Shown here piece after piece: positions 1 through 64,000 of a stretch of 64,000 bases of DNA. The notes beneath the pieces were generated by a model, which worked only from the letters and a program-made list of their open reading frames with translations, made no database searches and had not been told where the DNA came from. Within the stretch, counting starts at the first letter, position 1. Each line of letters opens with the position of its first letter. The stretch is from Actinomycetes bacterium. Its GTDB lineage: Bacteria > Actinomycetota > Thermoleophilia > BMS3ABIN01. A program made the translations under genes and the position numbers. The DNA is taken from the NCBI GenBank assembly GCA_021787475.1, contig JAJYLW010000012.1, forward strand, positions 1 through 64,000, given 5' to 3'.

Positions 1-146
1 TAATGACTCACGCGCTGGATCGGAACGTTACCAGCCGCTACGTCCATTACCGGGAAGAGACTTTGCGGCAGGCGGCGGAGCTGGCCGGCAGGCTGCTTGA
101 AGAGGCGGCGCAAAGCAACGTGGTGCAAATGATGGAAAAGGGATAA
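1..146 (+). CDS. Tyrosine recombinase (phage-type integrase), C-terminal end
   Basis: The gene enters from the left edge; the frame is open from the first complete codon at 3 to TAA at 144-146, giving 47 residues. The segment SRYVHYREE looks like the C-terminal box of tyrosine recombinases, in which the first Tyr would be the nucleophile that attacks DNA and the following His-Tyr context is typical. After it comes a short Gln/Ala/Glu-rich helix, also usual for these enzymes. Its place at the edge of a block of accessory genes that ends at a tRNA-like fragment near 4600 fits an integrase at one end of an integrative element. Only the tail is visible, so the family is inferred, and the R-H-R catalytic residues lie outside the window. 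Confidence 0.6.
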   Translation, partial: MTHALDRNVTSRYVHYREETLRQAAELAGRLLEEAAQSNVVQMMEKG

Positions 147-180
147 TATTTTATTTTTCGAGACTCCTAATCGCAGCGGT

Positions 181-414
181 ATGAAGACAACAACTTATTT
201 TGACCGGAGGCGGCAGGAACCTGACCGCGAAATGATAACCGACGATTGGATTATCGCTGTCATGAAAAATCCTATTCGCAAAGAAGAGCAAATGGATGGG
301 CGTCTCAGGCTATGGGGAAGAGTCCCCGGCCAGGAAAGACATCTTCGAGTAATACTTCTGGCGGATGGGGAAACTGTGCAAAACGCTTTCTTTGACCGGG
401 GGTTCAAACCATGA
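181..414 (+). CDS. Small basic protein paired with a DUF2283 protein (DUF4258-like, possible toxin)
   Basis: A 77-residue ORF whose ATGA overlaps the next start (411-414), so the two are translationally coupled. The C-terminal pattern HLRVILLADGETVQNAFFDRGFK and the central Trp-Ile-Val-Pro/Asp-Gly-Arg region resemble the small proteins that commonly precede DUF2283 genes and are often called DUF4258-like. Such pairs are usually regarded as toxin-antitoxin-like modules, but I see no catalytic motif that proves this. No strong ribosome binding site is visible before ATG 181. It lies within the integrative element just downstream of the integrase. Confidence 0.5.
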   Translation: MKTTTYFDRRRQEPDREMITDDWIIAVMKNPIRKEEQMDGRLRLWGRVPGQERHLRVILLADGETVQNAFFDRGFKP

Positions 415-614
415 AGGTCGAGTATTTTGAAGATACAGATACGCTGTACATCGAATTTCGCAAGCCACAGCGGGCCACAGAAACCCGCGACCTGGACGAG
501 AACACCTTGATCGACGTAGGCCCGGACGGGCGGGTAAGCGGCATAACGATTGAACATGCCAGCCAGCAGACCGACGTTTCGCAGCTTTTACTGAGGGGGC
601 TTACGGCAGCTTAG
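411..614 (+). CDS. DUF2283 domain protein (possible antitoxin partner)
   Basis: A 67-residue protein beginning MKVEYFEDTDTLYIEF, the hallmark start of DUF2283, followed by the conserved LDENTLIDVGPDGRVSGITIEHAS strand-turn-helix. The acidic character contrasts with its basic upstream partner, with which it overlaps by 4 bp. In bacterial genomes DUF2283 genes occur as the second gene of two-gene modules with small basic proteins, so an antitoxin-like role is plausible; no DNA-binding motif is obvious. The ORF ends at TAG 612-614. Confidence 0.65.
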   Translation: MKVEYFEDTDTLYIEFRKPQRATETRDLDENTLIDVGPDGRVSGITIEHASQQTDVSQLLLRGLTAA

Positions 615-625
615 CAAAGGACAAA

Positions 626-809
626 ATGATTGATGATCTTAAATACAGTCCCGCGCCTCAAGACCATGAGAAGTTTCTTAAGAAGGCCGGGAGGCGTCCG
701 GGTTTTTAAGAAAGCATACCGGGAACTAGAAGACGAATACACCCTTGCCCGTGAACTTCTTAGCGCCCGGTGCGATGCCGGCGTGACTCAAGATTGTGCC
801 GGCTCCTAA
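626..809 (+). pseudogene. Remnant of an XRE/HigA-type antitoxin gene, frameshifted and truncated
   Basis: ATG 626 starts MIDDLKYSPAPQDHEKFLKKAG and runs to a stop at 707-709. A +1 shift at the T-run (702-708) opens a second frame reading FKKAYRELEDEYTLARELLSARCDAGVTQ, which ends at TAA 807-809. Joined, the two frames match the start of HTH antitoxins, where a helix of the type 'ALEPEFTLIRELIRARKEAGLTQ' leads into the HTH. Here the sequence stops right after VTQ, so the DNA-binding part is lost. This is a decayed antitoxin next to another toxin-antitoxin-like pair; no cognate toxin is visible upstream of it. Confidence 0.5.
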
Positions 810-885
810 TACAAGGGGCACCGGGCGAGCACTCCCCATAAGCGGGCAGTCGGTTAACCTCTCTTAAGGGCAGCCTCGCTTACAC

Positions 886-907
886 CCGCCCTTGAGGCGG
901 CTTTTTA
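886..907 (+). terminator. Possible Rho-independent terminator
   Basis: CCGCC (886-890), loop CTTGA, GGCGG (896-900), then CTTTTTAA. The stem is only 5 bp but GC-only and is followed by five T. It would end transcription of the toxin-antitoxin-like block. The stretch 810-1157 has no gene; apart from this hairpin and the inverted repeats listed next I see nothing in it. Confidence 0.45.
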
Positions 908-967
908 ATGCCTTGTCAAGCCTCGCCATCATCGCGCTTGTCCACCCAATGCCGCGTTTTGTGCCGT

Positions 968-1045
968 TTTGCAGGGGTTTCCCTTAATTTTTTTCTCTCC
1001 GTCGCCTGTCCTGGCAACAGACCTTTTCTATAAAACCCCTGCAAA
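968..1045. repeat. 13-bp inverted repeat enclosing 52 bp
   Basis: TTTGCAGGGGTTT at 968-980 and its exact reverse complement at 1033-1045. The intervening segment contains the first copy of the GTYGCCTG...CAAC palindrome. The pair could form a cruciform or mark a protein-binding region upstream of the excisionase-type gene. Confidence 0.55.
1001..1018. promoter_or_regulatory. Imperfect palindrome, copy 1
   Basis: GTCGCCTG-TC-CTGGCAAC, an 8-2-8 dyad with two mismatched pairs. It matches the perfect palindrome at 1116-1133 in 15 of 18 positions. It may be a binding site of the HTH protein encoded at 1158. Confidence 0.45.
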
Positions 1046-1115
1046 CGCCTAGAAACGCCAGCTGATTTTTAAAGAGATAATTTTCTCCGCCTTCCTTTAC
1101 AATTTAGTCAAGGAT

Positions 1116-1133
1116 GTTGCCTGCCCAGGCAAC
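1116..1133. promoter_or_regulatory. Perfect palindrome upstream of the HTH gene, copy 2
   Basis: GTTGCCTG-CC-CAGGCAAC, a perfect 8-bp dyad with a 2-bp spacer, 25 bp before the ATG of the excisionase-like gene at 1158. Position and symmetry suggest an operator or excision/replication site bound by a dimeric protein. The second imperfect copy lies 115 bp upstream. Confidence 0.55.
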
Positions 1134-1157
1134 GAACAGACTAGGAAGGGAGCCGCA

Positions 1158-1379
1158 ATGTCAGAAAAGGATGAGAATGTCAACACATTTGTAGGAGATG
1201 TCGAAGCGGCGCGAATGATGGGTGTTTCGCGTTATACCTTGCGCGGCTGGCGGCAGCAACAGCGCGGGCCTCATTACCATAAAGTCGGACGGCGCGTCGT
1301 TTACTCGCTGGATGATTTGAGGCAGTACATGGCGGCGCGGCGGATCACGCCTGGAGGTGAGGCGAATGACCGCCTATGA
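1158..1379 (+). CDS. Excisionase/AlpA-type helix-turn-helix protein
   Basis: A 73-residue MerR-like winged-helix protein. Residues about 15-50 read GDVEAARMMGVSRYTLRGWRQ...GPHYHKVGRRVVYSLDDLRQYMAAR, the classic pattern of excisionase (Xis) and AlpA-like DNA-binding domains: helix-turn-helix, then a wing and the 'Y...DL..Y' C-terminal helix. A good ribosome binding site (AGGAAGGGAG, 1143-1152) precedes the ATG. It overlaps the next gene, and paired palindromes lie upstream. A likely role is control of excision or of the downstream replication genes of the element. Confidence 0.75.
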   Translation: MSEKDENVNTFVGDVEAARMMGVSRYTLRGWRQQQRGPHYHKVGRRVVYSLDDLRQYMAARRITPGGEANDRL

Positions 1380-1644
1380 AAAAAGCCGCCCGGCAGGTGG
1401 CGGCTTTCCTCAAAACTTGACTGACGCAAGTTTATCACCCCGGCTGCCGTTTTTCAAAGCCTGGGAAGCGCTGGCCATAGATGACGCGGTGCGCCTGGCT
1501 AGGGGTTGCCGCGCCACCAACCCCGCCCAAACCACCACGGCAATAATTGGCTTCTTACGTGATGTTTGGTATCAGCGGGTTAATGCGATGCTCGATCAAG
1601 CAGCGCTATTTATCGAGCTGGGAAGGGGCAGCGATGAACTTTGA
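1366..1644 (+). CDS. Hypothetical protein of the integrative element
   Basis: A 92-residue protein starting at ATG 1366, which sits five bases after GGAGGTGA (1353-1360); a GTG at 1357 is inside that Shine-Dalgarno and is rejected. Nothing diagnostic is seen. The centre (RLPFFKAWEALAIDDAVRLARG) and the C-terminal part are helical, with Trp and aromatic residues and a hydrophobic end. It overlaps the HTH gene upstream by 14 bp and the primase gene downstream by 11 bp, so it is part of the same operon, as small unknown genes in phage primase cassettes often are. Confidence 0.6.
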   Translation: MTAYEKSRPAGGGFPQNLTDASLSPRLPFFKAWEALAIDDAVRLARGCRATNPAQTTTAIIGFLRDVWYQRVNAMLDQAALFIELGRGSDEL

Positions 1645-3681
1645 AGACTTCCTTTCCCGGCTCGAAAACGTTCAGGGTGCTGGCAACAGCAGAACCGCCA
1701 GATGTCCAGCACACCCGGACCGACGAAACTCTCTAAGTGTATCCCAAGCGCCGGATGGAAAATCCTGCTCCATTGTCATGCCGCTTGTGAGCCTGAGGCG
1801 GTTGTGGCCGCGCTAGGCTTGGAAATGAAAGACCTGTTCTCGGACACTGGCAGGGCCGCCACGAAGCAGAAAAAAGAGATCGTCGCCACCTATGATTATG
1901 TCGATGAGCAAGGCAAGCTGCTTTATCAAGTTGTGAGATTCCAGCCCAAGGACTTCCGCCAGCGCCGCCCGGATGGAAACGGCGGCTGGATATGGAGCCT
2001 CGGCGATACCCGCCGGGTGCTGCACAGGCTGCCGCAAGTTCTTGAGGCGGTGAAGAATAATCGTTGGGTGCTTGTTGTTGAGGGTGAAAAAGACGTTCAC
2101 ACATTAGAGCGGCTGGGCTTCGTCGCCACCACGAACGCCGGCGGCGCGGGCAAATGGCGGGGTGAGTATTCCGAATCCTTGCGCGGTGCGCACGTGGCGG
2201 TCGTTCCCGATAACGATGGCCCGGGCCGCAAGCACGCCGAGGCTGTCAAGGTGGCGCTCGAAGGCGTAGCCGCCAGCGTGAAGATCATCCACCTGCCGGA
2301 CTTGCCGGAGAGGGGCGACGTGAGCAATTGGGTAGCGGCGGGCGGGACTGCGGAAGAACTGAAAGCACTGGTTACAGCGCCGCCGGCAACCCTAGCAAAC
2401 CTGCTTGAGCGAATCTCAGGGTTCGTATCAAACTATGTTGTCTTTGCCAACAAACAGCAGCTTCACGCGGTAGCGCTTTGGATTGCCCATACCCACCTGA
2501 TTGAGCAGTTTGATTGTACCGCCTACCTCAGCGTTCAATCTCCGGAGAAGCGCTCCGGTAAAACGCGCCTGTTCGAGTGCCTGGAACTGCTGGTAAAAAA
2601 TCCCTGGCGCTCAATCACTCCGTCCGAGGCCGTGCTCTACCGGAAAATAGAGGCGCACAATCCCACCATCCTAATGGACGAAGTGGACGCAATCTGGAAT
2701 TACAAGACAGCATCGCAGCATGAGGGGCTGCGGGCGGCAGTAAATGCAGGTTACCGCCGTGGCGCAACCGTGGACCGGTGCGCCGGGCCAAGAGGTGACA
2801 ATCTCGAAAGCTTTGCCGTCTTTTGCGCCAAGGCTTTGGCCGGAATCGGCAAGCTGCCAGACACAATCTCGGATAGGGCAATCACCATTAACATGGTGCG
2901 CAAAACCAAGCAGGAAAAGGTGCAGCGGTTCCGCCGCCGCGATGCTAAAAAAGAGGCAAGCCTGCTGTACGCCGATATCGCAGTTTGTTTGTCGGATTTA
3001 AAACTATCCGGTTATCCCGAAATGCCCGATGGCCTTAACGACCGGGCGGAAGAGGTTTGGGAATCGCTAGTGATGATTGCTGATGCTGCCGGTGGCAAGT
3101 GGCCGGAACGGGCCAGAAAGGCAGCGCTTGCGCTCTCAGGCGAACACGAGCCCGAAGACGATTCATTAGGCGTCCGCCTGCTGGCTGATTGCCAAACGGT
3201 ATTTGAGAAAACGGGGAAAGATCGTCTGCCATCCAAGGACCTGCTCGGTCACCTTGCCGAACTCGAAGAATCACCATGGAATGACATCGGCCTCACGGTT
3301 CGAAAGTTGGCGTCCATGCTCAAGCGTTACGACGTTAAGTCCAAACAGCTTAATCTTGAAAGTAGCAATCCCCGCGGCTACCCAAAAACCGCTTTTTTAG
3401 ACGCTTGGAAGCGCTATTCTGCCTCCAAAGTGCTTGAAGTGCTTAAACCCGCTGATAGAGCGGAAAACAGCCATTTTCAAAGTGCTTGCGGTTCAGATTC
3501 CAAGCACTTAAAAAACAGTCAAAAACCCGCTGATAGAGCGAAACAAGCACTTCAAGCAGATAAAACCCCAAATATAGGGGCGGGAGAGAAAAGAGAGGAA
3601 TCAAAACCGCCCGGCCAAACCCTGCCGCTGGCATCACTTGAACCGGAATCCGAGCCAGAAATGGAGGTCGATTACTTTTGA
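1634..3681 (+). pseudogene. Phage-type primase-helicase (zinc finger, TOPRIM, DUF3631-like ATPase) with a -1 frameshift
   Basis: ATG 1634 (SD GGAAGGGG) opens a frame with a primase zinc-finger start: FLSRLENV..., then RCPAHPDRRNSLSVSQAPDGK. At the run AAAA 1759-1762 the frame must slip back one base to continue as ILLHCHAACEPEAVVAALGL, which completes the CxxH...CxxC finger. The second frame is open to 3681. The restored protein would be about 682 residues, with a TOPRIM domain (VEGEKD near 148, PDNDGPG near 195), an ATPase of the DUF3631 type (Walker A PEKRSGKTR near 302, Walker B TILMDEVD near 344) and a low-complexity C-tail. It probably serves replication of the integrative element. A missing A, a sequencing error or slippage on Lys AAA would each explain the break. 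Confidence 0.75.
3431..3558. repeat. Nested direct and inverted repeats in the primase C-tail
   Basis: An 18-bp direct repeat AAACCCGCTGATAGAGCG occurs at 3445-3462 and 3523-3540, 78 bp (26 codons) apart, giving a repeated KPADRA in the protein. A 14-bp inverted repeat (TGCTTGAAGTGCTT at 3431-3444, complement at 3545-3558) encloses both, and a shorter AAGTGCTTG/CAAGCACTT pair lies inside. The low-complexity tail thus arose by duplication and can fold as a hairpin. Confidence 0.6.
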
Positions 3682-4094
3682 TCACGCCAGAAAAAATCAT
3701 CCAAAAAGTAAAGGCCCTCGGCTTCGAGCTGAGGGCCTCGGAGGGTAACCTCAAACTAGAGCGGCCTGCTGGCTCCACACTGCCGCCGGAACTGGCCACT
3801 GCCATAAAAGAGACCAAGCAAGAGCTACTAATGCACCTCACGCACCAGACAAAAAAACTAATCCACTGCGGCCACACTGACTTTAACGCTTGGCGACTCG
3901 ACCAGGACGGCGGCAAGTGGATATGCGGAATCTGCCACCCGCCGGGCAGGGATGACGTAATCTTTGCCGGCGGCTGCGTGATCGCCTACTCAAACGGCGT
4001 GCGGGTCATTCCCGGTTCGCTCACGTGGGAGCAGGCCGGGGAACTGCTGGAAAAAGCCAGGCGCGAATCACGCAAAGAGGCTATGGCGATATGA
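3678..4094 (+). CDS. Hypothetical protein with TubC-docking-like N-terminus and Cys pair
   Basis: A 138-residue protein starting with TTG 3678, which overlaps the TGA of the primase (3679-3681), so the two are coupled. Residues 1-55 (ITPEKIIQKVKALGFELRAS..., LKLERPAGSTLPPELATAIKETKQELL) resemble the small TubC N-terminal docking-type fold that is common in proteins next to phage primases. The second half has CGHTDF...W and WICGICHPP, a possible zinc-binding set. Ends with a charged helix. Function unknown; it is the last gene of the element's operon. Confidence 0.6.
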   Translation: MITPEKIIQKVKALGFELRASEGNLKLERPAGSTLPPELATAIKETKQELLMHLTHQTKKLIHCGHTDFNAWRLDQDGGKWICGICHPPGRDDVIFAGGCVIAYSNGVRVIPGSLTWEQAGELLEKARRESRKEAMAI

Positions 4095-4141
4095 GCGGAA
4101 AGAAACGGTAGCGCAAATAACAGACGAAGAATTATTTTAAT

Positions 4142-4163
4142 GGTGCAAATAATTTTTGTGGGA
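4142..4163 (+). repeat. Direct repeat copy 1, distal end of the element
   Basis: GGTGCAAATAATTTTTGTGGGA. The same sequence less one A occurs at 4220-4240, 78 bp away. AT-rich direct repeats near an element end can be integrase arm-binding or recombination sites; that role is not proven. Confidence 0.5.
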
Positions 4164-4219
4164 CAGCCTGCAAATCTAGACATTTTCTGCTGAAATTTCA
4201 GGCCAGGGGCCATTTTTAA

Positions 4220-4240
4220 GGTGCAATAATTTTTGTGGGA
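4220..4240 (+). repeat. Direct repeat copy 2, distal end of the element
   Basis: GGTGCAATAATTTTTGTGGGA, 21 of 22 positions shared with 4142-4163. It is followed at 4250-4261 by a CG-alternating run. The remainder of the 4095-4599 gap has no convincing gene. Confidence 0.5.
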
Positions 4241-4599
4241 TAATTACTAACGCGCGCGCGCATTCAAAAATGCACCCGGCCCGGCGGCCAGGGGCTTATC
4301 AGGCGCACTGAGAGCGATTCTGCGGCGTTCACAGACGGAAGACGGCAGGGGATCCCGATTCGCGACCGGGCGCTAGAAATAAATGATGCAATTTGCGGGC
4401 TTGTGCGGTGTGTTACTAACTCCCCGGTCAGGCAGTTTCAGGACCTCGTCGGGAGTCTTTCATTTTAACTCTCAGGCCGGCCTCAAACGCTTAAAAACGG
4501 CGCGGTATGTGGTGAATAGTGTGGTGAACATTGAACTAACATCCTTTCCAGCCAACAAATAGACTGAATAAAATGTCATTACTTGCAGGCAAAAATGTT

Positions 4600-4648
4600 T
4601 GGAGCGGATGACGGGGATCGAACCCGCGGTCTTCGGCTCTTGAAGCCA
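4600..4648 (-). other. tRNA 3'-end fragment, probable attachment site of the integrative element
   Basis: Read on the minus strand this gives a T-arm (GCGGG, loop TTCGATC, CCCGT), an acceptor strand CATCCGC, then T and the CCA end at 4602-4600. An anticodon-arm-like hairpin (TTGGC, loop TTCAAGA, GCCGA) precedes it. No matching 5' acceptor strand (GCGGATG) or D-arm lies at 4650-4680, where copA ends, so this is not an intact tRNA. A displaced tRNA 3' end opposite an integrase gene is the usual signature of integration into a tRNA gene; the intact tRNA would be left of the window. The tRNA identity cannot be assigned. Confidence 0.5.
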
Positions 4649-4677
4649 ATCTGTACTTCTGCGCCGCCGGCGGATAG

Positions 4678-7134
4678 TTATGCCGTTCTCGCGGCCTTGA
4701 AGCGCCGCAGCCGAAGCGAGTTGCTGACAACCGTTACCGAAGACAGCCCCATGGCGCCGGCGGCAAAGATAGGGTTAAGCAGCAGGCCAAAAACCGGATA
4801 AAAGACGCCCGCGGCAATCGGGATCAGGGCGATGTTGTAAAAAAAGGCCCAGAACAGGTTCTGCCGGATCACCTGGATGGTGCGGCGGCTGAGAGAGATT
4901 GAAGTCACAACTCCCTTGAGGTCGCCGGAGATGAGGGTGATATCGGCCGCCTCCATGGCGATGTCCGTGCCTGTGCCGATGGCGATGCCGACATCCGCCT
5001 GGGCCAGCGCCGGCGCGTCGTTGATGCCGTCGCCGACCATTGCCACAATATGGCCCCCCGCCTGGAGGCGCTCGATTTCGCGAGTCTTGCCGCTGGGCAG
5101 CACCTCGGCGAGGACCCGATCCACGCCCGCCTGGACGCCGATGGCCTCGGCGGTTCGCCGGTTGTCGCCGGTGAGCATGACGACCTCGAGTCCCAGCCGG
5201 CGGAGCGCCGCCACTGCTTCCGGCGAGCCTTCCTTGAGGGTGTCGGCCACGCCGATGACGGCCGCCGCCTCGCTGTCAATGGCAATGAACACCGGCGTTT
5301 TCCCCTCCCTCGACAGGACGCGCGCCCTTTCCTCAAACCCGTTCAGCGCCAGCCCCCTGGCGGCAAGCAGGCCGGCGTTTCCGGCCAGCACCGCATGCCC
5401 GCCGACGCTGGCCTGAACACCCTGGCCGGCGAGAGCCTGGAAAGATTGGCAACTTTCCAGAGGTAGGCCCCGGGCGGCGGCGCCGCTGACAATCGCCTCC
5501 CCAAGGGGATGCTCGGAGCCCTGCTCCGCGGCCGCCACCAGCGCCAGCAGTTGCCGCTCATCCCATGCGTCGGTAATGATGTCGGTGACGGCCGGCTGCC
5601 CCGTTGTCAAGGTGCCGGTCTTGTCGAGAACAATTGTGTCAATTTTATGCGCCGTCTCAAGGGAATCGCCGCCGCGGATAAGCACGCCCGCTTCGGCCCC
5701 CTTGCCGGTGCCAACCATGATCGCCGTCGGCGTCGCCAGACCGAGGGCGCAGGGGCAGGCGATGATCAGCACGGCGACGAAATTAAGCAGCGCGTGCGTA
5801 AATGCCGGCGCCGGCCCAAGGGCCGCCCAGATGACAAAGGTAAGCGCCGCCGCCGCAAAAACCCCCGGGACGAAGAAGCCGGCGATAACATCGGCCAGCC
5901 GCGCAATCGGCGGCTTGCCGCCCTGTGCTTCCTCGACTAGCCGGATGATCTGGGCGAGGGCCGTCTCCCGGCCGACTCTGGTCGCCCGGAACCGGAAACT
6001 GCCCGTCTTGTTGATGGTGGCGCCGATCACCTCGTCACCGGGCTGCTTGGCCGCCGGCATGCTCTCCCCCGTGATCATCGATTCATCGATGCTGGAGCCG
6101 CCCTCGACGAGGACGCCATCAACGGGCACGCGCTCGCCAGGGCGCATGATGACAATATCGCCGGCGTTGACATCATCTACCGGCACGTCAACCTGCCGCC
6201 CGCCGCGCAGCACCCGCGCCGTCTTGGGCTTAAGCCCCATCAGCTTCCTGATCGCTTCCGACGTCTGGCCTCGCGCCCGCGCCTCCAGCATGCGGCCAAA
6301 AAGAATGAGCGTAATGATGATTGCCGCCGTGTCAAAATACATAGGGGTTCCCAACCCCTGGTTTTTAAAGAAGGAGGGAAACAGAACGCCGGCGACGCTG
6401 TAGAGGTAGGCAGAGGACGACCCCACCGCCACCAGGGTGTTCATGTTGGTGGACCGGTGCCTGGCCGCCCCGGCGGCGCCGGTGTAGAACTGCCAGCCCA
6501 CCCAAAACTGCACCGGAGTGGCAAGAGCCCACATAACATACACATTGTTAAGCGGCCCCAGCGAGCCGAACCAGTGGGAGAAGCTGCCGGCGAAAACCGG
6601 GATTGAGAGCAGCGCGCCCACCAGCACCTTTAGTTGCAGGCGGCGGTACGCGCGCCGCCGCAGCCGCGCCTCGGCATCCTCACCGCCGGCCCCGGCAGCT
6701 TCCTCGCCCGTCCTGATGACCTTGTAACCGGCGGCCGCCACCACCCGGGCCAGATCTTCCGGCGTCGTTTCGCCGGCGATATATTCAACAGTCGCCTTCT
6801 CGGTGGCGAAATTGACCGATGTCGAGATAACGCCGTCCGCCGCCTGAAGCGCTTTCCCCACCCGCTCCGCACAGGAGGCGCAGGTCATGCCGCCAATGGC
6901 TAGGGTCGCTTTTTCCGTTATTGCCTTGTATCCGGCGCTTCTGACCGCTTCCGCCAGCGCGGCCGGTCCGGTCAGCCTCGGGTCGAACTTGACTACCGCT
7001 TTCTGCGTGCCAAAGTTGACATCGGCCTCCTTGATGCCCGGCAACTGCCTGAGCGCGCGCGCGTTGCGCTCGGCGCAGGTGGCGCAGCTCATGCCTTCGA
7101 TGGGAATGGAAATCTGTTTGATTTTGGCGGGCAT
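4678..7134 (-). CDS. copA: Copper-exporting P1B-type ATPase CopA
   Basis: An 818-residue membrane pump. Two heavy-metal-associated domains lead (GMSCATC at 14-20, GMTCASC at 82-88), followed by eight expected membrane helices, TGES (actuator loop, 355-358), the CPC metal site (460-462), DKTGT with the phosphorylated Asp504, and the [10 protein letters not shown] hinge. CPC plus two HMA domains fit Cu(I) export across the inner membrane. The stop codon lies directly beside the tRNA fragment that ends the integrative element. No CsoR or CopY regulator is adjacent. A separate CopZ-like chaperone lies at 29517. Confidence 0.93.
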
Positions 7135-7181
7135 CGCAATAATATTCTAGTGAATCAAAGAGCGATTTGTGCGGTTTCCCA

Positions 7182-7209
7182 ACGCAAAACGCGAAACTCA
7201 AAACGCGAA
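7182..7209 (+). repeat. Heptamer array (ACGCRAA type)
   Basis: Four units of 7 bp: ACGCAAA, ACGCGAA, ACTCAAA, ACGCGAA. It lies between copA and the ABC transporter. Confidence 0.6.
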
Positions 7210-7218
7210 GCTTATTTT

Positions 7219-8124
7219 ATGGTCATCGAAGCCCGGGCACTCAATAAAAGGTACGGCGACATCGTGGCGGTGGAGTCGCTCAACTTCAGCGTCGAAAAAG
7301 GCCGCTGCTACGGCCTCGTCGGCCCCAACGGCGCCGGCAAGACAACCACGATGAAGATGGTTTACTGCATCGTGACGCCGACGGCCGGCTCTTTGCGGGT
7401 GTTCGGCCTTGACGTCCGGGAGCATCCGCGCCGGATAAAGGCGCGGCTGGGAGTAGTGCCCCAGGAGAACAACCTCGATCCCGACCTCACAACCTGGCAG
7501 AACCTGATGGTCTACGCCCGCTATTTCGGCCTGCCGCGGCAACTGGCGCGCGCTCGCTGCCGCGAGCAGCTTGATTTTATGCACCTGAGCGACCGCGCCG
7601 ACACGCCCGTGCCGGACCTCTCCGGCGGCATGAAGCGGCGGCTGATCATGTCGCGGGCGCTTGTCAACGATCCGGAGTTGATCATCCTCGACGAGCCGAC
7701 AACGGGCCTGGACCCGCAGGTGCGCCACCTTATCTGGGACAAGCTGCTTGAGCTCAGGGATCGCGGCATAACGCTGCTGATGACTACCCACTACATGGAC
7801 GAGGCGCAGAAGCTCTGCGATGAAATCATCATCATGGATGAAGCCCGGCGCATTGACGAAGGCAGCCCCGACGATCTGATCCACAGGCACCTGCCCCCTT
7901 ACGTGCTGGAAGTGAGGGCGGGCCGCGCGCTGGCGGCTGACATCCGCGGCCGCTTTCCGCAGATCAGCCACCAGGAGAGCGGCCGGAGCCTCTACTTTTA
8001 CGGCGGCTCTTCGGCTGACTTCGACGGCATCCTGTCAACCTGGCCGCAGGTTGAGCGCGTGCTTAGGCCCGCCTCACTCGAGGACGTCTTCCTCAAGCTG
8101 ACCGGCAGGGAGATACGGGCGTGA
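7219..8124 (+). CDS. ABC-2 type exporter, ATP-binding subunit
   Basis: 301 residues from ATG 7219; an upstream in-frame GTG-type extension would run through the heptamer array and has no homology. Walker A GPNGAGKTTT, signature LSGGMKRR and Walker B LIILDEPTTGLDP are all intact, followed by a H-loop (TTHYMDE). The closest families are the DrrA/NodI-type ATPases of ABC-2 exporters. Its GTGA stop overlaps the start of the permease gene, so the two form one unit. Substrate unknown; drugs, lipids or polysaccharide are all possible. Confidence 0.85.
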   Translation: MVIEARALNKRYGDIVAVESLNFSVEKGRCYGLVGPNGAGKTTTMKMVYCIVTPTAGSLRVFGLDVREHPRRIKARLGVVPQENNLDPDLTTWQNLMVYARYFGLPRQLARARCREQLDFMHLSDRADTPVPDLSGGMKRRLIMSRALVNDPELIILDEPTTGLDPQVRHLIWDKLLELRDRGITLLMTTHYMDEAQKLCDEIIIMDEARRIDEGSPDDLIHRHLPPYVLEVRAGRALAADIRGRFPQISHQESGRSLYFYGGSSADFDGILSTWPQVERVLRPASLEDVFLKLTGREIRA

Positions 8125-8897
8125 GAAATGGGCTGCTGACAGTTACCCCCGCCTTTTTTAAGGTCTGGCTCAGAAACGCCCAGGTATACGTGGCGCTGCT
8201 TAAATTCAACATTATCCCGGCGCTGGTGGAGCCGATGCTTTTCATCATTGTCTTTGGCCTCGGACTTGGCTCCTACATTTCGGAGATCGAAGGCGTTCCT
8301 TACGTGAAATTCGTGGCCGCCGGCATCCTCGGCAGCGCTTCGATCATGCAAGCGACCTTTGAGTGCACTTACGGCTCCTTTTTCCGGATGAAGATCCAAA
8401 ACACATTTGAGGGAATGATCTCAACGCCGATCAGCGCCGGCGAGGTTAGCCTGGCGGAGATACTCTGGGGCGCCAGCCGCGGTTTCTTCAACTCGGTGCT
8501 GGTCTTGAGCGCCCTCCTGGTTTTGGGCGTCGTCAATCACTGGCAGGCAGTTTTTGCGCCAGTGTTCATGTTTCTGGCCGCATTCAACTTTGCCGCCCTG
8601 GCGATACTGGTGACCAGCCGCATTGCCCAAATGGAGTACTTCCGCTTCTATTTCGCCGGCTTTGTCCTGCCGGCCCAGTTTCTGTGCGGCACATTCTTTC
8701 CCGTCTCCCGCTTTCCCGAGCCGGTGCAGCTGTTCGCCTGGGCAATTCCGTTTACCAGCTATGTGGACATAACCAGGTCGCTGCTGCTGGACCGGCCCTC
8801 CTGGAGGCTGGGCCTGGAGGCAATCTACGCGCTCGCGGCCACGCTGCTCTTTACTGAGATAGCCGTCAGGAGCATGCACAAGCGGCTCATTACTTAA
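8121..8897 (+). CDS. ABC-2 type exporter, permease subunit
   Basis: 258 residues, GTG start overlapping the stop of the ATPase by 4 bp. About six membrane helices are seen, with the ABC-2 conserved region IQNTFEGMISTPISAGEVSLAEI between helices 2 and 3 and the late FFPVSRFPEPVQLFAWAIPFT motif of NodJ/DrrB permeases. It acts with the upstream ATPase in the inner membrane. No adjacent substrate gene helps to name the cargo. Confidence 0.85.
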   Translation: MRNGLLTVTPAFFKVWLRNAQVYVALLKFNIIPALVEPMLFIIVFGLGLGSYISEIEGVPYVKFVAAGILGSASIMQATFECTYGSFFRMKIQNTFEGMISTPISAGEVSLAEILWGASRGFFNSVLVLSALLVLGVVNHWQAVFAPVFMFLAAFNFAALAILVTSRIAQMEYFRFYFAGFVLPAQFLCGTFFPVSRFPEPVQLFAWAIPFTSYVDITRSLLLDRPSWRLGLEAIYALAATLLFTEIAVRSMHKRLIT

Positions 8898-8958
8898 ACT
8901 GATCATCCTCGCGAACACTTCTTCTTCCTGGCGCAAACAAAGTAAAATTGAAGGGATA

Positions 8959-9669
8959 ATGTTTACCGTAATCCTCCCAACCTATAACGAGTGCGAGAAC
9001 CTGGAGCGGTTCGTCTCTTCCCTCAAGGAAGCTTTCCGGTCAAATGGCCTCGACGGGCGCATTATCGTCGTTGATGACAATTCCCCCGACGGCACGGGCC
9101 GCATCGCCGACGAACTGGCAAGCTCGAACGGCCGCCTGTCCGTAATTCACCGGCCCAGGAAACGGGGAATCGGCCCCGCTTATGTGACCGGTTTCCGCGA
9201 GGCCCTGAAGACCGGCACCAGCTATATTTTTGAGATGGACTGCGATTTTTCGCACAATCCCGGCTACCTGCCCGACTTCCTCGACGCGATCAAGGAAGCC
9301 GACCTAGTATTGGGCTCCCGCTATGTTTCCGGCGGCCAGGTGGAAAACTGGGGTCTGGGCAGGCGCATGATCAGCCAGGGAGGCAGCCTGTACGCCAGGG
9401 CCATCCTTGGCGTCGGCGTTCATGACCTGACTGGCGGTTTCAAGTGCTTTCGCCGGGAAGTGCTGGAGGCACTCGACTTAAACAATGTGTCTTCGCAGGG
9501 ATACGGCTTCCAGATTGAGATGACCTACAAAGCAATCAGGCTCGGGTTCAGGGTGAAAGAAATTCCGATAACGTTTTCTGACCGCCAACTGGGCCAGTCG
9601 AAAATGTCAAAAAAAATATTCCTGGAGGCGGCACCGCTGGTCTGGAAGCTGAGGCTTGGCCGGATTTGA
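8959..9669 (+). CDS. Polyprenol monophosphomannose synthase (GT2, DPM1/Ppm1-like)
   Basis: 236 residues, a soluble GT2 enzyme without the C-terminal membrane anchor. It shows the family start ILPTYNECENL, VVDDNSPDGTGRIAD, the DXD-like EMDCDFSHNP and SRYVSGG, plus the late QMTYKA-like region (QIEMTYKAIRLGFRVKEIPI). Such enzymes transfer mannose from GDP-mannose to polyprenyl phosphate, the donor for GT-C glycosyltransferases; a candidate GT-C enzyme is encoded at 36985 and GDP-mannose supply at 24194. Confidence 0.85.
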   Translation: MFTVILPTYNECENLERFVSSLKEAFRSNGLDGRIIVVDDNSPDGTGRIADELASSNGRLSVIHRPRKRGIGPAYVTGFREALKTGTSYIFEMDCDFSHNPGYLPDFLDAIKEADLVLGSRYVSGGQVENWGLGRRMISQGGSLYARAILGVGVHDLTGGFKCFRREVLEALDLNNVSSQGYGFQIEMTYKAIRLGFRVKEIPITFSDRQLGQSKMSKKIFLEAAPLVWKLRLGRI

Positions 9670-9708
9670 TGCCTGCGGAACCGGAATCCTTTCCTGTCTC
9701 CGGCACTG

Positions 9709-10092
9709 CTACTTGATTCCAAGCTTCCGCTTGTCGAGCGCCTTGGCGACTGCTTCTTTTAACTCGGAGGGAGTGAACGGCTTGACCACGAATTCCCGAG
9801 CGCCCAGCCTGTCTGACTGGGTGGCCATGTCAAAAGTGCCCAGGCCGGTGATGACGATGGTGCTGATGTCCATGCCCGCCTTTTTAATTATCTCGAGCAG
9901 GTCAAGTCCGGACATGTCCGGCATCATGATATCGGTAATCACCGCGTCGAAGTGACGGCTGCCAACGAGGTGGATGGCCTGTTTTCCCGTTGACGCCGTG
10001 GTGACTTTGTATCCTTCCCCTTCCAGAATCTGAGTGCAGACCTCGCGGATTACTTCCTCATCGTCCACTACAAGGATACTTTCATCTATCAT
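9709..10092 (-). CDS. Stand-alone response regulator receiver domain
   Basis: 127 residues, one CheY-like domain only. DDEE (residues 10-13), phospho-acceptor Asp in VITDIMMPDMSG (near 53), a Thr-type switch ITGLG and Lys in VKPF complete the set. The output domain is missing, as in CheY, Spo0F or DivK. No histidine kinase is next to it; the nearest kinase in the window is at 46835 with its own regulator. It lies convergent to the mannosyltransferase. Confidence 0.85.
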   Translation of the reverse strand: MIDESILVVDDEEVIREVCTQILEGEGYKVTTASTGKQAIHLVGSRHFDAVITDIMMPDMSGLDLLEIIKKAGMDISTIVITGLGTFDMATQSDRLGAREFVVKPFTPSELKEAVAKALDKRKLGIK

Positions 10093-10212
10093 ATAATCTG
10101 GACCCCCAAAGTGGTTGGTGACAGGGCGTGTTTAATTTTTGTCGGAAAGCCGGTACAAATACTTGAGAGGCGCGTTTTACATCCGAGTCAGAAACCGCCT
10201 CCACGAGTCTTA

Positions 10213-10273
10213 AGAGCCTGTCCCGGTCAGTAATTCGTGGCGACGCCGCAGCAGGATACACCTGCCGTGATAG
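10213..10273 (+). other. Structured repeat element A, leader of the cooT operon
   Basis: Outer stem GAGCCT (10213-10218) with AGGCTC (10271-10276 region), inside which GGCG-AC-GCC and GCAGG-ATACA-CCTGC can form hairpins. About 28 of 37 bases of its first half match the element at 43872, including GAGCCTGTC and TCGTGGCGA. It precedes a metal uptake operon, so a regulatory leader is possible, but it matches none of the cobalamin or NiCo riboswitch signatures I know. Confidence 0.35.
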
Positions 10274-10290
10274 GCTCCAAGGGAGGAAGC

Positions 10291-10473
10291 ATGTGCGAGA
10301 TAACAGCGTACCTCGTCAGCAGCGGCAATGAAGAAGAGGTGATGCAGGATGTTGCCGTCATCGAAGCGGATGGCGACAAGCTGGTTCTGACGGACATCCT
10401 TGGCCAGAAAAAAACCATCAGTGCGCGCATCCGTGAAATCAGGCTGCTGGAGCACAAGGTTTACCTGGAGTAA
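10291..10473 (+). CDS. cooT: CooT-family small nickel-binding protein
   Basis: 60 residues from ATG 10291, chosen because GGGAGGAAG lies just before it and because the family starts MCE. It reads MCEITAYLV, then EEVMQDVAVIEADGDKLVLTDILGQKKTISARIREIRLL, the pattern of CooT, a small beta protein that binds Ni(II) through its N-terminal Met-Cys and is linked to CO dehydrogenase maturation. Its stop is directly followed by the ATG of nikMN, so it heads the metal transport operon and points to nickel rather than cobalt. Confidence 0.8.
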   Translation: MCEITAYLVSSGNEEEVMQDVAVIEADGDKLVLTDILGQKKTISARIREIRLLEHKVYLE

Positions 10474-11475
10474 ATGCATATTCCCGACGGCTATATCAGC
10501 CCCCAGACCGCCGGCGGGCTCTGGGCCCTGATGGTGCCGGTATGGTACGCCGCCGGCAACAGGATCAAGCGGACCCTAAAGGCGCGGCAGGCCCCGCTGG
10601 TGGCAATCGGAGCCGCCTTCACTTTTATTGTCATGATGTTCAACGTTCCGGTGCCGGGCGGAACCAGCGGCCACGCCGTCGGGGGCACGCTGGTGGCGGT
10701 GGTGCTGGGGCCCTGGGCGGCGGTCATTTCGGTCTCCGTGGCCCTTGTGATCCAGGCCTTTTTCTTTGGTGACGGCGGCATCCTTGCCATCGGCGCCAAC
10801 TGCTTCAACATGGCGTTTGCCCTGCCGGTGGCAGGGTACTACGTCTATCGGCTGGCGGCGGCCGGGTCGCCGCTGAGCAGCTTCCGGCGCTGGGCCGGCG
10901 CCGGCTTTGGCGCCTTCGCCGGCATCAACATTTCCGCTTTTCTGACAGCGACGGAGATAGGCATCCAGCCGGGCCTCTTTCATACTGCCAACGGCACGGC
11001 GCTCTACTCCCCTTACGGGCTTTCGCAAACCATTCCGGCGATGATGCTCGTCCACCTGACGGTTATCGGTTTCATTGAGTTTGCCGTCACCGCCCTGGCG
11101 GTAGCCTACTTGCAGCGGGGCCATCTGGAGCTTCTGGGCGCACGGGCGACTGCCGCCGGCGGCTCCCGCTTAAAGCCGCTGCTTGTCGGGCTGCTGCTGG
11201 CGCTGATTTTCGTTCCCCTTGGGCTGATCGCCAGCGCCACCGCCTGGGGCGAATGGAGCCCGGATCAAATCAGGCAGCGGTTTGGCTTTGTGCCGAGGGG
11301 TATGAGCAGGTTTGCCGGGCTCTGGCAGGGGATAATCCCGCATTACGGCGCCGGCGGCGGCTTCTGGTCATCGACCTCCGGCTATTTTCTGTCCGGCGCC
11401 ATCGGGCTGGCGGCGGCCCTGGGTCTTGCTTTTCTGGTCGTGAAACTTATCCGCAGGGCAGACAGGCATGCCTGA
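10474..11475 (+). CDS. nikMN: Nickel/cobalt ECF transporter, fused NikM-NikN (S component)
   Basis: 333 residues. The start MHIPDGYISP is the metal-binding N-terminus of CbiM/NikM, in which Met1-His2 coordinate the metal. About seven helices follow, with the conserved GGTSGHAVGG and FFFGDGGILAIGANCFNMA. From about residue 230 two further helices with a PLGL motif and an exposed loop represent the NikN/CbiN part, so one gene covers both. Zero spacing from cooT and an 8-bp overlap with the next gene show one operon. Confidence 0.88.
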   Translation: MHIPDGYISPQTAGGLWALMVPVWYAAGNRIKRTLKARQAPLVAIGAAFTFIVMMFNVPVPGGTSGHAVGGTLVAVVLGPWAAVISVSVALVIQAFFFGDGGILAIGANCFNMAFALPVAGYYVYRLAAAGSPLSSFRRWAGAGFGAFAGINISAFLTATEIGIQPGLFHTANGTALYSPYGLSQTIPAMMLVHLTVIGFIEFAVTALAVAYLQRGHLELLGARATAAGGSRLKPLLVGLLLALIFVPLGLIASATAWGEWSPDQIRQRFGFVPRGMSRFAGLWQGIIPHYGAGGGFWSSTSGYFLSGAIGLAAALGLAFLVVKLIRRADRHA

Positions 11476-12442
11476 CCAGGATCCAAGCAAAACGGCACCG
11501 CCAACCGGACTGCCGGCCTGGATGGGCGGCGCCCGGCCGGCAACGGTCATGGCCGCCGTGCCGGGGCGGCGGCGCAAAGACAGCGCCGTCCAGAAAACGA
11601 TCGAGGGCATCGCGGCGGCGCTCAAGACCAGCGTCTTTTCCGAAAAAATCGCGTCCCGCCCCGGCCTGCTGCAAAAAATGGATCCCCGGGCAAAGGCGGT
11701 ATCGCTTCTGGGACTGCTCGTCGCGGCTGCCCTGGTCAGGCAGCCGCTGATCCTGCTGGGTCTTTATGCAGTTACTACCGCCGCCGCCGGCGCTTCCCGC
11801 ATCTCGCTCAAGTTCTTTTTAAAAAGAGTGTGGCTGTTTATCCCCGTCTTTGCCGGACTGATCGTCCTGCCAAGCATATTCAATGTAGTCAAAGCGGGCG
11901 ATCCGCTGCTCACAATCTGGAATTTCGGCCATGAAGTCAGGCTCGGGCCGTGGTCGCTGGGAACTTCAATTGCGATCACGAAGCAGGGCCTCACCGGGGC
12001 GGCCATCCTCGTCCTCAGGGTCGCGGTGTCGGTTTCGCTGGCGGTGCTGCTGGCGCTCACCACCCGCTGGTCGGACCTGCTCAAGGCGCTGCGCGTGCTG
12101 TTTGTGCCGCGCGTGTTCATCCTGATTCTGTCGATGACGTACCGTTACATCTTCCTTCTTCTTGATCTTGCCGCTGAAATGTTTACGGCCCGCCGCAGCC
12201 GCATGGTGGGGCCATCGAGCCCCCGGGAAGACCGCCACTTTGCCGCCGCCAGCATCGGGACGCTATTGGGAAAATCACATGCCCTCAGTGAAGAAGTCTA
12301 CGCCGCCATGGTCAGCCGGGGCTATGACGGCGAGCCGCTTTCACTGCGCAGATTTCATATGCGCGGTCCGGACTGGCTGCTTGCGCTTGCGGCCGCCGCC
12401 GCGGCGGCGGCCGCGATTGGAGCAGACCGCCTGCTGGGATAA
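11468..12442 (+). CDS. nikQ: ECF transporter transmembrane T component (NikQ/CbiQ)
   Basis: 324 residues starting at ATG 11468, overlapping the end of nikMN. Typical T-protein features are LLALTTRWSDLLKALRVLFVPRVFILILSMTYRYIFLLLDLAAEMFTARRSR and the coupling helix region AMVSRGYDGE. The first 70 residues before MDPRAKAVSLLGLL are a charged cytoplasmic extension longer than in most CbiQ proteins, whose role is unknown. The C-terminus has a run of alanines in the last membrane helix. Confidence 0.88.
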   Translation: MPDQDPSKTAPPTGLPAWMGGARPATVMAAVPGRRRKDSAVQKTIEGIAAALKTSVFSEKIASRPGLLQKMDPRAKAVSLLGLLVAAALVRQPLILLGLYAVTTAAAGASRISLKFFLKRVWLFIPVFAGLIVLPSIFNVVKAGDPLLTIWNFGHEVRLGPWSLGTSIAITKQGLTGAAILVLRVAVSVSLAVLLALTTRWSDLLKALRVLFVPRVFILILSMTYRYIFLLLDLAAEMFTARRSRMVGPSSPREDRHFAAASIGTLLGKSHALSEEVYAAMVSRGYDGEPLSLRRFHMRGPDWLLALAAAAAAAAAIGADRLLG

Positions 12443-12457
12443 AATCGGGAATGATTT

Positions 12458-13270
12458 ATGACCGCCAACGCATTTGAAGTCAAATCAGTAAGCTACCACT
12501 ACGAGGACGCCGCCGGCCTGGACGGCGTCAGCCTGACGGTGGCGGCAGGGGAAAAGGTTGCGCTCCTTGGCGCCAACGGATCCGGCAAATCGACGATGCT
12601 GAAAATCCTGGACGGCCTCATTCTTCCCAATGAAGGCACGGTGGCCGCCTTCGGCGAGAAGCTTACCGAAGAAACCCTGAACGACGAGGGCTTCTCAAAG
12701 GCGTTCCGCCGCCGCGTCGGCTTTGTCTTCCAGAACCCGGAGGCGCAGCTGTTTTCCTCAAGCGTTTGGGAGGAGATTGCGTTTGGCCCGCTGCATCTGG
12801 GACTTGAGCATGACGAAATAATCACCCGGGTTGAGGACACCATGCATATTCTCGGGATCAACCACCTGAAGGACCGTCCTCCCTATCACCTTAGCGGCGG
12901 TGAGAAAAAGAAGGTAGCGTTGGCGTCAGTGCTCGCCATCAACCCGGAAGTGCTGTTGCTGGACGAACCCTCCGCCGGACTTGACCCAAAAACAGAGGAT
13001 TTCCTGATCCATCTGATCAGCGATCTGAACCGGGCCGGCAAAACAGTCATTACCGCCACTCAGGATCTTGGCATCGTGCCGCAGATCGCCAGCAGGGCGA
13101 TAGTGCTCGGTGAAGACCACCGCCTGTCGGGAGCAGGCCCTGCCGGCGAGGTGCTCGGCGACGAGGAGCTGCTCCGGCTGGCCAATCTGGTTCATTACCA
13201 CGCCCATGAGCATGACGGCCTGCGTCATTATCACCCCCACAGCCATGTTGAAGAACACGATCACCATTAA
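12458..13270 (+). CDS. nikO: ECF transporter ATPase (NikO/CbiO) with His-rich tail
   Basis: 270 residues with Walker A GANGSGKST, Q-loop VFQNPEAQLFS, signature LSGGEKKK and Walker B LLLDEPSAGLDP, as in CbiO ATPases. The last 30 residues carry about ten His (HYHAHEHDGLRHYH, HSHVEEHDHH), a tail able to bind Ni or Co, unusual for the ATPase and suggesting local metal storage or sensing. It ends the operon cooT-nikMN-nikQ-nikO. Confidence 0.9.
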   Translation: MTANAFEVKSVSYHYEDAAGLDGVSLTVAAGEKVALLGANGSGKSTMLKILDGLILPNEGTVAAFGEKLTEETLNDEGFSKAFRRRVGFVFQNPEAQLFSSSVWEEIAFGPLHLGLEHDEIITRVEDTMHILGINHLKDRPPYHLSGGEKKKVALASVLAINPEVLLLDEPSAGLDPKTEDFLIHLISDLNRAGKTVITATQDLGIVPQIASRAIVLGEDHRLSGAGPAGEVLGDEELLRLANLVHYHAHEHDGLRHYHPHSHVEEHDHH

Positions 13271-13306
13271 CATAAAGCTGATCTTCCAATTCTCTCTGGA
13301 GTGAAC

Positions 13307-13333
13307 TCGGGGCTTGCCTCGATCTGCCGATGT
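13307..13333 (+). repeat. Possible truncated third copy of the 50-nt repeat
   Basis: CGGGGCTTGCCTCGATCTG here matches the first part of the repeats at 29368 and 32357 (GGGGCTTGCC, GGATCTGG) but the second half is different. It lies 37 bp after nikO. Confidence 0.3.
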
Positions 13334-13369
13334 CCGGCCGGCTCCGCTACGCCGGACGGCGGCCGGCTG

Positions 13370-13663
13370 CTAATGATGGCTGCTTTTGACTTCAAACGAA
13401 GGCAGGTTTTCCGGCGGCTCGGAGCGATCATCGACTATGTTGTCAACATGAGCGTGGGGAGGGCCGTCATGGCAAAGCGCCACCATTTGCCTGACGATGC
13501 CCGCCGGTCCCTCGAAAACCGCTTCAACCCGCCCGTCGAAGAGATTGCGCACCCAGCCGTGGATCCCCAGCCGGGAGGCATGCTCCGCCACCCAGGAGCG
13601 GAAAAAAACGCCCTGGACGCGACCGCTGATATAAACATGAACGCGTGTAAGCCCGGTTGACAC
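13370..13663 (-). CDS. acyP: Acylphosphatase
   Basis: 97 residues. The family signature RVHVYISGRVQGVFFRSWVAEHA is intact, with the catalytic Arg after VFF, and the second signature GIHGWVRNLFDGRVEAVFEG contains the catalytic Asn. It hydrolyses carboxyl-phosphate bonds such as acetyl- or aspartyl-phosphate. The C-tail is slightly longer than in minimal family members. A TTGACA box and AACGTT palindromes lie upstream. Confidence 0.92.
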   Translation of the reverse strand: MSTGLTRVHVYISGRVQGVFFRSWVAEHASRLGIHGWVRNLFDGRVEAVFEGPAGIVRQMVALCHDGPPHAHVDNIVDDRSEPPENLPSFEVKSSHH

Positions 13664-13675
13664 TGTGATTAATCA

Positions 13676-13734
13676 AACGTTAGAGTTCCGACTTTTAAAA
13701 ACTAAAACAAATATAACGTTTGTCAAGTAACGTT
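13676..13734 (-). promoter_or_regulatory. Promoter/operator region of acyP with three AACGTT palindromes
   Basis: An AT-rich block in GC-rich surroundings. AACGTT occurs at 13676-13681, 13715-13720 and 13729-13734, the last two as TAACGTT 14 bp apart. A TTGACA (-35) is present on the minus strand at 13726-13721, between those two. A repressor site overlapping the acyP promoter is the simplest reading; the -10 box is not clear. Confidence 0.4.
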
Positions 13735-13779
13735 ATGTTATTGACTTTTCGTTCAGCAATCCAAATCCGCATTCCGAAT

Positions 13780-14349
13780 TTAAACAAGCACCCTCAGTCC
13801 CTTGTATTTCATCTTCTTGAGCCGCCGCACCCTCAGCGCCAGCCAGACGACAAGCAGAAAAACCGGATATCCTGCCGGGGGCAGCAGCATCATCGGGACT
13901 GCCAGGACCAGTACCGAGAAATCGAGCGCCGCCCCCGGGTCGGACCCCCCCGCGGTGATTGTTAGCCCTTGGCGAACGTACATGCCCATCAGCGCCAAGA
14001 CGGCGCCGGCCGGCAGCGCCGCCAGATAAACGGGTCCGCCCACTTCTCCCGAAACCGGAGCGGTAAGCAGCAGGGCCCCGGCGGCGACGGCAAGGGGCAA
14101 GCGCAAGAACAGGCCCAGCCTGTCAAGCAGCGGCAGGTAGCTTATGGCAATCTCAAGGGCGATCAGCGCGATCAGCACGGCGATAGCGCCAACGGATTGC
14201 ATGAAATTCAAGGGCGTCCCCTGAGTCCGGAATCCCCAGGCCCAGCCAAACCTGGCGAAGAAAATAAAGACGGCCAGCGGGATGGAGGGACGCACCCCGG
14301 CAAGCGCCGCCAGCCCCGCACCGGCCCCAATTGCCCAAACGGTTGGCAT
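13780..14349 (-). CDS. DUF4126 family membrane protein
   Basis: 189 residues, five to six membrane helices. Early Gly/Ala-rich GAGAGLAALAGVRPSIPLAVF is the typical opening of DUF4126 proteins, which place a 'GLRP/GVRP' motif in the first helix. The C-terminus is a short basic tail. The function of the family is not known. It is transcribed towards acyP, 117 bp away, with the AT-rich promoter region of acyP between them. Confidence 0.65.
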   Translation of the reverse strand: MPTVWAIGAGAGLAALAGVRPSIPLAVFIFFARFGWAWGFRTQGTPLNFMQSVGAIAVLIALIALEIAISYLPLLDRLGLFLRLPLAVAAGALLLTAPVSGEVGGPVYLAALPAGAVLALMGMYVRQGLTITAGGSDPGAALDFSVLVLAVPMMLLPPAGYPVFLLVVWLALRVRRLKKMKYKGLRVLV

Positions 14350-14529
14350 TTACACTCCTTTTAAACAAGCTGATCATACGGTTTTATTCAGGAATCTGCT
14401 CAGGGTTTTACATTTCTCCTGGCTATCCCGAGTTGGTTGGCTGATCAGTCTAAACAATGATGAACAAAGCTGCATTCTACCATTCCCGCGTTGTTGCTTA
14501 AAGCTACAGGCGAGACTAGAATCAAGGAA

Positions 14530-15777
14530 ATGACAAAAATCGATTTTGACAAATATGAAGAATTCTATGCTAAACGCTCAGGCGAGATGCGATCATCGGT
14601 CATGCGCGACCTGATGGCGGTGGTGGCGCGGCCGGAGGTTATCTCGCTGGCCGGCGGCTTGCCCAGCACGGAGAGCTTTTCCCGCAAGATGCTGGCAAAA
14701 ATCATGCACGACGTCTCGATGCACGAGTCGGCGGCGGCGCTTCAGTACGGCCCCACCGAGGGTTTCGATGAAACAAAACAGAACATCGCCAAAGTGATGG
14801 CCGCCGAGGGCACCCATGTTGACATTGACGATCTGATTGTGACGACCGGCGCCCAGCAGGGAATCGACCTGTCGGCGCGGCTGCTGATCGACCCGGGCGA
14901 TGTCATTATTGCCGAGGCGCCCACCTATCCGGGCGCGATTCCTTCCTTCACGAACTTTCAGGCCGAAGTGATCCAGATTCCTCTTGATGAAGACGGTCTT
15001 CGCACAGATTTGACCAGGAAAGAAGTTGAGCGGCTGGCCAAAAACGGCAGAAAGCCAAAATTCATCTACGTCATTCCCAATTTTCACAACCCGGCCGGAG
15101 TTTCCCTGAGCCTGCGCCGCCGGCACGAGTTGGTGGCCCTGGCAAAAGAGCACGGGCTTATCATCCTCGAGGACAATCCTTATGGCCAGCTCCGTTTCGA
15201 GGGAGAGCCGCTGCCAAACCTGTTCTCGCTTGACAATGACAATAATGTCATCTACCTGGGCACATTTTCGAAAATCCTGTCGCCGGGGATCAGGCTCGGC
15301 TGGGTGGCGGCCCCGGCGCCGCTGCTGGCGAAGTTTAATCTGGGCAAGCAGGCGGCTGACCTGTGCCCGTCTACACTGGCGCAGATGATGGTCAACCGGT
15401 ATTTTAGTGAAGCCCGCTGGCAGGATTACGTCGAGAAGGTGATCGGGGTCTACCGCGCCCGCCGCGACGTGATGCTGGCGGCGCTGGCAGAGTACTTCCC
15501 CGAGGAGGCCAGCTGGACGCGCCCCCAGGGCGGCTTTTACGTCTGGGCGACACTGCCCGGATACCTCAACAGTGTTGACCTGCTGGCGCTGGCGCTGGAG
15601 GAAGAGCAGGTTGCGTTTGTGCCCGGGTCGGGCGCCTGGGCCGACGGCGTCAGCGGCGCCAACCACTTGCGCCTGGCGTTCTGCGGCGTGCCGCAAGACA
15701 AGATCGTGGAAGGCATCAAGCGGATCGGCAAGGTCATCAGAGAGCAGATGGAGCTGTTCCGGGCGCTGGGTGGATAA
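14530..15777 (+). CDS. PLP-dependent aminotransferase, class I fold (2-aminoadipate/aromatic type)
   Basis: 415 residues from ATG 14530, preceded by AAGGA. The order of motifs fits LysN and MocR-like aminotransferases: ISLAGGLPSTESF, ALQYGPTEGFDETKQNI, TTGAQQGIDL, PNFHNPAGVSLS, EDNPYGQLRF and the PLP Lys in LGTFSKILSPGIRLGW. No N-terminal DNA-binding domain is present, so it is an enzyme and not a MocR regulator. Probable substrates are 2-aminoadipate, branched-chain or aromatic amino acids; neighbours do not decide this. Confidence 0.85.
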   Translation: MTKIDFDKYEEFYAKRSGEMRSSVMRDLMAVVARPEVISLAGGLPSTESFSRKMLAKIMHDVSMHESAAALQYGPTEGFDETKQNIAKVMAAEGTHVDIDDLIVTTGAQQGIDLSARLLIDPGDVIIAEAPTYPGAIPSFTNFQAEVIQIPLDEDGLRTDLTRKEVERLAKNGRKPKFIYVIPNFHNPAGVSLSLRRRHELVALAKEHGLIILEDNPYGQLRFEGEPLPNLFSLDNDNNVIYLGTFSKILSPGIRLGWVAAPAPLLAKFNLGKQAADLCPSTLAQMMVNRYFSEARWQDYVEKVIGVYRARRDVMLAALAEYFPEEASWTRPQGGFYVWATLPGYLNSVDLLALALEEEQVAFVPGSGAWADGVSGANHLRLAFCGVPQDKIVEGIKRIGKVIREQMELFRALGG

Positions 15778-15788
15778 GAATGGAGTCC

Positions 15789-15809
15789 GGATTTTGGATA
15801 TTGGATGCC
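15789..15809 (+). repeat. Heptamer array (GGATTTT type)
   Basis: Three units GGATTTT, GGATATT, GGATGCC just after the aminotransferase stop. Confidence 0.55.
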
Positions 15810-15892
15810 CGACGCTTGATGAACAGCTTAAATCTTCGGCCTGAAGACGAAGCGCGAAGAATAAAAACGATTCCTGAACCGGGAGGGAAGCA

Positions 15893-16828
15893 ATGGGCAA
15901 GAAAATTGCGGTTTTGAAGGGCGGGCGCTCGCTGGAGCGCAACATTTCCCTTAAGTCCGGCGCCAGGGTGGAAAAGGCGCTTGCGAAGCTGGGCTACCGC
16001 GCCGAAGGCATCGATGTTGATGCGCGGCTGGTAAAAAAGCTGAAGAAAATGAAACCCGATGCAGCTTTTATCGCCATGCACGGCAAGAGCGGGGAAGACG
16101 GCACCGTGCAGGAACTCCTCGACATTCTCGGCATTCCCTACACCGGATCGGAGGTGCTGCCCTCCATCCGCTGCATGGACAAGGTCCTTTCCAAGCATAT
16201 TTTTGTCGCCGACCGCATCCCGACGCCCCGTTTCTACGCCTTCAACCGGGACGCCTTCCAGGAGCTCGGCGCTGTTGACACCATGCCTACCATTGCCGGC
16301 GAACTGGGATTGCCAATCGTCGTCAAGCCTTCCGGCCAGGGCTCGGCGCTGGGCGTCCGGTTTGCGCACACGGTGGAGGAGCTGCCAGCGGCGTTGATAT
16401 CAGCATTTAGCTTTGATAATAAGGTCCTGCTGGAGAAATACGTCAAGGGCCAGGAGTTGGCGGTCAGCATCATCGGCAGGCAGCCGCGGGCGCTGCCGAT
16501 TGTCGAGGCTGTACCGAAAACCGAGTTCTTCGATTTCGAATCACGCTACACGATGGGCAAGGCGGATTACATCGTCCCGGCTGAGATTCCCGACGACATC
16601 GCCGCCAGGGCGGTCGATGTTTCATTGAGCGCCTTTAACTCCCTCCAGTGCTCCGGGTTTGGCAGGGTGGACCTGATTCTGGATGAAAACAGCGACGTCT
16701 GGTGCCTGGAGATCAACACTATTCCCGGTTTTACGGAAACCAGCCTGCTGCCGATGGCTGCTCAGGCCGCCGGCCTGAGCTTCAACGAGATGGTTGAGGA
16801 AATATTGCTCTGCGCCATGGAGGGTTAG
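15893..16828 (+). CDS. ddl: D-alanine--D-alanine ligase (first paralogue)
   Basis: 311 residues, ATP-grasp. It shows KIAVLKGGRSLERNISLKSG, MHGKSGEDGTVQELLDILGIPYTGS, the K-binding VVKPSGQGSALGV, FDFESRYTMGKADYIVPAEI (the omega loop, with the Tyr usual for D-Ala acceptors) and LEINTIPGFTETSLLP. It makes the D-Ala-D-Ala dipeptide for peptidoglycan. SD GGGAGG precedes ATG 15893. A second, diverged ligase is at 50625. This copy has the ISLKSG / LKGGRSLER start seen in many high-GC Gram-positives. Confidence 0.9.
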   Translation: MGKKIAVLKGGRSLERNISLKSGARVEKALAKLGYRAEGIDVDARLVKKLKKMKPDAAFIAMHGKSGEDGTVQELLDILGIPYTGSEVLPSIRCMDKVLSKHIFVADRIPTPRFYAFNRDAFQELGAVDTMPTIAGELGLPIVVKPSGQGSALGVRFAHTVEELPAALISAFSFDNKVLLEKYVKGQELAVSIIGRQPRALPIVEAVPKTEFFDFESRYTMGKADYIVPAEIPDDIAARAVDVSLSAFNSLQCSGFGRVDLILDENSDVWCLEINTIPGFTETSLLPMAAQAAGLSFNEMVEEILLCAMEG

Positions 16829-16850
16829 TTTGCATCCACCATCCTTTTTT

Positions 16851-16926
16851 TGGCGCCCCGAGAAGGAATCGAACCTTCGGCCTACCGCTTAGGAGGCGGT
16901 CGCTCTATCCCCTGAGCTATCGGGGC
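16851..16926 (-). tRNA. tRNA-Arg (anticodon CCT)
   Basis: A complete 76-nt cloverleaf on the minus strand with encoded CCA: acceptor GCCCCGA/TCGGGGC, D-arm GCTC...GAGC, anticodon stem ACCGC/GCGGT with loop CTCCTAA (anticodon CCT), variable loop AGGCC, T-arm GAAGG-TTCGATT-CCTTC, discriminator G. It reads AGG codons. Flanked downstream on the plus map by heptamer arrays. Confidence 0.95.
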
Positions 16927-16942
16927 CCATAAATCGGGTGAT

Positions 16943-16991
16943 GGATTTTAGATGTCGAATTTTGGATATAAGATAAACCGGATACCGGATG
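16943..16991 (+). repeat. Heptamer array (GGATTTT/CCGGATA type)
   Basis: Seven units: GGATTTT, AGATGTC, GAATTTT, GGATATA, AGATAAA, CCGGATA, CCGGATG. It lies between tRNA-Arg and the radical SAM gene, a 330-bp gap with no other gene. Confidence 0.6.
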
Positions 16992-17059
16992 CGATTCCGG
17001 CTCCTGGAAAACTCAACTCCTGTGAAAACAATTAAGGGTAATCTCTTGTCAGGTTATTA

Positions 17060-17094
17060 TCCAGAATCCGGTGTCCAGAATCCAGGATCCGCTT
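17060..17094 (+). repeat. Heptamer array (TCCAGAA type)
   Basis: Five units TCCAGAA, TCCGGTG, TCCAGAA, TCCAGGA, TCCGCTT in exact 7-bp register. Confidence 0.65.
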
Positions 17095-17158
17095 TACATT
17101 GCATATCGAGACGCGATGAACTAGGATGCTTTTCAATGACCGCAGCGAATCTTAAGTT

Positions 17159-18604
17159 ATGAAAGTTCTTCTTGTACAACCTCCGCAGTTCGGCAAACCC
17201 GGCTTTACCAAGGTGGCGCTGGTGGAGCCCCTCGGTCTGGAGATGGTTGGCGGCGCCCTCAGGAACGAACACGAGGTCCGCATCCATGACATGCGCGTCG
17301 ATGGCGATTTCGCCGGGGCGGTCCGGTCGTTCAAACCCGACGCTGTCGGCATCAGTTGTTCTTTTACCATAGATGTATACCGTAGCCGGAAGATCGCCGG
17401 GCAAGCGAAGGATTGTGGCGCGCCCTTCGTTTTCGTGGGCGGCCTGCATGCCTCTTTGAATCCGGCTGATTTCAACGACCCGGCGATTGACTGCGTTGTC
17501 ATCGGCGAGGGCGAGTTTACTTCACTGGAGCTGATGAACACGCTCCGGGACGGCGCCGATTTAAACGGGGTGCAAGGCTTGGCCATCAACACCCCGGAAG
17601 GCCAGCATTCTACCGGGCGGCGGCCGCCGATAGCAAAAATGGATGATCTGCCGCTGCCGGCGCGCGACCTGCTGCCCGCCGGCCGCCGCCACCGTTATTT
17701 CTTTAATTTTTGGAAGCCGCTGGCGACGCTTGAGACGGCCCGCGGCTGCCCGCACCGCTGCAACTTCTGCAGCGTCTGGGCCTTCTTTGAAGGTCGCTGC
17801 CGCACGAAGAGCCCGGAACGGGTTGTCGATGAGCTGGGGCGGCTGAAAGAAAAATATGTTTTTATTACTGATGATAACTTCCTGCTAAACGTCAAGCGGG
17901 CGAGCAAAATCGCCGACCTGATCCAAAGCCGTCACATCAGAAAAACGTATACTTTCCAGGCCCGCAGCGACACCATTGTCAAGCATCCCGAGATCATTTC
18001 CCAGTGGCGAAAGATCGGGCTCAAGCACATTTTCATCGGCTTTGAGAGCATCGACCAGGAAGAACTGAAGGCAGTCAACAAGCGCAACAGCGTTGAAACA
18101 AACGAGGCGGCGCTTGAGATTATTCATAAGCACCACAACATCTCGGTTACGGGCGCTTTTATCGTCAATCCGCAATATGGCCACCGCGAGTTCGAGCAGT
18201 TGCGCAAGTACGTGTCCGCGCACGGCATCAACGTTCCGCAATTCTCAGTGCTGACGCCGCTGCCGGGAACGGATCTTTTCCGGGAAATCGAGAGCAAGAT
18301 AACCAACAAGAATTACGAGCTTTATGACTTTCTCCACTCGGTCGTGGAAACCAAGCTGGATGCCGCCGAGTTTTACAAGGAGTTGGCCGAGCTGTACCGG
18401 TCTGCTTACATAAACTCCGGCGTTGTCGTTAAGAGGGCGTTGCCTCTGATTGTCGGCCTGGCCACGCGGAGGCTGACCCTGAACCACATGCGGCTGATTG
18501 TGAAATCAGCCCGCGAGTTTGCCGATGCGCGCAACTATCTTAAACCCCTGGGGGCGGTAAGCACGCTGAAGCCGACCAGCAACCCCGGCAAGGCCGGTAG
18601 TTGA
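17159..18604 (+). CDS. B12-binding radical SAM enzyme (HpnR/HpnJ-like)
   Basis: 481 residues. The N-terminal 130 residues form a cobalamin-binding Rossmann domain (VLLVQPPQFG, EPLGLEMVGGALR, VGISCSFT, VGGLHAS), then the radical SAM domain with ARGCPHRCNFCSVW (CX3CX2C near 197-204) and YVFITDDNFLLN. The SVW after the cluster and SPERVVDEL are shared with the hopanoid C-3 methylase HpnR and relatives. Substrate is not certain: a C-methylation of a lipid is one choice; no squalene-hopene cyclase is in the window. It stands alone between repeats and nrnA. Confidence 0.75.
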   Translation: MKVLLVQPPQFGKPGFTKVALVEPLGLEMVGGALRNEHEVRIHDMRVDGDFAGAVRSFKPDAVGISCSFTIDVYRSRKIAGQAKDCGAPFVFVGGLHASLNPADFNDPAIDCVVIGEGEFTSLELMNTLRDGADLNGVQGLAINTPEGQHSTGRRPPIAKMDDLPLPARDLLPAGRRHRYFFNFWKPLATLETARGCPHRCNFCSVWAFFEGRCRTKSPERVVDELGRLKEKYVFITDDNFLLNVKRASKIADLIQSRHIRKTYTFQARSDTIVKHPEIISQWRKIGLKHIFIGFESIDQEELKAVNKRNSVETNEAALEIIHKHHNISVTGAFIVNPQYGHREFEQLRKYVSAHGINVPQFSVLTPLPGTDLFREIESKITNKNYELYDFLHSVVETKLDAAEFYKELAELYRSAYINSGVVVKRALPLIVGLATRRLTLNHMRLIVKSAREFADARNYLKPLGAVSTLKPTSNPGKAGS

Positions 18605-18619
18605 TACAAACGCCGTAAC

Positions 18620-19648
18620 GTGGCTGCAGTGGGTTCAACTGACCGCGCCTTGACAACCGTAGCTGAGGCTCTCGCGGCGGAAACGAAAATCCTGATCACC
18701 TGTCATGTCAATCCCGACGGTGACGCCCTTGGATCTGTAATTGCCCTCCACCTTGCGCTTTCTTCACTTGGCGCCGACAGCGTCATGTACTTGTCCCAGA
18801 CGGATCCTGTCGCGCCAGAATGGTGCTTCCTGGGCGGGCTGAAGCAGATAATTAAAGGCGATCTTCCCGCAGATTATCAGCTCCGGACGCTCGTGGCGCT
18901 GGACTGCGGCAGCGCCGAGCGCATCGGCAATGAAGAGCTGGTGAAATCGTCGCCGAGGATTATCAATATCGACCACCATGCGGACAACACCCGCTTTGGC
19001 GAGATTAACCTGGTTGTCAACGGCGCCAGCTCCACCGCCGAGATCCTGTTTTTCATAATGCAAAAAATGGGCTTTGATATTACGGCCGAAATTTCCGAAG
19101 CGCTTTACACCGGCATCCTTGTGGACAGCGGCCGGTTTCAGTATGCCTCCGCCTCGCCGACCACCTTTCGGGTCGCGGCCGATCTGATCGGGCGGGGGGC
19201 CCGCCACACAGATATCTTCCGCCATGTGTATGAAACGGTGCCGCTGGCAAAAACCCGCCTTTCCTGCCGCATGTTCGATCATCTGTCGCTTGCTTGCGAC
19301 GGCCGGCTGGCGGTTTCCGTTTTGGAGGCGGAAGACTTTCGCCAAGCCGCCGCCGGCGACAACCTGACTGAAGGGCTGGTGGACAGCCTCCGGGCAATTG
19401 AAGGGGTAATAGTTGCGGCGCTTATTTATGCGAAGCCCGATCAGGAAAAAGCGGAAGCGTCATCCTACCGGCTCAGCCTCCGGTCTTCCTCTGGCGCCGT
19501 CAATGTGCAAAGAATCGCCAAGGCAAAAGGCGGTGGCGGACATCCCCAGGCGGCCGGGGCGTCAATAAACGGTGAGACAGCTGCGCAGATTACCGAATTT
19601 CTTGCTGACAGGGTCAACAGGGCCATTGCCAGGGCCGGATTGAAATGA
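18620..19648 (+). CDS. nrnA: DHH-family bifunctional oligoribonuclease/PAP phosphatase NrnA
   Basis: 342 residues from GTG 18620. Motifs are LITCHVNPDGDALGSVIAL (DHH motif I), ALDCGSAERIG, INIDHHADNTRFG (DHH) and the DHHA1 end RIAKAKGGGGHPQAAGAS (GGGHxxAAG). It degrades short oligonucleotides and 3'-phosphoadenosine-5'-phosphate. In many bacteria nrnA follows rbfA; here it stands 15 bp after the radical SAM gene with a weak Shine-Dalgarno. Confidence 0.88.
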   Translation: MAAVGSTDRALTTVAEALAAETKILITCHVNPDGDALGSVIALHLALSSLGADSVMYLSQTDPVAPEWCFLGGLKQIIKGDLPADYQLRTLVALDCGSAERIGNEELVKSSPRIINIDHHADNTRFGEINLVVNGASSTAEILFFIMQKMGFDITAEISEALYTGILVDSGRFQYASASPTTFRVAADLIGRGARHTDIFRHVYETVPLAKTRLSCRMFDHLSLACDGRLAVSVLEAEDFRQAAAGDNLTEGLVDSLRAIEGVIVAALIYAKPDQEKAEASSYRLSLRSSSGAVNVQRIAKAKGGGGHPQAAGASINGETAAQITEFLADRVNRAIARAGLK

Positions 19649-19835
19649 TGGCCGCGGGGGAAATTACCAACTGAATTCGAAGTCCCGAGCTCCGCGTCCG
19701 TAGGGGGCGCGGGCATCAGCACGCTATGGCGCGTATGCTGCGCCCGTCAATGTTAACAATCATTTTGGTCAATAAATAAACGAATTGGCAGGTCATTTCG
19801 AATATTTCTCAGCACAGAAAAGGAGCGTTCAGAAA

Positions 19836-19863
19836 CTTTGAACTTTGAACACGGAACTTGGAA
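19836..19863 (+). repeat. Heptamer array (CTTTGAA type)
   Basis: Four units CTTTGAA, CTTTGAA, CACGGAA, CTTGGAA followed by CCCGG, ending 19 bp before the GT4 start codon. Confidence 0.6.
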
Positions 19864-19881
19864 CCCGGTTAAAGCAACGCC

Positions 19882-20901
19882 ATGAAAATTGCGATGCTGG
19901 CTCCGCCCTGGATCAAGATACCGCCTGCCGGTTACGGCGGCATCGAGTGGGTGGTTCATTATCTGACGGATGCGATGGTGGATCAGGGCCATGATGTCAC
20001 ACTTTTCGCCGCGGGCAACTCAAGCACGAAAGCAAAGCTTGTCGCCGTCTTTCCCGGCGAGATGCCGGACCGGATAGGACAAACAATGTATGAAGTCAAG
20101 CAGGTGGCTTCCTGCTTCCGGCAGGCGGGCGGCTTTGATGTCATTCACGACCACTCCGGTTTTTCCGCCGTGCCGTTTGCTTCCTTGATCGAAACTCCGG
20201 TGGTGCACACCCTTCACGGCCCTTTCAGCGGCGACATCTGCCCATTTTACGAGACATTCCATGACTCGGCTCATTATGTCGCCATCAGCGAGTATCAGCG
20301 AAGCTGCTGTCCAGGGCTACAGTACGCGGGAACCGTTTATAACCCGATCGACATCAACAACTGGCCGTTCCGGGACCGGGACGAAAAGGAAGATTATCTG
20401 CTTGCCTTCGGCCGCCTCTGCGCAGAAAAAGGATTCCATACTGCCGTCGAGGTTGCCAAACGCACCGGCAACCGGCTAATAATAGCCGGTGCCGTCCAGC
20501 ATGTATACCGCGATTATTATGAAACGGTGATCAAGCCTCAGGTCGACGGTGATCAAATCCGTTTCGTAGGAGAAGTTAGCCTGACGGAGAAATGGAACCT
20601 GTTCTCCAAGGCAAAGGCGTTCCTGTTTCCGATCGAGTGGCCGGAACCGTTCGGGCTGGTAATGATCGAGGCCATGGCCTGCGGGACACCGGTGCTGGCG
20701 TTTCCGGAAGGGTCCGTGCCCGAAGTCGTGTCCGACGGTGTCACCGGCTTTGTCGTGGGCGATGTTGACGAGATGGTGGACCGGCTGGGCGGAATCGATG
20801 AGATTGACGCCGCCGCCTGCCGCCGGTATGTGCAGGAAAAGTTCAGCGTTTCAAAGGCTGCCGATGGCTATGAGCGTATTTACAGGGAGATTGCCGGCTG
20901 A
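19882..20901 (+). CDS. Glycosyltransferase family 4 protein
   Basis: 339 residues, GT-B fold. MKIAMLAPPWIKIPPAGYGGIEWVV and DVTLFAAG start the acceptor domain; VIHDHSG, HTLHGPF and the donor-domain pattern FLFPIEWPEPFGLVMIEAMACGTPVLAFPEGSVPEV carry the EX7E motif (E in PEPFG and E in EAMA). A soluble retaining enzyme. The sugar and acceptor are not known; the next genes (LCP, Ugd, GDP-mannose supply) suggest cell-surface glycan. Confidence 0.85.
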   Translation: MKIAMLAPPWIKIPPAGYGGIEWVVHYLTDAMVDQGHDVTLFAAGNSSTKAKLVAVFPGEMPDRIGQTMYEVKQVASCFRQAGGFDVIHDHSGFSAVPFASLIETPVVHTLHGPFSGDICPFYETFHDSAHYVAISEYQRSCCPGLQYAGTVYNPIDINNWPFRDRDEKEDYLLAFGRLCAEKGFHTAVEVAKRTGNRLIIAGAVQHVYRDYYETVIKPQVDGDQIRFVGEVSLTEKWNLFSKAKAFLFPIEWPEPFGLVMIEAMACGTPVLAFPEGSVPEVVSDGVTGFVVGDVDEMVDRLGGIDEIDAAACRRYVQEKFSVSKAADGYERIYREIAG

Positions 20902-20961
20902 TGCCGGCTGAGAGACTTATCCTGGTAAATTGTATCCTGCTGGGACAAGCTCTTAAGTGGC

Positions 20962-20991
20962 TTGCCTGCGCCGAAAGGGGCGCAGTATAAT
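20962..20991 (+). promoter_or_regulatory. Sigma-70 type promoter of the LCP gene
   Basis: TTGCCT at 20962-20967, 18-bp spacer, TATAAT at 20986-20991, 49 bp before ATG 21041. Confidence 0.5.
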
Positions 20992-21040
20992 ATTTCGGCC
21001 TCCTGGAGGCTGCTTTTGTAAGCGGGAAGTTGAGAAGCCG

Positions 21041-22786
21041 ATGAGAATATTTAACCGCGGGAGGCATTACAAAAAAACTGCGCCTTGGAAGAGGATTATC
21101 AGGTGGACCGTCCTTTCTCTTCTGGCGACGATAATCATTGTCGGCCTCGCCGGCTTTATTTTCGTCTATCGCACGCTGGGGAAGATTAACCAAAACACCG
21201 GCGTCATCGTCCAGGCGCAAAAGTCCCTCGACATTCCCGCACCTGATCAGCCGGAAAATATCCTCGTCATGGGCGCCGACAAGGACCCGGACGACAACAC
21301 TCACCGCTCGGACACTATGATGTTGATCCGGGTGAATCCTCAGGGTGACTGTCTCTCGATTCTGTCAATTCCGCGCGATCTGATCGTCAGCATTCCCGGC
21401 CATGGCCAGGACAAGATCAATGCCGCCTACGCCTGGGGAGGCGCTCCTCTGGCGATCCAGACGGTGAAAAAGCTCACCGGGGAGCCAATCCATCATTTCG
21501 TCGTGGTTAATTTTGATGGATTTTCCAAAGCTGTTGACGCCTTGGGCGGCATTTACGTCGACGTTGACCACCGCTATTTCAATGACAACAGCAATGCTGC
21601 GCCCGGGCAGGATTATGACCCGATCGACATTGACCCGGGTTACCAGCGGCTCAACGGCCACGACGCGCTCGCATACGTTCGTTTCCGTCATACCGACAGC
21701 GATTTTATGCGCATCAAGCGCCAGCAACTCTTCATCCAAGACGCCAAGTCGCAATCACTGCAGTGGGGCAACATCACCAAGATTCCGGAGATCGCCGACG
21801 CATTTGCCAGCAATACAACTTCGGACATTGGCCGGGAGGAAGTCCTGTCGCTGGCAAAATTTTTGCTGGATCTCAACAGGAGCCATATCTACCAGGCGCA
21901 GGTTCCTGTCAAGGCGACCCCTGACACCGTCCTTCTTGACAAGACCGCCCTTCCCGGAATCCTGCGGCAGTTCGATTCTCCAACTTTTAAAACGCCGCAG
22001 CCAGCGGTTCCCGGCGCGCCGCCGCCCCAGATCCCTTCCGACAACACCAGGAAGCTGTCTATCGAAGTGCTTAACGGCAACGGCCAGGCAGGCTTAGCCG
22101 CGCTGGCGGCCGGGCTCTTAAAACAAAAGGGCTGCGCCAGCGCCAGCGTCGGCGGCGATGCTATGAACAGCTATGCCGACAATGAAATATATTTCCAGAG
22201 CGGCCAGGACGCGGCCGCAAACGAGCTGGCTACGCTGTTCAAGCCATGCAAGGTTGAACCGATGCCATCCGGACTTTCCAACGCTCAGCTTGTGGTTGTC
22301 GTCGGCGCCAATTTCGCCGGCGCCCTCACCGGGCGGCAGCCGACAGTCAAGGCCCCGCTTCATTTTGTCAACAACTCCCAGGCCGGGCAGCGCGACTGGG
22401 AGGCAGCTTCGCTTCAGCTTCCATTCAAGGTAGAGAAGCCGTCGAGCTTTCCCAAGGAATTCAATTATGCCGATGCCGGCTTTCGCACCTACAACATCGA
22501 CACAGACGACGGCCCCAAACCGGCGCTCAAGGTTGTGGGACAGGATCAGAATGGAGACTACTGGGGCATTATGGAAACAACCTTTACCGATGCGCCGCTG
22601 CTTCAGGCCCCCAGCGTCCAGAAGCAGATCAGCGGCAGGACCTACCGGTTTTACTACGAGGGAGACCAGCTCCGCTATCTCGCCTGGCAGGACGGCGATG
22701 TTGTCTGCTGGATCACAAACTCCCTTCAGGGTTCGCTCGGCGAAGAAACGATGGTTCAGTTGGCAACTTCCTTTAAGCCCCTGTGA
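21041..22786 (+). CDS. LytR-CpsA-Psr (LCP) family glycopolymer transferase with LytR_C domain
   Basis: 581 residues from ATG 21041; in-frame codons upstream to 20957 overlap the promoter and are rejected. A basic cytoplasmic start precedes one membrane helix (about 26-48). The LCP domain shows NILVMGADKDPDDNTHRSDTMMLIRVNP, ILSIPRDLIVSIPGHGQDKINAAYAWGG, GFSKAVDALGGIYVDV and ALAYVRFRHTDSDFMRIKRQQ, all expected for transfer of undecaprenyl-linked polymer to peptidoglycan. Residues about 345-440 are a LytR_C domain. The final 140 residues resemble no family I can name and may be an extra surface domain. Confidence 0.88.
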   Translation: MRIFNRGRHYKKTAPWKRIIRWTVLSLLATIIIVGLAGFIFVYRTLGKINQNTGVIVQAQKSLDIPAPDQPENILVMGADKDPDDNTHRSDTMMLIRVNPQGDCLSILSIPRDLIVSIPGHGQDKINAAYAWGGAPLAIQTVKKLTGEPIHHFVVVNFDGFSKAVDALGGIYVDVDHRYFNDNSNAAPGQDYDPIDIDPGYQRLNGHDALAYVRFRHTDSDFMRIKRQQLFIQDAKSQSLQWGNITKIPEIADAFASNTTSDIGREEVLSLAKFLLDLNRSHIYQAQVPVKATPDTVLLDKTALPGILRQFDSPTFKTPQPAVPGAPPPQIPSDNTRKLSIEVLNGNGQAGLAALAAGLLKQKGCASASVGGDAMNSYADNEIYFQSGQDAAANELATLFKPCKVEPMPSGLSNAQLVVVVGANFAGALTGRQPTVKAPLHFVNNSQAGQRDWEAASLQLPFKVEKPSSFPKEFNYADAGFRTYNIDTDDGPKPALKVVGQDQNGDYWGIMETTFTDAPLLQAPSVQKQISGRTYRFYYEGDQLRYLAWQDGDVVCWITNSLQGSLGEETMVQLATSFKPL

Positions 22787-22901
22787 GCCGCGCCGATAAC
22801 TGCACCATGTCCTTCCAGCAAATATCCGCCAGGCTGCAGTCGCATCCGACCAATTGGCAGGATTTGACCGACCCCGAAGCCGGGTTTCCGGGAGGTCACG
22901 A

Positions 22902-24197
22902 ATGAACAAAGCCCGGGAATGCATTGGCGTTGTCGGCATCGGTTACGTGGGCCTGGTGACGGCAACCTGCTTGGCGGAGCTCGGCAACACCGTCGTCTGC
23001 ATGGATATTGATGTGGAAAAAATCGCCCTGCTGAAGAAAGGCGGCGTTCCCATCTATGAGCCCGGCCTGGCCGAGCTGATCGGGAAAAACAACGGGCGGA
23101 TGACTTTTACAACCGCCCTGGAGGATGTACTCCGGCAATGCGAGATCGTCTTTATCGCGGTTGACACACCGCCCACCAGTACGGGCGACGCCGATTTAAG
23201 CCGCGTGTTTGCCGTTGTATCGGCGCTGCCGGGCCTTTCTTCCAGCCATCATGTCCTGGTGATGAAGAGCACGTTGCCGGTCGGAACCGGCATGAAGATC
23301 AGCGTCGAGCTCGCCCGCCAGGAGATGAATAACATCGATTACGTCTCCAACCCCGAGTTCCTCCGCGAAGGCTCGGCAATCGGCGACTTCCTCAACCCCG
23401 ACCGCATTATAATTGGATCAAGGGAGGCGGCGGCCAGCCACAAGGTGGCGTCGCTTTACCGGCAAATCAGCGCGCCCGTACTTGAAACAGGCATTCCCAC
23501 CGCCGAGATGATCAAGTACGCATCAAACGCTTTCCTGGCAACCAAGATCTCGTTTATCAACGAAATCGCCAACGTCTGTGAAGAAATCGGCGCCGATGTT
23601 ACCGAGGTTGCCCGGGGAATGGGATATGACAAACGGATTGGCAGCCATTTCCTCAATGCCGGCATCGGCTTCGGCGGCTCCTGCTTCCCCAAGGACGTGG
23701 CGGCGCTAAAGCAGATTGCCGGCAACTCCGGCTATCATTTTCAGCTGCTCACTGCCGTGATCGAGGTAAACGAGCTGCAAAAACGCCGGGTCGTCAACAA
23801 GCTGAAGAAGCACCTGGGGTCACTGACCGACAAGACGATAACCCTGCTCGGCCTGGCATTCAAACCAAACACAAACGACCTCCGGGAAGCTTCCTCGATC
23901 GTGCTTGCCTCCCGGCTGCTTGGGGACGGCGCCTACGTCAAGGCCTATGATCCAGTCGCCATTCCCGATGCCGCCAGGGCGGTGCGCGGCGTGCTCCTCT
24001 GTGACGACACGCTCTCGGCGGTCGAGGACAGCGACGCCGTCGTCCTGGTCACCGAATGGGAAGAGTTTGCCCGCCTGCCGCTGGCGGAGATGAAGAAGCG
24101 GATGCGCCAGCACCTAATCATCGACGGCCGCAATTTCCTCGATCCGGCCGAAGTAAAATCAGCCGGTTTCACGTACGAAGGGATTGGAAGAAGCTAG
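22902..24197 (+). CDS. ugd: UDP-glucose 6-dehydrogenase
   Basis: 431 residues from ATG 22902 (SD GGAGG). GIGYVGLVTATCLAELGN binds NAD; EPGLAEL, VDTPP, MKSTLPVGTG, NPEFLREGSAIGDF and GIGFGGSCFPKD (catalytic Cys) are the family motifs; the C-terminal domain has LGLAFKPNTNDLREASS. It oxidises UDP-glucose to UDP-glucuronate, a precursor of acidic surface polymers. Ends 4 bp into the convergent mannose-1-phosphate guanylyltransferase gene. Confidence 0.92.
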   Translation: MNKARECIGVVGIGYVGLVTATCLAELGNTVVCMDIDVEKIALLKKGGVPIYEPGLAELIGKNNGRMTFTTALEDVLRQCEIVFIAVDTPPTSTGDADLSRVFAVVSALPGLSSSHHVLVMKSTLPVGTGMKISVELARQEMNNIDYVSNPEFLREGSAIGDFLNPDRIIIGSREAAASHKVASLYRQISAPVLETGIPTAEMIKYASNAFLATKISFINEIANVCEEIGADVTEVARGMGYDKRIGSHFLNAGIGFGGSCFPKDVAALKQIAGNSGYHFQLLTAVIEVNELQKRRVVNKLKKHLGSLTDKTITLLGLAFKPNTNDLREASSIVLASRLLGDGAYVKAYDPVAIPDAARAVRGVLLCDDTLSAVEDSDAVVLVTEWEEFARLPLAEMKKRMRQHLIIDGRNFLDPAEVKSAGFTYEGIGRS

Positions 24198-25303
24198 AAC
24201 CTGATCGTCCCCGCCTTTATCACCGTTCCCGGATAGACGCGGATGTTGTTGGCAAGGACGTTGTTCCCCTCGACAGTGGCTTCCTCGCCGACCACCGCCC
24301 CGGCCGTCACCACGGTCCCCGGACCAATCTGCGCGCCACGGGCAATAATGCTGCGCCTGACTGTTACATCTTCTTCCAGCATTGAGTCAGCCTGAATGAC
24401 CGACTCCTCAACGACGCTGCCGGTTCCGACCACGCAGCCGGGGCCAATCACGGCCATCCGCCCGACGCGAGCGCCTGAGTTAATCACGGAGCCGGCCCCG
24501 ATTATCACCGGCGGCACAAGCTTTGCGCCCGCCTCCAGGCGCACATCTCCCTCCACGCAGACATAATCCTCGTTCAGGCAGACTGACACGGCAGTGCGGA
24601 CATTTTTTTCGAGGATGTCATAATGCGCCTGCAGGTACTTTTCCGGCGTACCGATATCCATCCAGTAGGAATCGCTGCTGAACCCGAATAGCCCCCCGCC
24701 CACAAGCCTGGGGAAAACACCCCGCTCGAACGAGTATTCCACGCCCGCCGGAATCATGTCCAGCACCTCTGCCTTAAGCGCGTACGTGCCTGCATTTATC
24801 AAGTTGGTGTCAATCTGGTCCCAGCTCGGCTTCTCCAGAAACCCAAGCACTTCTCCTTCCGCGCCGGTGCGCACAAGACCGTAAGCGGTTGGGTCGTCCA
24901 CCGGCGTTAGGGAAATGGTGCCGCTGGCTCCTTTTTGCCGGTGAAATTCCACCAGGGCGCGCAGGTCGAGGTCCGTGAGGATGTCGCCGTTTAACACCAG
25001 GAAATCGCCGTCCTGGATATGCTGTTCCACATTCTTGACCGCCCCGGCCGTGCCGAGCGGATGATCCTCGACCGCATACGTCAGCTTTATTCCGAAATCC
25101 GAGCCGTCGCCAAAATAGGACTTGATGCCGTCGGGAAGATAGCCCATCGAGAAAACGACCTCATTGACGCCGTTCTGCCGCAGATGCTCGAGCACGTAAG
25201 ACACAAACGGCTTGTTCGCCAGAGGCACCATCGGTTTGGGGACGCCCACAGTCAAAGGGCGCAGCCGCGTTCCCTGGCCGCCGACGAGGATGACGGCCTT
25301 CAC
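24194..25303 (-). CDS. Mannose-1-phosphate guanylyltransferase / NDP-sugar pyrophosphorylase
   Basis: 369 residues. A nucleotidyltransferase domain (AVILVGGQGTRLRPLTVGVPKPMVPLANKPF, then FLVLNGDILTDLD, EKPSWDQIDTNLINAGTYAL) is followed from about 245 by a left-handed beta-helix of hexapeptide repeats (GAKLVPPVIIGAGSVI, ARVGRMAVIGPGCVVG). This is the GMPP/glucose-1-P type. GDP-mannose is the best guess because Rmd and Gmd (53860, 54843) and a polyprenol-P-mannose synthase (8959) need it. Ends convergent with ugd. Confidence 0.8.
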   Translation of the reverse strand: MKAVILVGGQGTRLRPLTVGVPKPMVPLANKPFVSYVLEHLRQNGVNEVVFSMGYLPDGIKSYFGDGSDFGIKLTYAVEDHPLGTAGAVKNVEQHIQDGDFLVLNGDILTDLDLRALVEFHRQKGASGTISLTPVDDPTAYGLVRTGAEGEVLGFLEKPSWDQIDTNLINAGTYALKAEVLDMIPAGVEYSFERGVFPRLVGGGLFGFSSDSYWMDIGTPEKYLQAHYDILEKNVRTAVSVCLNEDYVCVEGDVRLEAGAKLVPPVIIGAGSVINSGARVGRMAVIGPGCVVGTGSVVEESVIQADSMLEEDVTVRRSIIARGAQIGPGTVVTAGAVVGEEATVEGNNVLANNIRVYPGTVIKAGTIRF

Positions 25304-25323
25304 TGGACCGCCCGGATGACGTT

Positions 25324-25358
25324 GCGTTTCGCGTTTCGCGTTTGGTGTTTCGCGTTGA
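25324..25358 (+). repeat. Heptamer array (GCGTTTC type)
   Basis: Five units GCGTTTC, GCGTTTC, GCGTTTG, GTGTTTC, GCGTTGA immediately upstream of the mannose-1-phosphate guanylyltransferase gene. Confidence 0.65.
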
Positions 25359-25394
25359 TGATCATCTGGTCCCAGTTTGGAAGAAAATTAGATG

Positions 25395-25901
25395 CTACGC
25401 CGTGGCATATCCCAGGTACCGCCGCCACGACCGACGGATCTCCAAAACCGCCAGCTGGATGAAAGCAAACGGGGCAGGAGGCCGGGGATTTGTGCGCGGG
25501 TGCATGCCAGCTTCACGGGGCAGCCTGTCCCCTTTGCGGGCGTTGCAGGGGGCGCAGGAAGTTACAATATTGTCCCAGGTCGTGGCGCCGCCGCGGCTTT
25601 TCGGGACAACATGATCGATCGTCAGGTGAGCGCGCGAGCCGCAGTACTGGCACGAATGATTATCGCGCGCAAGGACGGCGCGGCGCGAAACCTTGCGCAT
25701 CTCGGCGCGCGGCACTTTGACAAAATAGTTCAGCTTGATGACATCGGGAAGGGGGTGAGAGTTGGCAGCAGAATGAAAAAACCGCCCCGAAGTCTCGAGC
25801 GCCTCCGCCTTTTGCTTAAACATCAGCACAATGGCTCTTTTTGCCGTGCATATATTCAAGGGCTCATAGGTAGCGTTCAGAACCAATACATCATCCCTCA
25901 A
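25395..25901 (-). CDS. HNH endonuclease family protein
   Basis: 168 residues. After a conserved N-terminal domain (VLVLNATYEPLNICTAKRAIVLMFKQKAEAL) comes an HNH/ICM zinc site: CQYCGSRAHLTIDHVVPKSRGGATTWDNIVTSCAPCNARKGDR, with both CXXC pairs and the His-Asn-His residues. This architecture is common as a chromosomal single-copy gene in actinobacteria and cyanobacteria, with unknown role. The last 30 residues are Arg/Pro-rich. Confidence 0.88.
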   Translation of the reverse strand: MRDDVLVLNATYEPLNICTAKRAIVLMFKQKAEALETSGRFFHSAANSHPLPDVIKLNYFVKVPRAEMRKVSRRAVLARDNHSCQYCGSRAHLTIDHVVPKSRGGATTWDNIVTSCAPCNARKGDRLPREAGMHPRTNPRPPAPFAFIQLAVLEIRRSWRRYLGYATA

Positions 25902-26055
25902 TTGAACAGTTCCTTTCCTTCTATCATACAGCCAGGATCTCGCCGGCGGGAGCCGCCCAGCCTGGCAAAATTGTAGCCTGCGGCGGCATCAACGGCAAGG
26001 ACAAATGGGCCGCGGCACAAGGATTATTATAGAGTGGGCGTGTTAAAATCAGGTT

Positions 26056-27379
26056 ATGGGAAACCAAAAGCTTTTTGACCTGCAAAAGGACGATATTTAT
26101 GAAAAAAGCGCGCCGTTGGCGTTTCGAATGCGCCCGGCCGGCCTGGAAGAATTTGCGGGGCAGGAAAAAGATCATCGCCCCCGGGAGCGCTCTGTGGCAG
26201 GCAATTGAAGCCGACCGCCTGCCCTCAATGATTTTTTTCGGCCCGCCCGGCACCGGCAAAACCAGCCTGGCGCGAATCATCGCCCTAAAAACCAGGGCAA
26301 ATTTCCACCAGGTGAGCGCGGTCAGCTCCGGGGTGGCCGAGCTGCGCCGGATATTTGCGGAAGCCGAAGACGAGCTTGGTCTCCATCAAAGACCGACTAT
26401 CCTTTTTATTGATGAAATCCACCGGTTCAGCAAAGCCCAGCAGGACGCGCTGCTTCCAATGGTTGAGAGCGGCGTCATTACCCTGATCGGGGCGACGACG
26501 GAGAATCCATATTTTGAAGTGACCGGACCGCTAATCAGCCGCTGCGAGCTGTTCGAGTTTCTTCCCCTTGGAGCGGAGGCAATCCGGACTATTACCGGGC
26601 GCGCCCTTAAGGACTCCGGCCGCGGGCTGGGGAAAACGGGTCTAAAGCTGGATCGCCGGGGACTGGACGAGATTGTCCGGGCGTCTGCCGGCGATGCGCG
26701 CGCGGCCCTGATCATTCTTGAGGCCGCCGCTGCGCTCCTTCCTCCCGGCAAAAAGGGCGTCATTCCACTGGCGATCATCAATGAAGCAATCCGCCACAAA
26801 CCTGTTTTTTATCAAAAAGGGGGAGACCTTCACTATGATGCAATCTCCGCTTTTATCAAAAGCATGCGTGGCAGCGATGCTGATGCGGCCCTTTATTGGC
26901 TGGCGGTGATGCTGGCCGGCGGCGAAGACCCCAAGTTTATTGCCCGCCGCATGGTTATCTTTGCTTCCGAGGACGTCGGCAACGCCGATCCCCAGGCGCT
27001 CCTGGTCGCAACTGCCGTGTCCCGGGCTGTCGAGTTCGTCGGACTGCCCGAGTGCCAGCTCAACATGGCCCAGGGAACCGTCTACCTGGCCCTGGCGCCG
27101 AAGAGCAATTCCGCCACCACAGCGATTGGCGCGGCCATGGCCGATGTCGAAGCCGGGGGAACCATGCGCCCGCCGAAGCACCTGCGCGACTCGCATTATC
27201 CCGGCGCAAGGAAGCTGGGGCATGGAACAGGCTACAAGTATCCCCATAACTTTCCCGGCGGTTATGTCAAGCAGGATTATCTGCCCCCTGGCATGGAACG
27301 CCGCGTTTACTACCATCCAACAGGCCGCGGGTTTGAGAAAGAACTCCGGCGGAGACTTAAGGAACTGAAAGGAAAATAG
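26056..27379 (+). pseudogene. rarA: Replication-associated recombination protein A (RarA/MgsA), +1 frameshift
   Basis: ATG 26056 reads MGNQKLFDLQKDDIYEKSAP...FRMRPAGLEEFAGQEK, the right N-terminus, but the run AAAAA 26165-26169 then shifts the frame and the match continues as KIIAPGSALWQAIEADRLPSMIFFGPPGTGKTSLA in the +1 frame to 27379. One A too many explains everything. The remainder is intact: Walker A GPPGTGKTS, Walker B ILFIDEIHRF, sensor ATTENPYFEV, and the C-terminal tetramerisation domain. RarA acts at stalled forks with SSB. Either the chromosome carries a null allele or the A-run was misread. Confidence 0.85.
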
Positions 27380-27468
27380 TAAAAAAGGCTGAACGCCGCC
27401 GGTTTTTCCATTCTTTCATTTTACCGAAACAGATATTAAGATGGACCCATCGCAAACGGAGGTCTAAA

Positions 27469-28218
27469 GTGCCCAAATTATCCAGATTTCTTCTTGGCGG
27501 CGCCGTGGGCGCCGGCCTGGCGCTTTTGTTCGCGCCAAAACCGGGGCGGGAACTGCGGCGGATGTTGATGGGGGGCGGGCGGCGGATGCTGCCGTCCCCG
27601 GAAACGGAAAGCGTTGACATTCCCCCGACAATTGACAGGGCGAGCCTGGAGTCGAGGATAGAGGAAACCCGCCAGCAACTGGCAACCCAACTGGGTCAGG
27701 AAGAGGCGGCCGGTGCGGCCGAGGAGGAAGCCAAAGAAGAACTTGAGGCCGTGGCCCAGGCGGCCGAAGAAGAAGATTTCGTGGTCGAGGAAGCCCCGCC
27801 AGAGGCGCAAACTCGGGAAAGAGAAGCCGCGGAAACCGGTGCGGCCGGTGCCGGGGAAGCAGCTTCAGCCGAGCCATGGGAAGAAGAAATCGCGGCGCTT
27901 AAAACTCCGGCTGCCGGCGAGCCGGATCATGAGGGAACCGTCAAGAAAGAAGAACCGGTAAAGGAGGAAGAACACTCTGCCGAAGCGCCGGCGAATGCTC
28001 TGCCGGAGCCTTCAGGCTTCGACCAGGAAGAGATGCGGCGGCGCATTGACGCCACGCGGGCCCGCCTTAAGGCCAAGGCCTTCGATACGATGGTAAGCGG
28101 AGAAACGTTCATCGAAACGGAAGCCGACAAAGCCGCAAAGACAGAAAAACCGGCCGGTCCCCGGCTTGAAGAAGACATCGAAAAACAGATCGACGAATCG
28201 CTGAAGGAACAAGATTAA
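27469..28218 (+). CDS. YtxH-domain protein, long form
   Basis: 249 residues from GTG 27469, SD GGAGGT. MPKLSRFLLGGAVGAGLALLFAPKPGRELRRMLMGG is a YtxH start: a single Gly/Ala-rich membrane segment followed by 'APKPGRELR'. The rest is an acidic Glu/Ala-rich coiled region with two copies of a helix of type RIEETRQQLA (near 62) and RIDATRARLKAKAFDTM (near 188). A short paralogue with the same two elements lies at 34966. Function unknown; YtxH proteins are membrane-anchored stress-related proteins. Confidence 0.7.
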   Translation: MPKLSRFLLGGAVGAGLALLFAPKPGRELRRMLMGGGRRMLPSPETESVDIPPTIDRASLESRIEETRQQLATQLGQEEAAGAAEEEAKEELEAVAQAAEEEDFVVEEAPPEAQTREREAAETGAAGAGEAASAEPWEEEIAALKTPAAGEPDHEGTVKKEEPVKEEEHSAEAPANALPEPSGFDQEEMRRRIDATRARLKAKAFDTMVSGETFIETEADKAAKTEKPAGPRLEEDIEKQIDESLKEQD

Positions 28219-28266
28219 GCGGATTCTTGATGCCGGCTGCCGAAATTCCGTGAAACGGTCCCGGTT

Positions 28267-28965
28267 CTATGTATCGCGATCAGCGGCTTTTGGCAGGTCA
28301 AGCGGCCGGCGGAAATAATTCTCCAACTCCGGCCACGAAACCCGTCCCCTCCCGGCCACAACTTCAAAAAAGCCTTTCACGCGAGCGTCAAGATTATCGA
28401 CATGGTGAAGCACCAGCGACTCGGCGTTCAGAGGGCGCTTGGGGGCCCCCCATTCAAGCTCGCCGTGATGACTGATTACAGCATGGATGAGCTTTAACTC
28501 CTTCTCGCGGGGAAAGCCCCGGGGGAGCGCGGCGATTTTCCGTTCTATCATCCGCTCGCCGATAAGGATGTGCCCGAGCAGCTCTCCCCGGCGGCTGGTT
28601 CTGATTCTCTCTTCACAACAAATCTCTTCAACCTTGCCAATGTCGTGCAGGAGGGCGGCGGTTACGAGCAGGTCCGAGTCCAGACGGGAGTGCTGCACGG
28701 CAACGTGCTGGCAAAGCGTGGCAACGGAGAGCGTGTGCTCCAGAAGGCCGCCCAGATAGGCATGGTGCGAGCTGACATGCCCGGGCGCAAGGACAAACTT
28801 TTCCATGAATTCTTCCTGCAGGAAAAATTCGTCCAGCAGGGCGGAGTAATCGCGGTCATAAACCTCAGTCAGAAAATAACTGAGGAAACCGGCCATCTCC
28901 GCGCCGCTTCTGTAGGCGCGCGGAAGCTTTTTCCCCTGCTTCTGGCCGGGCTGCCTGTCGGACAT
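28267..28965 (-). CDS. HD-domain phosphohydrolase related to the exoribonuclease YhaM, without OB-fold
   Basis: 232 residues. SSHHAYLGGLLEHTLSVATLCQHVA, LLVTAALLHDIGKVEEI (HD pair), LGHILIGERMI, HAVISHHGELEWGAPKRP and ESLVLHHVDNLDARV follow the YhaM/CBF1 order of metal ligands. YhaM has an N-terminal OB nucleic-acid-binding domain of about 90 residues, here absent: only about 30 residues precede the HD part. It may be an HD-only nuclease or phosphodiesterase, perhaps needing another RNA-binding partner. Confidence 0.75.
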   Translation of the reverse strand: MSDRQPGQKQGKKLPRAYRSGAEMAGFLSYFLTEVYDRDYSALLDEFFLQEEFMEKFVLAPGHVSSHHAYLGGLLEHTLSVATLCQHVAVQHSRLDSDLLVTAALLHDIGKVEEICCEERIRTSRRGELLGHILIGERMIERKIAALPRGFPREKELKLIHAVISHHGELEWGAPKRPLNAESLVLHHVDNLDARVKGFFEVVAGRGRVSWPELENYFRRPLDLPKAADRDT

Positions 28966-29022
28966 ATAAGCAATTACTCGTCAACAAACCAAACCGGTAG
29001 CATCTTATCACGCCACCAGAGG

Positions 29023-29238
29023 CTATCTCAAAAGGATTTTCGCTGCTTCTTCAGCCTTTTTTCCAGAACCCAGGGTGCGGTGCGGCCCGCGGAAAACAAC
29101 GGTGCCGCACTCAATGCAGACGCCGCTGAAATCACCATCCGGAAGCGGCACCCCGGCGCCACACCAGGGGCACGAGATATCGACTGCCTGCAGGTTTCTG
29201 TGCAGCTGAAATCCACGAAAAGCTGTCTTTGCCTCCAT
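29023..29238 (-). CDS. Small zinc-ribbon protein
   Basis: 71 residues from ATG 29238, preceded by AAGGAAGGA; longer in-frame extension upstream lacks a better start. It has a CPWCG and a CIECG knuckle 16 residues apart, a complete zinc ribbon, and a Lys/Ala C-terminal helix. No known family assigned; likely a small RNA- or protein-binding protein. Confidence 0.6.
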   Translation of the reverse strand: MEAKTAFRGFQLHRNLQAVDISCPWCGAGVPLPDGDFSGVCIECGTVVFRGPHRTLGSGKKAEEAAKILLR

Positions 29239-29367
29239 CTTGTGTTCCTTCCTTTCTTTTTTACGCGAATTCAGGCCTTGGGCCCCTTCTTCTTCTACGC
29301 CGTGCCGGGCTATCCTTTTTGATAACTGGTCATCCTCTTCACCCGTGATAATCAAAAAAATAATGAT

Positions 29368-29417
29368 GCGAGGGGCTTGCCTGGATCTGGCCGCAGAAAA
29401 GCCGAAGCGGAGCAAGG
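29368..29417 (+). repeat. 50-nt dispersed repeat, copy 1
   Basis: Starts GCGAGGGGCTTGCCTGGATC and ends GCCGAAGCGGAGCAAGG. It matches the copy at 32357-32406 in 44 of 50 positions. CTTGC at its start pairs with GCAAG at its end and TGGCC with the inner GCC, so an RNA or single-strand hairpin is possible. Upstream of the CopZ-like gene. Confidence 0.6.
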
Positions 29418-29516
29418 AGGACGGCGGCGCCCACGGCGATATGGTAGACTTTTTTGGTGGCTGTCCCGGGAAAAACCTCAAGTTAGTTTCCAAAACAAAG
29501 AAGATTGGGGGGGGAA

Positions 29517-29726
29517 ATGCAGCAAGTTACGCTTAATATTCCGAAAATGTCTTGCGGACACTGCACGATGACCGTAGAGGGCGCCGGGAGCGCTCTGGCC
29601 GGTGTCAGCTCGATAAAAGCCGACCTGGGAACAAAACTAGTGGAAGTCTCCTACGACGAGGACACTGTCACCCTGGAAGAGATCAGGCAGGCGCTCGCGG
29701 CCGCCGGATACCCCCCGGAAGCATGA
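29517..29726 (+). CDS. Heavy-metal-associated domain protein (CopZ-like copper chaperone)
   Basis: 69 residues from ATG 29517, which follows a G-rich Shine-Dalgarno (GGGGGGGGAA). PKMSCGHCTMTVEGA contains MXCXXC, and the beta-alpha-beta-beta-alpha-beta pattern ends in LAAAGYPPEA. It would deliver Cu(I) to CopA (4678), although the gene lies 22 kb away. Its stop codon is inside the palindrome 29721-29753 shared with the end of jag. Confidence 0.85.
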   Translation: MQQVTLNIPKMSCGHCTMTVEGAGSALAGVSSIKADLGTKLVEVSYDEDTVTLEEIRQALAAAGYPPEA

Positions 29727-29753
29727 TGAATGCCGGCACGGCATTCATCATGC
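29721..29753. terminator. Perfect 15-bp palindrome joining two convergent gene ends
   Basis: GCATGATGAATGCCG (29721-29735), loop GCA, then the exact complement (29739-29753). The left arm contains the stop of the CopZ-like gene (29724-29726) and the right arm contains the stop of jag (29748-29750). No T-run follows on either strand, so it is a strong symmetrical hairpin at both 3' ends, perhaps a bidirectional terminator or RNA-end stabiliser. Confidence 0.6.
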
Positions 29754-30530
29754 ATTTCCAGTGAGGATTATTACCACCCGCCGGAAGGGCTCGTTGCCCT
29801 CGCTCGTTGTCTCTATGCCTTTGTGATCCTGAAGATACATGTGAATGATGCGGCGCTCTGATGCCGTCATCGGGCTCAGCTCATAGCGCGGTTTGCCTTT
29901 CAGAACCTCACTGGCGCCGCGCTCCGCCAGAGACCTTAAAACCTCGCTGCGCCGCACTCGGTAGTCTTCTGCGTCCACGACTATCCGTTTCCGCCCCTGC
30001 ATCCCCCGGAAGACGATAATGTTCGCCAGGTACTGGACAGCGTCAATGGTCTGGCCATGCCTGCCAATCAGCAGTCCAAGACCGTCACCGCTGACATTGG
30101 CCACCAGGGCGTCATGCCGGTCAGAAACAGAAACGGATGTGTTAAGCTGAAATCCTTCCAGGACGCGGCTTAAGTACTGCGCCAGTCTCTCCTCTGCCTC
30201 GGCCCCGGCCGGCTCAATTTCTTCCTCGACGAAGGCTTCCTCTTCCGGATGAGGCTGGGGCTCGTCCCGATAATATTCCCCATCGGATACCAAGTCCGCG
30301 CCCTTCTCGCCGGGGAGCGACGCCTCCACCTGTGCCATCTGGGAGCCAACCCCCAGGAATCCCTTTGAACCCTCCGAGATAACAACCAGCTCGACTTCGT
30401 GCCTCTGAAACGGGCCCGCGATCTCTTCCAGTTTGGCGAGCGCGTCTGCCTGGGCTTCGACCACGGTCTTGCCGCTACCGATCACTTTCATGTCAGCGGC
30501 GCTTTCTTTTTGATTTTGATTTCTTTGCAT
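29748..30530 (-). CDS. jag: KhpB/Jag (SpoIIIJ-associated) RNA-binding protein
   Basis: 260 residues from ATG 30530, chosen for its SD GGAGG 8 bp upstream; an internal Met at 30491 has none. Jag-N domain (residues about 15-65: VIGSGKTVVEAQADALAKLE, SKGFLGVGSQMAQVEASL), an acidic linker, a KH domain with GLLIGRHGQTIDAVQYLANI and an R3H domain ERGASEVLKGKPRYELSPMTASERRIIHMYL. It binds RNA and affects cell elongation. Overlaps yidC by 38 bp, in the usual order yidC-jag. Confidence 0.9.
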   Translation of the reverse strand: MQRNQNQKESAADMKVIGSGKTVVEAQADALAKLEEIAGPFQRHEVELVVISEGSKGFLGVGSQMAQVEASLPGEKGADLVSDGEYYRDEPQPHPEEEAFVEEEIEPAGAEAEERLAQYLSRVLEGFQLNTSVSVSDRHDALVANVSGDGLGLLIGRHGQTIDAVQYLANIIVFRGMQGRKRIVVDAEDYRVRRSEVLRSLAERGASEVLKGKPRYELSPMTASERRIIHMYLQDHKGIETTSEGNEPFRRVVIILTGNA

Positions 30531-31224
30531 GTGAAACGCCTCCGTTTTTCTTGGGAGGCGGCGGCGGGGCGGCCGGCTCCACCGGCTCCGCGCTGGCCTC
30601 CCGGCCTTTGATAACCTCTCTAACAATCAGTTGTTGACCAACCATCAAAATATTCGATGTGGCCCAGAACAGAATCGCCCCGGCGGGAAACTTGTAAATC
30701 AGAATTCCAAAAAATACCGGCATCCCCAGCATCAGCATCCGTTGCGACTTGTCTGTCGTGGTGGTCAACATCAGGCTGGAAGCCAGCTGGCTGGCAATAT
30801 AGATAAGCACGAGGATCAAGTCCGGGTTGTTAATGTTGCTGATCCACAGGAACCCATTGCCCGGCGGCCCGAGGGGAGAACTTCTGATCATCAGGTACAG
30901 CGCCAGCGTAATCGGAAGCTGGATCAGCATCGGCAGGCAGGAGCCAAACGGATTAACCTTGTGCTCCCGGTAAAGCTTCATGATCTCTTCGTTGAGCTTC
31001 TGGCGGTCGTCCTTGAATTTCTTCTGCAGTTCTTTCATCTTTGGCTGCAGCTTCTGCATCGCCCGCATCGAGGTATATTGCTTGATCGTCAACGGAGTGA
31101 GGACCAGCCTGAGGCCGATTGTGAGTACAATAATTGCCAGCGCCCACGACAGGCCGAGGTTGTTATGCAGGTAGAAAAGGGCCTGCCGGAGCGGCTCGAT
31201 CAGGAAATTAAGAGCGCTGGTCAT
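30493..31224 (-). CDS. yidC: Membrane protein insertase YidC/Oxa1 family
   Basis: 243 residues, short Gram-positive form without periplasmic domain. It shows FYLHNNLGLSWALAIIVLTIGLRLVLTPLTIKQYTSMRAMQKLQPKMKELQKKFKDDRQKLNEE, then FGSCLPMLIQLPITLALYLMIR and FPAGAILFWATSNIL. About five membrane helices and the basic C-tail SHAKKSKSKRKRR, which can bind ribosomes. No lipoprotein signal. ATG 31224 overlaps the yidD stop. Confidence 0.92.
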   Translation of the reverse strand: MTSALNFLIEPLRQALFYLHNNLGLSWALAIIVLTIGLRLVLTPLTIKQYTSMRAMQKLQPKMKELQKKFKDDRQKLNEEIMKLYREHKVNPFGSCLPMLIQLPITLALYLMIRSSPLGPPGNGFLWISNINNPDLILVLIYIASQLASSLMLTTTTDKSQRMLMLGMPVFFGILIYKFPAGAILFWATSNILMVGQQLIVREVIKGREASAEPVEPAAPPPPPKKNGGVSHAKKSKSKRKRR

Positions 31225-31445
31225 CCGCGCGGCTTCTTTCTGACAGGATCAAAACCGCCGCGTGAAAACGGGTTGCACCGAAGCAGCCGCCAGGCTGTCA
31301 ACCCCAGGCCGCGGAAAAACCCCCATTCCTGGAACGCTTCCAAGGAATAGGCCGAGCAACTGGGATAGTACTTGCAGCGTTGTGGAAATAGTGGTGAAAT
31401 CAGCTTCCGGTAGAAGCTGATCAGCAACATTGGCAATCGCTTCAA
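31221..31445 (-). CDS. yidD: Membrane protein insertion efficiency factor YidD
   Basis: 74 residues: MLLISFYRKLISPLFPQRCKYYPSCSAYSLEAFQEWGFFRGLGLTAWRLLRCNPFSRGGFDPV with all conserved Cys (CKYYPSCS and CNPF) of the YidD family. Four bases overlap with yidC and the start directly follows the rnpA stop. Confidence 0.92.
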   Translation of the reverse strand: MKRLPMLLISFYRKLISPLFPQRCKYYPSCSAYSLEAFQEWGFFRGLGLTAWRLLRCNPFSRGGFDPVRKKPRG

Positions 31446-31829
31446 TTAGTCTGCTTCCTGAACTAGGTTTGCCCGCCGGAAAAGGTCTCTCATCATTGCG
31501 GCAATCGTATCAAGCCGGTTCTTTACTATGTACTCCGCCAGACCTGGCCGGGCGATAATCACGTAATCATAACCGGGCGCCACGTCTTTCTGCATCGAAC
31601 GGAAAGCTTCCTTGAGCACCCGTTTTACCTGGTTGCGCACGACGGCGCCGCCAACTTTTTTCGATACCGAAAGTCCCAAGCGTGGCTGGGCGCTTTCATT
31701 TGAATGGTCAAAATAATATAGGACTGCGTACCGGCCGGCGACCGACTCGCCCCGCCGGTAAACCCGCCTGAAGTCAGCCGACCTCGTCAGCCGGTTTTTC
31801 TTGCCAGCTTGGACCGTAGCCGCCTTTAT
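31446..31829 (-). CDS. rnpA: Ribonuclease P protein component, no standard start codon
   Basis: The protein is clear: [22 protein letters not shown]..., [27 protein letters not shown] (RNR motif), and [12 protein letters not shown]. From the in-frame stop before it there is no ATG, GTG or TTG until the internal TTG in PRLGLS, which would delete the essential N-terminus. Candidates are ATC, 7 bases after AGGA, or ATA at 31829, which overlaps the rpmH stop. The end coordinate assumes ATA, 127 residues. Order rpmH-rnpA-yidD is universal; binds M1 RNA for tRNA 5' maturation. Confidence 0.85.
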
Positions 31830-31960
31830 GCGGATAGAATTTTCCTGCCCTTGTCACGTCGCCGCTTAAGGACACGGCGGCCGGCTTTGCTGCTCATCCG
31901 CTGGCGGAAGCCGTGCGTCTTTTTCCTTTTCCTCTTGTTTGGCTGGTATGTCCGCTTCAA
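31826..31960 (-). CDS. rpmH: 50S ribosomal protein L34
   Basis: 44 residues, TTG start at 31960 with AAAGGAG upstream: [43 protein letters not shown], the complete L34 sequence. Its stop overlaps the probable start of rnpA. Its upstream side faces the DnaA-box region. Confidence 0.95.
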
Positions 31961-32340
31961 AAAAAGCTCCTTTGCACTCTGACGAGGTGACAGTATACAG
32001 CCACTTTTTCCAGAAAGTCAACAACGCGGGTTCCCGCGCTCACCCTGTGGAAAGTGTGGAAAACACGCCTCTTCCAGACATCCAAAATCAGGCTTATGAC
32101 GCTCCTGACGACGGAGCGGAAATCTTATTAAAAAAGTCAGGAAGACTGCCATTAAAAAATATACCTGCAAATGAAGCTGTTTGCAAAAAAAGGCTTGAAC
32201 GGAAACCGTCAGCCGGCCTTAAGAAAGGCCAGCCGGCAGCGGATCATTTGTCGCTTGAATGCCGCAACGAAGTTATCCACAAAAACGGGACGTTGGACAT
32301 GGATTAAATAAATTGATTATACAACTCGCCCGGGATAACC
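31961..32340. other. Candidate chromosomal replication origin (oriC)
   Basis: A gap with no convincing gene directly upstream of rpmH, the classical oriC neighbourhood. DnaA-box-like 9-mers are TTATCCACA at 32273-32281 (consensus, plus strand) and, on the minus strand, TTTTCCACA (32063-32055) and CTTTCCACA (32054-32046) placed in tandem. Between them (32125-32200) lie A/T-rich tracts that could unwind. dnaA and dnaN are not adjacent. An ORF of 122 codons (31939-32307, plus) overlaps rpmH, has no homology I recognise, and is rejected. Confidence 0.5.
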
Positions 32341-32356
32341 ACGGAAATGTATTATT

Positions 32357-32406
32357 GCGAGAGGCTTGCCGGGATTTGGCCGCAGGGAGGCCGAAGCGGA
32401 GCAAGG
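32357..32406 (+). repeat. 50-nt dispersed repeat, copy 2
   Basis: Starts GCGAGAGGCTTGCCGGGATT and ends in GCCGAAGCGGAGCAAGG; 44 of 50 positions equal to 29368-29417. It sits between the candidate oriC and the 3' end of radC, also preceded by an AT-rich stretch as copy 1 is. Confidence 0.6.
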
Positions 32407-32420
32407 CCAATATCCGGTTT

Positions 32421-33092
32421 CTAAAGGTAAGACTCGCTGCGGAAGCTCATAAACCGGCTACGCGCCACGATGACGTGATCAAGCACTTCGATGCCAAGCA
32501 GGCGGCCGGCTTCGGCCAGCCTTGACGTCAGCTTCAGGTCCTCGTTGCTGGGGGAGACATCTCCGGAAGGATGATTATGAACCAGAATTACCGCCGCCGC
32601 CCCCTGGGCAATTGCTGGCCTGAAGACCTCGCGCGGGTGGACGATGTTTGCGTTCAGGCTGCCGACTGAGACAATTTCCCTGTTTATTATCACATTTCTG
32701 GCATCAAGATAAAGAGCCAGGAAATGTTCCTTGCCGGCATTCCTGATATCGGCAGCGGCACGGCAGGCGTCCTGCGGCGTGCGCACCGGGCCGCGGCCGT
32801 CATCCGGCCAGAGCAGCCGCTTGGAAAGCTCGATAGCGGCAGATAGCCGCGCCGCCGACCGCGCCGAGAGGCCGCAGGCGCTGCTGAGCTCGGCGGTCGT
32901 CACCGGCGACAGCGCCCTTCCCGACAGGAGGGCAAATATGCGTTCCGAAATGCCCGCCAGGCGCTCCCCTCCCGGCTCATCCAAAAGGATGCCGACAAGT
33001 TCGTGGTCGAACAAGGCCGGCGCGGATGACGCCGCTTCCCTGACTATTTCAGCCGCTTCGGCGTCATTGCTGGGTTGAGATTGATATGACAA
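32421..33092 (-). CDS. radC: RadC/JAB-domain DNA repair-associated protein
   Basis: 223 residues. HhH-like N-terminal half (LSSACGLSARSAARLSAAIELSKRLL) and a JAMM metal site: EHFLALYLDARNVIINREIVSVGSLNANIVHPREVFRPAIAQGAAAVILVHNHPSGDVSPSNEDLKLTSRL (HXH near 168, Asp at the end). Function in repair is disputed. Its N-terminal 60 residues look diverged from typical RadC. Confidence 0.9.
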   Translation of the reverse strand: MSYQSQPSNDAEAAEIVREAASSAPALFDHELVGILLDEPGGERLAGISERIFALLSGRALSPVTTAELSSACGLSARSAARLSAAIELSKRLLWPDDGRGPVRTPQDACRAAADIRNAGKEHFLALYLDARNVIINREIVSVGSLNANIVHPREVFRPAIAQGAAAVILVHNHPSGDVSPSNEDLKLTSRLAEAGRLLGIEVLDHVIVARSRFMSFRSESYL

Positions 33093-33258
33093 AAATTATT
33101 TCGCCTCTCGAGACTATCTTAAAAAAACATCTTGACAGTCCCAAAGCAGAGCGGCGCGGGAAATAACGAGGGAGGATTTATCTTATACGTTTGAGCCGCA
33201 CATGGCAAGCAGGTGAACCTTCAGGCGGGTGAGGCCGGCCCGGTTCCAAGACCCTTCG

Positions 33259-34176
33259 TCATGCGGAATTGGGCATTTGCTCATGCGCCATCGCTCTCAG
33301 GATCTTGATCCGCTGCTGGATTGGCGGATGGGTGTCGAACAGGCCGCGGGAGCGCTTCTCGAATTTCTTGATCGGCTGGGCGATATAAAGGTGGGCTGTG
33401 GCGCGGTTGGCAGCCGCCAAAACCTCATTATCATCGGCGATCTTCTGCAAAGCATCGGCAAGGCCATCGGGGTCGCGGGTCAGCTGAACTGCCGACGCAT
33501 CAGCAAGCAACTCGCGCTTGCGGGATATCGCCAGCTGGACAAGGCGGGCGGCGATGGGAGCGAGAACGGCCAGTAGCAGAGCCACCACCAGCAAGATCGC
33601 GCCAAGGGCGCCGCTGTTATCGTCATTGCTGCGCCGCCCGCCGCCAAACAGGGTCCAGCGCAGGAAAAAGTCAGCCATTAGCGCAATCGCTCCGACCATG
33701 ATTCCCACCAGCGTCGCAAACAGGATGTCGTAATTGCGCACGTGCGACATCTCGTGAGCGATTACACCCTGCAGCTCCTCGCGGTTCATCTTTGCCAGGA
33801 GCCCGGAAGTCACGGCAATTGACGAGTGTGCCGGGTCCCTGCCGGTGGCGAAAGCGTTCGGAGCCGCGTCGTCGATAATGTACAAGGACGGCATCGGGTT
33901 GCCCGAGGCAATGGACATCTCCTCGGCCACGTTGAACAGCTGCGGCGCATCGTCATGGCTCACCGGCCGGGCGTGGCTGACCGCCAGCACCATTTTGTCA
34001 CCCTTGTAGTAGCCCGCCGACCCCATCGCAATCGCGATCGCCAAGGCAATGGCAAGGCCGAACCAGCCAATGCCGATCGCCATCCCGACCGCGTAGCCAA
34101 GCACAATCAGCAGCGCCGTCACAATCACAATCAGGAAATAGGAAAGGTGCTTATTCTTTGCTATCTGTTCATACAT
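33259..34176 (-). CDS. htpX: M48 family zinc metalloprotease HtpX
   Basis: 305 residues. Two N-terminal membrane helices (17-60), then the zinc site HEMSH at 141-145 with the downstream Glu in KRELLADASAVQLTRDP. Two more helices lie near 155-210. It degrades damaged membrane proteins. LemA lies just upstream on the same strand (77 bp), a frequent pairing. A heptamer array (34183) fills that gap. SD not obvious. Confidence 0.92.
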   Translation of the reverse strand: MYEQIAKNKHLSYFLIVIVTALLIVLGYAVGMAIGIGWFGLAIALAIAIAMGSAGYYKGDKMVLAVSHARPVSHDDAPQLFNVAEEMSIASGNPMPSLYIIDDAAPNAFATGRDPAHSSIAVTSGLLAKMNREELQGVIAHEMSHVRNYDILFATLVGIMVGAIALMADFFLRWTLFGGGRRSNDDNSGALGAILLVVALLLAVLAPIAARLVQLAISRKRELLADASAVQLTRDPDGLADALQKIADDNEVLAAANRATAHLYIAQPIKKFEKRSRGLFDTHPPIQQRIKILRAMAHEQMPNSA

Positions 34177-34182
34177 AAACCC

Positions 34183-34217
34183 GGATGGTAGATGGTGGAT
34201 GGTGGACGATGGATAAA
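34183..34217 (+). repeat. Heptamer array (GGATGGT type)
   Basis: Five units GGATGGT, AGATGGT, GGATGGT, GGACGAT, GGATAAA between lemA and htpX. Confidence 0.6.
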
Positions 34218-34253
34218 ATCAAACAAAACCGGGTTTTTATCCGAATTGCCTGT

Positions 34254-34808
34254 TTACCGCAGTTCCACCTTGACTGGTTCTTTTTCCTCTTCGGGCACTT
34301 CGAAGTATTCGCGGGCCCTGAAGCCAAAAATCCCGGCGATTACGTTTGAAGGGAAGGTCTGCACCCGGTTGTTGAAACTCATCACCGTATCATTATAAAG
34401 CTGCCGCGCAAAAGAAATCTTGTTTTCGGTAGAAGTCAGCTCTTCCTGCAACTGCGAAACATTCTGGTTGGCTTTCAGGTCGGGGTAATTCTCCGCGACC
34501 GCAAACAACGATTTCAGCGCTCCCGTGAGCATGTTCTCCGCTTTTGCCGAGTCGGCAGGCCCCTGGGCCTGCATCGCCTCCGACCGGGCCTTTGTCACAT
34601 TTTGCAGCACTTCCTGTTCGTATGACATGTAATCCTTGACCATCTCCACCAGATTTGGGATCAAATCATGACGGCGTTTGAGCTGAACGTCTATCTGGCG
34701 CCAGGAATTGTCAACTTTGTTGCGCGATCTTACAAGGGAGTTGTAGATGCCAATCAGGATGGCAATCAGCAAGACAACCGCCACGATGACAATGATTGAG
34801 ACTATCAA
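34254..34808 (-). CDS. lemA: LemA family protein
   Basis: 184 residues. One N-terminal membrane helix ([19 protein letters not shown]), then [43 protein letters not shown], the LemA signature, coiled helical bundle, and the end [24 protein letters not shown]. Typical length for the family. Associated with htpX; function not settled. Confidence 0.92.
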
Positions 34809-34965
34809 CGTTTCCTCCTTTCGCTTCTCATTCTTTTTTCTTATTTTATACTATCTGCTTCCGACAATATTTCCGGCCGCCGGCGGTTCGCCTTGCGGCC
34901 CGGCCAGCAAATATCTAGAATGCAAGCAGCGCTATTCAAACATGTTTTTATCTGGAGGCGGAAAG

Positions 34966-35223
34966 ATGGCCATTTGCAAGCACAGACGCTGCTCTTTGTT
35001 TTTTTTCGGGGCGGGGATAGGCGCAGTCGCCGGCGTGCTTCTGGCTCCCAAATCAGGACGGGAGATTCGCCGGGAACTATTTGGCGGCTCCCCTGATTTG
35101 TTTGCCGGGGAGGAATCGGCGGCGGCGCAAACAGAGCCAGCGGCGGACCTCAAAGCCAGAATCGAGGAAACGCGGGCAAGGCTGAAAGACGAGGTCGAAG
35201 CCGAACAGGAAAAGAAATCCTGA
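34966..35223 (+). CDS. YtxH-domain protein, short form
   Basis: 85 residues from ATG 34966 with SD GGAGG. After a basic start, GAGIGAVAGVLLAPKSGREIRRELFGG is the YtxH membrane segment and its 'APKSGRE' follow-up; the end is LKARIEETRARLKDEVEAEQ, a helix shared with the long paralogue at 27469. The in-frame extension to 34747 is not coding-like. Unknown function. Confidence 0.7.
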   Translation: MAICKHRRCSLFFFGAGIGAVAGVLLAPKSGREIRRELFGGSPDLFAGEESAAAQTEPAADLKARIEETRARLKDEVEAEQEKKS

Positions 35224-35354
35224 CCCCTCCCATCCTCGCTGGTACAACATCCTCGCCCGCCGGTGGAGCAGACCGGCAAAATTAACTGTTTCTTGGCCTT
35301 AAAGACAATCATTAGCATCGTCACCGAAACTGCTGCCAAACGGAAAGATCCTCA

Positions 35355-36308
35355 ATGAGCAAGCCTTTCTGGGTAGCCTTGGAGGCGGCGGCAATGGTGG
35401 GCGTTGCCGCAACCGGCTACATGCTGTTCGAGGCCCAGTGGCTTCGGCTTGTGCGCAGGCAGCTGGAGGTCCCGGGGCTGCCGCCGGGGCTTGACGGCCT
35501 GATGGTGCTTCACGCCAGCGATCTGCATGCCGGCGCGCCCGGCTTTAACACACGCGTTATCCGAAAATTCATCGAAACCGCCCGCAGCGCAGAGCCGGAT
35601 GTCATCTTGCTGACCGGGGACCTGACCGACAAAAAGAAAGACCTCACCCCGTTTATCGAAGGCTTGGGCTCTCTGTCGGCGCGCCACGGCAAGTTTGCCT
35701 GCCTCGGCAATCACGATCATGGGCTCAGAAAAACCGTCATTGAGGACTTCGTCCGCAGGCTTGCCGGCCGCGGTCTGCATCGGCCCGTTACAGGCCAAAA
35801 AAAGAGAACAGTATCAACGATGCGGGGAATGCTGGCGGAGGCGGGCGTGCGCCTGCTTGAAAATGAATGCATCACCGCCAAGATCGGCTCTGACGTTGTG
35901 CAGTTTTGCGGTATTGATGACTTCAACTATGGCTATGCGGATCTTGTCTCGGTGGCCGGACAGCTTCAGAGCAGCGCCGGGCTTCGGATCCTGCTGTCGC
36001 ACAGCCCCGATGTCATCGGCGAACTCCAACGCGGCAGCTTCCAGGTGGTGCTGGCGGGCCACACCCACGGCGGCCAGATCTGCGTGCCCAACCCGGGGAG
36101 CGACAAGATCATGCTCTCGACATCCGGCTCCAATTACGGGGAAGGACAGTTTCAAGTAAACGGCGCCGTCATGCATGTTTCCCGGGGAGTCGGCACAACG
36201 CTGGTTCCTTTTCGCTTTTTCAGCAGGCCGGAAATCACTCTGCTTGAGCTAAGAGCCATCCCGGCAGGTCAAACCCCCGCTTCTAATCCCGCTGCCTCAG
36301 GGTTATAA
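35355..36308 (+). CDS. Metallophosphoesterase, membrane-anchored (YaeI-like)
   Basis: 317 residues. An N-terminal hydrophobic segment (about 7-25) is followed by the calcineurin-like set LHASDLHAG, LLTGDLTDKK, ACLGNHDHG, LLSHSPDV and LAGHTHGGQICVP, so all metal ligands are present. A 30-residue insert around FVRRLAGRGLHRPVTGQKKRTVST distinguishes it from short relatives. Substrate unknown: phosphodiesters of lipids or nucleotides are typical. Confidence 0.85.
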   Translation: MSKPFWVALEAAAMVGVAATGYMLFEAQWLRLVRRQLEVPGLPPGLDGLMVLHASDLHAGAPGFNTRVIRKFIETARSAEPDVILLTGDLTDKKKDLTPFIEGLGSLSARHGKFACLGNHDHGLRKTVIEDFVRRLAGRGLHRPVTGQKKRTVSTMRGMLAEAGVRLLENECITAKIGSDVVQFCGIDDFNYGYADLVSVAGQLQSSAGLRILLSHSPDVIGELQRGSFQVVLAGHTHGGQICVPNPGSDKIMLSTSGSNYGEGQFQVNGAVMHVSRGVGTTLVPFRFFSRPEITLLELRAIPAGQTPASNPAASGL

Positions 36309-36321
36309 TATTTTGACCGTT

Positions 36322-36340
36322 CAGTTTCGCGTTTCAGAAA
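36322..36340 (+). repeat. Heptamer array (GCGTTTC type), short
   Basis: CAGTTTC, GCGTTTC, AGAAA, just before the acetyltransferase-like gene start at 36342. Confidence 0.45.
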
Positions 36341-36341
36341 T

Positions 36342-36980
36342 ATGCATTTCCAGCTTCAAAATCTCACCCGGGACACGTTTCCACTGCTGCCGGACAGCTG
36401 CATCCATTGCGGATGGTGGCAGGGTCACAACCGGGGCTGGAGTACAGAGGCGGCGGAGGAATGGAGCCGGGCCGCGGAAGCGCAGTTTGGCCGCTGGGGC
36501 AAACTGGCCACTGTCGATGGAAAATTGCTGGGGATGATCCAGTTTGCGCCGGCGCCGCTCTACTCTCGCAGCCTTCCGTGCGGTCCCCCGGACAGAAAAT
36601 CAGTCCTGCTCGGCTGCGGCCTGAATGGCGGAGGCGGGCCGGATTCAGTGGGGAAGAGCCTGGTGCTGGCTGCTCTGGCCGAGATTAAGGATGATAATGT
36701 CGATCTTGTTGAGGCCTTTTGCCGGCCCAGTGGTCCAGCTTCCGATTGCCGCTTTCTCAGCCAGGATTTCCTCCGGGACTGCGGCTTCTCTCCGCTCCGG
36801 AGCCTGGATGGTTTCCAGCTAATGCGGCTGGAGTTGGGGGGGTTGACACGGGTAAGCAAGCTTGCCCGGCACCCGCACCGCGGCATTCTGCGGCGGATCA
36901 GGCACCCATCGCCGGCGCCGGTGGTCTTTTTCGGCGCCAACCGGGATCTGCCACTTTTGCGCGGCGCCGGCAGCATCTAG
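36342..36980 (+). CDS. GNAT-like N-acetyltransferase
   Basis: 212 residues. The opening LTRDTFPLLPDSCIHCGWWQG and the stretch WGKLATVDGKLLGMIQFAP followed by LLGCGLNGGG...VGKSLVLAALAEIKDD resemble a GNAT subfamily that begins with a CXXC-like pair and has a helix alpha-3 acyl-CoA binding loop. The classic QXXGXG/A motif is not clear. It is 5 bp upstream of a GT-C glycosyltransferase gene. Moderate certainty. Confidence 0.5.
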   Translation: MHFQLQNLTRDTFPLLPDSCIHCGWWQGHNRGWSTEAAEEWSRAAEAQFGRWGKLATVDGKLLGMIQFAPAPLYSRSLPCGPPDRKSVLLGCGLNGGGGPDSVGKSLVLAALAEIKDDNVDLVEAFCRPSGPASDCRFLSQDFLRDCGFSPLRSLDGFQLMRLELGGLTRVSKLARHPHRGILRRIRHPSPAPVVFFGANRDLPLLRGAGSI

Positions 36981-36984
36981 GCGG

Positions 36985-38427
36985 ATGGGGAGCCTGCCCC
37001 GGCCGTCACCGAGATTCTCCTTCTTTTATTGCTTCGCTTTTTTCCTTCTGATCGCGGCTTTTCTGGCCGCCGGGATTGCCGCCATTGATAACAGCTGCCT
37101 GGACGCTGCCGACGGAGCCTACCTGATATCCGGAAATGCCGTCGCCCATGGGCTTTTCCCTTACCGGGACTTTCTCGCCGCCCACCCTCCCGCCATCTAC
37201 CTGCTGGGAGGGTTGCTGGCCCGCCTGGGAAAAGGCGTGGCTCCATTCCGCATCTTCTCCCTGCTTTTAAGCGCAGGTTTGGGCCTTGCCGTTTGGCGGC
37301 TGGCGCTCAGGATCACAGGCAAACGCGCCGAGGCGTTGCTTGCCGGGACGCTGGCAATGTTCGCCCCCCTCGGGGTTTATTTCTCGAAACTCTATTTAAA
37401 CGATTCCATGGTGGCGCTCCTCACCGCCGCCACTTTCTTCCTCCTCCTGGGCGGCTCCCGCCGTCAGACAGCTGCGGCAGGAGCGCTGTCCGTAACCGGT
37501 ATGCTGACCAAGCTGACATATTTCCCTGTGCTGGCGGCGGCGGTTGTGTTTGTCCTTGTCTGGCGGCGCGCGCAGCTGCGCCTTTTCCTGGGGGTGGCGT
37601 TTATTGGCGTAGCAGTTACGGCGCTTCTTCTGGAAGCGTTCACAAGCGGCGCCTATCTGGCGGACATCATTGGCGCCCAGGCGAGCAAGGGGGCCAGCTT
37701 CGCCAATTTTTACGAAGGGATGCACCGTATTTGGCAAATGGATTGGCCCCTGCTTGTGCCGGCCGCCGGCGGGCTCTGGTTTTCGATCAGCGATCTTGCC
37801 GGGAAAAAGAAGGACACTGCCGGGCATCGGGAGGGTCAGGCGCTGGTGCTGCTCTGGTTGGCGGCAGGCCTTGCCTCCCTGGCCACTCTCCCCGCTGAAG
37901 GTCATGACACCAACCTGTTTCAGGTGGCCGAGCCTGCAATCGCCATCCTGGCCGCAACCGGCCTTGGCCGCCTTGCCAGGGGGCGTATTGCCCTGGGCCC
38001 CGCCGTTGCGGTGGCTCTGATGGCGGTAATGTTTCCGGCCATTGCCGTAAAGGACCGCTCGTTTCTGACACGCAGCAATGCATCCGTGACGGCGGCGATC
38101 GTGGCGGAAATCGATAGCGCCGCTAGGCCCGGCGATCAGGTTCTGGCGCCGGGTTGCCCGGCGCTGGAGGCCGGTAGGCCGGTGGCGGATAACTTTTTTG
38201 ACCAGTTCCTGTGGGAAGAAAAGTTCAAGCGGGGAGACAGCGATGCCACAAAGCTTTTCCTTGGCATTGCCGGGGAAATAGGCTCGGGACGGCTGCCGGC
38301 GGTTGCCTTCCAGCAGGGCCAGCCCAGCCAAAGCATATTCCTAAATCAGCTTCAGCGGCATTACTACCCGGTCCGCTTCCCGGACAAGGTAACCCCGCCG
38401 CTAACTCTCTGGCTGCTGAAAAAATAG
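36985..38427 (+). CDS. GT-C fold membrane glycosyltransferase (ArnT/PMT-like)
   Basis: 480 residues from ATG 36985, directly after the preceding stop; an upstream in-frame extension to 36862 lies inside the acetyltransferase gene and is rejected. About 11 membrane helices. After helix 1 comes DNSCLDAADGAYLISGNAVAHGLFPYRDFLAAHPPAIYLLGG, the periplasmic first loop with the acidic pair typical of GT-C enzymes that use polyprenyl-phosphate sugars, such as the mannose donor made by the protein at 8959. Acceptor unknown. Confidence 0.75.
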   Translation: MGSLPRPSPRFSFFYCFAFFLLIAAFLAAGIAAIDNSCLDAADGAYLISGNAVAHGLFPYRDFLAAHPPAIYLLGGLLARLGKGVAPFRIFSLLLSAGLGLAVWRLALRITGKRAEALLAGTLAMFAPLGVYFSKLYLNDSMVALLTAATFFLLLGGSRRQTAAAGALSVTGMLTKLTYFPVLAAAVVFVLVWRRAQLRLFLGVAFIGVAVTALLLEAFTSGAYLADIIGAQASKGASFANFYEGMHRIWQMDWPLLVPAAGGLWFSISDLAGKKKDTAGHREGQALVLLWLAAGLASLATLPAEGHDTNLFQVAEPAIAILAATGLGRLARGRIALGPAVAVALMAVMFPAIAVKDRSFLTRSNASVTAAIVAEIDSAARPGDQVLAPGCPALEAGRPVADNFFDQFLWEEKFKRGDSDATKLFLGIAGEIGSGRLPAVAFQQGQPSQSIFLNQLQRHYYPVRFPDKVTPPLTLWLLKK

Positions 38428-38461
38428 TTCCGGGTTCCGGGTTCCGGGTTCCGGGTTCCGG
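38427..38461 (+). repeat. Five perfect GTTCCGG heptamers
   Basis: GTTCCGG repeated five times without error at 38427-38461, overlapping the last base of the GT-C stop codon. The purest array in the window. Confidence 0.85.
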
Positions 38462-38524
38462 AAAATGACGCCTGCTTTATTCTTCTTGTCAAGTTAATTA
38501 TTCGGGACCGCGTCCAGCATCCGT

Positions 38525-38893
38525 TTAACTCGGTTCTTCTTCTTCGGTCCGGGTGACTACGAAGCCGGTATCGGGCTCCTCCACCCGCGCCCTCTTTCCA
38601 TACACCTTCGCCTCCAGTACGGCAATGCGGCGCTCCAGCTCATCGACATAGCCGCGGCTGGCAATTCCCATCGCCCGGAGCGTATCCTGATAGGCATCGG
38701 AAAAACGGTCCGCTGCCCGGGATCCCTCACTTTCACCCTTGGAAACCGCCTGATCAACGATCTTCTGTCCTTCCTCCCTTGTCAGCTGGCCGCGCCGCAC
38801 CATCTCATCAATCAGCTCGTTGATTTTCTCCCTCGTCAGAGAAGCAGCACCGATGCCGAGCAGCAAAATTTTTTCAATCAAGCTTTCACTCAT
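38525..38893 (-). CDS. Phasin-like coiled-coil protein
   Basis: 122 residues from ATG 38893 with SD AAGGAGA. The order is a short hydrophobic segment (LIEKILLLGIGAASLTREKINELIDEMVRRGQLTREEGQKIVDQAV), a charged middle, then DELERRIAVLEAKVYG, a coiled coil, and an acidic tail. The first part is the pattern of PhaI/PhaF-like phasins. It is 24 bp downstream of the OtsA-like gene on the same strand and so could be co-transcribed. Confidence 0.65.
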   Translation of the reverse strand: MSESLIEKILLLGIGAASLTREKINELIDEMVRRGQLTREEGQKIVDQAVSKGESEGSRAADRFSDAYQDTLRAMGIASRGYVDELERRIAVLEAKVYGKRARVEEPDTGFVVTRTEEEEPS

Positions 38894-38916
38894 TATATCT
38901 CCTTTCGCCAAGCCAA

Positions 38917-40392
38917 TTAATCAGACATTTTATTCTTTATGTCAACAAACTGCGTGTCAATCCATTTATGGATGTCATTATGCCTGACCGTGCTTTTAAT
39001 CTTACCCGCCAGCTGCTTTTTCTCATCCCCGGTCATCGTGAGCGCCCGGTAAATGGCGTCCGCCTGGCTGTCAATGTCAAACGGGTTCACGGAGGCGCAG
39101 AATTCACCCAACTCCTCGTGGGCGCCGGCGTTTTCAGACAGGATGATGACGCCATGGCGCTCGTTGACAAGTCCCGCTTCTTTGGCAATAAGATTCATGC
39201 CATCGTAGATGGCGTTGACCATCAGAACGTCGAACTGTTTGTACGCCGCCACCGACCTGTTGAAGTTGTCCTGCATGCGCAGATCGATCGGCATCCAGTT
39301 AGGAGTGCCGTGCTTGGTGTTGATAACCTCGACGACGCGCATGATCTTCTCACGGTACTGAACATACTCTTCCACATCCTCCCGCGATGGCTGAAGCAGA
39401 GCCAGGAAGCTGAGGCGCTGCTTGAACTCGGGATGCCGGTCGAGAAACAGGTCGAACGCCTTGAAGCCACGGACGATATTCTTCGAAAGATCCATGCGGT
39501 CAACACGCAGGAGCAGGTGCTCACGCCTCAGCTCCCTGATCTTTTCTTCCTCTTTGAGGACCGGGGCGCTGGCGGCGAGGCGCTCAAACTCGGCGCAGTC
39601 AATTGAAATCGGATAGGCGCGCACCCAGACTTCCCTGCCGCCGGCAATTACGGTCGCGCTGCCATGATCGACTTCAAGCCCCAGCAACTCCTCGCAGCTG
39701 ATCAGAAAGTTGCGCACGTACCGCCTTGTGTGGAAGGCGACAATGTCGTTTGCCAGGAGGCCGTTGATGATTGCCCTGCGGATGTCCCGGGGCAGCACCC
39801 GCCACGAATCGGACTGGGGCCAGGGAATGTGGACAAACTGGTGCAGGAAAGCGTCCGGATGCCGCTGGCGCACAAGCTCGGGGCACGTATACAGGTGATA
39901 ATCATGGAACATCACCACCGGCCGCTCGCCGCGGCGCTGCTCAAGCTCGTCCGAGACCACATCCGCAAACTGGCTGTTCACCACCAGGTAGCCGTTCCGC
40001 CACGCCTCCATTTCGCTCTGGCGAATGTCCGGCGCCACGGACAGGTCCCAGAGATAATGCTGGATGAACCAGATCATCGGGTTGGCGATGACGCTGTAAT
40101 AGAGGTGATAGGTATCCGGATCGACGACGACAAACCTGAGGCCGAGTTTATGCTCCGCATGGCTGACGGTAACGCGGCCGCCGCCGGCTCTGAGGCTGAC
40201 CTCAGCATCCTCAGCGGTCATGGCGCTGGCGATCCAGGAGACTTCGCAGGAGGCGGCCACCCCCAGAAGGGCGGTGACCAGCCCGCCGCCGCCTCGAACT
40301 GTCGTCAGCTCACCCGATTCATCCCGGGTGTAAGAGACAGGGCCCCGGTTCGAGACAAGAATCAGCTCGTTTTCAAACAGGCATTGTTCCAT
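38917..40392 (-). CDS. GT20 trehalose-6-phosphate synthase-like enzyme
   Basis: 491 residues. It has LILVSNRGPVSY, a Gly-rich TVRGGGGLVTAL (loop for phosphate), VMFHDYHLYTCPELVRQRHPDAFLHQFVHIPWPQSDSWRVLP, LLANDIVAFHTRRYVRNFL, YPISIDCAEF, VDRMDLSKNIVRGFKAFDLFL and VNAIYDGMNLIAKE, the GT20 sequence of motifs. Its partner at 40414 is a TreT-type GT4. No OtsB phosphatase is encoded nearby. A glucosyl-type product other than trehalose-6-phosphate (for example glucosylglycerol phosphate) cannot be excluded. Confidence 0.8.
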   Translation of the reverse strand: MEQCLFENELILVSNRGPVSYTRDESGELTTVRGGGGLVTALLGVAASCEVSWIASAMTAEDAEVSLRAGGGRVTVSHAEHKLGLRFVVVDPDTYHLYYSVIANPMIWFIQHYLWDLSVAPDIRQSEMEAWRNGYLVVNSQFADVVSDELEQRRGERPVVMFHDYHLYTCPELVRQRHPDAFLHQFVHIPWPQSDSWRVLPRDIRRAIINGLLANDIVAFHTRRYVRNFLISCEELLGLEVDHGSATVIAGGREVWVRAYPISIDCAEFERLAASAPVLKEEEKIRELRREHLLLRVDRMDLSKNIVRGFKAFDLFLDRHPEFKQRLSFLALLQPSREDVEEYVQYREKIMRVVEVINTKHGTPNWMPIDLRMQDNFNRSVAAYKQFDVLMVNAIYDGMNLIAKEAGLVNERHGVIILSENAGAHEELGEFCASVNPFDIDSQADAIYRALTMTGDEKKQLAGKIKSTVRHNDIHKWIDTQFVDIKNKMSD

Positions 40393-40413
40393 TTTCCTCC
40401 GGAAGCCCTCCTG

Positions 40414-41643
40414 TCACTTTAGCTCCGTAAACAGTTTCAGGTAATCCCTGAGCAGCCTCGGAGCAAGAAAATTGGCGCGCACATGCTCTTTGCCGGCCCG
40501 GCCCATTTCCTTCGCCTCCTCCGGATGGTCAAGCAGCCACATTGAGCGCTCGGCGCATTGCTCGACCGAGTCCACCAGAAAGCCGGTCCGGCCATCCTCG
40601 ATCTGGGTGGGGATGCCGCCGACATTGCCGCCCACGGTCGGCTTGACCTTCCAGAGTGCTTCGCTGACCGTGAGTCCGAATCCTTCCCGGAGCGATTTCT
40701 GGATGACAACATCGGCACGTGATTGAAATGCATTCACCTCCAGATTGCCAACGTTATTGAGATTTGACAATATGAGCACGTCGCCGTCATCACCGGCATG
40801 CTCGACCGTGTTGGTGAAAAAGCTCCATCCCTCCGGGTCATCGGTCGCCATTGACCCCACCAGCGCCAGCTGCACCGAGGCAAACTCTTTCTTCACCATC
40901 TTGTAGGCGTCGATCACGCCGAGCGGATCTTTCCAGGGATCAAACCGGGAGACCTGCAAAAGCAGTGGCGGCCCTGGCTCCAGCCCGAACTGGCTGACCA
41001 CATAATCAGCATCTTCCGGTGAGAGAGCCATGTTCTTCGTTGACAGGGGGTCAATCGCCGGCATGAATACGCGCACCGGAATATTGAGTCCTGACAAAAT
41101 GTACCCTTCGATGCTGAAAATGGCGGTGTCATAAAGCTGAATGTGAGGGAGCAGGTAATCGGCAAGCTGCCGGTGGGGTGAAGACGTGTCGATATGGCAG
41201 CGCCAGACCCAACTGGCTCCCAGGTCCCCGGCAAAATGGCGCAGCAGCAGCGGCTGCGGATCGTGGACGACAATGAAATCAAACCCGCCGCCGAGAGACT
41301 GGGCGGCGAGCCGGCTCTGCTCTTCGTAGACCTCTGTTTGAGTTGCATTCAGGCCGGAAGAGCTGCCCTGCAAGCAATTGTGAATAACCTTGGTTGCTTC
41401 GTAAAATTCCTGGGGCGCCATGATTACGCGCCAGTCCGTGTCCAGGCCGACATCCCGCATCAGCGGCACCAGCGTATAGAGGATCTCGGCGACGCCGCCG
41501 CCAAACGAAGTAGCGTTGATATGAAGGATCCGTTTTCCCTTCAGGGGCTCGGCCAGGTCCCTGATCTCCTCGATCAGCGGTTTTACCACCACGCTTTGAT
41601 AGTCGGCCAATGACTTATGGCCGACATGAACTTCTTGCAGCAA
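40414..41643 (-). CDS. treT: Trehalose glycosyltransferring synthase TreT (GT4)
   Basis: 409 residues. HINATSFGGGVAEILYTLVPLMRDVGLDTDWRVI, FIVVHDPQPLLL, WRCHIDTSSP, SRFDPWKDPLGVIDAYKMVKKEF, LVGSMATDDPEGW and SLREGFGLTVSEALWKVKPTVGGNVGGIP (the EX7E region) match TreT, which makes trehalose from NDP-glucose and glucose in one step. A gap of 21 bp to the GT20 gene downstream suggests one operon for compatible-solute synthesis. Confidence 0.88.
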   Translation of the reverse strand: MLQEVHVGHKSLADYQSVVVKPLIEEIRDLAEPLKGKRILHINATSFGGGVAEILYTLVPLMRDVGLDTDWRVIMAPQEFYEATKVIHNCLQGSSSGLNATQTEVYEEQSRLAAQSLGGGFDFIVVHDPQPLLLRHFAGDLGASWVWRCHIDTSSPHRQLADYLLPHIQLYDTAIFSIEGYILSGLNIPVRVFMPAIDPLSTKNMALSPEDADYVVSQFGLEPGPPLLLQVSRFDPWKDPLGVIDAYKMVKKEFASVQLALVGSMATDDPEGWSFFTNTVEHAGDDGDVLILSNLNNVGNLEVNAFQSRADVVIQKSLREGFGLTVSEALWKVKPTVGGNVGGIPTQIEDGRTGFLVDSVEQCAERSMWLLDHPEEAKEMGRAGKEHVRANFLAPRLLRDYLKLFTELK

Positions 41644-41760
41644 AAAACGTCCTCCTTAAGAAACTTGAGATCCGTTGAAGACAATTGCCGGGCCGGGCCG
41701 CATCCGGGCTTTCAATAAATATTGGCGGCATGATCAATTGCCACAAGCCTGCCGGCGGCT

Positions 41761-42831
41761 TCAGACAGCTTCCCGGCGCCCCTCGCGCGCGGCCGGTGCC
41801 TGCACAATGTTCAAATCTTCACCACAGAAGGCGCAGTAACCTTCCCTGACATTCATTTCCTCGACCCGGTAGCCGTCCCGGCGTACAACCACCCGCCTGC
41901 AGTTTGGACAAACTGTATTCTCTGCCGGATGCCCGGGAACATTGCCGATATAAATAAACTTCAGCCCCTCTTCGCGTCCGATCTCCATCGCCCGCTCCAA
42001 CGTTTCAATCGGCGTTGCCGGCAGGTAATCCAGCTCCAGGTAAGGATAGAAGCGGGTCACGTGCCAGGGCGTTTTCTCACCCAGCCTGGCGGCGATCCAG
42101 GCGGCAATTGAGCGCAGCGTTTCCTCATCGTCATTTATCGTCGGGATGACATTTGTTACTATTTCGACATGGCAGCCGTGCTTGTGCCTGGCGGCCACAG
42201 CCGCATCGAAAATGGGCTCAACATTCTTCAGCTTCGCCAGGAACCTGTATGTTTCAGGCCGGAAGCCCTTGATGTCAACACGGTAAGCGTCAAGCAGCGG
42301 CCCCACCAGGTCCAGGGATTCCTCGGTGATATAGCCATTCGTGACAAAGACAGTGTACTGGAACGGCTGATGCCCGTGGCAGGCGCGGGCGCCGTCGATC
42401 GGGTATTCCAGCCAGATAGTGGGCTCGTTATAGGTCCAGGCCACCCCGCGGCAGTCGTTGTTTTCCGCAACGGCCGGCAGTTTTTCCGGCGGCAGGTCGC
42501 GGAGCTGATCGCTCTCCTGGAGGGCGTCGGCATGCGCGATCTGCCAGTTCTGACAGTGGATGCAGCGCATGTTGCAGCCAAGGGTGCCCAGTGACAGCAC
42601 TCTCGTGCCGGGATAAAAATGAAAAAGAGGCTTCTTCTCGATCGGGTCGGCGACAACCGTGCAGACCTTGCCGTAAATGAGAGTATAGCATTTGCCGCCG
42701 ATGTTCTTCCGGGTCTGGCATATTCCCAGACGCCCCTCGGCGATGATGCAGAGGCGGGGGCAAACATTACACTTAACCTTGCCGTCAGGGCGCCTCTCGT
42801 ATAGCAGTCCTTCGTGAAGGGTGGTAGTCAC
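41761..42831 (-). CDS. amrS: AmrS, AmmeMemoRadiSam system radical SAM protein
   Basis: 356 residues. An N-terminal Cys cluster (KCNVCPRLCIIAEGRLGICQTRKN, Cys 21, 24, 28 and 38) precedes the radical SAM site LGCNMRCIHCQNW (Cys 86, 90, 93) and GVAWTYNEPTIWLEY. A C-terminal CPNC...CAFCG knuckle (about 315-335) is usual. The family co-occurs with MEMO1- and AMMECR1-like genes, none of which is near here. Reaction not established; related to pyruvate formate-lyase activases. Confidence 0.88.
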   Translation of the reverse strand: MTTTLHEGLLYERRPDGKVKCNVCPRLCIIAEGRLGICQTRKNIGGKCYTLIYGKVCTVVADPIEKKPLFHFYPGTRVLSLGTLGCNMRCIHCQNWQIAHADALQESDQLRDLPPEKLPAVAENNDCRGVAWTYNEPTIWLEYPIDGARACHGHQPFQYTVFVTNGYITEESLDLVGPLLDAYRVDIKGFRPETYRFLAKLKNVEPIFDAAVAARHKHGCHVEIVTNVIPTINDDEETLRSIAAWIAARLGEKTPWHVTRFYPYLELDYLPATPIETLERAMEIGREEGLKFIYIGNVPGHPAENTVCPNCRRVVVRRDGYRVEEMNVREGYCAFCGEDLNIVQAPAAREGRREAV

Positions 42832-42883
42832 TTTTTATGATTGATCGGGATTTACCTTGATGGCATCGAGTGGTTGCTGCCCT

Positions 42884-43852
42884 CTAAAACGCCTTTCCAA
42901 ACTTGTCTTTCAGCCTGCCAATGCCTGCGTCGACAGCGGCGACCACCTGCGCCGCCAGCTCAGCATTTGCGGCCGCAATGCAGGACATTTGATATTCCGC
43001 CCCCGAGCCAAGCAGAAGGCGGCTGTCCAGCGGCCGCCCGCAGCCGTCAGCAAAAAATATGCCGGCTTCGCGGGCAATCAGCCCGGCCGCGGCCAGGTCA
43101 TGAGGAGAATTGTTGAGCACCGCCCCCTTGCCCACTTCCTCGAACAGTCTCTTGGTTTCGGGAACCTCATCAATCATCCTCGGCCCGATGTCAACATAGG
43201 CGTCAAGCTGCCCGGTGAGGATGCGAGTGATGGAAAAAGTGGCGCTGCCCAGGTCAAACACGGCGCCATCAACTGAAGAACGGTCGACAAGATCTCCCAG
43301 GGTCTCGATCAGCGCCCGCGCCGGACGGCCGCGAAAGCCTATCGTCCAAAAAAGGCGGTTCAGTTCGGTATTTTCTGACAAATTGACCGGTGCCGCTTCG
43401 CCGCCTGGCGCCGTGATTGTAACGCCGCCGTTGCGGACTGCGGTAAAAAGGGCGCCGCTCTTGATCTCCCGCAGGCAGCCAAAGACAACGTCGCCCATCG
43501 TTGGCTTTTCCTTAAGCTCGGCAACCGCTATCGAGACCATTGCCCCTTCCAGCCCCGCGGCGGCGGGGCGGGTGCCGTCAACCGGATCGACAATGAGGAT
43601 ATGCTCCGGCTCGCCAAACTTGAGCAGGCCCCGGTCTTCCGAGTACATGGCCACATTGGCCCCCTGATCCTCCAGATAACCGACCAGGAAGTCTTCCGCG
43701 ACCTCATCAATGGCAAATGTTACGTCGCCGCCAATAGCGGTGCCGGCATGAACGCGGGCCTCAGCCCGGCCCAGCTCAGGCAATACCTTCTTCCTGATTG
43801 CCGCCGAGAGCTCGACCGTCATGTCCTGGATGTTGATAGAGGCGCGGCTCAC
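42884..43852 (-). CDS. Inositol monophosphatase/FBPase superfamily protein
   Basis: 322 residues. The metal-binding motif VIDPVDGTRPAAAGLEGAMVSIAVAE replaces the usual DPIDGT-N-F; the upstream Glu comes in MYSEDRG (near 75), and the Asp near the end occurs as AYVDIG. The C-terminal domain is longer than in plain IMPases (322 vs about 260) and is typical of archaeal or actinobacterial members. Substrate (inositol phosphate, FBP or PAP) uncertain. Confidence 0.75.
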   Translation of the reverse strand: MSRASINIQDMTVELSAAIRKKVLPELGRAEARVHAGTAIGGDVTFAIDEVAEDFLVGYLEDQGANVAMYSEDRGLLKFGEPEHILIVDPVDGTRPAAAGLEGAMVSIAVAELKEKPTMGDVVFGCLREIKSGALFTAVRNGGVTITAPGGEAAPVNLSENTELNRLFWTIGFRGRPARALIETLGDLVDRSSVDGAVFDLGSATFSITRILTGQLDAYVDIGPRMIDEVPETKRLFEEVGKGAVLNNSPHDLAAAGLIAREAGIFFADGCGRPLDSRLLLGSGAEYQMSCIAAANAELAAQVVAAVDAGIGRLKDKFGKAF

Positions 43853-43871
43853 GGCGGATAGTATACCTTAT

Positions 43872-43940
43872 TTAGAGCCTGTCTCAGTAGGCAACTCGTG
43901 GCGAGGTCGAGCGAAGGCCATCGCTCTCGCCGGTCTAGGC
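43872..43940 (+). other. Structured repeat element B, at the 3' end of acuC
   Basis: Begins TAGAGCCTGTCTCAGTAGG and shares GAGCCTGTC, TCGTGGCGA and spacing with element A at 10207. It contains a strong hairpin GGCGA-GGTC-GAGCGA (loop AGGCCA) TCGCTC-TCGCC within an outer GCCT/AGGC stem. On the minus strand this hairpin directly follows or overlaps the acuC stop, so here it could act as a terminator without a T-run. Confidence 0.4.
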
Positions 43941-45098
43941 GGCGCCGAGGATGGGGAAAACTTTCTTTTGGATCAGCTCGATCGACTTGCGCGCGGCCGC
44001 GCGGGCTTTTTCCTGATCGCTTGGCGGAATGGGCGGCGCCTCTTCCCTGACCAGGTATGCCGGCGCCGGCCCGTGCTCGAACCGGGCGCACGCCTGCCGC
44101 CATTCTTCCGGGATGCGATCGTCAAGCTTTCTGCCGGCAATCACTGACGCCAGTACGGTCCAGGCGCGCGGCACCGTCGTGTAAGCCTGGTAACCACCGC
44201 CGCCCAAAGCCAGCCAGCGGCCGGCGGCAAATTCGTGGACGAGCCTGTGCTCGCGGCGGAAAAGCTCCTGAAAGCCGGCCATCGTCAGAGCAAGGTGGGA
44301 AAGCGGATCGGACCAGTGGGCGTCGCAGCCATTCTGTGTTACCAAGATGTCGGGCGCAAATGCGCGCGCGAGGGGGAAAACCAGCTCGTCAAACACCTCA
44401 AGGTAGATTTCGTCGCTGGAGAAAGGAGAAAGCGGCACGTTAACAGCGTAACCGGCTCCTTCACCCCTGCCGGTATCTTCTGCAAATCCGGTGCCAGGGA
44501 AAAGGCAAGCGCCCGATTCATGGATTGAAACTGTCAGCACCTGCGGATCGTCCTCAAAGGCATACTGAACGCCGTCGCCATGATGCGCATCGATATCCAG
44601 GTAGAGGACGCGGGCGACTTGGCGGGCCTTAAGATCGGCAATCGCGATTGCCGGATCGTTATAGATGCAGAAGCCGGAAGCCCTTGCTCTGAGCGCATGG
44701 TGGAGGCCGCCTCCCATGTGAAAGGCGTGGGCAATTTCGCCGTCCACGATTTTGCGCCCGGCGACCAGGGCGCCGCCAACGGCAATGGCGGCAGCCGTGT
44801 GCATGCCAGCAAAAACGGGATTGTCGCCGGTCCCCAGGCCCCAGCCGTAGCCGGCCAGGCCTTCCGCCCCGGCGACGCTATTCTCTTTGACTTTTTCAAT
44901 ATAGGCGCGGTCATGGACAAGCGCCAGCTCATCATCCGTAGCCGGCCCGGGCTCAACCAGGCGCATAACGTCCAGCAGGCCGTAGGCGCGAATGAGTTCA
45001 TAGGTCAGAGCCAATCTCACCGGCTTCATTGGATGCCAGGGACCGAAGTCGTATTTCTGGTAGCTGCCGCTGTAGATGAGGGCGGAGGTATGGGGCAT
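43935..45098 (-). CDS. acuC: Acetoin utilization deacetylase AcuC (class I HDAC-like)
   Basis: 387 residues from ATG 45098. It shows YDFGPWHPMKPVRLALTYEL, HAFHMGGGLHHALRARASGFCIYNDPAIAI (the catalytic His pair is HMGGGLHH), LYLDIDAHHGDGVQYAFEDD (Asp-His zinc ligands), TQNGCDAHWSDPLSHL and LALGGGGYQA. These are the family's catalytic residues; it deacetylates proteins, e.g. acetyl-CoA synthetase. A GTG at 45113 would extend it by five residues; both starts fall in a heptamer array. Confidence 0.9.
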   Translation of the reverse strand: MPHTSALIYSGSYQKYDFGPWHPMKPVRLALTYELIRAYGLLDVMRLVEPGPATDDELALVHDRAYIEKVKENSVAGAEGLAGYGWGLGTGDNPVFAGMHTAAAIAVGGALVAGRKIVDGEIAHAFHMGGGLHHALRARASGFCIYNDPAIAIADLKARQVARVLYLDIDAHHGDGVQYAFEDDPQVLTVSIHESGACLFPGTGFAEDTGRGEGAGYAVNVPLSPFSSDEIYLEVFDELVFPLARAFAPDILVTQNGCDAHWSDPLSHLALTMAGFQELFRREHRLVHEFAAGRWLALGGGGYQAYTTVPRAWTVLASVIAGRKLDDRIPEEWRQACARFEHGPAPAYLVREEAPPIPPSDQEKARAAARKSIELIQKKVFPILGAA

Positions 45099-45104
45099 GG
45101 CGTC

Positions 45105-45145
45105 GCGTTTCACGTCTCGCGTCTCGCTTTCACGTTTCGCGAAAA
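45105..45145 (+). repeat. Heptamer array (GCGTTTC type) at the acuC start
   Basis: GCGTTTC, ACGTCTC, GCGTCTC, GCTTTC (6 bp), ACGTTTC, GCGAAAA. On the minus strand it occupies the place where the Shine-Dalgarno of acuC should be. Confidence 0.6.
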
Positions 45146-45217
45146 ATTATAGGGGCTATTGACTGCCTGTCAATTAATTCTTAAGGTTTTACAGGTTTTA
45201 TCCGCTTTTATAAATGC

Positions 45218-45244
45218 GCAGAGACGCGCTGGGCGCGTCTCTGC
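45218..45244 (-). terminator. Perfect 12-bp hairpin after htrA
   Basis: GCAGAGACGCGC, loop TGG, exact complement (45233-45244). It is 82-108 bp after the htrA stop on the minus strand and is followed on that strand by GCATTTATAAAAG, only a weak T-tract. Probably a terminator or 3'-end hairpin; the rest of the 45146-45325 gap has no gene. Confidence 0.5.
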
Positions 45245-45325
45245 CAAACGACATTCCTGCTGGAGCAAACAGTTATGTCTGAGTTGATTTAAGCGGTTTT
45301 GCGAACGCTGATAAACTCCGCTGAA

Positions 45326-46534
45326 TCATCCAGTCGGCCGCTGGCCAAGTGTAAGGTCTGTGTCATGTGAATCCTTGCCGCGGGTATAAGTCACCTTGAT
45401 TTTATCCCCGGGCTTTTTCTGCACCAGGTAGGCAGTAATGTCTTCCATGGAGTTCATTGTCTGGCTATCAATTGCCGTGATTATGTCGCCCTGCTTCAGG
45501 CCGGCCTTGTCCGCCGGGCTGCCCGACTGAACCTCTGTCAGCAGCGCGCCGTGGTCCACGGAAAGCGCCTGTGTCTTGGCCAGATCTTTATCGACCGTTT
45601 GACCCACAACCCCCATGAAAGCGTACTGCACGTGCCCCGTCTTGATGATCTGGGCCTCCACCTTTTTGGCGATATTGATCGGCACGGCGAAGCCGACGCC
45701 CTCGGAGCCGCCGCTGGTTGTCGCAATCTGCTCGTTGAGGCCGATGACTTCTCCGCGGGAATTGAACAGCGGCCCGCCGCTGTTGCCGCGGTTGATGGCG
45801 GCGTCGGTCTGGATAGCATTATTGATCGTAAAGCCCTGCTGCGGCGATTCAACTGTGCGGTTGACGGCGCTGACAACTCCTGCAGTCAGTGAACTCGAGT
45901 AGACGCCGAAGGGACTGCCAATCGCAACCACCGGCTCGCCCACTTTCAGCTGGTCAGAGTCCCCGAGAACAGCCGGCACCAGATTGAGTCCCTTTGGATC
46001 CACTTTCAGCACGGCGACGTCGCTGCTGGTAAGGTCGTAGCCGACGACCTGCGCTTGCGCTGTCTTGCCGTCCCTGAACTTGACCTGCACCTTTGAAGCC
46101 TTTTCCGCCGGCGAGCCTCCAAATCCGCCCTGCTGGATGTCGCCGGTATTTGCCACTACATGGGCATTGGTCAGGATATAGCCATCTTTAGAAGCCACAA
46201 AGCCGGAACCGACTCCCTCCTGGGCCGGTTGCTGGCCGGTGTTAAAGAAACCGCCCTCGCCGCCCTGGGCCTGGAAGGTGGAATCGACCTCCACGGCGGA
46301 GTCGCCATACTTCTGGAAAATCTGCTCGGCGTTCATTGTCGTTCCGGCCGGCGGCGCCGACGCCTGCGTAAATTCCCGCGGCGCTGCCGCCCCTGTCTGC
46401 GCCGGCTGGGCCGGTGCAGCCGCCTGATTGCCGAGGCCGCCGATGTGAAGGGCAAAAGCAAGCAGCAGGAATATGGCCGCTCCGGCAACCCCTGCCGCTG
46501 TGTTGTTAATTAAACTTAGAATCTTGTCTTTCAT
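45326..46534 (-). CDS. htrA: HtrA/DegP-like serine protease with PDZ domain
   Basis: 402 residues. N-terminal membrane anchor (about 14-32) followed by a Pro/Ala/Gln linker; trypsin-like domain with the triad His in LTNAHVV, Asp in LTSSDVAVLKV, Ser in RGNSGGPLF; PDZ domain from about 310 (GVVGQTV, SPADKAGLKQGDIITAIDSQTMNSMEDI). An envelope quality-control protease. It lies downstream of a two-component system and has its own promoter and phased TTAAG boxes (46612-46680). Confidence 0.93.
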   Translation of the reverse strand: MKDKILSLINNTAAGVAGAAIFLLLAFALHIGGLGNQAAAPAQPAQTGAAAPREFTQASAPPAGTTMNAEQIFQKYGDSAVEVDSTFQAQGGEGGFFNTGQQPAQEGVGSGFVASKDGYILTNAHVVANTGDIQQGGFGGSPAEKASKVQVKFRDGKTAQAQVVGYDLTSSDVAVLKVDPKGLNLVPAVLGDSDQLKVGEPVVAIGSPFGVYSSSLTAGVVSAVNRTVESPQQGFTINNAIQTDAAINRGNSGGPLFNSRGEVIGLNEQIATTSGGSEGVGFAVPINIAKKVEAQIIKTGHVQYAFMGVVGQTVDKDLAKTQALSVDHGALLTEVQSGSPADKAGLKQGDIITAIDSQTMNSMEDITAYLVQKKPGDKIKVTYTRGKDSHDTDLTLGQRPTG

Positions 46535-46611
46535 AAATGCTACCTATATCAAAAATGAGCGCCGGAGGAAAATTTGATGATTGTCTGATGCCTCATACCG
46601 TACTGTAAACC

Positions 46612-46639
46612 ATTATACTCGCTACGGAACAAACTCCAA
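46612..46639 (-). promoter_or_regulatory. htrA promoter
   Basis: On the minus strand TTGGAG (46639-46634), 16-bp spacer, TATAAT (46617-46612), 78 bp before the htrA ATG. Confidence 0.6.
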
Positions 46640-46650
46640 TATAGAACCGG

Positions 46651-46676
46651 TTAAGAGAAATTAAGAAATGTTAAGT
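46651..46676 (-). promoter_or_regulatory. Three 10-bp-phased TTAAG boxes, response-regulator site
   Basis: The plus strand has TTAAG at 46651, 46661 and 46671, each exactly 10 bp apart; on the minus strand it reads TTAACA, TTAATT, TTAACC with 4-bp spacers, like the direct repeats bound by OmpR/PhoP-family regulators. It ends 11 bp upstream of the -35 box of htrA. The obvious binder is the regulator at 48702. Confidence 0.65.
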
Positions 46677-46707
46677 TGACATATCTACAAAGCATGCCAG
46701 AAAAAAC

Positions 46708-46740
46708 CGGATTCCTTGATTCTGGATGCTGGATTCCGGG
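46708..46740 (+). repeat. Heptamer array (CGGATTC type)
   Basis: CGGATTC, CTTGATT, CTGGATG, CTGGATT, CCGGG between htrA and the sensor kinase gene. Confidence 0.55.
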
Positions 46741-46834
46741 CAAACATTCATCCAGCGATTGCCGCCTAACGCCAGGAACTGGCCCAAAGGGCAAGCGCCC
46801 GGCCGAGAGCAGCCGAAGACGCCTGATGGGGCTC

Positions 46835-48613
46835 TTACATGGGAGCGCCAGCCCGGACAGGCGAGCCATTTGCCGGCAGGGTGACTGTGAAAGCGGCGCC
46901 GCTATCCGCGCATTCTGCCACAATATTGCCATTCATCAATCTGGCAAGCTCGTAAGCAATCGAAAGGCCAAGACCGGTTCCCCGCACCCGGCCGGCGCTG
47001 CGGCCGCGGTAAAATCGCTCAAATACGCGGTTCAATTCCTCTTTTGGAATCCCGGGACCCTGATTGGCCACGGTAAAGATGACCGCCCCGTCGTTGGCGG
47101 CGCCCCGGACCGTCACCGTTGAATGCGGCGGTGAGTATTTAAGGGCATTGTCCAAAAGGATCCTGACCAGCTGCGCAGTCCGGTCCCGGTCACAGATTGC
47201 CGCCAGGCCGCCAGGCAGGTTCGCTGTGTCAACGCGGGGATCGCTGTTTACCTGCTGGGCGGCAAACTCCCTGGCGACGGAATCGACGACCTCCTTAATC
47301 CCGACCCGGGTAGCATGGACGCTCATGGCGCCGGAATCCATCCGCGACAGATCAAGCAAGTCGCGCGCCAGGCCGGCAAGCCGGTCAACCTGTTCCCGCA
47401 TGGTGGCAATAAACTCTTTCTTGGTTCGCTCTTCGACATCTTCGTCCTGCAGAATCTCAAGAAATCCGCCTAATGAGAACAGAGGCGTCTTCAGCTCATG
47501 CGAAGCATTGGCAATGAAATCGCGGCGGGAACGCTCGAGTTTCACCTCCTGGCTCACATCCCTGATGACAATCAGTGATGACAATTCAGCCTGATCGGAA
47601 AGAAATGAGCTGCGCGCCGCCAATGCCTGCTCCCTTTCCAGCACAAACGTATCCTCCCGCTGCGGGTGTTCGGCGCTCATCGAGTTCCAGAGATCGAAAA
47701 TTTCCTCAGGCACGCACTCGCCGAGAGGCGACGGCGGTCTGATCTCTTTGCCCAGAAGCCGCTCCGCAGCTGGATTGGCGACGATGACCAGCCCTTCCGT
47801 ATCGATGCCGATCACGCCCTCGCTGAGGTCGTCGAGCAGCAGCTTGGCCCGCTTTTTCTCCACATCTATCCGCGCGAAAGCTGAGCCCAGCTTGCTGCCC
47901 ATTTCGTTAAAGGCGCCTGCCAGCTGACCCAGTTCATCCTGCGACCCAACCGGCACTTTGGTGTCGAAATCGCCCTGGGCGATCTGCAGGGCTCCCGCTT
48001 CGATGCCCCGAACCCGCCGCGCCAGGAAATGAGAGACCAGGTAAATCGCCACCAGCGCCAGCACCAGGGCCACACCGGCTGCAATCGCCAAAAGCCTCTG
48101 TACCAGCGAGACGGCCGATTCGACGCCGCTCATGGACTGCGAGACCACGATAACGCCGACGACACGGCTGCCGCTGGCCACCGGCACCGCCGACATGGCG
48201 TACTTCCGGCCGTCGTTCAAGTTAACAACGTTAGTGAGGGGACTGCGCTTATAAATGGCGCTCTTGGCAATAGAATAGTCGTTTGGATTATAAGCCTGGC
48301 CTTTAAGCGAATCCGCCACCAGGTTGCCGGCGCTGTCCATGAACAGGATGCGGGCGTCCGCCCTTTCCGCATACTCCTGGGTGAGCAGGTCCAGGTAAAC
48401 GGGTGACGCGCCCTGGTTTTCAGCCGCCAGAAAGCTCTCCGAGAACAGACTGGCGTATCTGCCAACGTCTGACTTTTTCTGATTGGTGAGGTTATTCTCA
48501 AGCTGGGGAACGACAGCCAAGTAAATAATCGCTACCACCATCACAAACACCAGCGAGAAGATGAGGCTGAGGCGGATGGCTATGCTGAAGCGGATTTTAT
48601 TTAGTATCGACAT
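46835..48613 (-). CDS. Sensor histidine kinase, PhoR/MprB-like
   Basis: 592 residues. Signal-anchor helix (about 11-32), an extracytoplasmic sensor domain to about 165, second helix (about 168-192), HAMP linker (SHFLARRVRGIEAGALQIAQGDFDTKVPV), a PAS-like domain (VIGIDTEGLVIVANPAAERLLG), HisKA with the phospho-His in RDFIANASHELKTPLFSLGG, and HATPase with DNALKYSPPHSTV, GPGIPKEELNRVFERFYRG and GTGLGLSI. It follows its regulator at 48702 by 88 bp. A signal that reports envelope stress is inferred from the adjacent htrA. Confidence 0.92.
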   Translation of the reverse strand: MSILNKIRFSIAIRLSLIFSLVFVMVVAIIYLAVVPQLENNLTNQKKSDVGRYASLFSESFLAAENQGASPVYLDLLTQEYAERADARILFMDSAGNLVADSLKGQAYNPNDYSIAKSAIYKRSPLTNVVNLNDGRKYAMSAVPVASGSRVVGVIVVSQSMSGVESAVSLVQRLLAIAAGVALVLALVAIYLVSHFLARRVRGIEAGALQIAQGDFDTKVPVGSQDELGQLAGAFNEMGSKLGSAFARIDVEKKRAKLLLDDLSEGVIGIDTEGLVIVANPAAERLLGKEIRPPSPLGECVPEEIFDLWNSMSAEHPQREDTFVLEREQALAARSSFLSDQAELSSLIVIRDVSQEVKLERSRRDFIANASHELKTPLFSLGGFLEILQDEDVEERTKKEFIATMREQVDRLAGLARDLLDLSRMDSGAMSVHATRVGIKEVVDSVAREFAAQQVNSDPRVDTANLPGGLAAICDRDRTAQLVRILLDNALKYSPPHSTVTVRGAANDGAVIFTVANQGPGIPKEELNRVFERFYRGRSAGRVRGTGLGLSIAYELARLMNGNIVAECADSGAAFTVTLPANGSPVRAGAPM

Positions 48614-48701
48614 TTAAACCACCAAGGCGCACAGTGGGGGCGACCCGCCGGGGCCACCCCTGCGGGACGTGAAAACAGGCAGGGGCGCACGCCGTGCGCT
48701 A

Positions 48702-49412
48702 CTACTGGATATCTCTGAACTTGTACCCTGCGCCTCTCACCGTAAATATGTATTCGGGATCATGTGGGTCAGGCTCAATCTTTTCCCGCAGGTGACGGAT
48801 GTGAACGTCAACGGTGCGCGGGTCCCGGAAATCCGAGTCCCCCCAAACCAGCTGCAGCAAGACCTCCCTGCCGAAAACGCGCCCCGGATGACCAACCAGC
48901 GTCTTGAGCAGCTCAAATTCCTTGTACGTTAGATCAACTTTCTCGTCACCGACATAAACATTCCGCTTTGGAAAATCGATTCGCAGCCTTTCCAGGTCGA
49001 TTATCTCCCTGGCCAGCTCGGCGGGCCTGCCCACCATCTGAGCCCGGCGCAGCTGCGCCTTTACCCGGCTGCGAAATTCCCTGATGCTAAACGGCTTTGT
49101 GATGTAATCGTCGGCGCCGATCTCAAGACCCAGCACCTTGTCAAACTCATCGGACTTGGCGGTGAGCATGATAATGGGAACGGTGCTCTGGGCCCTGATC
49201 AACCGGCAAACATCAATGCCGCTCATGCCCGGAAGCATGATATCAAGCACGATCAGGTCAAACTGCTGCTGATTAAATTTCTCCAGCGCTTCTTCGCCGT
49301 CGCGCGCCTGGACTATCTGGTATCCTTCTTTCTCCATAGGATAGGTAAGCAATTTCTGGATGGCCTCTTCGTCGTCCACCAGAAGTATCCTGGGAGCATT
49401 GCTTTCGCTCAA
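48702..49412 (-). CDS. OmpR-family response regulator
   Basis: 236 residues. Receiver domain ILLVDDEEAIQKLLTYPMEKEGY with the phospho-Asp in LIVLDIMLPGMSGIDV, Thr in IMLTAKSDE and Lys in TKPFSIREF; winged-helix output domain from about 140 (LTYKEFELLKTLVGHPGRVFGREVLLQLVWGDSDFRDPRTVDVHIRHLREKIEPDPHDPEYIFTVRGAGYKF). Co-transcribed with the kinase. Its probable target site is upstream of htrA at 46651; I see no equivalent boxes in front of its own gene. Confidence 0.95.
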   Translation of the reverse strand: MSESNAPRILLVDDEEAIQKLLTYPMEKEGYQIVQARDGEEALEKFNQQQFDLIVLDIMLPGMSGIDVCRLIRAQSTVPIIMLTAKSDEFDKVLGLEIGADDYITKPFSIREFRSRVKAQLRRAQMVGRPAELAREIIDLERLRIDFPKRNVYVGDEKVDLTYKEFELLKTLVGHPGRVFGREVLLQLVWGDSDFRDPRTVDVHIRHLREKIEPDPHDPEYIFTVRGAGYKFRDIQ

Positions 49413-49506
49413 ATTGTTCCTCCTTAAAAGCCCTCATCATTGATTTTAGACCTCGGTATCACACGCCACAAGCATAAAACCGGACAATGGACCGCTTCCC
49501 CGTCTT

Positions 49507-49540
49507 TCCAAAATCCAAAGTCCAAGTCCAATATCCACTA
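49507..49540 (+). repeat. Heptamer array (TCCAAAA type)
   Basis: TCCAAAA, TCCAAAG, TCCAAG (6 bp), TCCAATA, TCCACTA, ending at the stop side of the TIM-barrel gene. Confidence 0.6.
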
Positions 49541-50272
49541 TTAAGCAAGTCCGCGCTCGCGCAGCCAGAGAAGCCCCTCGTAAGCCTTTTGTCGCGGCAT
49601 CTCAAAAGTAATGGTAACTTCCTGGGAAAGCGTTTTTAAAGCCGCGAGAATGGGAGCAAAATCGATCCTGCCTTCTCCCAAGGGCAGGTGCAGATCCTCA
49701 TAGTACGTATCGCCTCCCACATTGTCATGAATATGGACATGGCCAATCCGGTCCGGATAGCTGCCAATGAAGTCCAGCGATTTGTTCCTTTCGCTCAGAA
49801 GCTCACTGTGGCCGATGTCCACTGTCAGCACCACATCAGGAAGAGCGCTTAGCAGCGGTTGCATGTCGGCGGCCGCCTCGGCTGTGTTCTCGCAGGCAAT
49901 CCGGGAGCCATAGCTGCCGGCAACCTCCTGCAGGCGCCCGATCTCGCGCAGCTTTGTTTCAATTGACCCCGGCGTGTTCGAGAACGGCGCCAGAATAGGA
50001 TGGATCGTGATTGTCCTCGGCTTAAACACGGCCGCGTATCTGACTGCTTCTTCGATTTTGGCAATTCCTTCCGGACTGTCCACCCTGAGATCAGGCCCGT
50101 GGGCAACAAAGAACATGCCGGCTTTCCGGGCCGCTTTTAATATCTGGCGCTCTTCCCGGCGGACTTTGTCAATCTCGTTCAGATTCAGGTCGGCGAAATC
50201 AAACCCGTGCCCGGCCAGGAAGGCAATGCCCTCGAGGCCGGCGGCCTGGCCGCCAAAATCAAGCTTTCCCAT
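49541..50272 (-). CDS. Sugar phosphate isomerase/epimerase, xylose-isomerase-like TIM barrel
   Basis: 243 residues. AP-endonuclease-2-type metal-binding pattern with the residues spread as usual: HGPDLRVDS, TITIHPILAPF, RIACENTAE, VVLTVDIGHSEL, IGHVHIHDN and EVTITFEMPR. These bind Zn or Mn in isomerases, epimerases and some EndoIV-like proteins. The N-terminus is about 20 residues shorter than average. No sugar pathway gene adjacent. Confidence 0.8.
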   Translation of the reverse strand: MGKLDFGGQAAGLEGIAFLAGHGFDFADLNLNEIDKVRREERQILKAARKAGMFFVAHGPDLRVDSPEGIAKIEEAVRYAAVFKPRTITIHPILAPFSNTPGSIETKLREIGRLQEVAGSYGSRIACENTAEAAADMQPLLSALPDVVLTVDIGHSELLSERNKSLDFIGSYPDRIGHVHIHDNVGGDTYYEDLHLPLGEGRIDFAPILAALKTLSQEVTITFEMPRQKAYEGLLWLRERGLA

Positions 50273-50434
50273 TTTATTCCCTCGCTTTTAAAACCATTTT
50301 AATTGTATCTGCATTCTGTCATATAGCCAAGGAACCGTTTACCCTCCTGCTCAACCCGGGGCGGGGGTTTTCCGATAATAAAAATAGGAACCAGCGGGTA
50401 ACAGCTTACAACGGAACGGTTCCTTGACATCACA

Positions 50435-50623
50435 GTGAACCTGATGCCTGTTATCGACTTAAGAGAGCTCGCCCCCGAGGGCCGCCGGCTGCGGGAGCAG
50501 AGATTGCGGCGGCTGAAAAAAACGATCAGGAATCGGCGTTATCTTGTCAACCCGGCGTTGTTGGCCGCGGAAATCCTGGAAGAAGCCCGCCGGGATGCCG
50601 TTTTGCTGAAGAAGGGCTCCTGA
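50435..50623 (+). CDS. Small protein, possible FlgM-like anti-sigma relative
   Basis: 62 residues from GTG 50435 (or ATG 50444). Very basic middle (REQRLRRLKKTIRNRRYLVNPALLAAEILEEARRD) whose last 25 residues recall the 'Y-V-dP-lAe-iLe' C-terminus of FlgM-type anti-sigma factors. No flagellar gene is in the window, so this name is tentative. It ends 1 bp before the convergent end of ddl. No clear SD. Confidence 0.35.
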   Translation: MNLMPVIDLRELAPEGRRLREQRLRRLKKTIRNRRYLVNPALLAAEILEEARRDAVLLKKGS

Positions 50624-50624
50624 T

Positions 50625-51572
50625 CTATGGCAGAAGCGCCGTTGCCAGCATCCGCTCCACCAACTCCCCATAGCCAATGCCGGCGGCGGCGGCGGCGGCG
50701 GGAAGGTCGGAAGTTGCGGTCATGCCCGGGATGGTGTTTATCTCAGTAAGCTGGGGCGTCCCTCCCGGCCCGATAATAAAATCGACTCTGCCAAAGCCGC
50801 GGCATCCCATCAACCGGAATGCCTGTCTGGCAAGCTCCTGGGCGCGGCCGCTGACTTCTTCCGGCAGCCGGGCGGGCACGATAAATTCTGTCATCCCCTG
50901 GTGATACTTGGCTTTAAAATCATAAAAATCGGCGCCCGGTTTCAGCTGCAGCACCGGCAGCGCCGTAACGGCGGCGGCCGATTCCAGCAAGCCCACCGTT
51001 ATCTCGTCCCCGGCCACGAATTCTTCCACCAGGGCGGCATTGTAATCCCGGCAGGTAACGGCCAGAGCGTCTTTCAGGGAAGCAGGATCATCAACCTTGA
51101 CAACGCCCAGGCTGGAGCCCTCCTCGCAAGGTTTCACCATGACCGGAAAATTCAGCTGCCGCGCCGCTTCCGCGGCAGCGCCGCCGGCTGCGGCCTTGCA
51201 TCCGGCAACCACAAAAGCAGGCGTGGGGATTCCATGCCAGGCGGCAATTTCTTTCGTCCGCACCTTGTTCATGCAGAGGGCGCTCGCCAGCACGCGCGAG
51301 CCGGTATAGGGAATATCCATCAGCTCCAGCAACCCCTGCATGGCGCCGTCCTCTCCAAATCTGCCGTGCAGCGCCAGGAAAGCGACTTCAACACGTTCTT
51401 TTTCAAGCTGCGCGCAAGTATCGCGGCCGATGTCAATCCCGGCGGCGTCGTAGCCGAGGGTCCCCAGCGCCGCCAGACATCCGACGCCCGACTGCAGGGA
51501 GATCTCCCGCTCCCGGGACAGGCCGCCCATCAGCACGCCAATGCGCTTCGCTTTTAAATCCTTCTTGTCCAA
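50625..51572 (-). CDS. ddl: D-alanine--D-alanine ligase (second paralogue)
   Basis: 315 residues. RIGVLMGGLSREREISLQSG, ALHGRFGEDGAMQGLLELMDIPYTGS, VMVKPCEEGSSLGV, FYDFKAKYHQGMTEFIVPARL and LTEINTIPGMTATSDLPAAAAAAG are the family motifs. Compared with the copy at 15893 it has the standard MGGLSREREISL start and a longer N-terminus. The Tyr in FYDFKAKY suggests D-Ala, not D-lactate, as second substrate. Both ligases look functional. Confidence 0.92.
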   Translation of the reverse strand: MDKKDLKAKRIGVLMGGLSREREISLQSGVGCLAALGTLGYDAAGIDIGRDTCAQLEKERVEVAFLALHGRFGEDGAMQGLLELMDIPYTGSRVLASALCMNKVRTKEIAAWHGIPTPAFVVAGCKAAAGGAAAEAARQLNFPVMVKPCEEGSSLGVVKVDDPASLKDALAVTCRDYNAALVEEFVAGDEITVGLLESAAAVTALPVLQLKPGADFYDFKAKYHQGMTEFIVPARLPEEVSGRAQELARQAFRLMGCRGFGRVDFIIGPGGTPQLTEINTIPGMTATSDLPAAAAAAGIGYGELVERMLATALLP

Positions 51573-51789
51573 GATCCGCCCTGCTTTTCAAACCGCTTCG
51601 GTGCTTTTAATTAGCTGATCATACAATTCGTCCGGTAACTCCACAAATTCAGCTAGGGGACATGACCCAAAGTTTCTACCAGCCAGGATACGATCAAGGC
51701 CCGCTTTTTTAGTATTATACTCTGCGGCCGGCAAATGACCGGCTGCCCCCACATCAGGAGCAAAAATAGCCCTAACTGACAAGAACTGG

Positions 51790-52884
51790 TTGCGGCATGG
51801 AGCCCGCGTTGTGCTGGGCGGCCTGATTGTGCTGCTGTTGGGCATGCTGATAAGGCGGGAGATCGACCATGGCTGGGGGGATATTTTTGTTATCGGTCAT
51901 GGAAAGTGGGACCTGCTGCCTCTGGCGGCCGTCGCAATCCTCACTGGGCTGACTTATGGTAAAAAAGGCCTCCGCCTGGCGGCGCAGGCAATCCTGGTGG
52001 GAGCGGTTTTTCTTTTCCTTGGTCGCGCTATCCACGATGACTGGGGGCAAATAACAGGGAGAACATGGAATTTCAAGCTCCCCTGGATGGCGGCCTCACT
52101 CGCCCTGATGAGCAGTCTCTATTTCACCCAGGCGAGCGGATGGCTGCTCATCCTGAGACGCTTTGGCTACCGGGTGCCGTTTCTGCCGGGCATCTTCGTC
52201 TGGTCAAAATCACTACTGGCGCGATACGTTCCTGGAAACGTGCTTATGGTCGTCGGCCGCGTGGTGATGATCGAGCCTTTCGGCGTTCCCAAGCGGGTGT
52301 CCTTCAGCAGCGTTATTTATGAACAGTCGCTGCTGGCGGCGGCTTCGGCTTCAGTCGTCGCTATTGCCCTGCCGCTGTGGCCGGCCTTAAGGGGGGTCTC
52401 GCCGCTCATCTGGCTTATACTGCTGATCCCGCCGGCCGCCATCCTGGGCCTCTCTCCAAAAGTCTTTGGCGGCGTGGCCAACTTCCTGCTGAAAAAGGCC
52501 CACCGGCAGCCAATTGAAGAGTTCCTGCCGTTTAAATCGGTAATCGCCTTCATCGGCTATTACGGCCTTACCCTCACCTTGTCCGGTCTCGGGCTCTTTT
52601 CCCTGGTGAGGGCGGTTACCACTATCAGCTTCATCAACTTGCCGATCGTCATTGCCAGCGCCCCCCTGGCCTGGCTGCTGGCGCTATTTGTTTTTATCTC
52701 GCCCAGCGGCCTTGGAGTCAGGGAGGGCGTCTACAGCTTCACCCTCGCATTTGCTTTTAACCATGAATCAGGAGTGGCGTCTGCATTCGCGATCCTGGCC
52801 CGTTTCTGGCAGACAATGATCGAGGTCAGCTTCGCGCTCACGATCATTCTGCTGGTGAAGAAGTTTCACCGCCGACGGAGTTGA
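51790..52884 (+). CDS. Flippase-like membrane protein (UPF0104/LPG synthase TM region)
   Basis: 364 residues, TTG start at 51790. About nine helices. The lysylphosphatidylglycerol-synthase-type TM pattern is seen in the central part: GIFVWSKSLLARYVPGNVLMVVGRVVMIEPFGVPKRVSFSSVIYEQSLLAAASASVVAIAL and later FVFISPSGLGVREGVYSF. The first 90 residues are extra helices. Such proteins move lipids or polyprenyl sugars, or are aglycone membrane parts of the AglD type. No catalytic domain attached. Confidence 0.75.
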   Translation: MRHGARVVLGGLIVLLLGMLIRREIDHGWGDIFVIGHGKWDLLPLAAVAILTGLTYGKKGLRLAAQAILVGAVFLFLGRAIHDDWGQITGRTWNFKLPWMAASLALMSSLYFTQASGWLLILRRFGYRVPFLPGIFVWSKSLLARYVPGNVLMVVGRVVMIEPFGVPKRVSFSSVIYEQSLLAAASASVVAIALPLWPALRGVSPLIWLILLIPPAAILGLSPKVFGGVANFLLKKAHRQPIEEFLPFKSVIAFIGYYGLTLTLSGLGLFSLVRAVTTISFINLPIVIASAPLAWLLALFVFISPSGLGVREGVYSFTLAFAFNHESGVASAFAILARFWQTMIEVSFALTIILLVKKFHRRRS

Positions 52885-52937
52885 ATTTGAAAACAGTCGC
52901 GCCGGTTCTGTCCCGTCTTTTCCGGTTGGCGCTATGT

Positions 52938-52943
52938 TATAAT
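52938..52943 (+). promoter_or_regulatory. -10 box of the YugP-like gene
   Basis: TATAAT at 52938-52943, 49 bp before ATG 52992; no good -35 at 16-18 bp. SD CGGAGG precedes the ATG. Confidence 0.4.
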
Positions 52944-52991
52944 CAGGCATATGCTGAATCTTGATTTTGCACTATCCGGAGGAAAACGAGC

Positions 52992-53693
52992 ATGTATTTT
53001 TTCCCTTTTTATAATCCACTCTTTTTCGGCAGCCTGATCATTCTGATTCCAGGCGTCATTGCCGGCGCCTACGCGCAGCATAAAGTCAAAAGCACGTACG
53101 CCAAATACGCAAAAGTCGCAGCCGCCAGCGGCCTTACCGGCGCCCAGGCAAGCCGGCAGCTGCTTGACCGGGCCGGCCTGTCCGACGTCTCGATCGAGGA
53201 GATTCCCGGCTCCCTGACAGACAATTACGATCCGCGCACCAGAGTACTGAGACTGAGCCAGGGAGTTGCCCGCAGCCGCTCGCTGGCGGCGCTGGGCGTC
53301 GCCGCCCATGAGACCGGGCATGCCCTCCAGGACGCCGGCGGTTACGCGCCCATGCGCATAAGGTCGACGCTGGTGCCGGCGGCCCAGTTTGGCTCCAACT
53401 TTGGCTGGATAATTTTTATCATGGGCATGATCATCAGCAGTTTCCGGCCACTGATGACGATCGGCATTGTCATTTTCACGGCGGCGGTGATCTTTCAGAT
53501 TGTGACGCTGCCGGTTGAGCTGGACGCCTCGTCCCGGGCGATGAAAATGCTTCAGTCAGACGGCATCGTCGTCGTCGGTGAGGCCGACGGCGCCCGACAG
53601 GTCTTGAGAGCCGCGGCGCTGACCTATATGGCGGCCGCCTTGATGTCGATCCTGATGCTCGTCCGCATGCTGATTCTTAGCCGGGAACGTTAA
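52992..53693 (+). CDS. Zinc metallopeptidase, YugP family
   Basis: 233 residues. Start MYFFPFYNPLFFGSLIILIPG is a membrane anchor; metalloprotease site AAHETGHALQD at 105-115 (HEXXH at 106-110); later helices (GSNFGWIIFIMGMIISS, about 140-175) and VELDASSRAMKML supply the third ligand region. This is the COG2738 family, usually single-copy in anaerobic Gram-positives. Followed by a clear terminator at 53728. Confidence 0.88.
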   Translation: MYFFPFYNPLFFGSLIILIPGVIAGAYAQHKVKSTYAKYAKVAAASGLTGAQASRQLLDRAGLSDVSIEEIPGSLTDNYDPRTRVLRLSQGVARSRSLAALGVAAHETGHALQDAGGYAPMRIRSTLVPAAQFGSNFGWIIFIMGMIISSFRPLMTIGIVIFTAAVIFQIVTLPVELDASSRAMKMLQSDGIVVVGEADGARQVLRAAALTYMAAALMSILMLVRMLILSRER

Positions 53694-53699
53694 AAAACC

Positions 53700-53720
53700 G
53701 GATGTTGGACTTTGGATAAA
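53700..53720 (+). repeat. Heptamer array (GGATGTT type)
   Basis: GGATGTT, GGACTTT, GGATAAA between the YugP-like gene and its terminator. Confidence 0.5.
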
Positions 53721-53727
53721 ACCAGCG

Positions 53728-53756
53728 AACCGAGGATGAGAGTCCCCGGTTTTTTT
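53728..53756 (+). terminator. Rho-independent terminator
   Basis: AACCG(A)GG, loop ATGAGAGT, CC(C)CGGTT followed by six more T (53751-53756). Serves the YugP-like gene. Confidence 0.75.
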
Positions 53757-53786
53757 GCCAGTCAGCATAAACAAATATTCACCTCT

Positions 53787-53815
53787 TTGGCATATTTGCG
53801 GTTTTTCTGTATAAT
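53787..53815 (+). promoter_or_regulatory. Sigma-70 promoter of the rmd-gmd operon
   Basis: TTGGCA (53787-53792), 17-bp spacer, TATAAT (53810-53815), 45 bp before TTG 53860. Near-consensus, the best promoter in the window. Confidence 0.75.
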
Positions 53816-53859
53816 TGCGCGGTTAAATCAGGCCTGAACATCCAACCTTGTGAGCCTTC

Positions 53860-54825
53860 TTGAAAGTTCTGATCACGGGAATTACCGGGTTTGCCGGCGG
53901 CCATCTGGCCGCCTATCTGGCCAAAGTCAAAAACGTGGATGTGGCGGGGCTGGATTTAAACCCACCGCCGGAGCATTTTGCCGCCGGGCCGGGCATAGAC
54001 GTTCACTGCTGCAATCTTGCCGATACCGGCCGGGTGCAATCTCTGATTGAGCGGGAGCGCCCTGACGCAATCATTCACCTGGCGGCGCGGGCCCAGGTGG
54101 CCGGCGCCTGGGAGGACGCCGCCGCCATCATGGAAGCCAACGTCGTCTGCACCCAGTCCCTGATGCAGGCGGCGCACGGGGGGGCGCCGGGAGCGCGCGT
54201 GCTGCTGATCAGCTCCAGCGAGGTATACGGCAAGGTGCCGCCGGGGCAGATGCCAATCACGGAAGACAGCCCCCTTAAACCAAATAATCCTTACTCGGCA
54301 AGCAAGGTGGCAGTGGAGTATATTGGCCTGGAATATTTCTACGCCTTCAGCGCCCCGGTTGTAATTGCGAGGCCCTTCAATCATATCGGCCCCGGCCAGC
54401 GGGGAAACTTTGTCGTCCCCGCGCTCGCCTCCCAGATTGCCGAAATCGAAGCCGGCCTGAAAGAACCAGTGCTCAAGGTAGGCTGGCTGGATTCTGAGCG
54501 GGACTTCACCGACGTGCGGGACATTGTCCGCGCTTACTGGCTGCTGGTTCAGAAGGGTGAGCCCGGACAGGCATACAACATTGCCTCCGGCGGGCATCAC
54601 AAAATCAGGGAAATACTTGATACACTACTTGAGCTGAGCGAGATCAGGCCGGCCGTCGAGAGCTCCCCGGAGCTAATGCGGCCCTCGGATACGCCGTTGG
54701 TGGTTGGCGACGCCTCCCGCCTGCGCAAGCTGGACCGCTGGGAGCCGCGGATTCCACTAAAAGACAGCCTTAGCGATGCGCTTGAGTTCTGGCGCCGCGC
54801 TACGCGCTCGCAGCTTTCTCAATAA
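53860..54825 (+). CDS. rmd: NAD(P)-dependent GDP-4-keto-6-deoxymannose reductase-like (Rmd) epimerase
   Basis: 321 residues, TTG start at 53860. Short-chain dehydrogenase fold with [15 protein letters not shown] (7-13), [10 protein letters not shown], and YSASK (Tyr145, Lys149). With gmd 17 bp downstream this fits reduction of GDP-4-keto-6-deoxy-D-mannose to GDP-D-rhamnose, or GDP-L-fucose synthesis if it is WcaG-like; the order rmd-gmd and overall pattern favour Rmd. The sugar would feed a surface glycan. Confidence 0.75.
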
Positions 54826-54842
54826 CCAAAGAAAGGGCGCAG

Positions 54843-55838
54843 ATGCAAAAAACCGCATTGATTACGGGCATTACCGGACAGGACGGATCCTACCTGGCCG
54901 AGCTTCTGCTTGAGAAAGGCTACCGCGTCTTTGGCATGGTGCGGCGCTCAAGCACCGAGAATTTTGAGCGCATCGAGCACATCCGCAACCGCGTCACCCT
55001 GATCCAGGCAGACCTGCTTGATCAAATGTCACTGATTTCTGCCATAAGCGAATCGCAGCCGGACGAGATTTATAACCTGGCCGCTCAGAGCTTCGTGCCT
55101 ACCTCCTGGACAAAACCGGTGCTGACGGCAGAGTTTACCGCCCTCGGAGTCACGCGCATGCTTGAGGCGCTGCGCCTGGTGAAAAGGGACGCCAAATTTT
55201 ACCAGGCCTCTTCCTCGGAGATGTTTGGCAAGGTCAAGGAACTTCCACAAACCGAGTCAACGCCGTTCCATCCCCGCAGCCCTTACGGAGTCGCCAAGGT
55301 TTACGGCCACTTTATCACCGTCAACTACCGGGAGAGCTATGACCTGTTTGCCTGCTCGGGGATTCTCTTTAACCACGAGTCGCCCCGGCGCGGACTGGAG
55401 TTTGTCACCCGCAAAGTCAGCCACGCTGTGGCGCGGATCAGGCTGGGCGTGCAGGCGGAGCTGGCCCTTGGCAACCTTGAGGCAAAGCGGGACTGGGGCT
55501 ACGCCCTTGATTACGTGAAAATGATGTGGATGATGCTGCAGCAGGAGGACCCGGATGACTACGTCATTGCTTCCGGCGAAAGCCACTCTGTCCGTGAGCT
55601 GGTAAAAGCAGCTTTTGGTCACGTTGACCTCAATTGGGAAGATTATGTAAAAACCGATCCCAAGCTTGTGCGGCCAGCCGAGGTTGACATGCTCATTGGC
55701 AATCCTGCCAAGGCAAGAGAAAAACTGGGCTGGGAGCCAAAAGTTTCTTTCCGGGAACTGGTGGAGATGATGGTTGACAACGATCTCGATCAGGTGCAGA
55801 AACAGATTGACGCCGGGGTGCTGGACCCGAAGCGATAG
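54843..55838 (+). CDS. gmd: GDP-mannose 4,6-dehydratase
   Basis: 331 residues. [45 protein letters not shown] is the diagnostic start; [35 protein letters not shown] (Tyr148, Lys152), [21 protein letters not shown] and [18 protein letters not shown] are all typical. Makes GDP-4-keto-6-deoxymannose from GDP-mannose. Transcribed with rmd. A little shorter than E. coli Gmd (373) but similar to actinobacterial forms. Confidence 0.93.
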
Positions 55839-55887
55839 CGGCGGCGCCAGACGGGAGTCAGCTGGCTGCCAATCCGCCCTGGCGCAG

Positions 55888-56736
55888 TCACTGGATCGAT
55901 TCCTCCTCCAGCGCCGCCAGCCGGCTGGAGAGCTCCGGCACCAGATTGACATCGCGCCGGAGGAGAATGCTGTCTATCTGGCGCACCGGGCAGACGCCAA
56001 GCACGCTCCCGGTTAGGAAGGCCGCCGTTTCCCGCGGCCTCAGCCCGCCAAATTCGAACGCCTTAAGCCGGGCTTCGAAGCCAAGCGTTTCCGCCAGCTC
56101 GATCAGCTTCGCCCGGGTCACCCCGGCAAGGATGTTTTCCTCTTCCGGCGCGGTATACAGACTCCCCGAATGGATGAAGAAGATATTGCTGTAGGAGCCC
56201 TCCAGCATGCGCCCGCCGCGCCTTGTATAAATTGCTTCCCGGGCGCCGCCGCGGCGGGCGGCTTCGCGGGCGAGGACGGCGCCGAGCAGGTTGGTTGACT
56301 TTATCGAAGCAAAGTAGCCGCGGTTGAAAGGAACGGTCAGGCAGGAAACTCCCTGCCGGTATATCTCGTCAGGGTAAGCAAATGACTGGGCCGTTACCAG
56401 CAGCGTCAGCGAGCTTTCCTTCCCCGGGTCGGGCCCCCCCGGAGCCGGTGGCGTGCCTCGGCTGACCTGAACGCGGAGGCGGCCGTCGCGGACAGAATTG
56501 ACCTGCGCCAGGGAAAGAGCCTGATTCCTTAATCCCTCGAAATCAAGATCGCTTCCCATGCTCGCCGCTTCCATCCCCAGCGCCAGCCGTTGGAAGTGCT
56601 CTGCGAAGAGAACCGGGCGGCCGCGCGCTATCTTGCATGTCTCAAACAAAGCGTCGCCGTATGCAAAGCCGCGATCGAAGACCGACACCAGCGCCGCCGC
56701 TACCGGCACAAGACGGCTGTTTAAATACACATGCAT
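55888..56736 (-). CDS. pabC: Class IV aminotransferase, probable aminodeoxychorismate lyase PabC
   Basis: 282 residues from ATG 56736. VYLNSRLVPVAAALVSVFDRGFAYGDALFETCKIARGRPVLFAEHFQRLALGM is the class IV start; PLP Lys in ASIKSTNLLGAVLAREAA; EAIYTRRGGRMLEGSYSNIFFI follows. BCAT and D-amino-acid aminotransferase are related, but the adjacent PabB-type gene favours PabC, which releases p-aminobenzoate. 67 bp from the end of the pabB gene. Confidence 0.7.
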   Translation of the reverse strand: MHVYLNSRLVPVAAALVSVFDRGFAYGDALFETCKIARGRPVLFAEHFQRLALGMEAASMGSDLDFEGLRNQALSLAQVNSVRDGRLRVQVSRGTPPAPGGPDPGKESSLTLLVTAQSFAYPDEIYRQGVSCLTVPFNRGYFASIKSTNLLGAVLAREAARRGGAREAIYTRRGGRMLEGSYSNIFFIHSGSLYTAPEEENILAGVTRAKLIELAETLGFEARLKAFEFGGLRPRETAAFLTGSVLGVCPVRQIDSILLRRDVNLVPELSSRLAALEEESIQ

Positions 56737-56803
56737 AAAACCGAGGCCCTTCGGCTTGGCACTTGAGCAAGTTGGATCATCAATTAAATTATTACTCCCA
56801 TGT

Positions 56804-58309
56804 TTAGGAAACAATCCGCTCCGCAATTTTTTCCTGCTCTGTGGCCAGGCGCACCGCCTTCACCATTGCTTCCGCCTTGCGCAGCGTTTCCAGGTATTCC
56901 CGTCCCGGATCGGAATCGGCGACGATGCCCGCGCCCGCCTGAGCATAAACCATGCCGTCCCGCCGCACCAGCGTGCGGATGATGATGTTCATGTCCATGT
57001 TGCCATTGTAGCCAATGTATCCGAAACTGCCGGTATAGGGGCCGCGACTGACTGGCTCCAGCTCGTCAATGATCTGCATGCATCTTACCTTGGGGCAGCC
57101 GGTTATAGTGCCGCCAGGGAACATCGCCTTAATCAGATCGAGCGCATCTTTCCCCTCGTGCAGCCTTCCTCGGACATTGGAGACAATGTGGATAACATGC
57201 GAGTAGGCTTCGTTGACCATCAGCTCGCTTACGCGGACGGAGCCGTAGCTGCAGACTTTGCCGAGGTCATTCCGCTCCAGGTCAACCAGCATGACGTGCT
57301 CGGCGCGCTCTTTCTGATCAAGATTAAGCTCATTGGCTAAAATATCGTCTTCGGGGCTGCCGGCACCCCGGCCGCGCGTCCCGGCAATTGGGCGCGTCTG
57401 CGCCAAAGAGCCGTCAAGCTTGACCAGCCGCTCCGGCGAGGACGAGATCAGCTGGAAGCCGCCCAGGTCAAGAAAACCGCCAAAAGGAGACGGGTTTATC
57501 CGGCGCAGGACGTCATAAAGCGCGAGGCTGTCGCCGGCAAAAGGCATCTCAAGCCGCTGCGACAGGTTTGACTGGAAAATATCGCCGGCAAAGATATATT
57601 CCTTCGCTCTCTGCACCATCTGCTCGTAGCCGGCCCGTGTCATGTTGGAGCCGGCCCTCGCGCTGAGGCCAAAGTCATGCCTGTCGACGGCGTAGACAGG
57701 CGCCGGCTCCTGGCCGGCGCTGCCCAGCAGTGCTTCAGCGGCACGGTCAATGTCGCCTGGCTCGGGATCCTCAAAAAACAGGTGCGCGGCACCTTTATGA
57801 TGGTCATAGCAGATCAGCCGCCGGGGGAAAATGAAGCAAAAATCAGGAAGCCCAAGGTCGTCAACCGCCCGCGGCGGCAGTTTTTCGATATAACGGCAGG
57901 CGTTATAACCGATCAAGCCAAGGGCTCCACCCGCAAGCGGCAGCCCCAGGTCCGCCGCCCGGGGAGCGCCATTCGGCTTCATCCGCGCGAGCAGCCCTCT
58001 TAAAAGCGAGAATGGGTCCTGCGTCTTTAATTTAATGAAACCGTTTTCGGGATTGTAAAGGCTGGCAAACCTGTCCTTTACAGTCAACACAAACGCGGGA
58101 TCCCAGGCCAGGAATGAGAAGCGGCACAGCGCCGGGGAGCCGCCGGCGCTGTCCAGCAGCACCAGCGGCGTTTTGCCGGCAAGCCCCATCTCTCGCATCA
58201 AGGCTACCGGCGAGTCAAAGGGCGCCTTCACTTGCAAGTGAGCTACGGCGTCGGCCCGGGTGGCAATTTCGTTGATGATGCCCATGCCCGCTGGCGGGCT
58301 GATCCCCAT
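56804..58309 (-). CDS. pabB: Chorismate-binding enzyme, aminodeoxychorismate synthase component I (PabB)
   Basis: 501 residues (start ATG 58309, a second Met at 58285). Chorismate-binding motifs include FGGFLDLGGFQLISSSPERLVKL, RPIAGTRGRG, EHVMLVDLERNDLGKVC, VNEAYSHVIHIVSNVRGRLHEG, KAMFPGGTITGCPKVR and YTGSFGYIGYNGNMDMNIIIR. The PIAGT motif has Ala where E. coli PabB has Lys, as in anthranilate synthases and in some PabB proteins, so TrpE is the alternative. PabC next to it and the absence of other trp genes favour PabB. Confidence 0.75.
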   Translation of the reverse strand: MGISPPAGMGIINEIATRADAVAHLQVKAPFDSPVALMREMGLAGKTPLVLLDSAGGSPALCRFSFLAWDPAFVLTVKDRFASLYNPENGFIKLKTQDPFSLLRGLLARMKPNGAPRAADLGLPLAGGALGLIGYNACRYIEKLPPRAVDDLGLPDFCFIFPRRLICYDHHKGAAHLFFEDPEPGDIDRAAEALLGSAGQEPAPVYAVDRHDFGLSARAGSNMTRAGYEQMVQRAKEYIFAGDIFQSNLSQRLEMPFAGDSLALYDVLRRINPSPFGGFLDLGGFQLISSSPERLVKLDGSLAQTRPIAGTRGRGAGSPEDDILANELNLDQKERAEHVMLVDLERNDLGKVCSYGSVRVSELMVNEAYSHVIHIVSNVRGRLHEGKDALDLIKAMFPGGTITGCPKVRCMQIIDELEPVSRGPYTGSFGYIGYNGNMDMNIIIRTLVRRDGMVYAQAGAGIVADSDPGREYLETLRKAEAMVKAVRLATEQEKIAERIVS

Positions 58310-58310
58310 G

Positions 58311-59666
58311 CTATTGTTGCCTATATTGTTGCGCTTGTGACCGAAATGATGTGTATGTATCCTGAAACTCCAGATGGATGGTCGCCGTCGGGCCGTTGCG
58401 GTGTTTGGCGATGATCAACTCGGTGCTGGATTTAAGGTGACCGGACTCGTCCTGGGGACGGTAGATGAACAGCACCAGATCGGCGTCCTGCTCGATTGAG
58501 CCCGATTCACGCAGGTCGGGCAACTTCGGCCGGGGAGGCTGGCGTTGCTCTACCTGGCGGGAGAGCTGCGAGATCGCAATCACCGGCATTTCCAGCTCAC
58601 GGGCCAGTAACTTCAGGGAGCGCGACATCTTGGAAACCTCCTGCACCCGGTTTTCCGCGCGGCCGTCGTGCATCACCAACTGCAGGTAATCGACGATGAT
58701 GAGGCCCAGGCCGGGATGCTGACTCTTCAGCCGGCGCGTTTTGGACCTGATCTCAAGCGTATTAATATTGGGAGTATCGTCAACAAAAATTGGCGCTCCC
58801 TGCTGTAGCCTGGTGCAGGCCTCGGTTATCTTTGGCCAGTCATCGGCGCCAACCTTGCCGGTCCGGAGGCGGTGGCTGTCGACCCTGCCCTGAGTGCACA
58901 TCATCCGCTGCACCAGGTCGGTGGCGCTCATTTCCAGGCTGAATATCGCCACCGGAGTATTTTCCTTAAGGGCGACGTTCTGAGCAAGATCGAGCGCCAT
59001 CGCCGTCTTGCCCATCGCCGGCCGGGCCGCCAACACAATCAGGTTCGATGGCTGCAGGCCGGAAGTCTTGTCATCCAGGTCAGGAAAGCCGGTCGGCACA
59101 CCCGTAATCGTCTTGCCGGCCGCCGCCAGCTTTTCAATGCGCTCGAACTGCTCCGAAACCAATTCTTCCAGAGACCTGAACCCGCCTTTGATCTGTGCTT
59201 GCGAGATATCAAAGACGCTGCTCTCGGCAAGGTCAAGCAGCTCGCGCACTTCTCCCGGGCGTTCATAACCGAGGGCGGCAATCTTGTTGCCGACGTCAAT
59301 CAGCGAGCGGAGGATGGCGTTCTCCCGAACGATGCGGGCATACTGGGCGGCATGGGCGGCCGCCGGCACCGTTGACACCAGCGTATAGATGTATTCCTTG
59401 CCGCCAACCTGCGCCAGGACGCCTTTCAACGTCAGCTGCTCGGTCACAGTGATGGGGTCTGCCGGTTCTTTGCGCGAGTAAAGGTCCATAACGGCGCCGA
59501 AGATCTCGCGGTGGGAATCGCGGTAAAAGTCGCCGGCCTGAAGCCGCTCGTCCAGCACCAAGTCAATCGCGCCGGGCTGAAACATCATCGCGCCCAGCAC
59601 CGACTCCTCTGCCTCAATATTCTGAGGCGGAACGGGAAGCGGTGAGGGTTTTAGCTCTCGGGCCAT
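58311..59666 (-). CDS. dnaB: Replicative DNA helicase DnaB
   Basis: 451 residues. N-terminal domain starts PPQNIEAEESVLGAMMFQPGAI; linker; RecA-like domain with Walker A ARPAMGKTAMALDLAQN, LIIVDYLQLV (Walker B), ISQLSRQVEQRQPPRPKLPDLRESGSIEQDADLVLFIYR. Hexameric fork helicase. It immediately follows rplI, the usual bacterial order. No intein is present. Confidence 0.95.
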   Translation of the reverse strand: MARELKPSPLPVPPQNIEAEESVLGAMMFQPGAIDLVLDERLQAGDFYRDSHREIFGAVMDLYSRKEPADPITVTEQLTLKGVLAQVGGKEYIYTLVSTVPAAAHAAQYARIVRENAILRSLIDVGNKIAALGYERPGEVRELLDLAESSVFDISQAQIKGGFRSLEELVSEQFERIEKLAAAGKTITGVPTGFPDLDDKTSGLQPSNLIVLAARPAMGKTAMALDLAQNVALKENTPVAIFSLEMSATDLVQRMMCTQGRVDSHRLRTGKVGADDWPKITEACTRLQQGAPIFVDDTPNINTLEIRSKTRRLKSQHPGLGLIIVDYLQLVMHDGRAENRVQEVSKMSRSLKLLARELEMPVIAISQLSRQVEQRQPPRPKLPDLRESGSIEQDADLVLFIYRPQDESGHLKSSTELIIAKHRNGPTATIHLEFQDTYTSFRSQAQQYRQQ

Positions 59667-60116
59667 CTATTTTGCGGCGCTGACTATTACCTTCGTGGTG
59701 GCGCTTTTGCCCGGGTTGACTTCTATCTCAACCATGTAATCGCCGGTTTCCTTAATCGGCTCAGCCAGCTTTATCTTCTTCTTGTCGATCCGCGCCCGGC
59801 GCGCCTCAAAGATGGCGTCAGAAACGTCGGCGGCGGTTATGGAGCCGAACAGCCTGCCATCCTCGCCTGCCTGGGCGGAGATTGTCAGGACGGTTTTGCC
59901 CAACGTCTCGGCAAGCTCATCGGCATGCTCGGCATCACGCTGCCGCCTGGCTTCCGCCTCTTGCTGGCGGCGGCGGACCTCTTCAACCCGGCCGGGCGTC
60001 GCCGTCTCGGCCAGCCCGCGCGGCAAGAGATAGTTTCTGGCGTAACCATCGGCAATGGAAACAATCTCTCCGCTCGAGCCCAGCCCGGTTACGTCCTCCA
60101 ACAATATCACGTCCAT
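59667..60116 (-). CDS. rplI: 50S ribosomal protein L9
   Basis: 149 residues. MDVILLEDVTGLGSSGEIVSIADGYARNYLLPRGLAETAT is the N-domain, then the long connecting helix and the C-domain SISAQAGEDGRLFGSITAADVSDAI. No anomalies. The stop codon directly adjoins the dnaB start. Confidence 0.96.
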   Translation of the reverse strand: MDVILLEDVTGLGSSGEIVSIADGYARNYLLPRGLAETATPGRVEEVRRRQQEAEARRQRDAEHADELAETLGKTVLTISAQAGEDGRLFGSITAADVSDAIFEARRARIDKKKIKLAEPIKETGDYMVEIEVNPGKSATTKVIVSAAK

Positions 60117-60198
60117 ACGTAAATCTCCTCTCCAATTATTTCCTGGACATGCCGTCCGCAGGAGCGGTCCGGTAGTCCTTGCCTCGTCAATCCGGCAC

Positions 60199-61161
60199 TC
60201 ATGTTGACTTTTTCACGCGTTTGTCATAACGACGCCGATAGTCAATCCAGATGTCAAACAGTCCCAGCCAGCTTGGCAGCGACAACACCAATTGCAGCAC
60301 CACCAGGCAAATGTATACAATTGCCTGCTTTGCCCGGGAGACTTTCAGCCTGGCCAGGAAAAAAATGGTAATTGCCAGCGCTTGCACAAAAAAGAGCGCC
60401 TCGGAAATGATCAAAAAGTTAAGCCCTGTCAAGCGAAGGGGAGTGGCAATGGACCCTGCCAGATAAGGCGAGGCAAGGTAACAAACCAGACCGGCAATCA
60501 TCACGTAAGCAAGCGAAAAATGTAGCCGCAAGTCCCGGAAACAGAAGTCACCCGGAAAAGGCTGCTTCAGGCGGACAAAGACGCGCCTGGCGGCGAACAT
60601 TGACATTGCCGAGAAGGCCAGGGAGGCAAGCAGCAGCAGCGACGGCAGTAAATAAGGAAGCTGATTAAAAAAGGCGCGGAGCTGAACAATGCTGTCCCCG
60701 GCTGTCAGCAGCGACGGCACCTTGCTGCTGATTTTAAGAGCCTGATCGGTGGCGCTGCGCACCGCCTCTACCGGACCCATCCTGGTCGCGGCCAGGACGG
60801 CGGCGCCCCAGATCAGCTGCGCTGCCAGGAAAAGGGCGGTCTCCAGCAATAAAAGCATCGACTGGGGGATTCCGCGCCTAAGCGCGACGCCGGCGCCAAT
60901 GCCGACAATTGCCGCCAGCAGAAAAGCGATCAGTGCGCCTGCCGGCGGGCCGAGAAGGAAACAGATCGCTCCTGCAGCAAGCGCAGCCAAAAAAGCTGTC
61001 GCCGGCCCGCGTTTCACGGCAAGCCAGGTTACCGGAACTGGAATCAGCGGCGCCGCCAGAATCGCAAGCAGCGGCATGAAAACCAGCGACAGGCCCAAAG
61101 CAGCCGACAGAACCGCTGCCCTGCCCCAATCAGCGAACGCCTTCTCGGAAAAGCCGGTCAA
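60199..61161 (-). CDS. DUF2232 (YybS-like) integral membrane protein
   Basis: 320 residues with about eight helices. The early Ala/Leu-rich helices and the segment FLLGPPAGALIAFLLAAIVGIGAGVALRRG are as in YybS, which lies between rpsR and rplI in Bacillus and other Gram-positives. Same order here. The function is unknown; S-component-like folds are suspected for the family. C-terminus DIWIDYRRRYDKRVKKS is basic. Confidence 0.75.
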   Translation of the reverse strand: MTGFSEKAFADWGRAAVLSAALGLSLVFMPLLAILAAPLIPVPVTWLAVKRGPATAFLAALAAGAICFLLGPPAGALIAFLLAAIVGIGAGVALRRGIPQSMLLLLETALFLAAQLIWGAAVLAATRMGPVEAVRSATDQALKISSKVPSLLTAGDSIVQLRAFFNQLPYLLPSLLLLASLAFSAMSMFAARRVFVRLKQPFPGDFCFRDLRLHFSLAYVMIAGLVCYLASPYLAGSIATPLRLTGLNFLIISEALFFVQALAITIFFLARLKVSRAKQAIVYICLVVLQLVLSLPSWLGLFDIWIDYRRRYDKRVKKST

Positions 61162-61180
61162 GAAAGCTCCTTATAATTGC

Positions 61181-61462
61181 CTAGCGCGCCACGTAAGGCA
61201 GCAGCGCCATTTCACGGGCGCGCTTGATCGCGATCGCAAGCTGGCGCTGGTGGCGCCGGCAGGTGCCGGTCACACGGCGGGCGCGGATCTTGCCGCGGTC
61301 GGAAACAAACCGCTTCAACTGATTGTAGTTTTTATAATCGATCTGATCGATTTTTTCCTTGCAGAAGTAACAATACCTGCGCCGCTGCGAACCCTGCCCG
61401 CCGCTGCGCCAGGACGGCCGCTTGCTGTTTTTACGAGGCCCTCCTCTTGATGATGCCGGCAT
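61181..61462 (-). CDS. rpsR: 30S ribosomal protein S18
   Basis: 93 residues. Contains [65 protein letters not shown] with a later Cys and His is the zinc-binding (C+) form. The N-terminal 24 residues are a basic, Ser/Gly-rich extension. Separated from ssb by 250 bp containing a promoter of its own. Confidence 0.95.
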
Positions 61463-61585
61463 AAGAGATTTCCTTTCCTGATTTCATTTTCAAACTACTG
61501 CCAACAATCTGGTTGGCATCAATTCTGAATATAGCTGCCTATGGTTTTAATGCGTCAACCGAACAGTCAAAGTTATCCGTCACCT

Positions 61586-61613
61586 CAGTTTCCGGTTTCC
61601 CGTTCCCGGTTAC
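61586..61613 (+). repeat. Heptamer array (CAGTTTC/CGGTTTC type)
   Basis: CAGTTTC, CGGTTTC, CCGTTCC, CGGTTAC in the gap between rpsR and ssb. Confidence 0.5.
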
Positions 61614-61618
61614 GACAA

Positions 61619-61646
61619 ATTATGGATAACATTTACCATTTGTCAA
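61619..61646 (-). promoter_or_regulatory. Promoter for rpsR-DUF2232-rplI-dnaB
   Basis: Minus strand TTGACA (61646-61641), 16-bp spacer, CATAAT (61624-61619). 157 bp upstream of rpsR, in the middle of what is usually an uninterrupted rpsF-ssb-rpsR operon. The spacer overlaps a DnaA-box-like TTATCCATA. Confidence 0.55.
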
Positions 61647-61686
61647 ATAACACTGATTTTGATTATGATTCTTGGGTTTTGGTTTA

Positions 61687-61714
61687 TCCAAAATCCAGCG
61701 TCCAGGATCCGGTT
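61687..61714 (+). repeat. Heptamer array (TCCAAAA type)
   Basis: TCCAAAA, TCCAGCG, TCCAGGA, TCCGGTT at the 3' end of ssb; the last unit touches the ssb stop codon. Confidence 0.6.
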
Positions 61715-62163
61715 TAGAAGGGTATATCATCATCGTCCCCGGCGGCGGCCGCCGGCGAATCGAAGTCCGACGTGTCAGGATTGAGCCCCGATGGTGCGCC
61801 GGTGGCAACCGGCGCTCCGGTCGCGGCGGCGTCGCGGGTGCCAAGGAACTGGACCGAGTTGGCGATCACTTCAACCTTTGAGCGCTTGCTGCCATCCTGC
61901 GCTTCCCAGGAACGGTAGCTGAGCCGGCCGTCCACTGCAACCGGCCGCCCCTTGCTCAGGTAGCGGCTGCAATTCTCCGCCTGGGCGCCCCAGGTGACAA
62001 TATCAAAAAAGTTGGGCTTCTCCACCCATTCGCCGGCATCATTCTTGTACCGGTCATTGACCGCGAGGCCCAGCGTGCAGACGGACTTCCCGTTCGGGGT
62101 TTGCCTGAGCTCCGGGTCGCGGGTCAGGTTCCCGACTAAGACTACCCTGTTTATACTGGCCAT
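61714..62163 (-). CDS. ssb: Single-stranded DNA-binding protein
   Basis: 149 residues. OB-fold start MASINRVVLVGNLTRDPELRQTPNGKSVCTLGLAVND, KPNFFDIVTWGAQAENCSRYLSKGRPVAVDGRL, then an Ala/Pro-rich linker and the acidic tip DDDDIPF used to recruit partner proteins such as RarA. ATG with SD GGAGG. Confidence 0.96.
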   Translation of the reverse strand: MASINRVVLVGNLTRDPELRQTPNGKSVCTLGLAVNDRYKNDAGEWVEKPNFFDIVTWGAQAENCSRYLSKGRPVAVDGRLSYRSWEAQDGSKRSKVEVIANSVQFLGTRDAAATGAPVATGAPSGLNPDTSDFDSPAAAAGDDDDIPF

Positions 62164-62175
62164 TTTCGGCCTCCT

Positions 62176-62481
62176 TTAGCTCTCACTGGCAACTTTTTCA
62201 TTGAGGCTGACCGGCATGAACCGGATGACCTCATCGGTTATTTTAAGGACACGTGCGATCTCATCGAGCGTTTCCGGCGGCGCGGTGAGAGTGATGACGA
62301 AGTAGTGGGCGTCGCGGGTGTGGTTGATCTCGTAAGATAGGCGCTTCTTGCCCCATTCGTCGACATTGCTGACTGAGCCCTTGCCCGTCTCCGCCGCCTG
62401 CTTAATGCGCTCAATAATTTCGGCGCGGCGCTCCGGCTCGCTGTCCGGGCTCAGCAGCAACATGATTTCGTAGCTATTCGT
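62176..62481 (-). CDS. rpsF: 30S ribosomal protein S6, probable ACG start
   Basis: 101 residues if ACG 62481 is used: then NSYEIMLLLSPDSEPERRAEIIERIKQ, with the conserved WGKKRLSYEINHTRDAHYFVITLTAPPE. AAGGAGGTGATT, an almost perfect anti-SD match, lies so that ACG is 8 bases after GGAGG. The nearest GTG (62490) lies inside that SD and ATG does not occur before the conserved YE. S6 proteins usually begin two residues before YE, which ACG matches. A longer ORF upstream to 62526 would include leader hairpin sequence. Confidence 0.8.
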   Translation of the reverse strand, partial: TNSYEIMLLLSPDSEPERRAEIIERIKQAAETGKGSVSNVDEWGKKRLSYEINHTRDAHYFVITLTAPPETLDEIARVLKITDEVIRFMPVSLNEKVASES

Positions 62482-62491
62482 GGCAATCACC

Positions 62492-62619
62492 TCCTTCGGT
62501 CTTAAGCGGCCCCGTGCCCGAGGCACGGAGCAGGAGTGAGAGATATCTATTAAAATGTGGGGCCGCGGACGGCGCCGTGGGAACGCCTATTCCACATTTT
62601 TATGACAGAGGCCAGTATA
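62492..62619 (-). promoter_or_regulatory. Structured leader of rpsF (candidate S6/S18 autoregulatory element)
   Basis: From a TATACT-like -10 (62619-62614, minus) the leader contains a 9-bp inverted repeat AAAATGTGG/CCACATTTT (62600-62592 with 62560-62552) around a GC-rich inner part, then a perfect 7-bp hairpin CCGTGCC-CGA-GGCACGG (62512-62528) just upstream of the SD. Leaders that bind the S6:S18 complex occur in this place in many bacteria; I cannot confirm the conserved CCG pocket. Confidence 0.5.
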
Positions 62620-62773
62620 GCAAAACCAGCAGACGGAATAAATTGGCGGGGTAAGGAATGATAAAAATGCTTCGACGGGTATTATTATATACTAGCGGCG
62701 CCGCGGGTTTTCAGCGTCCCGTTTCAGGCTGACCAGGCGGCTCAGCAAGAAGAAGCAACGAAAGACGGCCGAC

Positions 62774-63586
62774 ATGCCTGCAGATTTCATCACATTTTTA
62801 AGCGACTTCGGTTACGCCGACGATTTTGTCGGCACCTGCCACGGAGTTATCAAGACAATTGCTCCGGGTGTGGAAATAATCGACATTACGCATGGCGTTC
62901 GCCGCCATGACGTTCAAGGCGGCGCGCTCATCCTGGCAAACACGCTGCCCTACATGCCCGAGAGCGTCATCCTGGCAGTGGTTGATCCCGGAGTTGGCTC
63001 CGGCCGCCGGCCGCTGGCGATTCGCACCGCCGCCGGCCGCTACCTGGTGGGCCCGGACAACGGACTGCTGTCACTGGCTGCGAAAAAACTGGGCGGGGCC
63101 GCAGAAGCTGTCGAGCTTGCCTGTTCATCATACAGCCTGCCGGAGGTTTGCAAAACGTTTGAGGGACGGGACCTGTTCGCGCCGGTGGCTGCCCACATTT
63201 CCCTGGGAGTGGGGCTGGGGTCCCTGGGGGCGCCTGTGGCGCCGGAAAGCCTCCAGCTAATCGAGCTGCCCGCTCCTGCCGTGGGAAAAGGCGCGGTTAG
63301 GGCCACAGTCATTTACATCGACCGGTTTGGCAATGTGCAGCTGAACCTGAAACGCAGTCAACTGGAGGAGGCAGGCGCAAAGGCAGGCTCAGAGGTGCTG
63401 GCCAGCCATGACCAGGAAAGCTGGCTTGTTCCTTTCGTCTCCACGTATGCTGACGTGGAGCCGGAGAATCTGCTCATCTTTGAGGATTCATACCGCAATA
63501 TTTCTTTTTCGGTCAACCAGGGCAGCGCCGCCCGCATCTTCCAGATCCAGGTTGGCGATGAGATGAAGTTTTCTGTGCCGGCCTGA
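62774..63586 (+). CDS. SAM hydroxide adenosyltransferase (DUF62 family)
   Basis: 270 residues. FITFLSDFGYADDFVGTCHGVIKTIAPGVEIIDITHGVRRHDVQGGALIL, VVDPGVGSGRRPLAI (Asp-Arg), GPDNGLLS and FEGRDLFAPVAAHISLG (His) give the Asp-Arg-His triad of the enzymes that hydrolyse S-adenosylmethionine to adenosine and methionine; the chlorinase/fluorinase relatives lack that triad. C-terminal barrel: VIYIDRFGNVQLNL. Physiological role not clear. Confidence 0.9.
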   Translation: MPADFITFLSDFGYADDFVGTCHGVIKTIAPGVEIIDITHGVRRHDVQGGALILANTLPYMPESVILAVVDPGVGSGRRPLAIRTAAGRYLVGPDNGLLSLAAKKLGGAAEAVELACSSYSLPEVCKTFEGRDLFAPVAAHISLGVGLGSLGAPVAPESLQLIELPAPAVGKGAVRATVIYIDRFGNVQLNLKRSQLEEAGAKAGSEVLASHDQESWLVPFVSTYADVEPENLLIFEDSYRNISFSVNQGSAARIFQIQVGDEMKFSVPA

Positions 63587-63593
63587 TTCTGTT

Positions 63594-63851
63594 TTGGCGG
63601 ATCAGCAAGACACCAATCAGGCCGCCGATCAGAATGCCGGCGTAATTTTTCTTTTTGACACCACCCATGCCGCGATGGAGGCGGAAGAAACTGTCATTGA
63701 CGCCGGCTTCTGGTGCGACGTGGTGCCGCGGCCGCCGCAGGCCGCAGCCACACTCTGCGGTCTGGCTATCGAGGCGCGCCTGGCAGACATGGAGGAAATC
63801 TCCCGGCTGCTCGAGAAGGCCGGGATTGCCTTCGAGACATTCAAACCCTAA
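63594..63851 (+). CDS. DUF3343 protein (putative Se/S carrier-like)
   Basis: 85 residues, TTG start at 63594, 7 bp after the SAM hydroxide adenosyltransferase stop. GVIFLFDTTHAAMEAEETVIDAGFWCDVVPRPP and CGLAIEARLADMEEISRLLEKAGI contain two Cys in the pattern of DUF3343, a small domain found next to selenium and sulfur metabolism genes. Direct function unproved. Confidence 0.65.
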   Translation: MADQQDTNQAADQNAGVIFLFDTTHAAMEAEETVIDAGFWCDVVPRPPQAAATLCGLAIEARLADMEEISRLLEKAGIAFETFKP

Positions 63852-63853
63852 GA

Positions 63854-63867
63854 ACGTTTCGTGTTTC
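63854..63867 (+). repeat. Heptamer array, two units
   Basis: ACGTTTC, GTGTTTC directly after the DUF3343 gene stop codon. Confidence 0.35.
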
Positions 63868-63922
63868 ATCCATTCTGATGACGGCTTAGCTGAGCCCAGA
63901 GTCACTCGAATGACCAGTTAAA

Positions 63923-64000
63923 ATGAGCGCCAACTCCGGAAAAAATGAAGCATCCCGGCATCTTCCGAGCGGGGCTGCACCGGTGGGCGGGCAGAACAAC
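63923..64000 (+). CDS. Unidentified gene, N-terminus only
   Basis: ATG 63923 opens a frame that runs off the right edge (26 codons: MSANSGKNEASRHLPSGAAP...). The visible residues are polar and Ser/Gly-rich without a recognisable domain. Selenium-related genes often follow DUF3343, but nothing here shows that. Confidence 0.35.
   Translation, partial: MSANSGKNEASRHLPSGAAPVGGQNN

Follow-up and report, generated by a model that had tools for sequence, protein, structure and literature searches.

A phased three-box site upstream of htrA as the predicted operator of an adjacent OmpR/PhoB-family two-component system in an uncultured actinobacterial family

The question raised by this locus is whether three short repeats in front of an htrA gene form an operator and, if they do, which regulator would read it and to what effect. 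The window, that is, the whole 64-kb stretch of DNA that was analysed, carries on one strand the genes for a response regulator, a sensor kinase, and a protease. An original prediction made from this DNA had joined them to the repeats as an envelope-stress circuit analogous to CssRS or MprAB.

48702 to 49412, minus strand: OmpR/PhoB-family response regulator, with PF00072 receiver and PF00486 Trans_reg_C domains above their cut-offs
46835 to 48613, minus strand: sensor histidine kinase, with HAMP, HisKA, and HATPase_c domains, its extracytoplasmic region lying between membrane segments
45326 to 46534, minus strand: htrA, an HtrA-type serine protease with a trypsin-like domain, one PDZ domain, and one N-terminal membrane segment (Pfam, NCBIfam, and hydropathy)

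The predicted link between the two-component system and htrA is supported, with the OmpR/PhoB-family regulator, a HAMP-type kinase, and the HtrA protease encoded in one conserved locus. The order regulator-kinase-htrA is kept in all of the window's family (f1) wherever the contig is long enough, as it is by the majority of another family (f3) of the class. The protease exceeds the cut-offs for PF13365 and PF13180, as a membrane-anchored trypsin-like/PDZ protease should, and falls under that of the Do subfamily (TIGR02037, 319 versus 416). The top NCBIfam matches of the regulator are YycF/WalR, RpaB, MtrA, and PhoB, every one of them under its equivalog cut-off (260.9 versus 340 bits for WalR/YycF and 249.7 versus 300 for MtrA), and its closest solved structures are RegX3 and MtrA. 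The kinase matches WalK best, at 322.2 bits against a cut-off of 725, and scores 161 against the 450 of the MtrB equivalog. The recognition helix of the regulator, RTVDVHIRHLREK, is the same in f1 and f3 up to its last residues. Metagenome assemblies labelled Thermoleophilia or Actinomycetes are the nearest named relatives.

The repeats lie between the stop of the kinase gene (46835) and the start of htrA (46534), which are 300 bp apart. On the plus strand they read TTAAG at 46651, 46661, and 46671, with a period of exactly 10 bp, as had been predicted. On the minus strand, which codes for htrA, the boxes and the promoter are as follows.

46670 to 46674, minus strand: box 1, TTAAC, the distal half-site, 57 bp ahead of the -10; all of 16 relatives have TTAA
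46660 to 46664, minus strand: box 2, TTAAT, 47 bp ahead of the -10; all of 16 relatives have TTAA
46650 to 46654, minus strand: box 3, TTAAC, the proximal half-site, with a C before it, 37 bp ahead of the -10; all of 16 relatives have CTTAAC, one of them after register correction
46634 to 46639, minus strand: weak -35 element TTGGAG, matching 3 of 6 consensus bases, with a 16-bp spacer to the -10
46612 to 46617, minus strand: TATAAT, the -10 element, following G(A/G)G; invariant in 16 relatives, whose alignment was anchored on it

The gap between box 3 and the -35, previously put at 11 bp, measures 10 bp, and 32 bp separate the end of box 3 from the -10. What had been called a good promoter is good in its -10 only. 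Relatives have TTGGCC, TTGGCT, or TTGGAG as the -35, each column of TTGG (-22 to -19) being the same in at least 14 of 16, and it is because of this weak element that a consensus promoter scan did not find the htrA promoter. An Rfam search at the htrA locus returned no match.

Conservation upstream of htrA in related genomes had been set beforehand as a test of the repeat, and all three boxes are kept at the 10-bp period in each of the 16 f1 genomes with readable intergenic DNA. All 48 half-sites read TTAA, and the distances of 57, 47, and 37 bp to the invariant TATAAT are constant in 15 of the 16; in the exception (L019) the three boxes are shifted together 12 bp upstream from the -10, with the period intact. 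Kinase identity among these genomes is as low as 61%, and across 8 divergent representatives pairwise identity is 1.00 at the TTAA positions versus 0.26 in the 28 bp upstream, a flank identity that between genera is at chance level. The same alignment revises the half-site: on the coding strand of htrA it is TTAA(C/T) that relatives share, and the C ahead of TTAAC, to which the TTAAG reading owes its G, differs among them at boxes 1 and 2. Two-box versions of period 10 occur in several genera of f3 (TTCAT-AATCC-TTAAT, TTCAC-AAGCC-TTAAC, and TTAAG-AAAGC-TTAAT), and in several other f3 genomes the boxes are degenerate or absent. Judged by this comparison of sequences, the three boxes are a genuine operator, and strong selection demonstrably acts on them as one phased unit bound up with the htrA promoter.

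The triple site is also rare. A genome search for the triple repeat had been proposed, and in the form CTTAAY-N4-CTTAAY-N4-CTTAAY it gave a single exact match in the 1.84-Mb genome, the htrA operator itself; base composition leads to an expectation of 6e-4 exact TTAAG triples per genome. Within the window the TTAAG triple is the sole match with up to 2 mismatches allowed (0.05 expected from shuffles). In every family genome searched, htrA is the one match of a site profile at E<1e-5 (its own E is about 1e-6), apart from extra copies in G007; 7 genomes of the class from outside the family gave no match. Two other candidates in the genome were rejected: a 2-mismatch match at C15:3660, which falls within an apt-like phosphoribosyltransferase gene and is ascribed to chance, and C5:14530, a 10-bp tandem GTTAAACGAG repeat between isoleucyl-tRNA-synthetase-like and UspA-like genes, which has the wrong orientation and was not counted. 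A literature search for htrA together with TTAAG gave nothing.

The reading we prefer, and consider probable, is that the boxes are the predicted operator for the adjacent OmpR/PhoB-family regulator, activating htrA within an envelope-homeostasis regulon of the WalRK/MtrAB kind. What the comparison shows is the sites themselves, how they are conserved, spaced, and repeated, and which genes they are linked to; from the linkage, the geometry, and the conserved helix we infer that this regulator binds directly and activates, and what it responds to. The phosphorylated regulator (48702 to 49412) would bind head-to-tail, with one winged-helix domain per TTAAC half-site on a single helix face, the half-sites being centred at about -67, -57, and -47 relative to the predicted start site near 46605. 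OmpR/PhoB-family regulators typically use tandem head-to-tail half-sites 10-11 bp apart, and the three boxes have that form. Bound there, it could activate htrA by recruiting RNA polymerase to a promoter with a weak -35, while the kinase (46835 to 48613) would sense an envelope cue. The same regulator probably acts on two-box sites, in the same or a 9-bp closer position, at cell-wall hydrolase and other envelope genes, with htrA as the strongest member of the proposed regulon. Counting against this reading, the region upstream of the regulator gene has no triple box, and therefore no autoregulation is visible.

The alternative that survives best, although unlikely, is that another OmpR-family regulator such as PhoB binds the boxes and that the adjacent pair controls something else. 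TTAAC resembles the half-sites of Bacillus subtilis PhoP; with about 20 kinase matches in the window's genome, an OmpR-family regulator of similar specificity could bind, and a four-box site of the g6 genomes, in front of a zinc-ribbon gene, mixes 10- and 11-bp periods. However, the pstS promoter of the same genome has a clearly different set, TTAAC-N6-TTCAC-N6-TTTAC-N6-GTAAC, of period 11, a four-fold Pho box that is clear upstream of pstS in the lineage (L250, L251, L248), and a separate PhoB-like response regulator gene adjoins pst in a relative (L248). The pst promoter, where a PhoBR/PhoPR system would be expected to have an htrA-type operator, does not carry one, and the triple site consistently goes together with the adjacent regulator-kinase pair. 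Given the period-11 set at pstS, the 10-bp TTAAC code is not simply a Pho box, and the adjacent regulator is the better candidate.

The wider regulon was approached through promoter geometry, using a pattern of two boxes followed by 31-33 bp and TANNAT in 19 genomes, with the reversed pattern as control. There were 35 matches versus 1 in the control, and 19 versus 1 with htrA left out, of which 5 are scattered and may be chance. Counted without such conditions, two-box sites in the window's own genome are no more frequent than in the control (11 versus 12), so the signal is visible only once promoter geometry and conservation are applied. Two-box sites recur upstream of an SLT transglycosylase gene (G000, G002, G004; box 2 to -10 about 37-38 bp), a TPR gene next to mraZ (G008, G009, G012; 36 bp), and a DUF1573 lipoprotein locus (G010, G016, G017; 37 bp). 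At an NlpC/P60 endopeptidase gene, TTAAY-N5-TTAAY abuts a TTGAC-like -35 in seven genomes (G000, G001, G002, G007, G009, G010, G016), including the window's own (C1:13764). The encoded protein has weak similarity to the PcsB coiled coil, and an opposite-strand tRNA-Met gene lies between site and gene, which counts against the preferred reading. The conserved sites before NlpC/P60 and SLT genes would suit a putative hydrolase regulon of the WalRK type. A candidate GH3/NagZ-like site at C12:88472 is not claimed, the 130-aa fragment that was searched having no Pfam match.

These sites bear on the sign of regulation. That the boxes repress, or do both according to position, is a slightly weaker alternative than a different binder: the NlpC/P60 boxes abut the -35 and could block polymerase, whereas at htrA 10 bp separate the boxes from a poor -35 downstream of them, which is where an activator usually sits. 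Activation of htrA thus stays the preferred reading. They also bear on the idea of a dedicated secretion/envelope-stress switch like CssRS or MprAB with htrA as its sole direct target, which is less probable again. Each genome has its three-box site only at htrA, htrA is adjacent, and there is precedent for such adjacency and regulation in Firmicutes and Corynebacterium (PMC12826053, PMC12113857), but two-box sites of the same geometry recur outside htrA before orthologous envelope genes. Of the circuit first compared to CssRS and MprAB, comparative genomics upholds the link between the two-component system and htrA and makes the dedicated switch improbable. A chance repeat without function, in favour of which speak the commonness of AT-rich pentamers and a raw two-box count in this genome equal to its control, is refuted by perfect conservation across genera whose flanks are otherwise random.

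Because two-box sites with the same promoter geometry recur at cell-wall and envelope genes, a WalRK/MtrAB-like role is favoured over a CssRS/MprAB switch, and the circuit looks closer to WalRK/MtrAB (cell-wall upkeep) than to CssRS. More tentatively, the htrA-linked system could be the functional counterpart of WalRK/MtrAB in this Thermoleophilia lineage. One regulator with a 10-bp-period TTAAC code would then couple protein quality control, through the three boxes of htrA, to peptidoglycan remodelling by NlpC/P60 endopeptidase and lytic transglycosylase and to an mraZ-side locus, each with two boxes, and the number of boxes would determine how strongly a gene responds; we regard this fuller version as possible rather than probable.

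None of the known systems compared is an exact match to this operator and two-component system. Control of htrA by two-component systems is well documented, with CssRS, CiaRH, LisRK, and CroRS covered in a review (PMC12826053) that also places an htrA paralogue downstream of yycFG and yycHI in B. subtilis. WalR and MtrA, which have hydrolase-centred regulons (PMC9210968, PMC6265350), resemble the proteins of this locus most. WalRK (YycFG/VicRK) of Firmicutes gives the best NCBIfam matches of both proteins and shares the direct-repeat operator and, going by the predicted sites, hydrolase targets, but both proteins here are under the equivalog cut-offs and no walHIJ genes lie between kinase and htrA. 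The WalR box, TGTWAH-N5-TGTWAH with period 11 (PMC9210968), also differs from the TTAAC operator, which has period 10 and is triplicate at htrA. MtrAB of Actinomycetota, whose regulator is among the closest to that of the window, targets the ripA hydrolase and other wall genes. Unlike the present system, which is under the MtrA and MtrB cut-offs and linked to htrA, it uses repeats with a period of about 11, the Corynebacterium glutamicum MtrA half-site being n-A/G-T-a-A-C-a (PMC6265350).

MprAB of Corynebacterium and Mycobacterium is likewise an actinobacterial two-component system and directly controls htrA/pepD under envelope stress; here the pair is seen next to htrA. The C. glutamicum MprA motif is TKTTAAGAAM (PMC12113857), a loose single motif (its htrA site is TTTTCAGCAA), whereas the present operator is a strict three-fold phased repeat. 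Letter for letter, TTAAG boxes come nearest to TTTAAG-N5-TTTAAG, the repeat of streptococcal CiaRH, which has htrA among its most strongly regulated genes (PMC3091779). CiaR sites, however, have period 11 and an essential G in TTAAG and end 10 bp from the -10, in contrast to the period of 10, TTAAC core, 32-bp distance, and lack of a G requirement found here. Cyanobacterial RpaB recognizes HLR1, two (G/T)TTACA(T/A)(T/A) repeats 2 nt apart (PMC9241938). It shares the period of 10 and is close in score to the regulator, but differs in its core (TTACA versus TTAAC), in the regulator being under the cut-off, and in physiology.

Comparison alone has thus yielded an operator code for an uncultured family of actinobacteria that is precise and predictive, and a single purified protein with short oligonucleotides would suffice to test it. 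The sites suggest that protease-based envelope quality control and the control of cell-wall hydrolases come under one regulator, and three-box and two-box sites at fixed distances provide a clean natural series for relating box number and helical phase to promoter output.

Several minor observations concern neighbouring sequences. The htrA leaders of other f1 genera (L009, L011-L014, L017, L018, L060) contain strong hairpins, e.g., ATCGGGTGGCTTGGTCGGCCACCCGAT, that of L060 being followed by a T run. Leader regulation is possible there; the hairpins are absent from the window's clade and for that reason were not counted in the finding. A two-box TTAACACCGCTTAAT in one genome (L207, on G007:C3) lies 95 bp ahead of an FtsH-like membrane protease gene and 28 bp from GATAAT, a -10-like hexamer. 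The four-box promoter of the g6 genomes and G006 (L222, L223, L224, L068), with periods 10, 11, and 11, precedes a gene for a small cysteine-rich zinc-ribbon protein, has a leader of almost 300 nt, and may belong to a different OmpR-family regulator.

In G007 (L010, L060, L069, L058; contigs C101, C27, C111, C120), a 27-bp three-box core, GTTAATATTAGTTAATCTGGCTTAACC, is common to contig ends. At one junction the kinase side runs into a contig that encodes a tyrosine recombinase (PF00589) about 0.5 kb away, and at another a further contig runs into the htrA side. An integrative element thus seems to use the htrA operator of this genome for attachment and to leave box copies on both sides, which accounts for the extra copies. 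Upstream of the regulator gene, at 49413-49560 of the window, close relatives keep short scraps, e.g., AATTCCGAGGTCTACAATC, of one gene that is intact at that place in other genera. The scraps include TACAAT, which could serve as a -10, and the segment reads as a decayed gene with a remaining internal promoter-like piece.
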